Below are positions 1 through 40,993 of a stretch of DNA of 40,993 bases, one piece after another. The notes below the pieces were generated by a model. That model saw nothing but the letters and a program-made list of their open reading frames with translations, did not search any database and had not been told where the DNA came from. Each line of letters opens with the position of its first letter. The first letter of the stretch is position 1. Both the position numbers and the translations under genes were made by a program. The stretch spans positions 1 to 40,993 of the forward strand of contig CACIOK010000008.1 in assembly GCA_902588255.1 (NCBI GenBank), written 5' to 3'. The DNA is from an uncultured Pelagibacteraceae bacterium (GTDB lineage: Bacteria > Pseudomonadota > Alphaproteobacteria > Pelagibacterales > Pelagibacteraceae).

Positions 1-2
1 AA

Positions 3-203
3 ATTATGCAAGGTGATATAAATAAAAGTTTAATGATTGGTGATAGTGAAACTGATTCTAATACTGCAATCTCTGCCAAAATACCTTTTATACTTTTAGA
101 AGATGGTTATACTGAAAAAAAAGTATCTGAGATTCCTCACGATCATCTAATAAAAGATTTTATTGGTATTGAAAAAATAATATCATCTTATGTAAATGTT
201 TGA
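3..203 (+). CDS. HAD-family phosphatase (phosphoglycolate phosphatase-like), C-terminal fragment
   Basis: The reading frame is open from the left edge, so the true start lies outside the window and only about the last 66 residues are seen. The segment MIGDSETDSNTAISAKIP matches the last conserved motif of HAD hydrolases, in which acidic residues in GDS-x-x-D bind the catalytic magnesium ion. The following ILLEDGYTEK stretch is typical of phosphoglycolate phosphatase-like (Gph) proteins. The substrate cannot be decided from a fragment. The 3' end overlaps the next gene by 8 bases, suggesting co-transcription. Confidence 0.8.
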   Translation: MMQGDINKSLMIGDSETDSNTAISAKIPFILLEDGYTEKKVSEIPHDHLIKDFIGIEKIISSYVNV

Positions 204-795
204 TTTTAATATTTTAATTGCTTTAATAACTTTTTACTTTGTGATGTATGTTACTCCAGGACCAAATAATGCTATGGTTCTTGCATCTGGACTTAAGTTT
301 GGCTTTTTAAAAACTATTCCTCATATGTCAGGAATTACAATAGGTCATGTATTGCAATTAATTTTAGTATGCCTTGGTTTAGGAAAAATTTTTCAAATAT
401 TTCCACAATTACAGAATATTCTTAAAATTTTATGCGGCCTATATCTTTTATATCTTGGTTATAAAATTATAGGGTCATTTAGCAAAATTAAAAAAGATGA
501 CTCAAGACCTCTTAAATTTCACGAAGCTGCATTATTTCAAATAGTTAATCCAAAAGCTTGGACTATATCAAGTATGGCTGCATCAGGATTTTTACCCAAA
601 GATGGAAATTTAATTTTATCTATTTTATCTATTGCCATTGTTGCTTTAATTATATGCCCCTTATCAATATCACCATGGGCAGCTTTTGGTTCAGCAATAA
701 GAAATTTAGTTAAGAATAACAAAATTAAAGCATTAATTGAATATTTTTTAGCAATTTTACTTTTGATAACAGCGATTATTATTGTATTACAGTAA
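196..795 (+). CDS. LysE/RhtB-family amino-acid exporter
   Basis: This 199-residue protein is strongly hydrophobic, with about six membrane segments, the usual size and topology of the LysE/RhtB family. The N-terminal [13 protein letters not shown] motif, followed by a glycine-rich GITIGH segment, is the family signature. Members export amino acids such as lysine, homoserine, threonine or cysteine across the inner membrane; the substrate here is unknown. The start overlaps the end of the upstream phosphatase gene by 8 bases. The prpD gene follows after 20 bases, so all may share a transcript. Confidence 0.88.
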
Positions 796-805
796 AGATA
801 TTTTT

Positions 806-810
806 AGGAG
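806..810 (+). promoter_or_regulatory. Shine-Dalgarno site that fixes a TTG start for prpD
   Basis: AGGAG at 806-810 sits 5 bases before the TTG at 816. No in-frame ATG lies nearby, and conserved PrpD sequence begins soon after, so this site supports TTG as the start codon. Confidence 0.65.
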
Positions 811-815
811 ATAAA

Positions 816-2318
816 TTGATAATTCATAACGTAAAAGTATATCCATCAAAAATACACTTGCCTAAAAAAAAACAGTTGGCTTGGAAATTAGCTGAAATAG
901 CAAGTGATAATTCAAAGTTAAATAAAAAATCCGTAGAAATGGTTATCAATAGAATAATTGATAATGCATCAGTTGCAATTGCATCGCTAAATAGAAAAGC
1001 AGTCATTTCATCAAGAGAAATGGCTTTAAAGCATCCAAAAAATAATGGTGCAAATTTGTTTGGAGTGAACTCAAAATTAAAATTTGATTGTGAGTGGGCA
1101 GCATGGTCAAATGGTACTGCTGTTAGAGAATTAGATTTTCATGATACATTCTTAGCGGCTGACTACAGTCATCCAGGTGACAATATCCCTGCTTTGATTG
1201 CAGTAGCACAACAAAAAAAAATTAGTGGAATAAATTTAATTAAAGGAATTATTACATCTTATGAAGTTCAGGTTAATTTAGTCAAAGGTATTTGCCTTCA
1301 TAAACATAGAGTTGATCATATTGCACATCTTGGTCCAAGCGTAGCAGCGGGGTTAGGAACAATGCTTAAACTAAATACGGAGACTATATACCAAGCAATT
1401 CAACAATCACTTCATACAACTATTTCAACGAGACAATCAAGAAAAGGTGAAATTTCTAGCTGGAAAGCTTTTGCTCCTGCTCATGCTGGTAAATTAGCAA
1501 TTGAGGCTGTAGATAGAGCTATGAGGGGTGAAGGAGCGCCAAGTCCTATATATGAAGGTGAAGATAGTGTTATAGCAAGAATTTTAGACGGAAAAAAAGC
1601 TTTATATAAAATACCATTACCAAAAAGAAATGAAGAAAAAAAAGCGATACTTGAAACTTATACAAAAGAATACTCAGCAGAATATCAAGCTCAAGCATTA
1701 ATAGATATTGCAAAAAAATTTAACAAAAAAATTAAAAATTTAGGCCAAATAAAAAAAATTGATATTTATACGAGTCATCATACACACAATGTAATTGGAA
1801 CAGGAGCAAATGATCCACAAAAAATGGATCCTAATGCAAGTAGAGAAACTTTAGATCATTCAATTATGTACATATTTGCTGTAGCGTTAGAAGATGCTGA
1901 TTGGCATCATATAAAATCTTACACTAAATCAAGAGCAAATAAAAAAAGTACAATAAAAATATGGCGATCGATAAAAACGCATGAAGATAAAAAATGGACT
2001 AAAAGATATCACGACCCAAATCCGAAGAAAAAATCCTTCGGTGCAAAAGTAATTATTACTTTAAAAAATGGTAAAAAAATTATTGAACAACAATCTGTTG
2101 CTGATGCGCATCCATATGGATTAAGGCCATTTAAAAGACAAAACTATATTAAAAAATTTCTAACATTAACTAGGGGAATTATTGAAAAAAAAGAAAGTGA
2201 AAGATTTTTGAAAATAGTTCAAAATCTTAAAAAAGTTAAATCAGGACAATTATCAAAATTAAATATCGAAGTAAAAAGAAGCATGATTAAGAAAAATTTA
2301 AAAAAAGGAATTTTTTAA
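816..2318 (+). CDS. prpD: MmgE/PrpD family 2-methylcitrate dehydratase
   Basis: The 500-residue protein belongs to the MmgE/PrpD family. Recognisable stretches are the [17 protein letters not shown] segment around residue 100, [12 protein letters not shown], the [12 protein letters not shown] segment in the middle, and [19 protein letters not shown] near residue 350. PrpD dehydrates 2-methylcitrate to 2-methyl-cis-aconitate in the methylcitrate cycle. The assignment is strengthened by prpB, whose start shares one base with this stop, and prpC directly after it. Translation begins at TTG behind a clear AGGAG. The C-terminal 150 residues are very lysine-rich, as is common in AT-rich genomes. 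Confidence 0.92.
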
Positions 2319-3214
2319 TGCATTTTATAGAAAAGGAACCAAGTCAAAAAAGAATTGATCTTGATAACAAATTAAAATCTAATAAAATTTTAAGAGTCCC
2401 TGGAGCTTACAATCCTCTTACAGCAAAATTAATTGAAGAAATTGGTTACGATGCAGTTTATGTTTCTGGCGCTGTGATGGCTAACGATCTAGGTTTTCCT
2501 GATATTGGATTAACCACATTACAAGATGTAAGCACTAGATCATATCTTATTTCTCGAGTGACAAACCTACCAACTATAGTTGATATAGATACAGGTTTTA
2601 AATCTTGCAATGAAACTATTAAGACCTTTGAAGAGTTTGGAGTTTCTGCTGTACATATTGAGGATCAAATTGAAAGAAAAAGATGTGGCCATCTAGATAA
2701 CAAAGAATTAATTTCGACAGATGCAATGGTTAAAAAAATAAAAGAATGCGTGTCAGCAAAGAATGATCAAAACTTCAAGATTATTGCAAGATCAGATGCT
2801 AAAAATGTTGAAGGAATTGATAGAATGATCGAAAGATGTAAAGCTTATATTGATGCTGGTGCAGAAATAATTTTTCCAGAAGCATTACATGATGAAAAAG
2901 ATTTTGAAAAAGTTAGAAAAGAACTTTCGTGTTACTTGTTAGCTAATATGACTGAGTTTGGTAAATCTAAACTATTTAACTACAAAGAATTAGAAAATTT
3001 TGGTTATAATATAGTCATATATCCTGTCACTACACAAAGATTGGCTATGAAAAACGTTGAAGATGGATTGAGAGACATTTATGCAAATGGACATCAAAAT
3101 AATATTATTGATAAAATGCAGACTAGAAAACGATTATATGAGCTTGTTGATTATGAGAAATATAATAGTTTAGACGAAAAAATTTATAACTTCTCTACTG
3201 AAGGACACGAATAA
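2318..3214 (+). CDS. prpB: 2-methylisocitrate lyase
   Basis: The 298-residue protein is a member of the isocitrate lyase/PEP mutase superfamily with a TIM-barrel fold. It carries KRCGH at residues 121-125, with the catalytic cysteine at C123 (the number used for E. coli PrpB), and the magnesium-binding aspartates in VDIDTG (D89, D91). PrpB splits 2-methylisocitrate into pyruvate and succinate, the last step of the methylcitrate cycle. Start and stop overlap prpD and prpC by one base each, indicating translational coupling. Length is normal for the family. Confidence 0.95.
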   Translation: MHFIEKEPSQKRIDLDNKLKSNKILRVPGAYNPLTAKLIEEIGYDAVYVSGAVMANDLGFPDIGLTTLQDVSTRSYLISRVTNLPTIVDIDTGFKSCNETIKTFEEFGVSAVHIEDQIERKRCGHLDNKELISTDAMVKKIKECVSAKNDQNFKIIARSDAKNVEGIDRMIERCKAYIDAGAEIIFPEALHDEKDFEKVRKELSCYLLANMTEFGKSKLFNYKELENFGYNIVIYPVTTQRLAMKNVEDGLRDIYANGHQNNIIDKMQTRKRLYELVDYEKYNSLDEKIYNFSTEGHE

Positions 3215-4338
3215 TGAGTGACGAAATAAAAAAAGGCTTACTTGGAATTGTAGTTGATGAAACTGAAGTTTCAAAAGTTATGCCTGAAATAAACTCACTT
3301 ACTTATAGAGGTTATGCAGCTCAAGACTTATGTGCTAAATGTAAGTTTGAAGAAGTTGCTTATCTTATATTAAACGGTGAACTTCCAAATAATAAACAAC
3401 TAAAAGCTTTTGAAAAACAAGAGAGAAAAGAAAGAAAACTATCTAAAACTTTGCTTGCAGATATTAAAAAAATTCCAAGAAAGGCACATCCTATGGATGT
3501 AGCTCGAACTGTTGTTAGTATTATGGGTTTAGAGGATAATGAAACTAAGGATAATTCACCTAAAGCAAATTTGAGAAAAGCGATGAGAATCTTCGCGAAA
3601 ACACCTGTCGCATTAGCTGCTTTTTATAGAGCGAGAAAAGGTAAAAAAATGATACCACCTAAAAAAAACCTTTCTTTTTCTGAAAATTTTTTTCATATGT
3701 GTTTTGGAAAAGTTCCAAAGAAAGAAATTGTAAAAGCTTTTGATGTTTCATTAATTTTATATGCAGAGCACAGCTTTAATGTTTCAACATTTACAGCGAG
3801 AACAATAACTAGTAGTTTGTCTGATATTCATGGAGCAATTACTGGCGCAATAGCTAGTTTAAAAGGTCCACTGCATGGTGGGGCGAATGAAGAAGTAATG
3901 CATATGATGAATAAAATTAAAAAACCTGAAAACGCACTAAAATGGATTAACAATGCTCTAGATAAAAAAGATGTGGTAATGGGTTTCGGTCACAGAGTTT
4001 ATAAAAATGGAGATTCAAGAGTTCCAACAATGAGAAATTATTTTGGAAAAGTTGCTAAAATTAAAAAAGATAAAAAGTTTGAAAAAATATATGACATTGT
4101 TGAAAAAGTTATGATTGAAAGAAAGAATATACATCCAAATGTAGATTATCCAACAGGTCCAACTTACCATTTGATGGGTTTTGATACTGATTTTTTTACT
4201 CCAATTTTTGTTATTTCAAGAATTACAGGTTGGTCAGCTCACATTATGGAACAACACGCTGCTAATAAATTAATAAGACCTCTAGCAAGCTACAAAGGTA
4301 GCCAACATAGAAAAGTTGTTCAATTAAATCAAAGATAA
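3214..4338 (+). CDS. prpC: 2-methylcitrate synthase
   Basis: This 374-residue protein has the citrate-synthase fold. The catalytic residues are visible: H221 in GPLHGGAN, H260 in GFGHRVYKNGDSR and D311 in PNVDYPTGPTYHLMGFD. The last pattern, and FTPIFVISRITGWSAHIMEQ downstream, are typical of PrpC rather than of the larger housekeeping GltA. It condenses propionyl-CoA with oxaloacetate. It ends the prpDBC operon, and its stop lies only 3 bases from the convergent nrdB stop. Neither prpE nor a PrpR-type regulator is in the window. Confidence 0.94.
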   Translation: MSDEIKKGLLGIVVDETEVSKVMPEINSLTYRGYAAQDLCAKCKFEEVAYLILNGELPNNKQLKAFEKQERKERKLSKTLLADIKKIPRKAHPMDVARTVVSIMGLEDNETKDNSPKANLRKAMRIFAKTPVALAAFYRARKGKKMIPPKKNLSFSENFFHMCFGKVPKKEIVKAFDVSLILYAEHSFNVSTFTARTITSSLSDIHGAITGAIASLKGPLHGGANEEVMHMMNKIKKPENALKWINNALDKKDVVMGFGHRVYKNGDSRVPTMRNYFGKVAKIKKDKKFEKIYDIVEKVMIERKNIHPNVDYPTGPTYHLMGFDTDFFTPIFVISRITGWSAHIMEQHAANKLIRPLASYKGSQHRKVVQLNQR

Positions 4339-4341
4339 GTT

Positions 4342-5349
4342 TTAACTAAAAGCTTCTGTCCAATTTCCTTGAGTTGATGCTTTTGAATATTCTGTAGCAC
4401 GTCCCTCAAAGAAGTTCATGTGCTCTACTGCATTCAACATTGTATCTAACCAAGTTAAAGGATTTTTATCAACTTTGTAAATAGGCTCTAAGCCTAATTG
4501 AGTTAATCTTCTGTTTGCGATAAATCTAATATATTCTTTAACTTCTTGCGCTGTTAAACCTTCCATCGGACCCATTTCAAAAGCTAAATCAATAAACGCA
4601 TCTTCATGCTCGATAATTGTTCTGCATGCTTGATAAAGTTCTTTTTTAAGTTGAGGTGTCCAAATTTGAGGATTCTCATTAATGAATTCTTTAAACAATC
4701 TTATCATAGAATTACAATGTAAAGTTTCATCACGAACTGACCAAGTAACTATTTGGCCCATACCTTTCATTTTATTGTGCCTTGGAAAATTTAGAAGTAT
4801 TGCAAAACTTGCAAATAACTGTAACCCTTCAGTAAAAGCACTGAACACTGCAACTGTTTTTGCTATATCTTCTTTTGAATTAACATTAAAACCTTGCATG
4901 TAATCGTATTTATCTTTCATCTCTTTATATTTCATAAATGCTGAATATTCAGACTCAGGCATACCAATTGTATCTAGAAGATGTGAATATGCTGCAATGT
5001 GAACTGTTTCCATAGCCGCAAATGCTGTCATCATCATTAACACTTCTGTTGGTTTAAAAACGGTCGTATAATGTCTTAAATAACAATTGTTAACCTCAAC
5101 ATCTGCTTGAGTAAAAAATCTAAATATTTGTGTTAATAAATTTTTTTCTGCTTGTGATAAGTTTTTTTGCCAATCTCTAACATCATCTCCTAAAGGAACT
5201 TCCTCAGGCAACCAATGAATTCTTTGCTGTGTTAACCATGCATCGTAACACCAAGGATATCTAAAAGGTTTATAAACAGGATTTTCTACTAATAGTCCCA
5301 TTTTTTTTGGTTGAATAATTTCTTGTTTTTTTTGTTTAATTACTGACAT
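4342..5349 (-). CDS. nrdB: Class I ribonucleotide reductase, small (beta) subunit
   Basis: The protein of about 335 residues supplies the radical for ribonucleotide reduction and pairs with NrdA. The diiron ligands and radical tyrosine are intact, numbering from MSVIKQ: D83, E114, H117 and Y121 in METVHIAAY, E174 in AFTEGLQLF, and E208 and H211 in VRDETLH. The E-T-V-H-x-x-x-Y spacing is that of a canonical tyrosyl-radical enzyme. An ATG three codons upstream (at 5358) is also in frame, but GAGGA directly abuts it and lies 9 bases before the chosen ATG. The gene overlaps the end of nrdA by 10 bases, so the two are translationally coupled. Confidence 0.95.
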   Translation of the reverse strand: MSVIKQKKQEIIQPKKMGLLVENPVYKPFRYPWCYDAWLTQQRIHWLPEEVPLGDDVRDWQKNLSQAEKNLLTQIFRFFTQADVEVNNCYLRHYTTVFKPTEVLMMMTAFAAMETVHIAAYSHLLDTIGMPESEYSAFMKYKEMKDKYDYMQGFNVNSKEDIAKTVAVFSAFTEGLQLFASFAILLNFPRHNKMKGMGQIVTWSVRDETLHCNSMIRLFKEFINENPQIWTPQLKKELYQACRTIIEHEDAFIDLAFEMGPMEGLTAQEVKEYIRFIANRRLTQLGLEPIYKVDKNPLTWLDTMLNAVEHMNFFEGRATEYSKASTQGNWTEAFS

Positions 5350-7277
5350 GATAAACATTCCTCATATTCTGGTTGATCTCCTGATTGTTGTTTTGATTTA
5401 TAAACGTTTGCTGTAATGTCCGTTGATTTAGCATCATTAACATTTTCAGCTCTTTGTATTGATTTTGATCTACAATAATAAAGGCTTTTTAAACCCTTTT
5501 TCCAAGCTTGAAAGTGTATCTGATGAAGTTCTCTTTTATGTACATCAGCAGGCAAAAATATATTAATAGATTGAGCTTGAGAAATGTGTGGTGTTCTGTC
5601 AGCTCCTAATTCAACTATCCATTTTTGATCTAATTCAAATGCAGTTTTAAAAACATCTTTTTCTTCTTGAGTTAAAAAATCTAAATGAGAAATAGATCCT
5701 TGATTGGTTGTAATGCTAGACCATATCTCATCATTATCTTTATTATTTTTTGCTAATAATTTTTTCAAATACTTGTTTCTAACATTAAAAGAACCAGAAA
5801 GTGTTTTGTGGGTATAGCTATTAGCTGCAATAGGTTCAACACCTGGTGAAGTTCCACCGCAAATTATTGAAATTGAAGCGGTTGGTGCGATCGCTGTTTT
5901 GTTTGAAAATCTTTCGTTAAAGCCGTACTCAGATGCATCGGGACACGCACCTCTTTCTTCGGCTAAATTTTTAGATGCTTGATCAACTTCTTTTTGTATA
6001 TGTTCAAATATTTTTTTATTCCAAACTTTGCTCATTACTGACTCGAGAGGAATCATTTTTTGTTGGAAAAAAGAATGAAGTCCCATAACACCTAATCCAA
6101 CGCTACGTTCTCTTTGAGCCGAATATTTAGCATCTGCAAACTCGTCTGGAGCTTTTTGAATAAAATCATCTAAAACATTATCCAGAAATCTCATAACGTC
6201 TTTTATAAAGTTTTTATCATCTTTCCATTCGTCATATTTTTCTATATTTAATGAAGATAAACAACAAACTGCTGTTCTTTCTTTTCCATCTCTATCAATC
6301 CCTGTTGGTAAAGTTATTTCACTGCAAAGATTAGAAGTTTTTACATTTAAGCCAGCGAGTTTATGATGTTGGGGAATTTGTCTATTAACAGTATCAATGA
6401 AAATAATATAAGGTTCTCCTGTTTCGACTCTAGCTGTCAATAATCTAATCCATAAATTTCTTGCTGAGATAGTGGATTGAATTGATTTATCTTTTGGACT
6501 TTTGAGTGCCCACTGTCCATCAGTTTCAACAGCTCTCATAAATGCATCAGTAACTAATACGCCATGATGTAAGTTTAGTGCTTTTCTATTTGGATCACCA
6601 CCTGTAGGTCTTCTCATTTCAATAAATTCTTCAATTTCTGGATGGTCAATTGGCAAATAACATGCTGCCGATCCTCTTCTTAAAGATCCTTGGCTGATAG
6701 CCATTGTTAAAGAATCCATAACTTTTATAAAAGGAATAATTCCTGATGTCTTGCCTACTCTTCCAATTTTTTCACCTATCGATCTTAAGTTGCCCCAATA
6801 ACTTCCGATACCTCCACCTCTTGCAGCAAGCCAAACATTTTCACTCCAAAGATCTAAAATTCCATTTAGACTATCGCCTGCTTCGTTTAAAAAACAAGAA
6901 ATTGGTAACCCTCTTTTTGTTCCACCGTTTGATAGAACCGGAGTTGCAGGCATAAACCATAAGTTGCTAATGTAAGTATAAATTCTTTGTGCATGCAAAT
7001 TGTCATCTGAATAATGACTTGCAACACGGGCAAACAAATCCTGAAAAGATTCATTCTCTCCCAAGTATCTATCGCTTAAAGTTGCTTTACCGAAATCTGT
7101 TAGATTGGCATCTTTTGTTCTATCAATCTTAATTGTTATTCCTTTAGAATTTTGAAAAAGTTCTGTTTGATCGCTAAGTGAAAATAAATCTGGCCTTTTA
7201 TCTTTAGTAGTTTCTTCTATATTTGGGCTGTATTCAGAGACAGCTTTCTTGATGGCTTGAGACAAAAATTTGTTCAT
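5340..7277 (-). CDS. nrdA: Class I ribonucleotide reductase, large (alpha) subunit
   Basis: The 645-residue catalytic subunit reduces ribonucleoside diphosphates to deoxy forms. Visible active-site residues are C128 in LPISCFLN, the N316-x-C318-x-E320 triad in SNLCSEITL, the second redox cysteine in TAVCCLSSLN (338/339), and the C-terminal relay pair C641/C644 in ECLSCQ. No N-terminal ATP-cone (overall-activity domain) is recognisable: the first 60 residues are short and lack its KRDG-type motif. A strong GGGAG lies before the ATG. The upstream region carries two operator-like repeats, described separately. nrdB follows with overlap. Confidence 0.95.
   Translation of the reverse strand: MNKFLSQAIKKAVSEYSPNIEETTKDKRPDLFSLSDQTELFQNSKGITIKIDRTKDANLTDFGKATLSDRYLGENESFQDLFARVASHYSDDNLHAQRIYTYISNLWFMPATPVLSNGGTKRGLPISCFLNEAGDSLNGILDLWSENVWLAARGGGIGSYWGNLRSIGEKIGRVGKTSGIIPFIKVMDSLTMAISQGSLRRGSAACYLPIDHPEIEEFIEMRRPTGGDPNRKALNLHHGVLVTDAFMRAVETDGQWALKSPKDKSIQSTISARNLWIRLLTARVETGEPYIIFIDTVNRQIPQHHKLAGLNVKTSNLCSEITLPTGIDRDGKERTAVCCLSSLNIEKYDEWKDDKNFIKDVMRFLDNVLDDFIQKAPDEFADAKYSAQRERSVGLGVMGLHSFFQQKMIPLESVMSKVWNKKIFEHIQKEVDQASKNLAEERGACPDASEYGFNERFSNKTAIAPTASISIICGGTSPGVEPIAANSYTHKTLSGSFNVRNKYLKKLLAKNNKDNDEIWSSITTNQGSISHLDFLTQEEKDVFKTAFELDQKWIVELGADRTPHISQAQSINIFLPADVHKRELHQIHFQAWKKGLKSLYYCRSKSIQRAENVNDAKSTDITANVYKSKQQSGDQPEYEECLSCQ
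5359..5363 (-). promoter_or_regulatory. Shine-Dalgarno site deciding the nrdB start
   Basis: GAGGA on the minus strand lies inside the last codons of nrdA. It touches the upstream ATG (5358) with no spacer but has 9 bases to the ATG at 5349, favouring the shorter NrdB. Confidence 0.55.
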
Positions 7278-7311
7278 TTAACTCCCTTAAATATATAACG
7301 TTTTTTGTAAA

Positions 7312-7326
7312 ACAACTAGATGTTGT
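7312..7326. promoter_or_regulatory. Inverted repeat upstream of nrdA, candidate operator
   Basis: ACAAC-TAGAT-GTTGT is a perfect 5-5-5 inverted repeat, 35 bases upstream of the nrdA start codon. Position and symmetry suit a repressor site. It loosely resembles NrdR boxes, but only one copy is seen and the match is weak, so no factor is named. Confidence 0.35.
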
Positions 7327-7365
7327 ATGCAGATCTCTTTAATATACTATATAAATTAGAAATCA

Positions 7366-7386
7366 ATAGAACATTTATAGAACATT
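7366..7386. promoter_or_regulatory. LexA-box-like direct repeat between nrdA and the phosphomutase gene
   Basis: Two copies of ATAGAACATT start 11 bases apart, one helical turn, giving GAAC-N7-GAAC (GTTC-N7-GTTC on the minus strand). This is the known direct-repeat LexA site of alphaproteobacteria. It lies about 100 bases upstream of the nrdA start and about 58 bases upstream of the phosphomutase start, so it could act on either. Chance occurrence in such a short intergenic region is unlikely but not excluded. Confidence 0.5.
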
Positions 7387-7433
7387 ATAAAAATATATCA
7401 ATAAAAAAATAAAATAAATGTACATATATCAAC

Positions 7434-8879
7434 ATGGCAAATCCTATAAAAATTGACCCACTAGGTTTTAGAGAATACGACGCTAGATGGCTATATCCTG
7501 AAGATATAGATAAAGAGGGAATAAAATTAGTAGGTAAAGGATTTGGAACTCAAGTAACCAATAAAAAAAAAAGCCCTAAAGTAACAGTTGGTCACGACTA
7601 TAGATCTTATAGTGAGGAAGTAAAAAAAAATTTTATAGATGGTCTAATTTCCACAGGATGTAATGTTGAAGACTTGGGTTTATGTTTATCACCAACTGTA
7701 TATTTTTCACAATTTAAATTAAATTCAGATGCAGTTGCAATGATCACAGCTAGTCATAATGAAAATGGATGGACTGGAATTAAAATGGGAATTGAGAAAG
7801 GTCTTACGCATTGTAAAGAAGAAATGTCAGAGCTTAAGGATATTGTTCTGAATAAAAAGTTCTCAACTGGTACTGGTAGTTATAAAGAAATAAAAGATTT
7901 TAATAAAATTTATATAAATGAATTATCAACAAATAAAATAAAAAAAAAATTAAAAGTAGTTGCGGCGTGTGGAAATGGAACGGCGGGAATTTTTGCTCCA
8001 AAAATTTTAAATCAAATTGGATGTGAAGTTATAGAACTAGATTGTAATTTGGACTTTAATTTTCCAAAATACAATCCTAATCCTGAAGATATGAAAATGC
8101 TTCACGAAATAGCTAAATGTGTTAAAGAAAATAATGCGGATGTAGGTTTTGGTTTTGACGGTGATGGAGATCGTGTTGGTGTAATTGATAATAAAGGAAA
8201 TGAAATTTTTGCTGATAAAATTGGATTGTTAATTGCAAGAAATATATCTAATCAACATCCAAAATCAAAATTTATAGTAGATGTTAAGTCTACCGGACTT
8301 TTTGAAGTAGATACAATTTTGAAAAAAAATAATTGTAAAACACTTTATTGGAAAACAGGACACTCATATATTAAAAGAAAAGTTAATGAGGAAAAAGCAA
8401 TAGCAGGATTTGAAAAGAGTGGTCATTTCTTTTTTAATAAACCACTTGGATATGGTTTTGATGATGGTATTAATTCAGCAATACAGGTTTGCCATCTTTT
8501 GAGCAATAATGATAAAAGTATGAATGAAATGATTGGAAGTTTACCAAAAACTTTTCAAAGTCCCACAATGGCTCCTTTTTGTAAAGATGAGGAAAAATAT
8601 GACTTAATAGATGAGCTAACTAACAAAATAAAAAAATTAAAAACTGATAATGTACAAATTGATGGAATAAATATTGCTAAAATATTAACAGTCAATGGAA
8701 TTAGATTTACTTTAGAAGATGGATCATGGGGTTTAATACGAGCTTCTTCGAACAAGCCTTCTTTAGTAATTGTCACAGAAAGCCCTTCATCTGATAAAAG
8801 AAAAAAAGAAATTTTTAATTTTATAGATAATCTTTTACAAAAATCTGGAAAAATTGGTGAATATGACCAAAAAATTTAA
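7434..8879 (+). CDS. Phosphomannomutase/phosphoglucomutase
   Basis: The 481-residue protein is an alpha-D-phosphohexomutase. It has the phosphoserine loop TASHNENGWTGIKMG (S107), the metal-binding loop FDGDGDR (D242, D244, D246), and the later sugar-binding GFEKSGH segment. It interconverts hexose 1- and 6-phosphates (mannose and/or glucose), feeding nucleotide-sugar supply for surface glycans. The family cannot be split by substrate from sequence alone, so no symbol is given. It diverges from nrdA across a 156-base AT-rich region, the longest gene-free gap in the window, and converges with the TauE-type gene 7 bases beyond its stop. Confidence 0.92.
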   Translation: MANPIKIDPLGFREYDARWLYPEDIDKEGIKLVGKGFGTQVTNKKKSPKVTVGHDYRSYSEEVKKNFIDGLISTGCNVEDLGLCLSPTVYFSQFKLNSDAVAMITASHNENGWTGIKMGIEKGLTHCKEEMSELKDIVLNKKFSTGTGSYKEIKDFNKIYINELSTNKIKKKLKVVAACGNGTAGIFAPKILNQIGCEVIELDCNLDFNFPKYNPNPEDMKMLHEIAKCVKENNADVGFGFDGDGDRVGVIDNKGNEIFADKIGLLIARNISNQHPKSKFIVDVKSTGLFEVDTILKKNNCKTLYWKTGHSYIKRKVNEEKAIAGFEKSGHFFFNKPLGYGFDDGINSAIQVCHLLSNNDKSMNEMIGSLPKTFQSPTMAPFCKDEEKYDLIDELTNKIKKLKTDNVQIDGINIAKILTVNGIRFTLEDGSWGLIRASSNKPSLVIVTESPSSDKRKKEIFNFIDNLLQKSGKIGEYDQKI

Positions 8880-8886
8880 TTTATAA

Positions 8887-9720
8887 TTAAATACTAAGAT
8901 ACCTATATAAAAAGATAGTTCCAACTACATATAAAAAAATTCCAAAAAATCTCTGCAGTTTTGATTTATCAATTTTATGAACTGTATTAGCGCCCACTCT
9001 AGCCATAACCATAGTTATTGGTATAAATATTAAAAACGCAGGAATATTTATAAAACCTATGCTTAATGGCAAGTCAGTTTTAAGATATGAACCCGTAAAT
9101 AAAAAGCCCATTGCTCCAAATAAAGAAATTACAGAACCAATAGCAGCTGCACTGCCTATTGCTTTGTTAATTGGATAGCCAAAATACCTTAAAATAGGAA
9201 CATTCATTACAGCCCCTCCAATCCCCATTGTTGCTGAAATAAAGCCAGATACAAAACCAAGTGAAACTCTTGGAAACAAATTAAAATTTGTTTTTAATTT
9301 ATTTTTTTTATCTTTAAGGTTTAATAAGTAACCCCCAAGCAAATAAACTATTATAGTGAAAAATAATAAAAGGGATTTAGTATGTAAAATGGCTGCAAAT
9401 GCTGTCCCTGATAAAACTCCTATTATTACAAAAATTGCATATTTTTTTATTATACTAAAATCAACTGATCCATGTTTTTTGTGAGTTAAAACAGAAATTA
9501 ATGATGTTGGAATAATTATTGCAAATGAAGTTCCAACTGCCAAATGCATTAAATAATCCTGATTTATATTCAGACTGTCGAAAATAAAAAATAAAAAAGG
9601 AACAGTAATAAGTCCACCTCCAATTCCAAACAACCCAGCAAAAAAACCTACGGGGATAGCTGTGAGGATCATTAATAATATGAAAAAAAAATAATCGTTT
9701 GTAAAAATTGAACCTAACAA
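8887..9720 (-). CDS. TauE/SafE family permease (sulfite exporter-like)
   Basis: The 277-residue integral membrane protein has about eight hydrophobic segments. The family hallmark glycine-rich repeats appear twice: GFFAGLFGIGGGLITVPFL near the N terminus and GFVSGFISATMGIGGAVMNVP in the second half. TauE/SafE proteins move anions, often sulfite, sulfoacetate or other organic acids, across the inner membrane; the substrate is unknown here. It begins one base after the dusA stop and ends 7 bases from the convergent phosphomutase stop. Confidence 0.88.
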   Translation of the reverse strand: MLGSIFTNDYFFFILLMILTAIPVGFFAGLFGIGGGLITVPFLFFIFDSLNINQDYLMHLAVGTSFAIIIPTSLISVLTHKKHGSVDFSIIKKYAIFVIIGVLSGTAFAAILHTKSLLLFFTIIVYLLGGYLLNLKDKKNKLKTNFNLFPRVSLGFVSGFISATMGIGGAVMNVPILRYFGYPINKAIGSAAAIGSVISLFGAMGFLFTGSYLKTDLPLSIGFINIPAFLIFIPITMVMARVGANTVHKIDKSKLQRFFGIFLYVVGTIFLYRYLSI

Positions 9721-9721
9721 T

Positions 9722-10706
9722 CTAACCTGCTGATCGTGCTTGTGGTGCTAATTTAACTTTATCCATAATATGATCAATTTTTTTTACGTCAGCGTCTCTA
9801 ACGCACATGTTTTCACTTAAATATCTTTTCCAAAAGCTTGATCCAGTTTGACCATGAAATAAACCAAGAGTATGTCTCATGATTTGATTTAATCTGGTGC
9901 CCTTTTTAGTTTCATTTTTTACATAAGGAATTAATTTTTGAATGATTTCTTCTCTAGTTAAAATATTTGCATTTTTAAAAATTTCTTTTTCAATATCAGC
10001 TAACATATAAGGTGAATGATAAACTGATCTTCCAATCATAACACCATCAACTTTATTTAAATGATTTTTTATATCACCAGTAGATGTAATCCCACCATTT
10101 ATAATTATTTCTAAATCCTTAAAATCTTTTTTTAACTTATAAACCATCTCATATTTTAATGGTGGTATGTTTAGGTTTTGTTTAGGAGTAAACTTTCCTA
10201 ACATTGCTTTTCTTGCATGAATTATAAAAGTTTTAACACCAGTTGATTTTAATAAATTTATAAAATTAAAAAGACTTTCATAATCCTCTACATCATCGTA
10301 TCCAATTCTAGTTTTTGCAGTAACTGGTAATTTAGTTTTTGATTGCATTTCATTTAAGCAATCTGCAACAAGACGTGGATCTTTAATTAAGCATGCACCA
10401 AATTTATTTTTTTGAACTTTTTTACTTGGACATCCAAGATTTAAATTAATTTCATCATAACCAAAATCTTCACCAATTTTTGCCGCGTTTGAAAGTAATC
10501 TTGGTGATGATCCACCAAGTTGAAGTGCTACAGGTTTTTCATTCAAGTTAAAAGAAAGAAGTTTTTTCTTATCGCCTCTATCGATTGCTTCAGATACAAC
10601 CATCTCTGTATACAGTAATACATTTTTTACTGATTAATCTTAAAAAGTATCTCTCATGACGATCTGTGCAGTCCATCATAGGAGCAACTGAAACTTTCCT
10701 ATTCAT
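9722..10706 (-). pseudogene. dusA: tRNA-dihydrouridine synthase A, split by a one-base frameshift
   Basis: DusA reduces uridine to dihydrouridine in tRNA D-loops using FMN. The long open part (ATG at 10603) has NLGCPSKKV, the catalytic cysteine in KFGACLIKD, and an FMN-phosphate-binding region with IIINGGITS and DGVMIGRS. It lacks the conserved N terminus. That N terminus is present upstream in another frame: from ATG at 10706 it reads [20 protein letters not shown] and FLRLIS, matching DusA. The frames meet at a run of six A (T at 10623-10628 on the plus strand). Removing one A gives [12 protein letters not shown], the expected DusA sequence, and a protein of about 328 residues. It may be a sequencing error, a true pseudogene or a slippage site. 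Confidence 0.88.
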
Positions 10707-10728
10707 TGTTATCTTTTATATTATTTTT

Positions 10729-11256
10729 TTAAGAATTTGTAGTGTCAGTTTCTTCAGGGTTTGTTTCTGAACTTTCTTTTTCAGCTTCTGACATTTCATC
10801 TAGTGAAACGTCACCTTCTTCTGTTTTTTCTTCTGCTGCTTCTACATTTGATTCTGTTGATCCTTTTAATTCATCTAGATCTTCTTTTGAAACTTTTATT
10901 TTCTCTGGTATTTTTCTTGCTCTTTTTGAAGGAAGAATTGGGGTACCACTTTTTGAGATTTCTCCTTTATATAAATTTTGAAAATCATCTCCCACTTCTT
11001 CATCTTCCTCTGGATTTTCATCAATCTGCTCAACATGTTTTCTTAACTTGTATACAGCACTGTCTGTTAGCTCTGAGACTTTAATATTTTCTGCAGCTAT
11101 TTCTCTTAAAGAAATTACTGTATTTTTATCGTTATCTCTTTCAACTGTTGGTTCAATACCTGAATTTAGCTGTGTGGCTCTCTCTTTAGCTACCAAAACT
11201 AATTCGTAAGGGCTTTTTACTTTATCTATACAATCTTCAACTGTTACTCTTGCCAT
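10729..11256 (-). CDS. rpoZ: RNA polymerase omega subunit with long acidic C-terminal extension
   Basis: Residues 1 to about 75 match the omega subunit: MARVTVEDCIDKVKSPYELV, then VAKERATQLNSG and an SLREIAAENI helix. Omega binds beta-prime and assists polymerase assembly. The protein is 175 residues, much longer than the typical 70-130. The added part, from about residue 80, is rich in Glu, Asp, Ser and Thr (PEEDEEVGDD, AAEEKTEEGD, NPEETDTT) and is probably disordered, with a short basic patch (SKRARKIPEKIK) in the middle. It lies 22 bases upstream of the dusA start. Confidence 0.9.
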   Translation of the reverse strand: MARVTVEDCIDKVKSPYELVLVAKERATQLNSGIEPTVERDNDKNTVISLREIAAENIKVSELTDSAVYKLRKHVEQIDENPEEDEEVGDDFQNLYKGEISKSGTPILPSKRARKIPEKIKVSKEDLDELKGSTESNVEAAEEKTEEGDVSLDEMSEAEKESSETNPEETDTTNS

Positions 11257-11298
11257 GCGAGTTATTTATACCTCGGCAAATTTAAAATCAAGCTATTT

Positions 11299-12507
11299 CT
11301 ATTGATATTGAGGATTTAATTTATCCTTGATTATAAATAAAACTACGATTGATAAGAAAATATATGTTCCAGAAATAATGGAAATCATTTCAATTGTTAA
11401 TCCATTATCAATTAAAAACCCAAATAATGCTGTTCCAAATGCTGTGGCAAATACCATTAAAGCTGTAGTTAAAGCTTTAATCGAACCAATGTATTTTACT
11501 CCATAAATTTCAGCCCATGTTGAAGATCCAAGAACGTTCGCTAATCCGTTAGATATACCAATTAAACCTAAAAAGAAAAAAGATGAAATAGGACTTTTAA
11601 AATAAAATAAAACCCAAGCAGATATTAAAAGAGGAATATTCATATAAATTAATAACTTTCTACTTGTAAATTTATCAATCAAGAAACCTGCTAAAAATAA
11701 AGTTATGACAGATGCAATTGAGTAAACCATAAAAGATTGAGCTATAACATACTGCCCCCATCCTTTTGAAGAAAGTATAAATGATTGATAAACAAATACA
11801 CCTGTTGCAATCCAAGGCATTGCAAGCATATTCATACATACTATATAAAATCTATAATCTTTTAAAACTTCAGATCTAGTCCAATTTTTAATATTTGTTA
11901 TTTTTTTTTCATCTTCAGATAACTCCTCTCTAGAGTCAAAGTTTAGTTTTTTAATTAAAATAAAAGAAATAGTCGGCAAGAAAAGTAAAATTAAAATAGA
12001 TATATAAACCCATATTAACCTCCAATCAGTCACACTTAGTAAATAAATCATAAAGACAGGTAAAACAAATTCCGCAGAAGACAAACCAAACCATCCTGTG
12101 CTTAAAGCTTTCCCTCTAGATTTTGTAAAATAACGTGAAACAGTTGTTGTTGCGGTATGAGACATCATTCCCTGACCAGAAAATCTCATTAAAAAAATTG
12201 CAATAAAAAGAATTGATATGGAAGAAATTTTTGAAAAAAAATAACAAGAAAAAGATAAAAGCAACGTAACAAAAAGAGCAAATTTGAAAATATTAATATC
12301 ATCAATTTTTTTACCTACCCAAATAAGTAAAAAACTACTCAATAAAGTTGCAGATGCATATATTGTGCCAAATTGTCCATGTGTGATAGATAATTCATTT
12401 CTTATACTGGTATTAAAGATGCCTAAAAAAAAACTCTGTCCAAAGCTAGAAAAAAATGTAAAAATAAAACCAAATATAATTACTTTTAAACTTAATTTGT
12501 TAAACAT
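11299..12507 (-). CDS. Major facilitator superfamily transporter
   Basis: The 402-residue protein is hydrophobic along its length, with about twelve membrane segments. It has MFS loop features such as WVGKKIDDINIFKFA after the second or third helix and the related AGFLIDKFTSRK in the second half. The overall pattern resembles oxalate/formate- or monocarboxylate-type MFS carriers, but the substrate cannot be read. Its ATG is only 5 bases from that of the divergent dehydrogenase gene, so its leader must lie within that gene or be nearly absent. rpoZ follows after 42 bases. Confidence 0.88.
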   Translation of the reverse strand: MFNKLSLKVIIFGFIFTFFSSFGQSFFLGIFNTSIRNELSITHGQFGTIYASATLLSSFLLIWVGKKIDDINIFKFALFVTLLLSFSCYFFSKISSISILFIAIFLMRFSGQGMMSHTATTTVSRYFTKSRGKALSTGWFGLSSAEFVLPVFMIYLLSVTDWRLIWVYISILILLFLPTISFILIKKLNFDSREELSEDEKKITNIKNWTRSEVLKDYRFYIVCMNMLAMPWIATGVFVYQSFILSSKGWGQYVIAQSFMVYSIASVITLFLAGFLIDKFTSRKLLIYMNIPLLISAWVLFYFKSPISSFFFLGLIGISNGLANVLGSSTWAEIYGVKYIGSIKALTTALMVFATAFGTALFGFLIDNGLTIEMISIISGTYIFLSIVVLFIIKDKLNPQYQ

Positions 12508-12512
12508 TATTT

Positions 12513-13382
12513 ATGTCTTGTAAAGTTGCATTTATTGGTCTTGGGGTCATGGGTTATCCAATGGCTGGTTATATATCAAAAGGCGGTCACAATGTAACTG
12601 TTTTTAATAGAACAAAATCTAAAGCTGATAAATGGATTAATGAATACAAAGGTAAAATTGCAGAAACGCCTGCTGATGCTGCAAAAGATGCAGAATATAT
12701 TTTTACATGCGTTGGTAACGATAATGATTTAAGAGAAGTTACGTTTGGTGAAAATGGTGCTTTCAAAACAATTAAAAAAGGCGCCATATATATTGATAAC
12801 ACAACAGCTTCGGCAACAATTGCAAGAGAGATTTACGAACACGCTAAAAAAAATGGATTTGGTTCTTTAGATGCGCCAGTATCTGGGGGTCAAGCTGGTG
12901 CAGAAAATGGAGCATTAACAGTTATGATCGGTGGTGATCAAGCTGACTTTGATAAAGCTAAAGATAAAATTGATTGCTATAGCAAAAAAATGAAACTGCT
13001 TGGTAAAGCCGGCAGTGGTCAACTTGCAAAAATGGTGAATCAAATCTGCATTGGTGGATTAGTTCAAGCATTATCAGAAGCCATAAACTTTGGAATGAAA
13101 GCTGGTTTAAATATGGAAGATGTGATTGAAGTAATTTCAAAAGGTGCAGCTCAATCCTGGCAAATGGAAAATAGATATAAAACTATGATTGATGATAAAT
13201 TCGAATTTGGTTTTGCTGTAGATTGGATGAGAAAGGATCTAAAAATTGCAATGGATGAAGCAAAAAATAACGGTTCATTACTGCCAATAACAGAAGTTGT
13301 TGATAAATATTATGCTGAAGTTCAAGCTATGGGTGGAAATAGATGGGACACATCCAGCTTAATCAGAAGATTTAGAAAGTAA
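12513..13382 (+). CDS. 3-hydroxyisobutyrate dehydrogenase-family NAD(P)-dependent oxidoreductase
   Basis: This 289-residue beta-hydroxyacid dehydrogenase has the N-terminal dinucleotide-binding FIGLGVMGYPMA with NRT after the second strand, the substrate-binding DAPVSGGQAGAENGAL (S124) and the catalytic lysine K173 in GSGQLAKMVNQ. The family includes 3-hydroxyisobutyrate, tartronate-semialdehyde and related dehydrogenases, so the substrate is open. The divergent MFS gene starts 5 bases away. A flavin-binding PNPOx-like gene follows after 6 bases and is probably co-transcribed. Confidence 0.9.
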   Translation: MSCKVAFIGLGVMGYPMAGYISKGGHNVTVFNRTKSKADKWINEYKGKIAETPADAAKDAEYIFTCVGNDNDLREVTFGENGAFKTIKKGAIYIDNTTASATIAREIYEHAKKNGFGSLDAPVSGGQAGAENGALTVMIGGDQADFDKAKDKIDCYSKKMKLLGKAGSGQLAKMVNQICIGGLVQALSEAINFGMKAGLNMEDVIEVISKGAAQSWQMENRYKTMIDDKFEFGFAVDWMRKDLKIAMDEAKNNGSLLPITEVVDKYYAEVQAMGGNRWDTSSLIRRFRK

Positions 13383-13388
13383 AACTGT

Positions 13389-13988
13389 ATGCAGCCAGCA
13401 TACTATGAAAACTTAGAAGAAATACAAAATAAGTATTGGTCTATGTTAGATGATGCTGTGACTAACAGAGCTTCACAATTTAGAATTCCAGTTTTCATGT
13501 GCGCACATCAAGATGAGATTGATGGAAGAATAGTTGTTTTAAGAAAATCAGATAGAGCGAATAACTTATTACAATTTCACACTGATCTTAGGTCTCCAAA
13601 AGTAAATATTTTAAAGAAAAATAATAAAGCTTCTCTACTTTTCTATGATAAAGAAGAAAAGATTCAATTAAGAGTTAAGGTTGATTGTAAAATAAATAAT
13701 CAAAATCTAATAACAGAGGAATCTTGGAAAAAAACTCAACATATAAGTAGAAGGTGCTATTTAACTGATAGTCCCCCGGGAACTATATCTGAAAAACCAA
13801 CATCTGGTATGATATCTAAATTAGAAGATTTTGATTATACAATGGAACAAAGTGAAGAAGGTTATAAAAATTTTACCGTAATTAAATGTAAAATTAAATC
13901 TATTGAATGGCTATATCTTGCAGCAAAAGGACATAGAAGAGCAAAGTTTGATTTAGAAACTAATAAAAATGCTTGGTTGGTTCCTTAA
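13389..13988 (+). CDS. Pyridoxamine 5'-phosphate oxidase-like flavin-binding protein
   Basis: The 199-residue protein has the split-barrel FMN-binding pattern of PNPOx-like proteins: RIVVLRKSDRANNLLQFHTD and a following strand with ASLLFYDKEEKIQLRVKV. It differs from true PdxH at the C terminus, so a role in vitamin B6 synthesis is not assumed; related proteins include uncharacterised oxidoreductases and haem- or FMN-binding proteins. It lies 6 bases after the dehydrogenase gene. It overlaps the convergent tautomerase gene by 4 bases at the stop codons. Confidence 0.8.
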   Translation: MQPAYYENLEEIQNKYWSMLDDAVTNRASQFRIPVFMCAHQDEIDGRIVVLRKSDRANNLLQFHTDLRSPKVNILKKNNKASLLFYDKEEKIQLRVKVDCKINNQNLITEESWKKTQHISRRCYLTDSPPGTISEKPTSGMISKLEDFDYTMEQSEEGYKNFTVIKCKIKSIEWLYLAAKGHRRAKFDLETNKNAWLVP

Positions 13989-14428
13989 TTTTTTTCTATA
14001 TTTGATAGTTTCTTTCTTAATTTTGAGGATAAATTTTTAAACCACTCACTCTCTTTACCAGACTCAGGTAAAACAGCTCCATATTCTATCATTTGTGACG
14101 GTGGTAAATCAATAATATAAACCCATACTTGAGTTTCATCTAATTTTGTTTTTTTAACTAAAACATTTTTTAATTCTGATATTAATTTATCTTTTATATT
14201 TTTAGGTCTTCCTGCTCTAATTTGACCAAGTAAAAATATAGATGACTCTTTTACTTTCTTTCCTCCCATAAAATGATTATTTTTTTTTGTTTTATTAAAT
14301 ATTACTTGGGCGAAATACGTATTTGCACCCGTAACAACATTGTGAACTTTGGTAATTCCTTCTGCTAAATTTTTTTGTTGTTTTGAGGTTAAATTAAAGT
14401 TTGAGTTTGTTACTGTATATGTTGGCAT
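13985..14428 (-). CDS. Tautomerase-superfamily protein, cis-3-chloroacrylic acid dehalogenase-like
   Basis: The true start is taken as the ATG at 14428, because it gives MPTYTV; after loss of Met the protein begins with Pro-1, the catalytic base or acid of tautomerases. A longer reading from 14464 would bury this proline. Counting from Pro-1, the residues established for cis-CaaD are all present: H28 (TKVHNVVTG), R70 and R73 (QIRAGR), Y103 (VWVY) and E114 (SQMIEYG). Length (147 codons) equals that of the fused-domain cis-CaaD group, not the 62-residue 4-oxalocrotonate tautomerases. Known members dehalogenate or hydrate small unsaturated acids; some (Cg10062) keep all six residues with weak dehalogenase activity. 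The physiological substrate is unknown. Confidence 0.85.
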   Translation of the reverse strand: MPTYTVTNSNFNLTSKQQKNLAEGITKVHNVVTGANTYFAQVIFNKTKKNNHFMGGKKVKESSIFLLGQIRAGRPKNIKDKLISELKNVLVKKTKLDETQVWVYIIDLPPSQMIEYGAVLPESGKESEWFKNLSSKLRKKLSNIEKN

Positions 14429-14433
14429 AATGA

Positions 14434-14946
14434 TTAAAATATTGATTGTGAGTATTTTTTCCAATTATCCTGATAATGTTTAGTATTTTCAAATACAGCT
14501 TTTTTTTCTTCCTCAGTGACTTCTCTTACAACTTTTCCAGGTGAACCAATTACTAATGAATTGTCAGGTATTTCTTTATTTTCAGTTATTAGAGCCTTTG
14601 CTCCAATAATACAATTCTTCCCAATCTTAGCATTATTTAAAATTACAGCCCCTATTCCAATCAAGCTGTTATCTCCAATAGTACAACCATGTAGCATGAC
14701 CATGTGTCCAACTGTTACATTTTTTCCAATTTTAAGAGGATAGCCAGGATCTGTATGCAAAACGCTTCCATCTTGAACATTGGAGCCTTCTCCAATATGA
14801 ATATTTTCAATATCACCTCTTAAAGTTGCATTGAACCAAATACTTGTATTCTTTTCTAATGTTACATCGCCAATTATAGTTGCGTTAGGGGCAACCCAAT
14901 TTTCGCCAGAATTTTTTGGTTTTTTATTTTCCAAATCGTAAAACAT
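14434..14946 (-). CDS. Gamma-carbonic-anhydrase-like hexapeptide-repeat protein
   Basis: The 170-residue protein is a left-handed beta-helix made of hexapeptide repeats ([35 protein letters not shown] and others). The three metal-ligand histidines of gamma-carbonic anhydrases are in place: H64 (SVLHTD), H81 and H86 (VGHMVMLHG). It belongs to the YrdA/PaaY-type group. Many of these bind zinc but lack proven carbonic anhydrase activity, and some act as acyl-CoA thioesterases. It ends 5 bases before the tautomerase start and is likely in the same operon. Confidence 0.88.
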
Positions 14947-14965
14947 ACTTTATATAATACTTAAC

Positions 14966-15523
14966 ATGTCATTAACCAAAACTCCAATATGTGATTTCGG
15001 AAAAAAAGCAGATAACTTCGAATTAAAATCTACAGATAACAAAGTCATTTCACTTAATGACACAAAAGGTGAAAATGGAACATTAATAATGTTTATATGT
15101 AACCATTGTCCATACGTGAAGGCAGTTATAGATAATATTGCTGAAGATTGTAAAAATTTAGAGTCTTACGGAATAAAATCAGTAGCAGTTTGCTCAAATG
15201 ATGTAAAAAATTATCCAGAAGACTCTTTTGAAAATATGATTAAATTTTCAAAAAATCATAATTTTAATTTTCCATATCTTTTTGATGAAACTCAAAAAGT
15301 TGCTAAAAAGTATGGAGCCGTATGCACCCCAGATTTTTTTGGATACAATAAAGATTTAGAGTTACAGTACAGAGGAAGAATGAGAGAGTTGAAAGATTTA
15401 AAGCCAATAACTACTGGTGATAGTGATCTTTTTAAAGCAATGAAGGAAATTGCCGAAACTGGAAACGGACCTAAAAATCAAATTCCAAGCATGGGTTGCA
15501 ATATAAAGTGGATTAATAGTTAA
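14966..15523 (+). CDS. Thioredoxin-like (AhpC/TSA-type redoxin) protein
   Basis: The 185-residue protein has a thioredoxin fold. Its FICNHCPYVKAVIDN segment contains a C-x-x-C pair in the place of the thioredoxin active site, a pattern typical of a peroxiredoxin-like group of uncertain role. Later features are a C-x-N-D strand (VAVCSND) and the cis-proline region AVCTPDFFGYN. No signal peptide is visible, so it is probably cytoplasmic. Its stop shares one base with the start of the glycosyltransferase gene that follows (TAATG), indicating coupling. Confidence 0.85.
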   Translation: MSLTKTPICDFGKKADNFELKSTDNKVISLNDTKGENGTLIMFICNHCPYVKAVIDNIAEDCKNLESYGIKSVAVCSNDVKNYPEDSFENMIKFSKNHNFNFPYLFDETQKVAKKYGAVCTPDFFGYNKDLELQYRGRMRELKDLKPITTGDSDLFKAMKEIAETGNGPKNQIPSMGCNIKWINS

Positions 15524-16605
15524 TGTATTTAATAGTAACGAGATCTTTTCCACCAGAAGCTGGTGGTATGCAAAACCTGATGTGGGGTTTGACAAACGCT
15601 ATTTCAAAACATTATATGGTTAAAGTATTTGCCGATCATAACGATAATAGCAAATCTTTAGACGAAAATGTTTCTTACAGTATTGAAAGAATTGGTGGTC
15701 CTAAATTAATTAGAAAATACAGAAAAGCTTACTTGATTAATGATTTTATAAAAAATAATAAAAACATTAAAGGGGTTATTGCTGATCATTGGAAAAGCTT
15801 AGAACTTATTAAAACAAACAAGAAAAAAATTTGTTTAATTCATTCAAAAGAAATTAATCATAGAAAAGGAAGTTTGCTTAATAAGAGAGTTTTAAACGTT
15901 TTAAACAATATTGACTATGTAGTTTCAAATTCAAAATTTACCAAAAATCTTGCCATTAACTCTGGTATAGATGTTAAGAAAATTATTGTAATTAACCCGG
16001 GTGTAGAACCATCAAAAGAATTAAGTAAAGAAATTTTATTTGAAGCCGAAGATATGCTTCAGCATAAAAATCCTAGGTTGATAACTGTTTCACGACTAGA
16101 AAAACGAAAAAATCACGAAAAAATAATCATGTCCTTAAGAAATTTAAAACAACTTTATCCAAATATTATTTATACATGTATTGGGTATGGTGAAGAGGAA
16201 GAAAATATTAAAAAATTAGTTAAAGAATTAAACCTTGAAAATCAGGTATTATTTTTAAAAAATATATCTCAAGAATTAAAAAACGCACTTTTAGCAAAAT
16301 CTAATTTATTTGTAATGCCATCTGTAATTTATAAAAAGTCAGTAGAAGGTTTTGGTATTGCTTATATTGAAGCTGCCCAATATGGCTTACCTTCTATTGG
16401 TGGTAAAGATGGAGGAGAAGCAGATGCAATAAAAAATAATGAAACAGGTATTATTTGCGATGGAAATAGTCTAGATGAAATTTATTCTAGTATAGATTTA
16501 ATTTTAAAAAATAATTCATATAAAAATTTTATAAATAAAACTAAAGAATTTGCGAAAAAATTTGAGTGGGACAATATTATTAAACAATATTTTAAAATAT
16601 TATGA
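15523..16605 (+). CDS. Group 1 (GT4) glycosyltransferase
   Basis: The 360-residue protein has a GT-B fold. The N terminus carries SFPPEAGGMQNLM, an acceptor-site glycine loop. The C-terminal half has the nucleotide-sugar-binding pattern with TVSRLEKRKNH and the E-x7-E motif in EGFGIAYIEAAQYGLPSI. It probably adds a sugar to a surface polysaccharide or lipid-linked glycan at the inner membrane. Start and stop are coupled with the redoxin gene upstream. A small membrane-protein gene follows after 12 bases. Confidence 0.9.
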   Translation: MYLIVTRSFPPEAGGMQNLMWGLTNAISKHYMVKVFADHNDNSKSLDENVSYSIERIGGPKLIRKYRKAYLINDFIKNNKNIKGVIADHWKSLELIKTNKKKICLIHSKEINHRKGSLLNKRVLNVLNNIDYVVSNSKFTKNLAINSGIDVKKIIVINPGVEPSKELSKEILFEAEDMLQHKNPRLITVSRLEKRKNHEKIIMSLRNLKQLYPNIIYTCIGYGEEEENIKKLVKELNLENQVLFLKNISQELKNALLAKSNLFVMPSVIYKKSVEGFGIAYIEAAQYGLPSIGGKDGGEADAIKNNETGIICDGNSLDEIYSSIDLILKNNSYKNFINKTKEFAKKFEWDNIIKQYFKIL

Positions 16606-16619
16606 TAGTTTTAAACTAT
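16605..16619. repeat. Inverted repeat overlapping a start codon
   Basis: ATAGTTT-T-AAACTAT is a perfect 7-1-7 inverted repeat whose right arm contains the first two bases of the start codon at 16618. No separate Shine-Dalgarno site is seen. It may be an operator, a weak hairpin or chance in AT-rich DNA. Confidence 0.3.
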
Positions 16620-17034
16620 GTTAGATAAATTTAATGGAATCATTTACCTTGTAGTATTTTTGGTTCACTTTGTTGCTTACGCAGTTTACGCATTCAGATG
16701 TTTGTTCACTACCAAAAAGTTTGTGGATCAATACGGAATGGGAGATGGAGCAGCAATTATGACAAGGTTTTTTGGTTCTATTTTTGTTGGTTCAGTTTTA
16801 ATGGCTATCTATGTAGGATTTGTAAGACCAGGTGGATTGGAAAACACTTGGGCATTCTTTAATTTAATATTTTTGCAAAATGCTTCGGCTTTTCTTTTTG
16901 CGATATGGTCACACCAAAAAGGAAATTTAGGTACAAATAAAAAAACTTCAGTTGAGGGTATTATTGCTCCTGGTGTATTAACTTTGCTCAGTGCCATTCT
17001 GTGCTACGGCTTATCTGACAAAATTTATATTTAA
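16618..17034 (+). CDS. Small four-helix membrane protein of unknown function
   Basis: The protein is 138 residues, with four hydrophobic segments at roughly residues 7-27, 48-66, 78-97 and 113-132. Short polar loops include TTKKFVDQYGMGDGAA and KGNLGTNKKTS. I do not recognise a functional family. The size and even spacing of segments suggest a compact inner-membrane protein. It overlaps the convergent GT9 gene by 4 bases at the stop codons. Its start lies within a short inverted repeat. Confidence 0.75.
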   Translation: MLDKFNGIIYLVVFLVHFVAYAVYAFRCLFTTKKFVDQYGMGDGAAIMTRFFGSIFVGSVLMAIYVGFVRPGGLENTWAFFNLIFLQNASAFLFAIWSHQKGNLGTNKKTSVEGIIAPGVLTLLSAILCYGLSDKIYI

Positions 17035-17969
17035 ATTTTTTCGATTATATATTCTAAAACTCTCTCAGGGCTAAGCTTATTTAAATCTTCGACCTGTATA
17101 GGTTTAAAATTTTCTCTCTCAATACTAACTTTATAAGCTGTCGTATGCGATCCAAATAAAGTTAAACCTTTAGAACCTAGGTGGGCTGCCATATGGGCTG
17201 GACCTGTATCATTTGCAATAATAAAATTACTATCTTTAATTAATGAAGAAAGTTGTGAAATATCTAAAACTTTTTTATCATTTAATACACTTGTTGCATT
17301 AATGCTCATAGCTTCATCAATTTCTTGAGGACCAGGTGCAACTAAAATTTTGTATTCATCTTTGAATTTTTTTTTTATTAAATTAATTAATTCATTGTAG
17401 TAAGGCCATTTCTTAGAAGTTAAATGAGGTGAGCAAAAAGGAAATAAAAGTATATATTTTTTTAAATTATATTTTTCTTTAATTTCATTTATTTTAGAGC
17501 ATGACCAATTAAAATCTGGTTTCATTGTATTTTTAGTAGTTAAGCCGGATGTCTTTAGCTGGTGATCAAAACGTTCTAGAACTGATTTTTTATCAAATTC
17601 ATCTTTATTGATACCTTTTGGTAAAGTGGTTTCTGAACTAGACCATTTTTCTAAATTTGAATTTGGAAATAAAATTGTTTTATAAAACTTTGTTCTTGAT
17701 GAGTTTTGCAAATCATAAACTTTTATAAAATTGTATTTTTTTAATTTACTCATTAATGAAAAAAGGTAAATTAAGTTAAATCTTGATAATCTTTTGTCTA
17801 AAATTACCTCATTTATAAATGGGTTTTTTTTAAATAATTCAAAATATGGACTTGTAGTTAAAAGGTAAATTTGTGAATTTTTATGATTTTCAAATATATC
17901 TTGAATTGCACCACAGGCTTGGGCTATATCTCCTAAAGAACCATGTTTGATAATTAAAATATTAGACAT
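17031..17969 (-). CDS. Glycosyltransferase family 9 (ADP-heptose transferase-like)
   Basis: The 312-residue protein shows GT9 hallmarks: N-terminal ILIIKHGSLGDIAQACGAI, the LFPFCSPHLTSKKWP region, and the C-terminal donor-binding FIIANDTGPAHMAAHLGSKG followed by LTLFG. GT9 enzymes transfer heptose or related sugars from a nucleotide donor to lipid A-core. The donor and acceptor here are not known. It runs divergently from the DUF6165 gene, with 32 bases between the starts. Confidence 0.9.
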   Translation of the reverse strand: MSNILIIKHGSLGDIAQACGAIQDIFENHKNSQIYLLTTSPYFELFKKNPFINEVILDKRLSRFNLIYLFSLMSKLKKYNFIKVYDLQNSSRTKFYKTILFPNSNLEKWSSSETTLPKGINKDEFDKKSVLERFDHQLKTSGLTTKNTMKPDFNWSCSKINEIKEKYNLKKYILLFPFCSPHLTSKKWPYYNELINLIKKKFKDEYKILVAPGPQEIDEAMSINATSVLNDKKVLDISQLSSLIKDSNFIIANDTGPAHMAAHLGSKGLTLFGSHTTAYKVSIERENFKPIQVEDLNKLSPERVLEYIIEKI

Positions 17970-18001
17970 ATTTTAAACAACTTAACATAATATAAATTTT
18001 T

Positions 18002-18391
18002 ATGAATAAAATTCTAGTTGAGATATCAGTTGGAGAACTTTTGGATAAGATCTCAATCTTAAAAATAAAAAAAGAAAAAATCAAAGATCCTGAAAAGCTT
18101 AAATTTATTGATGATGAATACAAAGTCTTAAAAAACCAGTTAGATAACAATATAAATTCAGATAAAAAACTCGATGATTTATTTGAGTCTTTAAAAAAAA
18201 TAAATTCAAAACTTTGGATTATTGAAGACGAAAAAAGAATGTGTGAGAAAAAATCAGATTTTGGTGAAGAATTCATTAAACTTTCTAGAGATATTCATTT
18301 TTTAAATGATGAGAGAGCTAAAATTAAATTAGAAATCAATACGTATACCGGCTCAAAAATAAAAGAAATTAAAGAATATACTAATTATTAA
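18002..18391 (+). CDS. DUF6165 family protein
   Basis: The 129-residue protein is highly charged and predicted helical. The N-terminal ILVEISVGELLDKISILKIK and the pattern with KLDDLFESLKKINSKLWIIED and LSRDIHFLNDERAKIKLEIN match DUF6165 as I know it. No signal peptide, membrane segment or catalytic motif is visible. Proteins of this family tend to lie beside surface-glycan genes, as here, next to GT9 and near FkbM-type genes, but no function is established. An M24-fold gene starts 8 bases later. Confidence 0.78.
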   Translation: MNKILVEISVGELLDKISILKIKKEKIKDPEKLKFIDDEYKVLKNQLDNNINSDKKLDDLFESLKKINSKLWIIEDEKRMCEKKSDFGEEFIKLSRDIHFLNDERAKIKLEINTYTGSKIKEIKEYTNY

Positions 18392-18399
18392 AATTTTTA

Positions 18400-19554
18400 A
18401 TGGCACTTCATTTTAGTAAAGAAGAATTTTCAAATAGAAAAAATAAAGTACTCAAATCAATGAAGGAGCAAAATATAAATGCTCTATTAATTTTTAGACA
18501 AGAGTCAATGTATTGGTTAACTGGCTATGATACTTTTGGTTATGTTTTTTTTCAGTGTTTGGTTTTAAAAGATAATGGTGAAATAGTCCTGCTAACCCGA
18601 GCACCAGATTTAAGACAAGCACAAAATACCTCAAATATTGAAAATATAAAAATTTGGGTTGATAAAGATGGTTCAAATCCAACTGATGATCTTAAGAAAA
18701 TATTAGATGAATTGAATCTTAAAGGAAAAAACTTAGGTATTGAATATGAAGCTTATGGTTTAACAGGAAGAAACACTTTAAAGTTAAATAAATCTTTAGA
18801 TAACTATTGTTCAATTCAAGATAAATCAGAATTAATTACAAAACTAAGAGCGGTTAAATCAAATGAGGAAATTATTCATATTAAAAAAGCTGCGGAACTT
18901 GCTGATAGAGCCCTTGATGAAGTTTGGAAGCATGCAAAAGCCGGTGTAAGCGAGTCTAAAATTCTTGCAGAGATGAATAGAGTTATTTTTGAAGGTGGTG
19001 GAGATTATCCTGCTAATGAATTTATAATTGGTTCAGGAAAAAATGCTCTTTTATGCAGATATCAGGCTGATAAACAAATCTTATCGAACAAAGATCAGTT
19101 AACTGTAGAATGGGCAGGAACTTATCGACATTACCATTCTGCAATGTTTAGAACAATACCGATTGGAAAAGCTGATCCAAAACATTTAAAAATGCATGAA
19201 GCGTGTATGGAGAGCTTAACAAATTGTGAAAGTAAATTAAAACCGGGAAACAAAGTTGGGGAAGTTTTTGATATTCATGCAAAAACTTTTGACGATTTGG
19301 GTTTTAATAAATCAAGAATGAATGCATGTGGATATTCATTAGGCGCAACATTTTCTCCAAATTGGATGGATTGGCCAATGCTATATACGGGCAATCCGTA
19401 TATAATAGAACCAGGCAATGTTTTCTTTATGCACATGATACTCATGGATTCAGAAAATGAATTAGCAATGAATCTAGGTGAAACTTATCTAGTTACTAAA
19501 AATGGCAATGAAAGGCTTGGTAAAAAGAAACTAGATTTAGTGACCCTATACTAA
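18400..19554 (+). CDS. M24-fold hydrolase of the creatinase/ectoine-hydrolase (DoeA) type, metal ligands lost
   Basis: The 384-residue protein has the two-domain layout of M24B proteins: a creatinase-type N-terminal domain (about 1-150) and a pita-bread domain (about 155-384). Four of the five M24 metal ligands are replaced: the first aspartate by E237 (TVEWAG), the second by A248 (HSAMFRT), the GHGIG histidine by Y312 (CGYSLG) and the EP glutamate by H345 (FFMHMIL); only E361 (LGETYLVT) remains. The YRHYHSAMFRT and YSLGATFSPNWMDW patterns resemble DoeA-type ectoine hydrolases, which work without metals. It therefore probably hydrolyses a small C-N compound rather than Xaa-Pro peptides. The substrate is an open question. 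Confidence 0.8.
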   Translation: MALHFSKEEFSNRKNKVLKSMKEQNINALLIFRQESMYWLTGYDTFGYVFFQCLVLKDNGEIVLLTRAPDLRQAQNTSNIENIKIWVDKDGSNPTDDLKKILDELNLKGKNLGIEYEAYGLTGRNTLKLNKSLDNYCSIQDKSELITKLRAVKSNEEIIHIKKAAELADRALDEVWKHAKAGVSESKILAEMNRVIFEGGGDYPANEFIIGSGKNALLCRYQADKQILSNKDQLTVEWAGTYRHYHSAMFRTIPIGKADPKHLKMHEACMESLTNCESKLKPGNKVGEVFDIHAKTFDDLGFNKSRMNACGYSLGATFSPNWMDWPMLYTGNPYIIEPGNVFFMHMILMDSENELAMNLGETYLVTKNGNERLGKKKLDLVTLY

Positions 19555-19669
19555 ATATCATATCTAGATTGCAATAATATAGTTACTTACTTACCTCTAA
19601 TCTAAATAAGACTTCTAGTAAATTAATCAATAAGTTATAAAGTTAAAATTTTTCACTTTTGCAATATTT

Positions 19670-20350
19670 ATGATTAGAGAATTTCTAGATACATACATTA
19701 AAAAATCAAAATTTATACGTCGTTTAAATTATAGCATTAAACCTCAATACAAAATATTTAACAGATTTGAATTAAATGAAAACTCAATATTTTTAGATTT
19801 TGGTGCAAATAAAGGTGAAGTAACTCAATATGTAAAAGATAATTTTAATTGCAAAACAGAAAGTTATGAGCCGGATAAATTTTCTTATAAAAAGTTGTAC
19901 GATAGATTTAAAACAAGCAAAATAAATAAAACTTATAACCTAGGTGTATCTTTAAACTCAAATAATAAAAAACTTTTTTACCACCCAAAGTTTAGAAAAA
20001 ATCAATATATTTATTCTCAATCAAGTTCATTTTTGAAAAATAAGATAAATATAAATCCTAAATTTTTTACTATAGTAAAAACAAAATCAATAAATAAAAT
20101 TTTAGCTAGTCATAAATATATTGATCTAATAAAAATTGATATTGAAGGTTACGAATACGATATATTGCCTGAAATCATTAAAAATAAGAAGAAAATCAAA
20201 AATGTTCTATGTGAATTACATGGAAACCCCAATATTAAGGATAATAGAAACAGAATTAAAAATAGCTTATTAACCAAAAAATATAAAAAAATGATTTCCT
20301 TACTTAAAAAAAAAAAATTATTGAATACTTGGTTTATTGAATGGGTTTAA
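19670..20350 (+). CDS. FkbM-family methyltransferase
   Basis: The 226-residue protein has SAM-binding motif I in SIFLDFGANKGEVTQYV, the acidic residue after strand 2 in ESYEPD, and the FkbM-typical DLIKIDIEGYEYDIL near residue 155. FkbM-family enzymes O-methylate sugars or other small acceptors and often lie beside glycan genes, as here. The C terminus is very lysine-rich. A 115-base AT-rich gap separates it from the M24 gene; no clear promoter motif stands out. It converges with the ABC permease gene, with 2 bases between the stops. Confidence 0.88.
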   Translation: MIREFLDTYIKKSKFIRRLNYSIKPQYKIFNRFELNENSIFLDFGANKGEVTQYVKDNFNCKTESYEPDKFSYKKLYDRFKTSKINKTYNLGVSLNSNNKKLFYHPKFRKNQYIYSQSSSFLKNKININPKFFTIVKTKSINKILASHKYIDLIKIDIEGYEYDILPEIIKNKKKIKNVLCELHGNPNIKDNRNRIKNSLLTKKYKKMISLLKKKKLLNTWFIEWV

Positions 20351-20352
20351 AA

Positions 20353-21024
20353 TTAGTAAGAAAATTTTTTCTCTAAAAATTTCATTATATTGTGAATAAT
20401 AAAAGTCATAAATAAATATATTCCACCTGCAACAATAAATACCTCAATTGGCTTAAAAGTCGTTGAGATTATATATTTTGCGACACCAGTTAAATCCATT
20501 AATGTCACTGTACTTGCTAAAGAAGTTCCTTTCATCATTAATATAATTTCATTACCGTATGCTGGAAGAGATTGTCTTATAGCTACAGGTATTTGAATTT
20601 TATAAAAAATAATTTTGTTAGATATTCCCAAACTTTTTCCAGCTTCAATTAACCCTGGTTTAATAGTCTGAAAAGCAGATCTTAAAATTTCTGAAGTATA
20701 TGCACCTGTATTTAAAGCAAAAGCTATAATTGCGCACCAATAGGGTTCCTTAAAAATAACCCATAAAAAAGTTGATCTAAAGTATTCTATTTGTCCTAAA
20801 CCAAAGTAGATAATAAATATTTGAACAAGTAATGGTGTTCCTCTAAAAACATAAGAGTATCCATAAGCAAATTTATTTATGAATATATTTTTATTTAACC
20901 TTAGAATTGCAAAAAGCAGCCCAATAAATAAGCCAAAAAATAAAGATAAAGATAATAATTTTAATGTTACAACAGTAGCACTTTGCAACTTTGGCAGACT
21001 AGTTATCATTAAACTAATATCCAT
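20353..21024 (-). CDS. Polar amino-acid ABC transporter permease (HisM-like)
   Basis: The 223-residue protein has about five membrane segments and the family N-terminal TVVTLKLLSLSLFFGLFIG. The YVFRGTPLLVQIFIIYFGLG segment and the coupling loop EAGKSLGISNKIIFYKIQIP, which docks the ATPase, are both present. It is one half of the membrane channel of a family-3 amino-acid importer. It overlaps the partner permease by one base. No ATPase gene follows: the next gene is on the other strand. Confidence 0.9.
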   Translation of the reverse strand: MDISLMITSLPKLQSATVVTLKLLSLSLFFGLFIGLLFAILRLNKNIFINKFAYGYSYVFRGTPLLVQIFIIYFGLGQIEYFRSTFLWVIFKEPYWCAIIAFALNTGAYTSEILRSAFQTIKPGLIEAGKSLGISNKIIFYKIQIPVAIRQSLPAYGNEIILMMKGTSLASTVTLMDLTGVAKYIISTTFKPIEVFIVAGGIYLFMTFIIHNIMKFLEKKFSY

Positions 21025-21716
21025 TAAAAGCCCCTACTATATTTAATTTCTAATCTATTAATTAACTTCATGCTTAAAAATGTAAGTGTCAAATATAAAA
21101 CTGCAGCAAATGAATAAAAGAAAAGTGGATCTCTAGTTGAGCCAGCTGCAATATATGATTGTCTCATGATCTCTACTAAACCTGTAACTGATATTAAAGA
21201 TGTATCTTTTAAAGTTATTTGCCAAACATTGCTCAAATTTGGAATTGCTAGTCTTAGCATTTGTGGCATAATAACTCTAAAAAAATAAGCAAATTTTTTA
21301 AGTCCTAATACTTGTGAAGCTTCAAATTGTCCTTTGTCTATAGATTGTATCGCTCCTCTAAAAACCTCTGTTGAATATGCGCCTGATATAATACCAATAG
21401 CGAATGAACCAGTTATAAATGCATTAATTTCAATGTAATCATTATAACCAAACATGGATGCCACAAACATAACGGCACCACTTCCTCCAAAAAAAAATAA
21501 ATAAATTACTAATAGCTCTGGAACCCCTCTGATTACTGTTGTGTAAGAATTTCCGATAAAATTAAGGAATTTGTTTTTTGATAATTTGAGAGGAGTAAAT
21601 ATTAATGCAAAAAGAAAACCTATTAACATTGCTGTAATTGAAACAGCAATAGTCATTAGAGTGGCTATAAATAATTCATCACCCCAACCTGTTTTTCCAA
21701 ATGCTAGAAGTTCCAT
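21024..21716 (-). CDS. Polar amino-acid ABC transporter permease (HisQ-like)
   Basis: The 230-residue protein is the second channel subunit. It carries TTVIRGVPELLVIYLFFFGG and the ATPase-docking loop EASQVLGLKKFAYFFRVIMP, with about five membrane segments. The start codon lies only 5 bases after a strong 25-base hairpin, where a Shine-Dalgarno site would normally be, and none is visible. This suggests that permease translation is kept low relative to the binding protein, or depends on the upstream gene. Confidence 0.9.
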   Translation of the reverse strand: MELLAFGKTGWGDELFIATLMTIAVSITAMLIGFLFALIFTPLKLSKNKFLNFIGNSYTTVIRGVPELLVIYLFFFGGSGAVMFVASMFGYNDYIEINAFITGSFAIGIISGAYSTEVFRGAIQSIDKGQFEASQVLGLKKFAYFFRVIMPQMLRLAIPNLSNVWQITLKDTSLISVTGLVEIMRQSYIAAGSTRDPLFFYSFAAVLYLTLTFLSMKLINRLEIKYSRGF

Positions 21717-21721
21717 AAGAC

Positions 21722-21746
21722 TGGCGACTATATATTATAGTCGCCA
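21722..21746. repeat. Perfect 11-3-11 intercistronic hairpin in the ABC transporter operon
   Basis: Arms TGGCGACTATA (21722-21732) and TATAGTCGCCA (21736-21746) pair perfectly around a 3-base loop. The site lies between the binding-protein stop and the permease start. There is no T-run after it on the minus strand, so it is not a standard terminator. It resembles intercistronic hairpins that protect binding-protein mRNA and lower downstream expression. Confidence 0.75.
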
Positions 21747-21759
21747 AATCTAAAATTAA

Positions 21760-22587
21760 TTACATAGAAGCGTCGAAACCAAACCATTTAATAGCAATTC
21801 TACTAATGTCTCCATTTTTTCTTGCTTGATTAATGGCTTTGTTGAAAGCATTCAAGAGTTGAGTATCATCTTTCCTAATACCAACACCAACTCCATTACC
21901 AAATGCTCCACCTGAAAAAGTTGGTCCAACAAGAACAACTGGTTTTCCAGATTTTTCTGCATAATCGCTAAATGCTACTGCTGCAGCTAATGCGGCATCA
22001 CATCTTCCCGCTGCTAAATCTAAGTTAACTTCATCTTGAGTTTTGTAAGTTCTTACATTTACTTTTCCTACATCACCAGACTCTAAAAAGTTTTGATGAA
22101 TAGTAGCAGTTTGTACACAAACTGTTTTACCAGCTAGTGCGGCTGTTAAAGTTTTAAGATCTTTTTTAACTGCACCTGTCTTCTTACCAAGATTAATTCC
22201 CTCAGAAGTTTCCATACCTTCAAGACTTGAACCTTTCATAACTGCTAATGAAGCAACTTCGTCTGCATAACCTTGAGAAAAACTAATTGCTTTTTGTCTT
22301 TCTGCTGTTATCGACATTCCTGCCATTATTGCATCGAATTTTCTCATTATAAGTGCTGGAATCATTCCATCCCAATCTTGTTCTACGATTTCACATTGTG
22401 ATCCAATGTATCTGCAAAGCGTCCAAGCTAATTCAACCTCAAATCCAATAAGTTTGCCTGAAGCATCTTTTGAATTCCAAGGAGGATAGGCACCTTCAGT
22501 TCCAATCTTTATTTTATCGGCATAAGAACTTCCGATTAATAAGAAAGATACAAGAACTGTTAAAATTGTTTTTTTAAATATATTCAT
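21760..22587 (-). CDS. Amino-acid ABC transporter substrate-binding protein (family 3)
   Basis: The protein of about 275 residues has a Sec signal peptide (MNIFKKTILTVLVSFLLIG, cleavage likely after SYA). The mature start KIKIGTEGAYPPWNSKD is typical of lysine/arginine/ornithine/histidine-type binding proteins. Further family marks are EVELAWTLCRYIG, QDWDGMIPAL and FDAIMAGMSITAERQK. The likely ligand is a basic or polar amino acid. An ATG at 22599 is in frame but overlaps the GGAGG that serves the ATG at 22587, so the shorter form is chosen. It is 58 bases downstream of the SpeD-SpeE gene. Confidence 0.92.
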   Translation of the reverse strand: MNIFKKTILTVLVSFLLIGSSYADKIKIGTEGAYPPWNSKDASGKLIGFEVELAWTLCRYIGSQCEIVEQDWDGMIPALIMRKFDAIMAGMSITAERQKAISFSQGYADEVASLAVMKGSSLEGMETSEGINLGKKTGAVKKDLKTLTAALAGKTVCVQTATIHQNFLESGDVGKVNVRTYKTQDEVNLDLAAGRCDAALAAAVAFSDYAEKSGKPVVLVGPTFSGGAFGNGVGVGIRKDDTQLLNAFNKAINQARKNGDISRIAIKWFGFDASM

Positions 22588-22592
22588 AAATC

Positions 22593-22597
22593 CCTCC
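22593..22597 (-). promoter_or_regulatory. Shine-Dalgarno site fixing the binding-protein start
   Basis: GGAGG on the minus strand lies 5 bases before the ATG at 22587. It overlaps the alternative ATG at 22599, which rules that one out as the main start. Confidence 0.65.
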
Positions 22598-22645
22598 ATA
22601 TAAAAAATAATTATTTCACAATTTTGATGAATTAAAAAGAAAAAT

Positions 22646-23686
22646 CTAGTGATTTATTGAAGATGAAAAATTCCAAGAACAGTCGAAACTAGGTATATAA
22701 ACTCTATCTAGGGTAGCATTTCCAAAATTTTTATTAAAAACTTTTAACCATTTGTCTACTTGTTTGGGTTTTTTATCTTGGCTTCCAACCTGAGCAGTTA
22801 TAACTCCATTTGGTTTTAAAATTCTCACTAATGAATCCATGTTCTTTGCTGCTAAATCAATGCAAAACTGATCATCGTTTAAATCTACAAAAATTTTATC
22901 ATACCTGTCATCTTCAACTTTTTTTATACTTTCAAATGCATCACCCCAAACACATTTAACTGAATTTTTTCTGGTAGATTTATTTCCTATAGACCCAAGG
23001 TGCTTCTCACAAACATCAACAACTTCAGGATCTAATTCAAACCAATCTATATATCCAAAACCTTTTGATATACACTCTCTAGCTACTCCTCCATCTCCTC
23101 CACCAATAATTGCTGCTGTTTCTTTATCTTTATTCAATTTTAAACCAGCATTAACAAATGTGCCGCTGTAAAGATGTTCGTCCGATGTAGCTACCTGAAT
23201 TTCATTATCTATAAATAAAGATTTTCCAAATTGTTCTAGATCTAAGATTTCAATATGTTGTCCTACCTTGGATGTAAAATCTTCAAGAACATTTTTTACT
23301 ACATAGGATTTTCTTAAACCTGGAGAACTGTAAATGTCATGGTAAAGAGAGATAGTATCTCTATTAAATTCCTTTTTTACTATTCTTTTATGTTCTATTT
23401 CTTTTCTTATTATATCCAAAGCAATTGATGGAGAAACTTTTCCACAAGTAAAGAAATCAAAACTAATAATACCTTTTTCAGGAAATGTATGAAAACTTAT
23501 GTGGCTTTCTGCTAAAAGTGCAACCATAGTAAAGCCCTGAGGCTTAAATTTATATTTTGATATCTCTAAAACAGTTACTTTTGCTTTTTTAGCAATTTTA
23601 TAAACTAACTTTTCATAGAAGGAAGGTTCATATTCCTTTTTAGTACCAATAATATCTAGTGTTATGTGCTCCCCAACCTTAGTCAT
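22646..23686 (-). CDS. S-adenosylmethionine decarboxylase-aminopropyltransferase fusion (SpeD-SpeE)
   Basis: One 346-residue chain holds two polyamine enzymes. Residues 1 to about 120 are a prokaryotic AdoMet decarboxylase: the self-cleavage site E60-S61 lies in AESHISFHTFPE, with H66 and C81 (FFTCGK) at the usual spacing. Residues from about 130 to 346 are a spermidine-synthase-type domain with GGGDGGVARE (195-200) and the acidic ELDPEV. The fusion would make decarboxylated AdoMet, move its aminopropyl group to a diamine, and release methylthioadenosine. The catalytic region reads FVDLNDDQF instead of the common D-x-T-D-P, and the usual YHEM segment reads YSGTF, so the amine acceptor is uncertain. 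The aldolase gene ends 6 bases upstream. Confidence 0.92.
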   Translation of the reverse strand: MTKVGEHITLDIIGTKKEYEPSFYEKLVYKIAKKAKVTVLEISKYKFKPQGFTMVALLAESHISFHTFPEKGIISFDFFTCGKVSPSIALDIIRKEIEHKRIVKKEFNRDTISLYHDIYSSPGLRKSYVVKNVLEDFTSKVGQHIEILDLEQFGKSLFIDNEIQVATSDEHLYSGTFVNAGLKLNKDKETAAIIGGGDGGVARECISKGFGYIDWFELDPEVVDVCEKHLGSIGNKSTRKNSVKCVWGDAFESIKKVEDDRYDKIFVDLNDDQFCIDLAAKNMDSLVRILKPNGVITAQVGSQDKKPKQVDKWLKVFNKNFGNATLDRVYIPSFDCSWNFSSSINH

Positions 23687-23692
23687 AAAAAA

Positions 23693-24358
23693 TTATTCAC
23701 TTTTATAATATTTTACTTTATCTAAAATTTTTTCCATCTCAGAAGATGAAAGAATCTTAGGTTCTCCTAACTTTAAAGCAATTATATATTGATGACAAAT
23801 ATTTTCTACTTCTTGTGCAAGTTCAAATGCTTGTTTTAAATTTTGCCCGAATGCAACCTGACCATGATTTGACATCAGACAAGCCTTTCTATTTTCTAAC
23901 GAGTCAATAATATTTCTTGATAACTCAGACGTTCCAAAAGTTGCGTAATCTGCACACTTAATGTCGTTTCCTCCTGCTAATGCAACCATATAATGAAAAG
24001 CTGGTATAGGTTTTCCATGAGATGATACAGCTGTAGCATGAGGAGAGTGAGCATGAACAATAGCTCTAGCTTCTGCTTTGTTAGTATAAATATCTTGATG
24101 GAAACGCCATTCAGATGAAGGTTTTTTTCCAGAATTAAACCATCTCAAAAAATCTTTTTTTTCGCCTAATGATAGAAAAACTATATCTTCAGGTTTAAGA
24201 TCATCATATTTTTTTCCTGAAGGAGTTATATAAAAGCCATCTACATTATTTTCAGTAGCTTTTACTGAGACATTGCCTGATCTAAGAGGTGATAAGTTTG
24301 TAGAATTAAGTTTTTGTGCAAATTCTATTATATCTTCCTTTATCTTGAGGTTTTCCAT
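23693..24358 (-). CDS. Class II aldolase, probable 5-methylthioribulose-1-phosphate aldolase (or MtnB-like dehydratase)
   Basis: The 221-residue protein is a zinc-dependent class II aldolase/adducin member. Zinc ligands H102 and H104 (VHAHSPHA) and H165 (SNHGQ) and the catalytic E83 (PSSEWRFH) are present. The motifs RSGNVSV, ITPSGKKYDDL, PAFHYMVALAGG and YATFGT follow fuculose-phosphate aldolase proteins more closely than MtnB dehydratases. Between mtnA and the SpeD-SpeE gene, it fits the aldolase that cleaves methylthioribulose-1-phosphate to dihydroxyacetone phosphate and methylthioacetaldehyde. The MtnB-type dehydratase remains the alternative. Its start overlaps the upstream small gene by one base. 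Confidence 0.82.
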   Translation of the reverse strand: MENLKIKEDIIEFAQKLNSTNLSPLRSGNVSVKATENNVDGFYITPSGKKYDDLKPEDIVFLSLGEKKDFLRWFNSGKKPSSEWRFHQDIYTNKAEARAIVHAHSPHATAVSSHGKPIPAFHYMVALAGGNDIKCADYATFGTSELSRNIIDSLENRKACLMSNHGQVAFGQNLKQAFELAQEVENICHQYIIALKLGEPKILSSSEMEKILDKVKYYKSE

Positions 24359-24540
24359 TATTTCTTTTTAATTTCTTTTTCACAAAATTTCTTTGCTTCG
24401 TTTATATCAAAATTCTCAACTGTATTTTTTTGTGCAACGATGCACGCTGAAATAGATTTATTTCTATTATGATCGCTAAAATTAGAAATAACAATCATAC
24501 CAACTATTATAAAAACTATTAATAAAATATTTTTTTTCAT
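24358..24540 (-). CDS. Small membrane-anchored protein of unknown function
   Basis: The 60-residue protein has a charged start (MKK), one hydrophobic segment at residues 4-20, and a polar tail with two cysteines (SACIVAQ and KKFCEKE) that could form a disulfide outside the membrane. The start overlaps the mtnA stop by 4 bases, and its stop overlaps the aldolase start by one base. This makes a chance reading frame unlikely. I do not recognise a family. It may be an uncleaved anchor or a secreted peptide. Confidence 0.65.
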   Translation of the reverse strand: MKKNILLIVFIIVGMIVISNFSDHNRNKSISACIVAQKNTVENFDINEAKKFCEKEIKKK

Positions 24541-25607
24541 TTAAATAATTTTCCCAGTCCTTCTTTAGAAGCATCACAAAGGCCTTTTTCTGTAATAAGC
24601 CCAGTAATATATTTTGCTGGAGTTATATCAAAAGCTAAGTTCATTGCTTTACTTTTTTTTGGATAAATTAAGATTTTTTTAATATTATTGTTTTCATCCA
24701 AACCTTCAACATAGGATAACTCTTCTGAATTTCTTTCTTCAATTGGAATATCTTTAAAATCTTTTATATCCCAATCAATTGTTGAGCTCGGTAATGCTAC
24801 ATAAAAAGGTACATTGTTATCATATGCTGCTAATGCTTTTAAATAAGTTCCAATTTTATTTGCTACGTCACCAGTTGAAAGAGTTCTGTCAGTTCCGACA
24901 ATACACATATCCACCTCGCCTCTTTGCATCAAAATTCCTCCGGTATTGTCTGCAATAATAGTATTTGGAACCTCTTCTTCGTTTAATTCATAAGATGTTA
25001 AATTAGCTCCTTGGTTTCTTGGTCTTGTTTCATCTACCCAAACATGCACAGGTATACCTTTTTTATGCGCATGATAAATTGGGGAAGTTGCTGTGCCCCA
25101 GTTAATTGTCGCTAACCACCCTGCATTACAATGAGTTAAAATATTTACTGTACTTTTTTTTTTATTATAAATTTCCTCTATTATTTTTACTCCACTAATT
25201 CCTATATTTTCACAAAATTTAACATCCTCTTCGCAAATTTCTTTTGCTTCATTCAAGGCAATTTTCAAGATTTCATTGCTATTAACTCCTGATAATTTTT
25301 TCATCATGCGATCAACTGCCCATTTGAGATTTATCGCAGTTGGTCTTGAGTTGATTAATTCTTCACTAGTTTTTTTTAAAAAAGATTGATCATTATTTTC
25401 TATAATCGCTAAAACTAAACCATAAGCAGCAGTCGCTCCAATTAGTGGTGCTCCTCTTACTTCCATTACTTTTATAGCATTTATTGCATCTTTGACTCTT
25501 TTAAGATCCTTAATTACAAACTGATGTGGAAGTTTTGTTTGATCAATAATTTTTACAATATTATTCTCAAACCAAATCGTACGGTATTCTTTTCCTTCTA
25601 TTTTCAT
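24537..25607 (-). CDS. mtnA: S-methyl-5-thioribose-1-phosphate isomerase
   Basis: The 356-residue protein converts methylthioribose-1-phosphate to methylthioribulose-1-phosphate. The catalytic pair is present with standard numbering: C160 in THCNAGWLA and D240 in CIVGTDR. Further family motifs are MEVRGAPLIGATAAYG, RPTAINLKWA and STGDVANKIGTY. Its substrate comes from MtnP, encoded at the head of the same run, and its product would go to the adjacent aldolase. It overlaps the GFA gene by one base and the 60-residue gene by 4. Confidence 0.95.
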   Translation of the reverse strand: MKIEGKEYRTIWFENNIVKIIDQTKLPHQFVIKDLKRVKDAINAIKVMEVRGAPLIGATAAYGLVLAIIENNDQSFLKKTSEELINSRPTAINLKWAVDRMMKKLSGVNSNEILKIALNEAKEICEEDVKFCENIGISGVKIIEEIYNKKKSTVNILTHCNAGWLATINWGTATSPIYHAHKKGIPVHVWVDETRPRNQGANLTSYELNEEEVPNTIIADNTGGILMQRGEVDMCIVGTDRTLSTGDVANKIGTYLKALAAYDNNVPFYVALPSSTIDWDIKDFKDIPIEERNSEELSYVEGLDENNNIKKILIYPKKSKAMNLAFDITPAKYITGLITEKGLCDASKEGLGKLFK

Positions 25608-26059
25608 TATTTAATCCTATTTAAACTTTCTGCTGGCCATGTTTTTTCTCTATCATACATTTTATCATGACAGATTGACTTATCGGAGATTTCAATCCAT
25701 GGGTCTTTATCTTTTATAAATATGTGAGCTTGTGGTTGTATTGGATTTTCTAAAGTTTGAGTTCTTAATGCTATTCTTCCTTTTGAGATACCATACCTAC
25801 AAAAAACATAAACTCCGCAAATAATGCAAAAATAGGCATGATATCCTTTTCCACTTCCTGTGGGTAAATTAATTGAAGCTACATCTCCACTAATTTTAAA
25901 ATCTTCCTCCATTATCATTGTATGGATTACAAATGATGATCCGGTAGATATTTTACAATTTTTGCAATGACACGCTTGTGTAAATAATGGTTTTCCTTCA
26001 ACTTTATATTTTACGTTACCACAAGCACAATTCCCTTTTATTTCGTTTTTTTTACTCAT
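25607..26059 (-). CDS. GFA/CENP-V family zinc-binding protein
   Basis: The 150-residue protein carries the cysteine pattern of the GFA family: GNCACGNVKYKV, then QACHCKNCKISTGSSF, and a later ICGVYVFCRYG segment. It likely binds two zinc ions. The family was named for glutathione-dependent formaldehyde activation, but many members have other or unknown roles. In this operon a role with an aldehyde or thiol product of methylthioadenosine breakdown is possible but is inference only. It is coupled to mtnA by a one-base overlap. Confidence 0.88.
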   Translation of the reverse strand: MSKKNEIKGNCACGNVKYKVEGKPLFTQACHCKNCKISTGSSFVIHTMIMEEDFKISGDVASINLPTGSGKGYHAYFCIICGVYVFCRYGISKGRIALRTQTLENPIQPQAHIFIKDKDPWIEISDKSICHDKMYDREKTWPAESLNRIK

Positions 26060-26103
26060 AATTTTTTAAATTTTTGACTCAATAAGCTCCAATTTTTTTT
26101 TCA

Positions 26104-27540
26104 TTATTTTAAAGTGTTAATAAAAAATGGGACTGCTATTTCAACTGTTTCTTTTCCATGATCTCCACCATTTGTAGTTCCTCTTTCTCCACATTTTTTA
26201 TATATTTTAATATATAGCTTTTTATATAATTTATTCGCTGCCTCTGGTTTTGTAGATGCCTTTTCAAATTTTTCTCTCCATTTTTTTATATCCATATTAA
26301 AGACTTCTTTAAAAATATCGGTTTGTTTTTCATGAATAAACCCATCGTCATTCATTACCCACCCTCCAGGAGCATAAATTTCACATTTATTAAAATGTAC
26401 ACAATTAGAGCAGTTGCTAGCAGGTGCATCATTATAAAAGTCATGGTGCCAACCTTCTTTTACAATTACCTCAACATCGCCTCCAGCTTTTTTCATTTTT
26501 TCCGCATAAGCAACGCAAAACTTTGCAAGTGTATAATCATCAGCACCTCCAAGTAAAAATAATATTTTTGTAGGAGTTGGGGTTGGTTTATCAAATGCTA
26601 CGTTAAAACAATCTGAAGCCATTGGAAGTGAAGCTTTGTAATAATTTTCTTCTCCAAGAACTACATCTGAGAATTTTTTCTCTACTGCCATATTTGCAGC
26701 ATTTCCACCTCTTGATAAACCTGTGATACCTAATTTTTTTGCATTAACTCTTGGGTGTTGATCCAGTATTTTATAAGCTACTAAAGCATCGAGCTCTCCA
26801 GCATTTATAGAAACTTTACCTTGATTAGATGATGTACTTTTTACTCCTCTACCTGTAAAATTATCTATTTCAAAAATACCAATATTATTTTTTAAAAGTT
26901 GATTTCTAAAATCGTTACGCCAAGACTGAGTTGGAGATGTAAAGCTACTGGGCCCTCCGCTACCATGGGCAACTACAACAACTGGTAAATTTTTACCTTC
27001 CTTTGGTAAAATCAACTTTCCAGATACTTCAACAGGTGAATTTACATAAGATCCATTGATTATTGTTAAGGGAATACCAGGATTGTAGCTAGTAAATTTT
27101 ATTATTTCCTCTGATGCTTCACTTAAATATTTTAAAGGGGTAAAATGCGGAGGACGATTTACTTTAAAAAACCTTCCATTGCATTTCCAAGGAGGATTCC
27201 ATGAAGTTCCACCTTTTAAGATTGCTTCTTTATCATTAATAAATTCACCCGAGTAATTAATATTTTCTCGACCTCCACTTTTAAAGGTTAGTGACTCGGA
27301 AATTTTGATTTTATTTCCTTTAATTTTTCCTTTAAATTTAATATTTTTATTCTGCCATCTATTAAATGGCCCTAATGAAAATTCATTGTTTTCTACATTT
27401 ACAACAAAAGCAGACTCATACCATTCATTTTTTCCTTGTTTACATAGAATATCCATTTTCCATGAATTGGGGTATTCTTCAGCAATTAAAGTATTAGTCC
27501 AAAATAAAGATAAAATAATTAAAGTTATAATTTTTTTCAT
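26104..27540 (-). CDS. Secreted alpha/beta hydrolase (dienelactone-hydrolase-like)
   Basis: The 478-residue protein has a signal peptide (residues 1-20, ending TLIA before EEYP). A beta-rich N-terminal region (about 25-130) precedes the alpha/beta hydrolase core (about 165-400). The oxyanion-region motif VVVAHGSGGPSS, the nucleophile elbow GLSRGG (S276), an acid candidate at D334/D335 (GGADDY) and a histidine at 365/366 (GWHHDFY) make a complete triad. It is probably periplasmic. The start overlaps the mtnP stop by 4 bases, so it is linked to methylthioadenosine genes although no role there is known. The substrate is unknown. Confidence 0.82.
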   Translation of the reverse strand: MKKIITLIILSLFWTNTLIAEEYPNSWKMDILCKQGKNEWYESAFVVNVENNEFSLGPFNRWQNKNIKFKGKIKGNKIKISESLTFKSGGRENINYSGEFINDKEAILKGGTSWNPPWKCNGRFFKVNRPPHFTPLKYLSEASEEIIKFTSYNPGIPLTIINGSYVNSPVEVSGKLILPKEGKNLPVVVVAHGSGGPSSFTSPTQSWRNDFRNQLLKNNIGIFEIDNFTGRGVKSTSSNQGKVSINAGELDALVAYKILDQHPRVNAKKLGITGLSRGGNAANMAVEKKFSDVVLGEENYYKASLPMASDCFNVAFDKPTPTPTKILFLLGGADDYTLAKFCVAYAEKMKKAGGDVEVIVKEGWHHDFYNDAPASNCSNCVHFNKCEIYAPGGWVMNDDGFIHEKQTDIFKEVFNMDIKKWREKFEKASTKPEAANKLYKKLYIKIYKKCGERGTTNGGDHGKETVEIAVPFFINTLK

Positions 27541-28409
27541 TTATTAAGTATCCTTCCTGCAATTGTTTTCAATTTGTCTTTAGTTTTTTGAGTTCTTTTT
27601 TCTGGAGCAGTAATGATGGCTACATCTAAACAATTGTTGGTTGGATCTTTTGGATCAATGTGTTTTTCAAAGTTATCTATAAGATTTTTAATCATGTTCT
27701 TTGCCTTGGCTGCATTTCCTAAAAGAACTTTTATAACCTGTTGTACATCAACATTCTCATGATCAGGATGCCAGCAATCATAGTCTGTAACCATCGAAAC
27801 TGAAGCATATCTAATTTCTGCCTCTCTTGCTAATTTAGCTTCAGGCATATTGGTCATTCCAATTACATCTGCTTTCCAAGATCTATATAAATTGGACTCG
27901 GCTAAAGTTGAAAACTGTGGCCCTTCCATGACCACATATGTTCCGTTCCTTTGGTATTCAATCTTTTCCTTTTTAATAGCTTCTTCACATGCATTCATTA
28001 AACCATTCGATGTAGGATGGGCCATTGAAACATGTGCTACAATCTCATCATCAAAAAAAGTTTTGTTTCTTGCAAACGTTCTATCTATAAACTGATCAAC
28101 AATAACAAATTTACCTGGCGGAAGATCTTCCTTTAAAGAACCGACTGCTGAAACAGAAACTATATCTGTAACACCTAATTGTTTAAGAGCATCGATATTA
28201 GCTCTAAAGTTAATATTTGAAGGATTTACAAAATGGCCACGTCCGTGTCTTGGAAGAAAATAAACTTCTTTAGTATTGTAAGTTGTTTTTAAAATTTTGT
28301 CAGAAGGCTTACCCCAGGGTGTATTAATATCTAATAAATCCCTGTCTTTAAATTCTTCAACGTCATAAAGACCACTTCCACCAATTACTGCTAATTTATT
28401 GTTTGCCAT
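27537..28409 (-). CDS. mtnP: 5'-methylthioadenosine phosphorylase
   Basis: The protein of about 290 residues is a purine nucleoside phosphorylase-family enzyme. It has AVIGGSGLYD at the N terminus, a phosphate-binding LPRHGRGH, and VVMEGPQFSTLAES with IGMTNMPEAKLAREAE in the C-terminal half; the MTNMPEA pattern and length indicate MTA phosphorylase. It releases adenine and methylthioribose-1-phosphate. The ATG at 28409 (MANNKLAV) is preferred over a TTG two codons earlier. It heads the minus-strand run towards mtnA, and the divergent apt gene can recycle the adenine. Confidence 0.94.
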   Translation of the reverse strand: MANNKLAVIGGSGLYDVEEFKDRDLLDINTPWGKPSDKILKTTYNTKEVYFLPRHGRGHFVNPSNINFRANIDALKQLGVTDIVSVSAVGSLKEDLPPGKFVIVDQFIDRTFARNKTFFDDEIVAHVSMAHPTSNGLMNACEEAIKKEKIEYQRNGTYVVMEGPQFSTLAESNLYRSWKADVIGMTNMPEAKLAREAEIRYASVSMVTDYDCWHPDHENVDVQQVIKVLLGNAAKAKNMIKNLIDNFEKHIDPKDPTNNCLDVAIITAPEKRTQKTKDKLKTIAGRILNK

Positions 28410-28450
28410 ATACAAAAAATAATTTATTTATTTATATAACTCAAATTAAT

Positions 28451-28978
28451 ATGGATTTAAAAGAATATATTAGATCAATACCAGACTATCCCAAAAAAGG
28501 TATTCTATTTAGAGACATTACAACCTTAATTAAAAATGAAAAAGCATTTTCTGAAACAATAAACTTGATAGTAGAAAGGTCAAAAAGTTTTGAATTTAAT
28601 AAAATAGCTGCTATTGAGTCTAGAGGATTTGTATTTGCCTCGGCCATTTCATATTTATTGAAAAAACCTTTTATACTTTTAAGAAAAAAAAATAAATTGC
28701 CTGCGGATAGATATTCAGTAGATTTCGAGCTTGAGTATGGAACGGCAACAATTGAAATGCATAAAGACTCTATTAATAAAAGTGATGGAGTGCTTATAAT
28801 TGACGATTTAATTGCAACCGGTGGAACAGCTGAAGCTGCAGCTAAAATAATTGAGATGGCAGATGGTAAAGTAGCAGGTTTTATTTTTGTTATAAATCTT
28901 TTTGATTTGGGTGGATGTGATATTTTACTTAAAAAAAATTATAAAGTTGAAAGTCTATTAAGTTTTCCTGGACATTAA
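28451..28978 (+). CDS. apt: Adenine phosphoribosyltransferase
   Basis: The 175-residue protein begins MDLKEYIRSIPDYPKKGI, the conserved Apt N terminus, followed by FRDITTLI and AAIESRGFVFA. The PRPP-binding loop is VLIIDDLIATGGTAEAA. A longer reading from 28403 would start at TTG and add 16 unrelated residues, so the ATG at 28451 is chosen. It makes AMP from adenine and PRPP. It is divergent from mtnP across 41 bases, so one intergenic region may drive adenine release and recovery together. Confidence 0.95.
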   Translation: MDLKEYIRSIPDYPKKGILFRDITTLIKNEKAFSETINLIVERSKSFEFNKIAAIESRGFVFASAISYLLKKPFILLRKKNKLPADRYSVDFELEYGTATIEMHKDSINKSDGVLIIDDLIATGGTAEAAAKIIEMADGKVAGFIFVINLFDLGGCDILLKKNYKVESLLSFPGH

Positions 28979-28981
28979 AAC

Positions 28982-29875
28982 TTAATCAAAATATTTAATT
29001 CTATACCAAGACTTCTTTCCCAACATTGAATTTAGTAAGCCAGAAAATCTTGCATAATACATTGATCTTTTTTTTTTATTATAAAACAAAGTAAATATTA
29101 TCATTTTAAAAAAAGCTCTCACTAATTTACCAAACATCAATGAAAAGGCTTTTAGATAACCACTATGTTTTTTATGATAATAAAAAGTTGACCACATCCA
29201 ATGCCAACTTCTTATCATCTCAGACTCTACTTCGTACTTAGGGTTTGTTGAAGTTGAACCTTGATTTCCTAAATGTGTTATAAGCAATTTTGAACTAGAA
29301 AATATTTTTCCTCCTTTAATTTTAATTCTTCGACAGAAATCTGCTTCTTCAAAGTAAAGGAAAAAGTTTTCATCAAAATAAGAATTTGTTTTTATATTTT
29401 TTTTATCAAGCAGCATTGAACAACCAATTACATAGCCTACTTCTTTCAAAAAATATTTATCAAATCCTTCTTCAATAATAGTTCCATCTAAACTACCATA
29501 TGACTTATATAGCATTTCATCATTGTAAGACGGTCCAATAATACTAAAATCTATATCATCTTTTAAATAAAAATTAATTTCATCAAAAAAATCATTATTA
29601 TATTCTACATCTGGATTAGATATTAGAACGTATCTTGTTTTGACGTTTTTTAACCCTAAATTATTAGCTGACCCATATCCTAAGTTTTTACCTGATAATA
29701 TTACTTTTACATTATCATACTTATCCTCAACTTTTTTCTTATGGGCCTCATCATTTGAATTTTCAATATTTATGATTTTAATTTCTTTTTTTATAGAATT
29801 AATGCAATTAAATAAAATTTCTTCTTTTGTTTTATATGTTACTATAATAACAGTTAAATCACTAAGATTGTTCAT
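28982..29875 (-). CDS. GT2-family glycosyltransferase
   Basis: The 297-residue protein has a GT-A fold. Visible motifs are LTVIIVTYKTKEEIL at the N terminus, the GKNLGYGSANNLGL loop, the acidic metal/nucleotide-binding SNPDVEY, and FFLYFEEADFCRRIK. The last matches rhamnosyltransferase-type GT2 proteins. A basic, hydrophobic C terminus may touch the membrane. It probably builds surface polysaccharide. It converges with apt (3 bases between stops) and diverges from rfbB across 52 bases of pure AT-rich sequence. Confidence 0.9.
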   Translation of the reverse strand: MNNLSDLTVIIVTYKTKEEILFNCINSIKKEIKIINIENSNDEAHKKKVEDKYDNVKVILSGKNLGYGSANNLGLKNVKTRYVLISNPDVEYNNDFFDEINFYLKDDIDFSIIGPSYNDEMLYKSYGSLDGTIIEEGFDKYFLKEVGYVIGCSMLLDKKNIKTNSYFDENFFLYFEEADFCRRIKIKGGKIFSSSKLLITHLGNQGSTSTNPKYEVESEMIRSWHWMWSTFYYHKKHSGYLKAFSLMFGKLVRAFFKMIIFTLFYNKKKRSMYYARFSGLLNSMLGKKSWYRIKYFD

Positions 29876-29927
29876 TGATAATTTTTTTAATATATAAAAT
29901 AAATAAATATATATATAATTTAAAATA

Positions 29928-30956
29928 ATGGTTAAAAAAAGAATTATTGTTACCGGTGGACTAGGATTTATAGGAAGTAATCTTATTCATTTATTGCTTA
30001 AGAAAAAGTTTCAAGTTATCAATATAGATAAAATCTCATACTCCTCTAATTTCTACAATACAAAGGAATACAAAAATAATAAAAACTATAGATTTATTAA
30101 GTGTGACCTTAATAATAAAAATAAATTACAAAAAATTATAGATAAGTTTAAACCTTTGGCTATCTTTAATTTAGCAGCGGAAACTCATGTTGATAGATCT
30201 ATTGATGGTCCAGAAAACTTTATTAAAAGTAACATATTAGGTGTTTTTACTTTATTAGAAGTATTTAAAAAATTTTCGAAAAAAAATTCTAAATCAAAAC
30301 TAATACACATTTCTACTGACGAAGTTTATGGTGATATTTTAAAAGGGCGAAGTGTTGAAGATTACCCTTACAAGCCTAGCTCACCTTATGCTGCCAGTAA
30401 AGCTTCATCGGACCACTTAGTTTACTCTTATGTACGTACTTATAAAATTCCAGCCATAATAACAAATTGTTCTAACAATTATGGACCAAAACAACATCCT
30501 GAAAAATTATTACCAAAGCTAATATATAATATAATAAATAACAAAAATTTACCCATCTATGGAAAAGGATTGAATTCTAGAGAATGGATTTATGTTACAG
30601 ATCACTGCGAAGCATTAATTAAAATTTTTCAAAAGGGAAAAATTGGTAATTTTTATAATATTGGTTCAAATATTAATAAAACAAATATGGAAATGACGAA
30701 GTCTTTACTAAAAATTGCAAAAAAAAATATCAAAATTGGAAAAAATGTAAAAATTAAATTTGTTAAAGATAGGCCCGGGCACGATGTAAGATATGCGTTG
30801 AACAGTAAAAAAATAATTAAAGAAATTAAATGGAAGCCTAAAATTAATCTTAGCAATGGAATGAATTTAACCTTTAAATGGTATTTAAATAATCAAAAAT
30901 ATTTTTCTTCCATTAAGATAAAAGAGGCAACTAAAAGAATAGGTTTAAGAAAATAA
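29928..30956 (+). CDS. rfbB: dTDP-glucose 4,6-dehydratase-type NDP-sugar dehydratase
   Basis: The 342-residue protein is an extended short-chain dehydrogenase. It has the NAD-binding TGGLGFIGSNLI, NLAAETHVDRSIDGPENFI, the catalytic STDEVYGD and YAASKASSDHLV (Tyr-x3-Lys), and the RfbB-typical NCSNNYGPKQHPEKLLP. It makes dTDP-4-keto-6-deoxyglucose, a precursor of rhamnose and other deoxysugars. rfbA, rfbC and rfbD are not in the window, so the end product is unknown. It is the only plus-strand gene of this glycan region. Confidence 0.92.
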   Translation: MVKKRIIVTGGLGFIGSNLIHLLLKKKFQVINIDKISYSSNFYNTKEYKNNKNYRFIKCDLNNKNKLQKIIDKFKPLAIFNLAAETHVDRSIDGPENFIKSNILGVFTLLEVFKKFSKKNSKSKLIHISTDEVYGDILKGRSVEDYPYKPSSPYAASKASSDHLVYSYVRTYKIPAIITNCSNNYGPKQHPEKLLPKLIYNIINNKNLPIYGKGLNSREWIYVTDHCEALIKIFQKGKIGNFYNIGSNINKTNMEMTKSLLKIAKKNIKIGKNVKIKFVKDRPGHDVRYALNSKKIIKEIKWKPKINLSNGMNLTFKWYLNNQKYFSSIKIKEATKRIGLRK

Positions 30957-30959
30957 AAT

Positions 30960-31670
30960 CTACAAATCTACTATCTTGATTAGCTTATCAAAGCTAATCA
31001 CATTCATCCAAGATTTATAGTTATAGAAATAATCTTTAAATTTTAGATTAGAAAAATCCTTTTTATCAATTTTTAATAAATTTCTATTTTTTCTATTAAA
31101 AATTACTCCAATCCCTTGATCGGCATAACATGTATATACATCTACTTCTGGATTAGTCCTAAATTCAACAATTGATTTCCACACATCTCCATTCCAATGT
31201 TTTTTACACCTTGGTATTGCTTGTTTAAAAATATCGTCTGGTAAACAATCATGTAACAAAACTATTCCATCAGGATTCAATGAACTTAAAGAATTTATAA
31301 TATCTTTTTTAACTTGGTGATATTTATGAAGCCCATCTATAAAAATACAATCAAATTTTTCACTATTTTTAATAAAAAAATTATCACTTGTCATTCTTAA
31401 GGTGCCACCACTTACTGGATCAACTCCAATTTTTTTACGACAATTAATTTTAGAAAATAAATCATCGTCTCTACAACCAATTTCTAAATAACTTTTAAAA
31501 TTTTTTTTATCAATTATGCTTTGAGTAATAAATTCCCTCGATGGCTTATCTCCAAAGTCTAAATTTAAGCTACCAATATCTTTTTCCTTAAAAATTTTAT
31601 GAAAAAACAAATTAAAATTTAAAAGAAATCTACTTTCAAAAAGTCTTAAATATTTTTTTTTTAAATTCAT
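30960..31670 (-). CDS. Class I SAM-dependent methyltransferase
   Basis: The 236-residue protein has SAM motif I in SYLEIGCRDDDLF, a second acidic strand in KKIGVDPVSGG, and FDCIFIDGLHKYHQVKKDI followed by DGIVLLHDCLP. This layout is that of the methyltransferase-24 type often found in polysaccharide clusters. The glycine-rich loop is partly altered (EIGCRDDD). It converges with rfbB (3 bases) and begins one base after the adjacent glycosyltransferase gene. The probable acceptor is a sugar. Confidence 0.82.
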   Translation of the reverse strand: MNLKKKYLRLFESRFLLNFNLFFHKIFKEKDIGSLNLDFGDKPSREFITQSIIDKKNFKSYLEIGCRDDDLFSKINCRKKIGVDPVSGGTLRMTSDNFFIKNSEKFDCIFIDGLHKYHQVKKDIINSLSSLNPDGIVLLHDCLPDDIFKQAIPRCKKHWNGDVWKSIVEFRTNPEVDVYTCYADQGIGVIFNRKNRNLLKIDKKDFSNLKFKDYFYNYKSWMNVISFDKLIKIVDL

Positions 31671-31671
31671 A

Positions 31672-32349
31672 TTAAGGTTTATATTGTTTCTTAATTTCTT
31701 TTTTAAGAAAATTTAAGAAAAATATTTTTAAAAACCAAAATACCTTGTAATAAAATCTTCTAATTATATTTCTTTTTAAGTAATTATAATAACTTGCAGT
31801 TACATCAATATAGACCAAATTATCTTTATTTATTTTACAACATTCCTCTATATATGACCCATCGGCATTATAGGTTTCACTTTTAAATCTTATTTTTTTA
31901 ATAATGCTAAAGTCACCAAGAAACATAGCTAAATCAATGTAGTAAAGTTCTGGCCTTATTCCACTCAATATATATCTAGTTCTCTGTTGATCAAAGGTAT
32001 AGACTTTATTTTTATCTATTTGTTTCACCAAATTATAGAAGTTTGGATGAACAATATTATCATCATCTAAAAAATATATAAAAGGTTGATGTGAGGAAAA
32101 ATTTTTTTCTACATATTCAAGGCCAAAGTTTCTCTGTCCATTTCCAAGAACTTCATTTGGTTTTGATATATAAGTTAATTCCTCAATTTGACCTTTATTC
32201 TTAAAGTGTTTATAATTTTTTTTAATTTTGGTTCCGTCATAAATTATTAACCATCTAAATATAATATTAAAATTTATAGATTTTTTAATGGTTTTTAAAT
32301 TTTTTATTCTTGAGACAGGACTAATAATTATAATTTTTTTAAAATTCAT
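31672..32349 (-). CDS. Probable GT-A-fold glycosyltransferase
   Basis: The 225-residue protein begins with a short hydrophobic strand (KKIIIISPVSRI), and has GQRNFGLEYVE and the metal-binding PFIYFLDDDNIVHPNFY, the D-x-D motif of GT-A enzymes. It is shorter than typical GT2 proteins, with a basic, hydrophobic C terminus that could associate with the membrane. The donor sugar is unknown. It sits directly downstream of the tRNA-Met gene on the same strand, with 7 bases between them. Confidence 0.78.
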   Translation of the reverse strand: MNFKKIIIISPVSRIKNLKTIKKSINFNIIFRWLIIYDGTKIKKNYKHFKNKGQIEELTYISKPNEVLGNGQRNFGLEYVEKNFSSHQPFIYFLDDDNIVHPNFYNLVKQIDKNKVYTFDQQRTRYILSGIRPELYYIDLAMFLGDFSIIKKIRFKSETYNADGSYIEECCKINKDNLVYIDVTASYYNYLKRNIIRRFYYKVFWFLKIFFLNFLKKEIKKQYKP

Positions 32350-32356
32350 TTATTAT

Positions 32357-32433
32357 TGGTAGCGGGAAGTGGGATCGAACCACTGACCTCGGGCTTATGA
32401 GTCCCGCGCTCTAACCAACTGAGCTACCCCGCC
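32357..32433 (-). tRNA. tRNA-Met (CAT anticodon)
   Basis: The 77-base gene folds as a cloverleaf: acceptor GGCGGGG pairing with the 3' segment, the D-arm GCTCAGTTGGTTAGAGC, the anticodon loop CTCATAA and the T-loop GGTTCGATCCC, with an encoded CCA end. The anticodon is CAU. It is most likely elongator methionine; a tRNA-Ile2 whose C34 is modified to lysidine cannot be excluded. The pair closing the anticodon loop is A31-G39, a mismatch, and acceptor pairs 1-72 and 7-66 are G-U. Confidence 0.92.
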
Positions 32434-32448
32434 ATTCAATCAGTATTG

Positions 32449-32477
32449 ATATATAATACTTTTTATTTTTACTACAA
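32449..32477 (-). promoter_or_regulatory. Possible promoter for the tRNA gene
   Basis: On the minus strand TTGTAG (32477-32472) and ATATAT (32454-32449) are 17 bases apart, and the tRNA begins 16 bases later. The spacing suits a housekeeping promoter, but AT-richness makes such matches common. Confidence 0.3.
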
Positions 32478-33497
32478 TCAATTTTTTACATTTAGCCAAT
32501 TATTCAATATCATAATATTGGTTTCTGTTTCTTGTCTAGAAATACCAGGATAATCAGGTCCAGTTTTTTTATTCAATATTGAATTACTTATTGCGTTAAT
32601 TTCAAATGAAAAAATATTTGAAAAATCAAATTTATCTACAAAAATTTCTTTGTTGCCCAATTTTATTTTCATTGGTGAACAGTGCCAACTATCATAAATT
32701 AACATAGAACCTTTGCTTCCAATTATTTTAGTGCCTTTTCCTAAATCTTTTTTAAATGAACATCCTATGGAAGAAACAAATCCGTTAGAAAAATGAAGAT
32801 TGGTATAAGAGTCGATGTCTACATTTGTTGATGCAATTTCAACTTTTGAATTTTTTAACTCTACATTCAGATTTTCTGGATCTTTTAGTTTCGCAATTAA
32901 AATACTTAAAGAAGAAGGGTAACAACCTAGGTCTAATATACATCCACCTGCTAAAGATTTGTCAAATAATCTACTTTTTTTATTAAATTTTATTCTCTTA
33001 AACCCAAAAATATTTCTTTTTTCCACTATGTTAAATCCAAAATTAGACTCCATTGAAATTAATTCGCCAATTTCGTTTTCATTAATAAGTGAAATAATTT
33101 TTTTTGTTTGAGGATGATAACGATACATAAAACCCTCAGTAAAAAAAATATCTTTCTTATTTAAAATTTCGTTAATTTTTTTTATATCCTCTAATGAGGA
33201 TGTTGCAGGCTTTTCAGTTAAAATTTTTTTATTATTTTCTAAACATTTCATGATCCACTGAAAATGTAGATTGTGTGGTAAGGCTATGTATATAATATCA
33301 ATATCATCACAATATATAAGGTCATCATAGCTTGAAAAACAGTACTTTTCCTCAATATTGAATTTCTTTTTAAACTCATTTAATTTTTTTTGGGTTTTGC
33401 TCGCAATGCCTAAAAGTTTAGCATTTTTTAAATCACTAAATCCTGAAGCAAAATCATTTGCTATTCTTCCTAAACCAATTATACCCCAATTGACCAT
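32478..33497 (-). CDS. Gfo/Idh/MocA-family oxidoreductase
   Basis: The 339-residue protein has the NAD(P)-binding WGIIGLGRIANDFASG at the N terminus and the family motif ILTEKPATSSLEDIKK near residue 95. A second domain has AGGCILDLGCYPSSL near residue 185. These enzymes oxidise, reduce or epimerise sugars or cyclitols, and here probably serve nucleotide-sugar or glycan modification. The start directly abuts the GT17 stop with no gap, so the two are co-translated. Confidence 0.9.
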   Translation of the reverse strand: MVNWGIIGLGRIANDFASGFSDLKNAKLLGIASKTQKKLNEFKKKFNIEEKYCFSSYDDLIYCDDIDIIYIALPHNLHFQWIMKCLENNKKILTEKPATSSLEDIKKINEILNKKDIFFTEGFMYRYHPQTKKIISLINENEIGELISMESNFGFNIVEKRNIFGFKRIKFNKKSRLFDKSLAGGCILDLGCYPSSLSILIAKLKDPENLNVELKNSKVEIASTNVDIDSYTNLHFSNGFVSSIGCSFKKDLGKGTKIIGSKGSMLIYDSWHCSPMKIKLGNKEIFVDKFDFSNIFSFEINAISNSILNKKTGPDYPGISRQETETNIMILNNWLNVKN

Positions 33498-34382
33498 CTA
33501 AAAATCTAACCAATTTTTATATTTATCTTTATTTTCTCTTAAATAATTCGGTAAAATTTCAAATCCAATAGTTTTCAATTCATGCTCATATTTCCACTTA
33601 TCTAGATTTTGTTTATCTGCAAAGTGATTATAAAAAACTTTTTTCTCTTTAATTTTTTTTTTTATATCTTCTAGTGTAATTCCACTGATATCAAATTCAT
33701 CATGATGTCCAAAATTCTTCATTTTTTCATATATTTCTTCTGGGGATTTAACGTTTGTAAAATGCCATCCTCCATTATCAATAATATCTATATTTGTATT
33801 TTTAAGTTCAGAAAAATATGCATCTATTCTCCAAAATGGGTATTTTTTATTTTTAATATTTTTAAGCCATGAAAAAGATTTAAGATTTTTTTTCTTGCAG
33901 GCTCTTGAGCCATACCAGGGCATTAATTCATATAAAAGATTAAATTTATAGTAGAAAAATAATTGTTTAAATATTACTAGATTTTTTTTTGATTTTTTAA
34001 ATGACTCAGAATTAAGATTTGGAATTTCATCATTATCACTAAGAATAATTAAATCATTATCATCTGCATCATTTATAGCGTTTTTCATAAAATTATATGA
34101 AAGCTCTATTCTTTTTAAGCTGTTTATTCTTTTTAAATAAAACGTTTTTTCTTCAGTAATTTTGTGAAGATTTGTAGGCTCATGATCAATTACTTTATAA
34201 ATGATTTTATCTTTAAATTTAGGATAGTTGTTTATATCAAAATTTAATTTTTTTTTATTTCCACTGTGTGAAAAGGTTGATTCTATAACTACAAATTTAT
34301 GCACATACTCATTTAAAATATTAAATCTTAAATCAAGCATCATATCTTCTGAATAATAGGTCGTGCAATCGTATATTTTCAT
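33498..34382 (-). CDS. Glycosyltransferase family 17 protein
   Basis: The 294-residue protein begins MKIYDCTTYYSEDMMLDLR and continues with FVVIESTFSHSGNKKKL, the GT17 pattern first known from eukaryotic N-acetylglucosaminyltransferase III. An acidic cluster, ILSDNDEIPN, near residue 115 would bind metal and nucleotide sugar, and a later GGWHFTNVKSPEEI matches the family. Bacterial members are found in surface-polysaccharide regions, consistent with the neighbours. The linkage made is unknown. It lies 11 bases after the BASS-type gene. Confidence 0.85.
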   Translation of the reverse strand: MKIYDCTTYYSEDMMLDLRFNILNEYVHKFVVIESTFSHSGNKKKLNFDINNYPKFKDKIIYKVIDHEPTNLHKITEEKTFYLKRINSLKRIELSYNFMKNAINDADDNDLIILSDNDEIPNLNSESFKKSKKNLVIFKQLFFYYKFNLLYELMPWYGSRACKKKNLKSFSWLKNIKNKKYPFWRIDAYFSELKNTNIDIIDNGGWHFTNVKSPEEIYEKMKNFGHHDEFDISGITLEDIKKKIKEKKVFYNHFADKQNLDKWKYEHELKTIGFEILPNYLRENKDKYKNWLDF

Positions 34383-34393
34383 TTTAAAAATTC

Positions 34394-35239
34394 TTATTTA
34401 ACTATTTTTATGTTAGCAACATAAAATGCAAGAACAAAATATTGAAGCAAAGCATACAAAGCAATAGGTGTAACATAAGAAATTTCACTAAATATTTGAG
34501 CTGTTATTATAAAGCCCATTGCACCATTCTGTAATAAACATTCAACTGTAATTGATCTTTGATTATCGATTCCATCAACAAAAAATTTAGTAAATATCAC
34601 CGATACCAGTAACACAAAAAATAAAATAATTGGGGCAACAATCCCTACATACTCAAAGTATCCACCTAGATTCATTCTTTCTTGATAAACAGCTATAGAT
34701 ATAATGAGTAAAAAAAGGACCATAGAGATTTTGTCAAATAAAAGAACAACTCTTTCTTTAAAATAATTAAAGTAACGATTGGTTATAATTCCAAGAATTG
34801 TTGGGATGGTAATTATAATAAAAATTTTAGTACTTACAATTTTAACATCAAAATTTTGAATTGGTTGATGCATTACAAGTTCAAAAAGAGCTGTCATTCC
34901 AATTGGGATAGTAAAGATACATAACAAACTACAAATTACTGTTAAAGTAATTGAAAGTGAAATATTTCCATCAACTAATCTTGTAGCATAATTAGACATT
35001 GTAGCTGATGGTAATAATAAAAGTAAAAGTATACCTATTTTTAATTCGTTTGGCATTGGATAAAAACTAACTATTAGCAAACCAATTATTGGAAGAAAAA
35101 TTAACTGACAAATTAAACCATAAATTAAATTTTTAGGACTTTTTAATAAGTCATAAAAATTAACAAAATTTAATTTTAGTCCTAATGAATACATGATAAA
35201 AAATATCGCAAAAGGACCTACCAGTTTTACAAATTCCAT
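34394..35239 (-). CDS. BASS-family (bile acid:sodium symporter-like) transporter
   Basis: The 281-residue membrane protein has about nine hydrophobic segments. MYSLGLKLNFVNFYDLL near the N terminus, LLLLPSATMSNYATRLVDGN, and a C-terminal ECLLQNGAMGFIITAQIF segment fit the BASS family. Members move organic acids such as pyruvate, pantothenate or sulfur compounds together with sodium, common in marine bacteria. The substrate is unknown. A 65-base AT-rich region separates it from the divergent nuclease gene. Confidence 0.8.
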   Translation of the reverse strand: MEFVKLVGPFAIFFIMYSLGLKLNFVNFYDLLKSPKNLIYGLICQLIFLPIIGLLIVSFYPMPNELKIGILLLLLLPSATMSNYATRLVDGNISLSITLTVICSLLCIFTIPIGMTALFELVMHQPIQNFDVKIVSTKIFIIITIPTILGIITNRYFNYFKERVVLLFDKISMVLFLLIISIAVYQERMNLGGYFEYVGIVAPIILFFVLLVSVIFTKFFVDGIDNQRSITVECLLQNGAMGFIITAQIFSEISYVTPIALYALLQYFVLAFYVANIKIVK

Positions 35240-35304
35240 TTTACCCTAATGTTGTTGAATACTTATAATTCATAAATTATAATTAATCGATCTTAAAAGT
35301 TATA

Positions 35305-35760
35305 ATGAATAAAAAAATAGTTTTAATTACTTTCTTTATATTGTTGTTAGGACAAAATGTATCGTCTAATACTGTTTATGTAATTGACGCAGATACTATA
35401 AAAATTGGAAATGAAAAAATTAGATTTACCGGAATTGATGCTCCAGAACTTAATCAAGATTGCTTTAAAAATGAAAGAAAAATTCTCTGCGGAGTTTTGG
35501 CAAAAAAAGCTTTATTAAAAAAGATTGGAAATAAAGTACCTAAGTGCATAATCGAAGGAAAGGATATCTATAAAAGAATTTTAGCAGAGTGTTTTGTTAA
35601 TGGAGATAGTCTTTCGAAATTTTTAGTTAGAAATGGTTATGCTTTTGCATATAGAAAATATTCCAAAAAATTTATTGAAGATGAAGAATTTGCCAGAAAA
35701 AATAAATTAGGTTTATGGTCTATGAGGTTTGAATATCCTTGGAAATTTAGAAAATTATAG
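35305..35760 (+). CDS. Secreted thermonuclease-family (SNase) protein
   Basis: The 151-residue protein has a signal peptide (MNKKIVLITFFILLLGQNVS) followed by the SNase core: VYVIDADTIKIGNEKIRFTG, IDAPEL with the catalytic Arg and Glu around it, and KDIYKRILAECFVNG with the second arginine. It is probably exported to the periplasm, where it would degrade nucleic acid. Two cysteine pairs may give disulfides. It ends with a 6-base overlap with the convergent small membrane-protein gene. Confidence 0.88.
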   Translation: MNKKIVLITFFILLLGQNVSSNTVYVIDADTIKIGNEKIRFTGIDAPELNQDCFKNERKILCGVLAKKALLKKIGNKVPKCIIEGKDIYKRILAECFVNGDSLSKFLVRNGYAFAYRKYSKKFIEDEEFARKNKLGLWSMRFEYPWKFRKL

Positions 35761-35976
35761 AGAAGCTATAATTCCAGTAGCAACTATTACTGAACTAATT
35801 ACACCAAAAAAAACTAGATTTTCTTTTTTTTGTTTTTTCTCTTCAGCTCTTACTCTTGACATTAAATTATTAATATCTACTCGACTTGAAATTTTTGATG
35901 GAGATTTAGAAGCTGAATAAACTTCAGATGGGGTCTTGATTTCTTGACCAGCTTCTATAGATCTTTCTCCACTCAT
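35755..35976 (-). CDS. Small tail-anchored membrane protein of unknown function
   Basis: The 73-residue protein has a Ser-rich polar N-terminal part (residues 1-30), a charged DINNLMSRVRAEEKKQKKEN helix (34-53), and one hydrophobic segment at the C terminus (54-72). This suggests a cytoplasmic domain anchored by its tail. I recognise no functional family. Its start codon lies in the right arm of a perfect 8-3-8 palindrome. The polar-to-hydrophobic organisation supports a real gene. Confidence 0.68.
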   Translation of the reverse strand: MSGERSIEAGQEIKTPSEVYSASKSPSKISSRVDINNLMSRVRAEEKKQKKENLVFFGVISSVIVATGIIASL

Positions 35977-35992
35977 GGTTTATTAAACCATG
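35974..35992. repeat. Perfect 8-3-8 palindrome over the start codon of the small membrane-protein gene
   Basis: CATGGTTT-ATT-AAACCATG is fully symmetric in its arms. On the minus strand the ATG in one arm is the start codon of the 73-residue protein. In mRNA the hairpin would hide that start codon; in DNA it could be an operator between two divergent genes. Confidence 0.65.
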
Positions 35993-36026
35993 AATTTTAA
36001 AATTGAACAATAAAAAGAATCACCAA

Positions 36027-36067
36027 TTTGGGTTGAACCCAAAATGGATTGTGTCCACTTTGGGTTT
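36027..36067. promoter_or_regulatory. Overlapping inverted repeats upstream of the double-HTH regulator
   Basis: TTTGGGTT occurs at 36027 and again at 36059, with its complement AACCCAAA at 36036. This gives two mutually exclusive hairpins: a 7-3-7 one (36027-36043), and an 11-5-11 one with a single mismatch (36038-36064, CCCAAAATGGA and TCCACTTTGGG). The repeats are GC-richer than their surroundings and end about 20 bases before the regulator start. They may be an autoregulatory operator or an RNA switch. Confidence 0.65.
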
Positions 36068-36088
36068 GATATATATATACTAAGAATT

Positions 36089-37036
36089 ATGAAAGTAGCA
36101 GTACCAAGTATATCCGCACAACTAACAGAAGATCAAATTTTTAAATCTATAAATGACAACTATTCTCAAATAACAAAAGTTTGGTTTAACTTTCAAATGG
36201 ACTGGATGCAAAGATCATATAACTCTTTTAAAGATCACGACAAATATTTAATTGTTGTATATTTAGTTCATAAAACACTTAAATTTTATAGTAATAATTT
36301 TATTAAATTAGATTTTGATACTTACTATTCTAAAAATTTATTAGAAATTCCTAATTTTAATATTATTAATATTTCTAGAGAATTAAATATAACAAAGGAA
36401 ACAGCTAGAAGAAAAATTTTAGAACTAGAAAAATTAGGTGCTATCCGAAGAAGTAGAAAGAAAATAATTTTAAATAGAAATGTTTTTCAATTCCAAAGAC
36501 CTAATAAATCAATGTTTGAGGCATCAAATCTTTTATCAAAGTTAACGGAAACACTGTACAAAAACGGAGATATGAATAAAAAAATAAGTTCTAAAAACAT
36601 AGAAATATATATGAGAAAAAATTTTACTCATTGTTGGAAGTTATTTTTTGATATGCAGATACCTTTGATTTTAAATTGGAAAAAGTTTTTTAACGATATT
36701 GAAACATGGCATATATGGGGAATCATTGCTACACAAAAAAGTTTCATAAATAATTCAGCAACTTTTAATCGTGAAAAATTTATAAAAGATACTTTTAAAG
36801 AAACTACCGGTGGAATTAATGCTATGTCTATTTCTGATTTAACTGGTATACCAAGAGCAACGGTCGTTAGAAAAATTAATACTTTATTAAATCGAAAATT
36901 AATCTCTGTTGATAACAAAAAACTTTATAGCCCTAAAAAAACATATGTGAAAAATGTTAACGACACACACAAACTCAATACTCTCTTACTAGTAAGTTTT
37001 TTTTGTAATATTATTAATTTAGTTCAAAGTAACTAG
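36089..37036 (+). CDS. Putative DNA-binding regulator with two helix-turn-helix regions
   Basis: The ATG at 36089 (MKVAVPSISAQL) is chosen; an in-frame ATG at 36044 lies inside the upstream repeats and would add 15 odd residues. The protein is 315 residues. Residues about 93-130 (NISRELNITKETARRKILEL, then a basic KLGAIRRSRKK) and about 245-280 (SISDLTGIPRATVVRKINTL, then LISVDNKK) each look like a winged helix-turn-helix. No ligand-binding domain or family is recognised. The convergent DMGDH-like gene overlaps it by 4 bases. Confidence 0.78.
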   Translation: MKVAVPSISAQLTEDQIFKSINDNYSQITKVWFNFQMDWMQRSYNSFKDHDKYLIVVYLVHKTLKFYSNNFIKLDFDTYYSKNLLEIPNFNIINISRELNITKETARRKILELEKLGAIRRSRKKIILNRNVFQFQRPNKSMFEASNLLSKLTETLYKNGDMNKKISSKNIEIYMRKNFTHCWKLFFDMQIPLILNWKKFFNDIETWHIWGIIATQKSFINNSATFNREKFIKDTFKETTGGINAMSISDLTGIPRATVVRKINTLLNRKLISVDNKKLYSPKKTYVKNVNDTHKLNTLLLVSFFCNIINLVQSN

Positions 37037-39477
37037 GTAAGCTTAATATTTTTATCTTTTAAAGGTTTTAATTCTAAGTTTACAGGATATTTTTGTTTTT
37101 CAACTTCAATAAATAGTTTTTTATCTTCGATTTCTTTTATTGAACTACCTGAATTAATATAGCCAAAAGACATATTTTTTTTATAATTAAAAGAGTAGTT
37201 CCCTGAAGTGGTTCTTCCAATTATTTTATCTTCTAAATAAATAGGTTCATCATGTAATAATAAAGGCTCTCCAGGTTTAGAATCTTTTAAAGAAAGCATT
37301 ACAAATTGCTTTGTGGGTTTTTGATCCTTAATTTTTAATAAAGCATCCTTTCCTATAAAATCCACATTTTTCTTATAACTTACTACAAAGTTTAATCCTG
37401 CTTGATATTGATTCTCTTCAGGAGATATATCATGACCCCAGTGTAAAAAACCACTCTCCATTCTCATTGTATCCATTGCATGCATTCCACAATTTGAAAT
37501 TTTATATTTTGATCCTTTTTCAATTATTAAATTATAAACTTTCCTTGCATCGTTAGCTTTTATATAAAGCTCATACCCTAACTCTCCAACATAAGACAGT
37601 CTTTGCGTCCAGATTTTTATATTATCAATTGAAATATATTTTGAAGTTGCAAATTTAAAATTTTCCTTTGAAAAATCATCTTTGGATAAATCTTGCATCA
37701 ACAATCTACTATTCGGGCCAAATACACCAAGTACACAGTAATCATCTGTAACATCCTTTAATATTAAATTATTTGGTAAATATTTATTTATATGAAACTT
37801 ATCTCTCTCTCTTGTTGCTGCAGAACTTATAATTCTAAAGTAATTTTTCTCTAAACATACGACAGTTAAATCAGTTTCTATACCTCCATCTGGATTAAGC
37901 ATTTGTGTATAAGTACATTTTCCAAGTTCATGTTTTATATTAGCTGTACAAAGTTTTTGTAGTTCTTCGTGTGCATTTTCTCCTTTTAATTCAAATTTTG
38001 AAAAAGGAGTTAAATCAAATAGTCCAATATTTTTTACTGTATTTTTGGTTTCAAACTCTACTGATGGATACCAATTTTGAAAGTTGTAACTATACTGATA
38101 CTCAGGTTTTTCTTTATCCTGCGCAAACCACATTGATCTTTCATATCCTCCGGATACTCCAAAACATGCTCCTGCTTTTTTTAATTCTTCATGGTAAGGA
38201 GTGATCATTACATTCCTTGATGTCTTATGTTGTTTAAATGGCCAATGCATTCCATATAAATCTCCTAAAGTTTCTGTAATTCTATCTTTTATAAAACCTA
38301 GGCTTGAGTGAAATTTCTGAAATCTCTTAATGTCGTAATTAAAAATATCTTCATTAATATGGCCATTCATTAACCATTCAGCAGTAACCTTACCTACTCC
38401 TCCGCCACTTCCAATACCGATACTATTTAGACCTGTGCAAACAAAAAAGTTTTTTATTTCTGGAACTTCGCCAAGTAAAGTATTTGTATCTGGAGTAAAG
38501 GACTCAGGACCTGCAAAAAATTTTCTAATTCCAGCAGTTTCTAAAATAGGAAATCTTTTTACTGCAGCTTCTAAATAAGGTTCAAAATGTTCAAAATTTT
38601 CTGGAAATTCACCAAATGAAAAATCATCTGGAACTTTGTTTGTTTTTTGAAAAGCTGGAATTGATTTACCCTCAAATATTCCGACTAATAATTTTCCCGC
38701 GTCTTCTTTTATATATAAACTATTATCAAAATCTCTTATTGTTGGTAAAATTTTTGGAAGATTTTCTATTGGTTCAGTAATAATATAAAAATGTTCTGCG
38801 GGATAAAGAGGTATACTAACACCTGATTGTTCTCCAATTTGTCTTGACCACATTCCAGTGGCTAAAACTATATACTCACATTCTATTTCCTGACCATTAA
38901 CTCTAACACCTGCAATTCGACCATTTTTGGTAAGTATTTTTTCAACAGGAGATTTTTCAAAAATTTTTGCACCCTCTAATTTTGCTGCTTTGGCAAGCAT
39001 ATTTGTAACACCAACAGGATCAGCTGCTCCATCTCCTGGCATTAAAATTCCTCCTAATATATTTTTTTCATTAACAATAGGAAAATCTTTTTTAATTTGA
39101 TTTTTTTCTAAAATTTGAACATCCACACCATATAATTGAGCAGTAGTTGCTTGTCTTTTTAACTCTTGCCACCTACCTGGATTTTGTGCAATTGATAAAG
39201 CTCCATTTAATTTTAAACCTGCAGAGTGATCAACTTTTTTTTCTAATTCTTTATATAAATCTAGAGTGTACTTTCTAATTTTAGTAATTGCGGCTGAAGG
39301 ACCTAATTGGCTCACTAAGCCTGCTGCATGCCATGTAGTTCCTGATGTAAGCTGATCCCTTTCTAGTAGTATAACATCTTTCCAACCAAATTTAGCAATA
39401 TGATAAGCACATGAACAACCTACAACTCCACCACCAATAACTACTACTTTACAGCTCTGAGGAATATTTTTTTTCAT
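37033..39477 (-). CDS. Dimethylglycine/sarcosine dehydrogenase-like FAD enzyme with GcvT domain
   Basis: The 814-residue protein combines an N-terminal FAD oxidase domain (about 1-370; VVVIGGGVVGCSCAYHIAKF and GTTWHAAGL with H50, the position of covalent FAD attachment in this family) with a linker domain and a C-terminal GcvT-type tetrahydrofolate domain (about 430-810; FDLTPFSKFEL, GMHAMDTMRMESGF and YQAGL). It would demethylate dimethylglycine, sarcosine or a similar N-methyl amine and pass the carbon to tetrahydrofolate, consistent with one-carbon use from glycine betaine. The exact substrate is not decided. The SET gene ends 26 bases upstream. Confidence 0.92.
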   Translation of the reverse strand: MKKNIPQSCKVVVIGGGVVGCSCAYHIAKFGWKDVILLERDQLTSGTTWHAAGLVSQLGPSAAITKIRKYTLDLYKELEKKVDHSAGLKLNGALSIAQNPGRWQELKRQATTAQLYGVDVQILEKNQIKKDFPIVNEKNILGGILMPGDGAADPVGVTNMLAKAAKLEGAKIFEKSPVEKILTKNGRIAGVRVNGQEIECEYIVLATGMWSRQIGEQSGVSIPLYPAEHFYIITEPIENLPKILPTIRDFDNSLYIKEDAGKLLVGIFEGKSIPAFQKTNKVPDDFSFGEFPENFEHFEPYLEAAVKRFPILETAGIRKFFAGPESFTPDTNTLLGEVPEIKNFFVCTGLNSIGIGSGGGVGKVTAEWLMNGHINEDIFNYDIKRFQKFHSSLGFIKDRITETLGDLYGMHWPFKQHKTSRNVMITPYHEELKKAGACFGVSGGYERSMWFAQDKEKPEYQYSYNFQNWYPSVEFETKNTVKNIGLFDLTPFSKFELKGENAHEELQKLCTANIKHELGKCTYTQMLNPDGGIETDLTVVCLEKNYFRIISSAATRERDKFHINKYLPNNLILKDVTDDYCVLGVFGPNSRLLMQDLSKDDFSKENFKFATSKYISIDNIKIWTQRLSYVGELGYELYIKANDARKVYNLIIEKGSKYKISNCGMHAMDTMRMESGFLHWGHDISPEENQYQAGLNFVVSYKKNVDFIGKDALLKIKDQKPTKQFVMLSLKDSKPGEPLLLHDEPIYLEDKIIGRTTSGNYSFNYKKNMSFGYINSGSSIKEIEDKKLFIEVEKQKYPVNLELKPLKDKNIKLT

Positions 39478-39503
39478 AAGCTTTATTAAGTCGGCAGCTA
39501 AAG

Positions 39504-39944
39504 TTATAGCATTTGTAAGCCAACGCCAGTTTTTGGATATGTGTATAGATTATAATTTGCTGTTAATTCTTCACCAGGTTTGATGTCTTGAATGGAAACC
39601 ATAAACATATACTTCGCATCACTTTTTTCATTTAAATTATAAAACATATTTTCTCTATCATTTTTTCCATCTTTTAACTTTTTAGCATTTGCTTGCGGGT
39701 CTACAGGGTCACCAAATTTTAATTTTGGTAGTACATCAGAAACCATTCTAATAACAGTTGGATCATTTGAGTGATTGTAAAATCCACCTAGTGGAGTTCT
39801 AATATATTTATTTTCAAATTGTTCATCTCTAATATGTGTAACACCAATAAATGAATTTTTTTTAATGTTAACTGTTGCAAACAAGCCTAAACCTTCAATA
39901 GGCGAATTCTTAATAGTTAATCCATCTGGTAAAGGTCTATACAT
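39504..39944 (-). CDS. SET-domain protein
   Basis: The 146-residue protein has short SET-domain motifs in order: GLGLFATVNIKKNSFIG, GGFYNHSNDPT with N57-H58-S59 (the NHS of SET SAM-binding sites), and IKPGEELTANYNLYTY near residues 122-137. SET proteins are SAM-dependent lysine methyltransferases; the protein substrate in bacteria is usually unknown. It lacks a full post-SET region. Its start overlaps the ald stop by one base (TAATG), so it is translated with alanine dehydrogenase and is probably co-transcribed with the DMGDH-like gene. Confidence 0.85.
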   Translation of the reverse strand: MYRPLPDGLTIKNSPIEGLGLFATVNIKKNSFIGVTHIRDEQFENKYIRTPLGGFYNHSNDPTVIRMVSDVLPKLKFGDPVDPQANAKKLKDGKNDRENMFYNLNEKSDAKYMFMVSIQDIKPGEELTANYNLYTYPKTGVGLQML

Positions 39945-40993
39945 TATATTATTGCTTCGTTCGGTGATAAAAATTTATGCCCAAAAGTATCAGCAACTGC
40001 TTTATATGTCACGCTTCCTTTGTGGACATTTAGTCCTGCAAGAAAATTTGGGTCATCTTTAAGAGCTTTTTGATAACCATCTTTTGCAAGTTTTGATAAA
40101 AATGGCAATGTTGCTTTGTTAAGAGCTAAAGTTGAAGTTCGTGGAACTCCGCCAGGCATATTAGCAACACAATAATGAACTATATCATCAACAATATAAG
40201 TTGGTTTTGCATGCGTTGTGGGTTTACTAGTTTCAACGCATCCTCCTTGATCAATAGCTACATCAACAATTACTGATCCACGTTTCATACCTTTTAACAT
40301 TTTTTTTAGTTACCAATTTAGGTGCCTCCGCTCCAGGAATTAAAACACCCCCAACTAACAAATCACATTCTGAAATTAGTTTTTCTAAATCAACCTTATC
40401 ACTATGTTGTGGAATAATTTTATTACCAAACATCTCAGTCAATTGTTTAAGTCTTGCTTCAGATTTATCAACTACATGTACTTTAGCTTGCAAACCAGTG
40501 GCAATGATTGCAGCATTTTCACCAACAACACCACCACCTAATATTACAACGTTACCTGGTTGAACGCCTGGCGCTCCACCTAACAATAATCCTCTACCCT
40601 TTTGGTTTTTTTCCAAACAATGAGCGCCCGCTTGAACTGACATTCTTCCAGCTACTGCACTCATTGGAGCTAACAAAGGAAGTCTACCATTGTTATCAGT
40701 AACAGTTTCATAAGCTATACAAATACTTTTTGAATTAATTAAACCTTGAGTAAGTTCTTTAGCAGCAGCCAAATGAAGATAGGTAAAAACAATTTGGTTT
40801 TCCCTTATCATTTCCACTTCATTTGATAGAGGTTCTTTTACTTTAACGATAATTTCAGCATCGTTAAAAATATCCTCTGCTTTAACAATAATTTTGGCTC
40901 CAGCTTTTTCATACTGTTCGTTATCAAATCCAGCTTCAAAACCACCATTGTTTTCAACTAATACTTCATTGCCATTTGAGGTTAAAATTTTAA
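39944..40993 (-). pseudogene. ald: Alanine dehydrogenase, frameshifted, 5' end beyond the window
   Basis: Two frames together encode alanine dehydrogenase. The upstream frame runs in from the right edge (LTSNGNEVLVE, then VKVKEPLSNE) and includes VILGGGVVGENAA, the NAD-binding loop, before it goes out of frame after LVTKK. The other frame continues with MLKGMKRGSVIVDVAIDQGG, then PGGVPRTSTLALN. They join at a run of eight A (T at 40300-40307 on the plus strand). Removing one A gives the expected VTKKMLKGMKRGS. It makes or oxidises alanine to pyruvate and ammonia with NAD. The lesion may be an error in the sequence or a real slippage-type break. Confidence 0.88.

Follow-up and report, generated by a model that had tools for sequence, protein, structure and literature searches.

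Introduction

SAR11 bacteria are very abundant in the ocean. Transcriptional regulators of the MarR family carry one winged helix-turn-helix (HTH) per chain and form homodimers, and among regulators of the MarR/SlyA/OhrR type the pairing with a divergent target gene is a general scheme. Proteins of the IclR family combine an N-terminal IclR HTH with a C-terminal effector domain, and the iteron-binding initiators of plasmids contain two winged helices. Oligotrophs of this kind are said, in the accessible part of one report, to have relatively few transcriptional regulators (PMC13198564).

Here we analyse a stretch of 40,993 nucleotides from an uncultured Pelagibacteraceae bacterium (contig CACIOK010000008.1), referred to below as the window. 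One of its loci resembles the MarR/SlyA/OhrR scheme in having a winged-HTH regulator, a regulator gene beside its presumed target and sites in the gap that the two genes share. Published titles and visible abstracts, a search that mostly leaves subscription journals outside, returned no description of this regulator or of its site. Our best reading, drawn from sequence comparison, is that the locus encodes a regulator uncharacterised in SAR11 with an operator conserved as DNA. The genus-wide comparison shows a regulator together with a DNA site, a promoter layout and a very small candidate regulon; it singles out one conserved small protein whose function is unknown and makes the control circuit directly testable.

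Organization of the repeat cluster

The repeats sit in a 112-bp gap between a divergent small gene on the minus strand (35755-35976, 73 aa) and the regulator gene on the plus strand (36089-37036, 315 aa). Direct copies of TTTGGGTT are located at 36027-36034 and 36059-36066, a spacing of 32 bp in the window, and an inverted copy is located at 36036-36043. Exact matches to CCANTTTGGGTT number four in the 901,504-base genome; three of these occurrences fall within 44 bases of the window, so the three elements are beyond chance, and the organised triplet first noticed in the window is real. The fourth exact occurrence of this 12-mer is inside an open frame. The arms of the repeats can be extended to 12-13 bp, the first pair (36023-36034 and 36036-36047) having 1 nt between its arms and the second (36036-36048 and 36054-36066) having 5 nt, with 92% complementarity in each. 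The cluster had also been described as richer in GC than its surroundings, and the GC content of 36020-36065 is indeed 0.435, compared with 0.109-0.391 in the other 27 listed 46-bp intervals of 35800-36385.

Comparison of loci, described below, extends the conserved repeat to GTYCAWWWTGGGTT, an asymmetric 14-bp site in which a palindromic core, CCAWWWTGG, has unequal flanks. Copy 1 of this site, CACCAATTTGGGTT, occupies 36021-36034 on the plus strand and is the copy nearest the small gene. Copy 3, GTCCACTTTGGGTT, lies 32 bp from it at 36053-36066, also on the plus strand, in the presumed core promoter of the regulator. The inverted middle copy, AACCCAAAATGGAT as read on the plus strand, lies on the minus strand at 36036-36049 and is restricted to close relatives of the window. 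The site centres are 16 bp apart on each side, placing the middle copy midway.

The regulator protein

The regulator had been called a double-HTH protein in the preliminary description of this locus, which HTH-type matches at residues 83-130 and 234-283 confirm. The two halves of the protein are duplicates of one another (hhalign, 142 columns, E 1.3e-16), and their recognition helices are alike, with the consensus sequences IPKETxRRKI and IPRATVxRKL. HTH_IclR is the only Pfam model to pass its cut-off (27.8 vs 22 bits, residues 234-273), which makes the protein IclR-like in this respect; unlike in the IclR family, the match is in the C-terminal half of the protein and no IclR effector domain is among the matches. 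The likeness to MarR consists of weak HMM matches, both below the curated cut-off (MarR, 19.4 vs 24.6 bits; MarR_2, 20.3 vs 27), and of a fold search with a weak model in which OhrR was the best of 645 matches at E 0.14. That AlphaFold model was built from 4 sequences and is poor in its second half (mean pLDDT 67); used in a Foldseek search against the PDB, it matched nothing at E <= 0.001. A sequence search against solved structures returned HTH proteins only (best E 6.2e-4).

We prefer the ATG at 36089 as the start of the regulator gene on the evidence of the seven three-copy sequences discussed below, where it aligns in the six others, shifted by 1 base in one of them. The start of the listed open reading frame, an ATG at 36044 inside the inverted copy, is likewise kept in 7/7 of these sequences and may be the true start instead. 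The regulator is present in 144 of 201 same-genus genomes, including 25 of the 29 most complete, and, across the family, in 8 of the 14 genera sampled. A phage origin was considered and rejected, as no relative was confirmed in viral contigs.

Each chain of the regulator would form a single-chain pseudo-dimer, its two similar recognition helices reading the unequal halves of the site, and the CCAWWWTGG core with unequal flanks would suit one such two-headed chain. The pseudo-dimer is a candidate arrangement suggested by the duplication and the site; the low quality of the structure model over its second half weakens the case for it. A distance of 32 bp corresponds to about 109 angstroms, and the two copies of the site are therefore most likely bound by two chains.

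Conservation of the direct pair

We compared 141 regulator loci, 137 of them from same-genus genomes and four from named single-cell genomes, which are those of uncultured Pelagibacteraceae and mark the window's genome as SAR11-type (Pelagibacter-like). Upstream of the regulator, two direct copies of YCANNNTGGG stand exactly 32 bp apart in 94 of the 141 loci, and the next commonest spacings, 31 and 20 bp, occur 3 times each. The three-turn direct spacing claimed from the window is thus borne out, and it is the most telling feature of the cluster. A weight matrix detected the pair in 106 of the 141 loci (spacing 32 in 97, 31 in 6), compared with 3 of 592 control windows having a pair at 31-32 bp. 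Scanning all 555,697 bases of these loci gave 210 motif hits with scores of at least 16 within 260 bp upstream of the regulator, in a single orientation throughout, and 11 hits elsewhere. Among these 11, the gene downstream of the hit is a small gene convergent with the regulator in seven cases (L025, L076, L141-L145) and a truncated regulator in one (L133); the other three hits are at the beginning of a BASS-type transporter gene (L020, L064, L138).

The strict pair pattern is found at 95 places in 94 of the 201 same-genus genomes, vs 0 for a reversed control pattern. Ninety of these places are those of the fetched regulator loci. Elsewhere, a pair in G070 adjoins a partial regulator, pairs in G130:C54 and G078:C8 are near the contig start and beside a small gene, a pair in G146 is within the open frame of another gene, and a pair in G016, judged from its letters only, resembles chance. 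Elsewhere in the genome of the window, the closest approach to a pair has 2 mismatches, and allowing up to 3 mismatches gives 8 places vs 6 for the control. Single sites are not enriched genome-wide (86 vs 100 in the control). The regulon seems to be tiny, comprising the regulator itself and the small gene, with the BASS-type transporter added in some lineages.

Pair and regulator occur together: the pair is present in 92 of 144 genomes with a regulator match vs 2 of 57 genomes without one (Fisher p 8e-17; many genomes are incomplete), and the pairs in those two look like chance. The site is thus conserved upstream of the regulator gene and goes with the regulator, the pattern of an autoregulated transcription factor. 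The co-occurrence speaks against a reading in which another factor binds the site and controls the small gene, with the regulator being one target or a mere neighbour. Loci from other genera bear on that reading in both directions. Among 20 such loci, 14 are without a site at a score of at least 12 and L278 has a weak internal match only, and regulator loci without a site favour a different binding factor. In 5 of the 20 the site is near the start of the regulator frame, inverted relative to the genus pattern (g2, 4/4 loci, scores 14.1-22.0; L289, 17.7), and its presence at the regulator's own start in g2 argues for the regulator itself. The small gene is found in 6 of these 20 loci, with the motif upstream at a score of at least 12 in two (L285, L288). 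As judged from these comparisons, the link to the site is strong within the genus and thinner outside it.

The small gene and its upstream motif

The small protein has a hydrophobic C-terminal segment, recognised by eye, and is probably membrane-anchored. No model of Pfam or NCBIfam matched the window's small protein above its cut-off. Its family, defined by an RVDINxLKxR-type segment and a hydrophobic C-terminus, was matched in 152 of the 201 same-genus genomes, and the family profile was found in 127 of 141 same-genus regulator loci, where the gene is divergent from the regulator in 108, convergent in 18 and on the same strand in 1. In the window, the 3' end of the small gene overlaps that of a nuclease-like gene on the plus strand (35305-35760) by 6 bases, 35755-35760.

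The motif is located upstream of the small gene in 127/127 of these loci, with scores of at least 12 in 124 and of 10.1-10.3 in three. For the divergent cases this result is partly circular, as 94 of the regulator loci supplied the training pairs of the matrix; the 19 convergent or same-strand cases lie outside the training. Control windows reached a score of at least 12 in 2 of 2309 and of at least 6 in 19 of 2309. Thirteen small genes do not adjoin a regulator; 8 of them score at least 12, three about 10 and two lower. For nine of the 13, a clear regulator is present elsewhere in the genome, and of these 8 score at least 12 and one 10.6, while the unlinked gene of G108, a genome with a weak regulator match, scores 10.0. 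Close relatives, on this evidence from their sequences, keep the site before the small gene even where the gene has moved away from the regulator. Five small-gene paralogues, each from a genome that has the usual copy as well, are all without the site (0/5).

The site tracks the small gene at least as closely as it tracks the regulator, which again favours a separate binding factor. In G020, G137 and G116, incomplete genomes that alone among those read have a small gene and no regulator match, the site is degenerate or absent, as would be expected if the regulator were the binding protein. Taking both sides together, we consider control by another factor quite improbable.

Promoter layout

Reading from the motif towards the small gene, 72 of 89 divergent loci and 13 of 16 convergent or unlinked loci have an extended -10 sequence, TGNTTWAWT, at 32-34 bp, compared with 51 of 1780 shuffled sequences having it at 32-35 bp. 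The three misses among the 16 are L265-L267, unlinked small genes in which the site is about 100 bp from the ATG and the -10 is out of register. Transcription would be expected to begin at 47-49, the commonest place of the first ATG (64 of 105), suggesting that the small-gene mRNA is leaderless. In the window, the putative extended -10 of the small gene (TGG-TTTAAT, 35982-35990, minus strand) is conserved in position and has the ATG 6 bases downstream. A candidate -35-like box (TTGTTC, 36005-36010, minus strand) precedes it with a 17-bp spacer; its columns are partly conserved, and it was not reported by a consensus promoter scan. A perfect 10-bp inverted repeat, TCATGGTTTA/TAAACCATGA (35973-35993), spans the small gene's start codon and its presumed -10. 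By eye, this repeat is not kept in most relatives, and the -10 and ATG sequences may account for it.

On the side of the regulator, 35 of 38 loci with a short ATG distance have their best TTGACA-like box at offset 10, and 41 of 54 with a longer distance have it at offset 21. The two offsets differ by 11 bp, approximately one helical turn, and copy 3 overlaps the presumed core promoter of the regulator at both. The window itself is without a TTGACA box on this side. It has a putative -35-like box (TTGTGT, 36049-36054, plus strand), weaker than the TTGACA of many relatives, and, after a 17-bp spacer, a predicted -10-like box (TATATA, 36072-36077, plus strand); this weak promoter was not reported by the consensus scan. 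These promoter-like sequences suggest that the transcripts of both neighbouring genes start outside the repeats. The original assignment of the element to the promoter region of the regulator is supported.

Candidate control circuit

We lean, with moderate confidence, towards a DNA operator cluster through which the neighbouring tandem winged-HTH regulator would control its own gene, that of the small protein and in some cases the BASS-type transporter. That the regulator binds the site is likely, and on the strength of their co-occurrence we hold this part with good confidence. The two direct copies of GTYCAWWWTGGGTT, 32 bp apart, are on the same face of the helix. Copy 1, about 51 bp upstream of the presumed leaderless start, would most likely aid RNA polymerase at the small gene, and activation of this gene by the regulator is a moderately supported guess from that position. 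Copy 3, inside the regulator's own promoter, would repress the regulator, its position making autorepression likely. The inverted middle copy would be an extra site gained in the lineage of the window. A more elaborate version holds that the tandem regulator reads asymmetric sites such that their polarity and three-turn spacing decide between small-gene activation and self-repression, and that the inverted third site midway would lead to competing, mutually exclusive protein occupancy. We regard this version as unlikely.

The same regulator might instead, at the same sites, repress both genes, as a MarR-like repressor would do for a divergent pair, and be released by a ligand that is perhaps the BASS substrate. 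Its MarR-, TrmB- and IclR-like HTH matches are consistent with such a role, as are the sites close to the start of the regulator frame in the g2 loci and L289 and those within 12-17 bp of the transporter ATG in L138, L020 and L064, which are positions usual for repressors. The site of the small gene is, however, commonly about 33 bp upstream of the extended -10 and outside the core promoter, which is better suited to an activator, and we find double repression possible, though doubtful.

The SBF/BASS-type transporter gene (34394-35239, minus strand) is the regulator's commonest neighbour, with a homologue within the fetched stretch in 123 of the 141 loci: 43 downstream on the same strand as the regulator, 60 convergent and 20 upstream. 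Together with a gene for a GcvT-domain FAD oxidoreductase (37033-39477), it recurs beside the regulator in changing orientation. The substrate may serve as the signal for the regulator.

The inverted middle copy

The preliminary description had interpreted the three elements as two mutually exclusive hairpins sharing the middle arm. As RNA, this would be a switch in the leader of the regulator, a reading to which the window by itself lends some weight: the second hairpin is the fold of segment 36020-36070, with an energy of -19.7 kcal/mol (z -2.59), and 3 of 200 shuffles were as good. With the surroundings included the z value is -1.82, and the first hairpin has a 1-nt loop, so that its full closure as RNA is impossible. 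The inverted middle copy is present in 5 of 141 regulator loci, and in 89 of 94 pair loci the best inverted-copy match between the repeats reaches only 3-5 of 9 positions; most relatives are thus without the middle arm. A search of 399 genomes for the three-copy pattern with up to 2 mismatches returned 6, of which 5 are credible; the sixth (G156) has no genuine middle copy. Copy 1 is degenerate in G489.

Seven distinct three-copy sequences, including those of L039 and L040, were compared in a gap-free alignment. Pairing is retained in 78.6% of cells for the first hairpin and 83.5% for the second, changes in the outer arms break pairs, and 0 pairs in either hairpin are altered on both sides. 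Covariation of the arms in relatives, which had been proposed as the check on the hairpins, is therefore absent from both helices, the outcome named in advance as refuting them, and the claim of mutually exclusive hairpins is not supported. The A/T core is variable in copies 1 and 3, which have the same letter as each other at two core positions in all seven sequences (TT, AT or AA), whereas the middle copy is constant (AAA). Since the outer copies change together with the middle fixed, they keep their likeness to one another and not their complementarity to the middle. The mean pairwise identity of the middle copy is 96% vs 66-72% in the flanks, which makes the inverted copy a probable third site on which selection acts.

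For the remaining 90 pair sequences, pairing between the arms covers 4.3 and 4.8 of 8 positions, slightly better than the 3.6 and 3.9 obtained with shuffled spacers. This excess is in the direction of an RNA switch, and shared TTGAC boxes may explain it. No terminator-like site is found in 35600-36400. At the gathering threshold, Rfam has no match here, its only match in the window being a tRNA at 32360-32433. The presumed transcription starts also lie beyond the repeats, which tells further against a leader structure. Folding, pairing in the 94 loci and pair counts in the three-copy sequences were all non-supportive of a conserved RNA structure, and we consider an RNA switch extremely improbable. 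Under the DNA operator reading, the hairpin appearance would be a by-product of a lineage-specific third site.

Comparison with known systems

In being conserved and relatively GC-rich intergenic elements of SAR11, the repeats resemble the candidate structured RNAs of Candidatus Pelagibacter ubique (PMC2704228). In the accessible part of that study the headings of the main motifs name rpsB, rpsL, ffh and methionine biosynthesis, and, by gene names, none of its four minor motifs has the context of the window. The locus is like the iteron-binding plasmid initiators in combining two winged-helix modules with direct DNA repeats. Unlike those systems, it is on a chromosomal contig with tRNA and metabolic genes, its repeats are in a promoter, and the regulator has no Rep_3-type match, RepL matching weakly in 2 of 42 members. 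The arrangement is also like that of the MarR/SlyA/OhrR regulators with a divergent target. This locus differs from them in that each regulator chain carries two duplicated modules, in that MarR models stay below their cut-offs, and in that its site is an asymmetric 14-mer present as two direct copies 32 bp apart.
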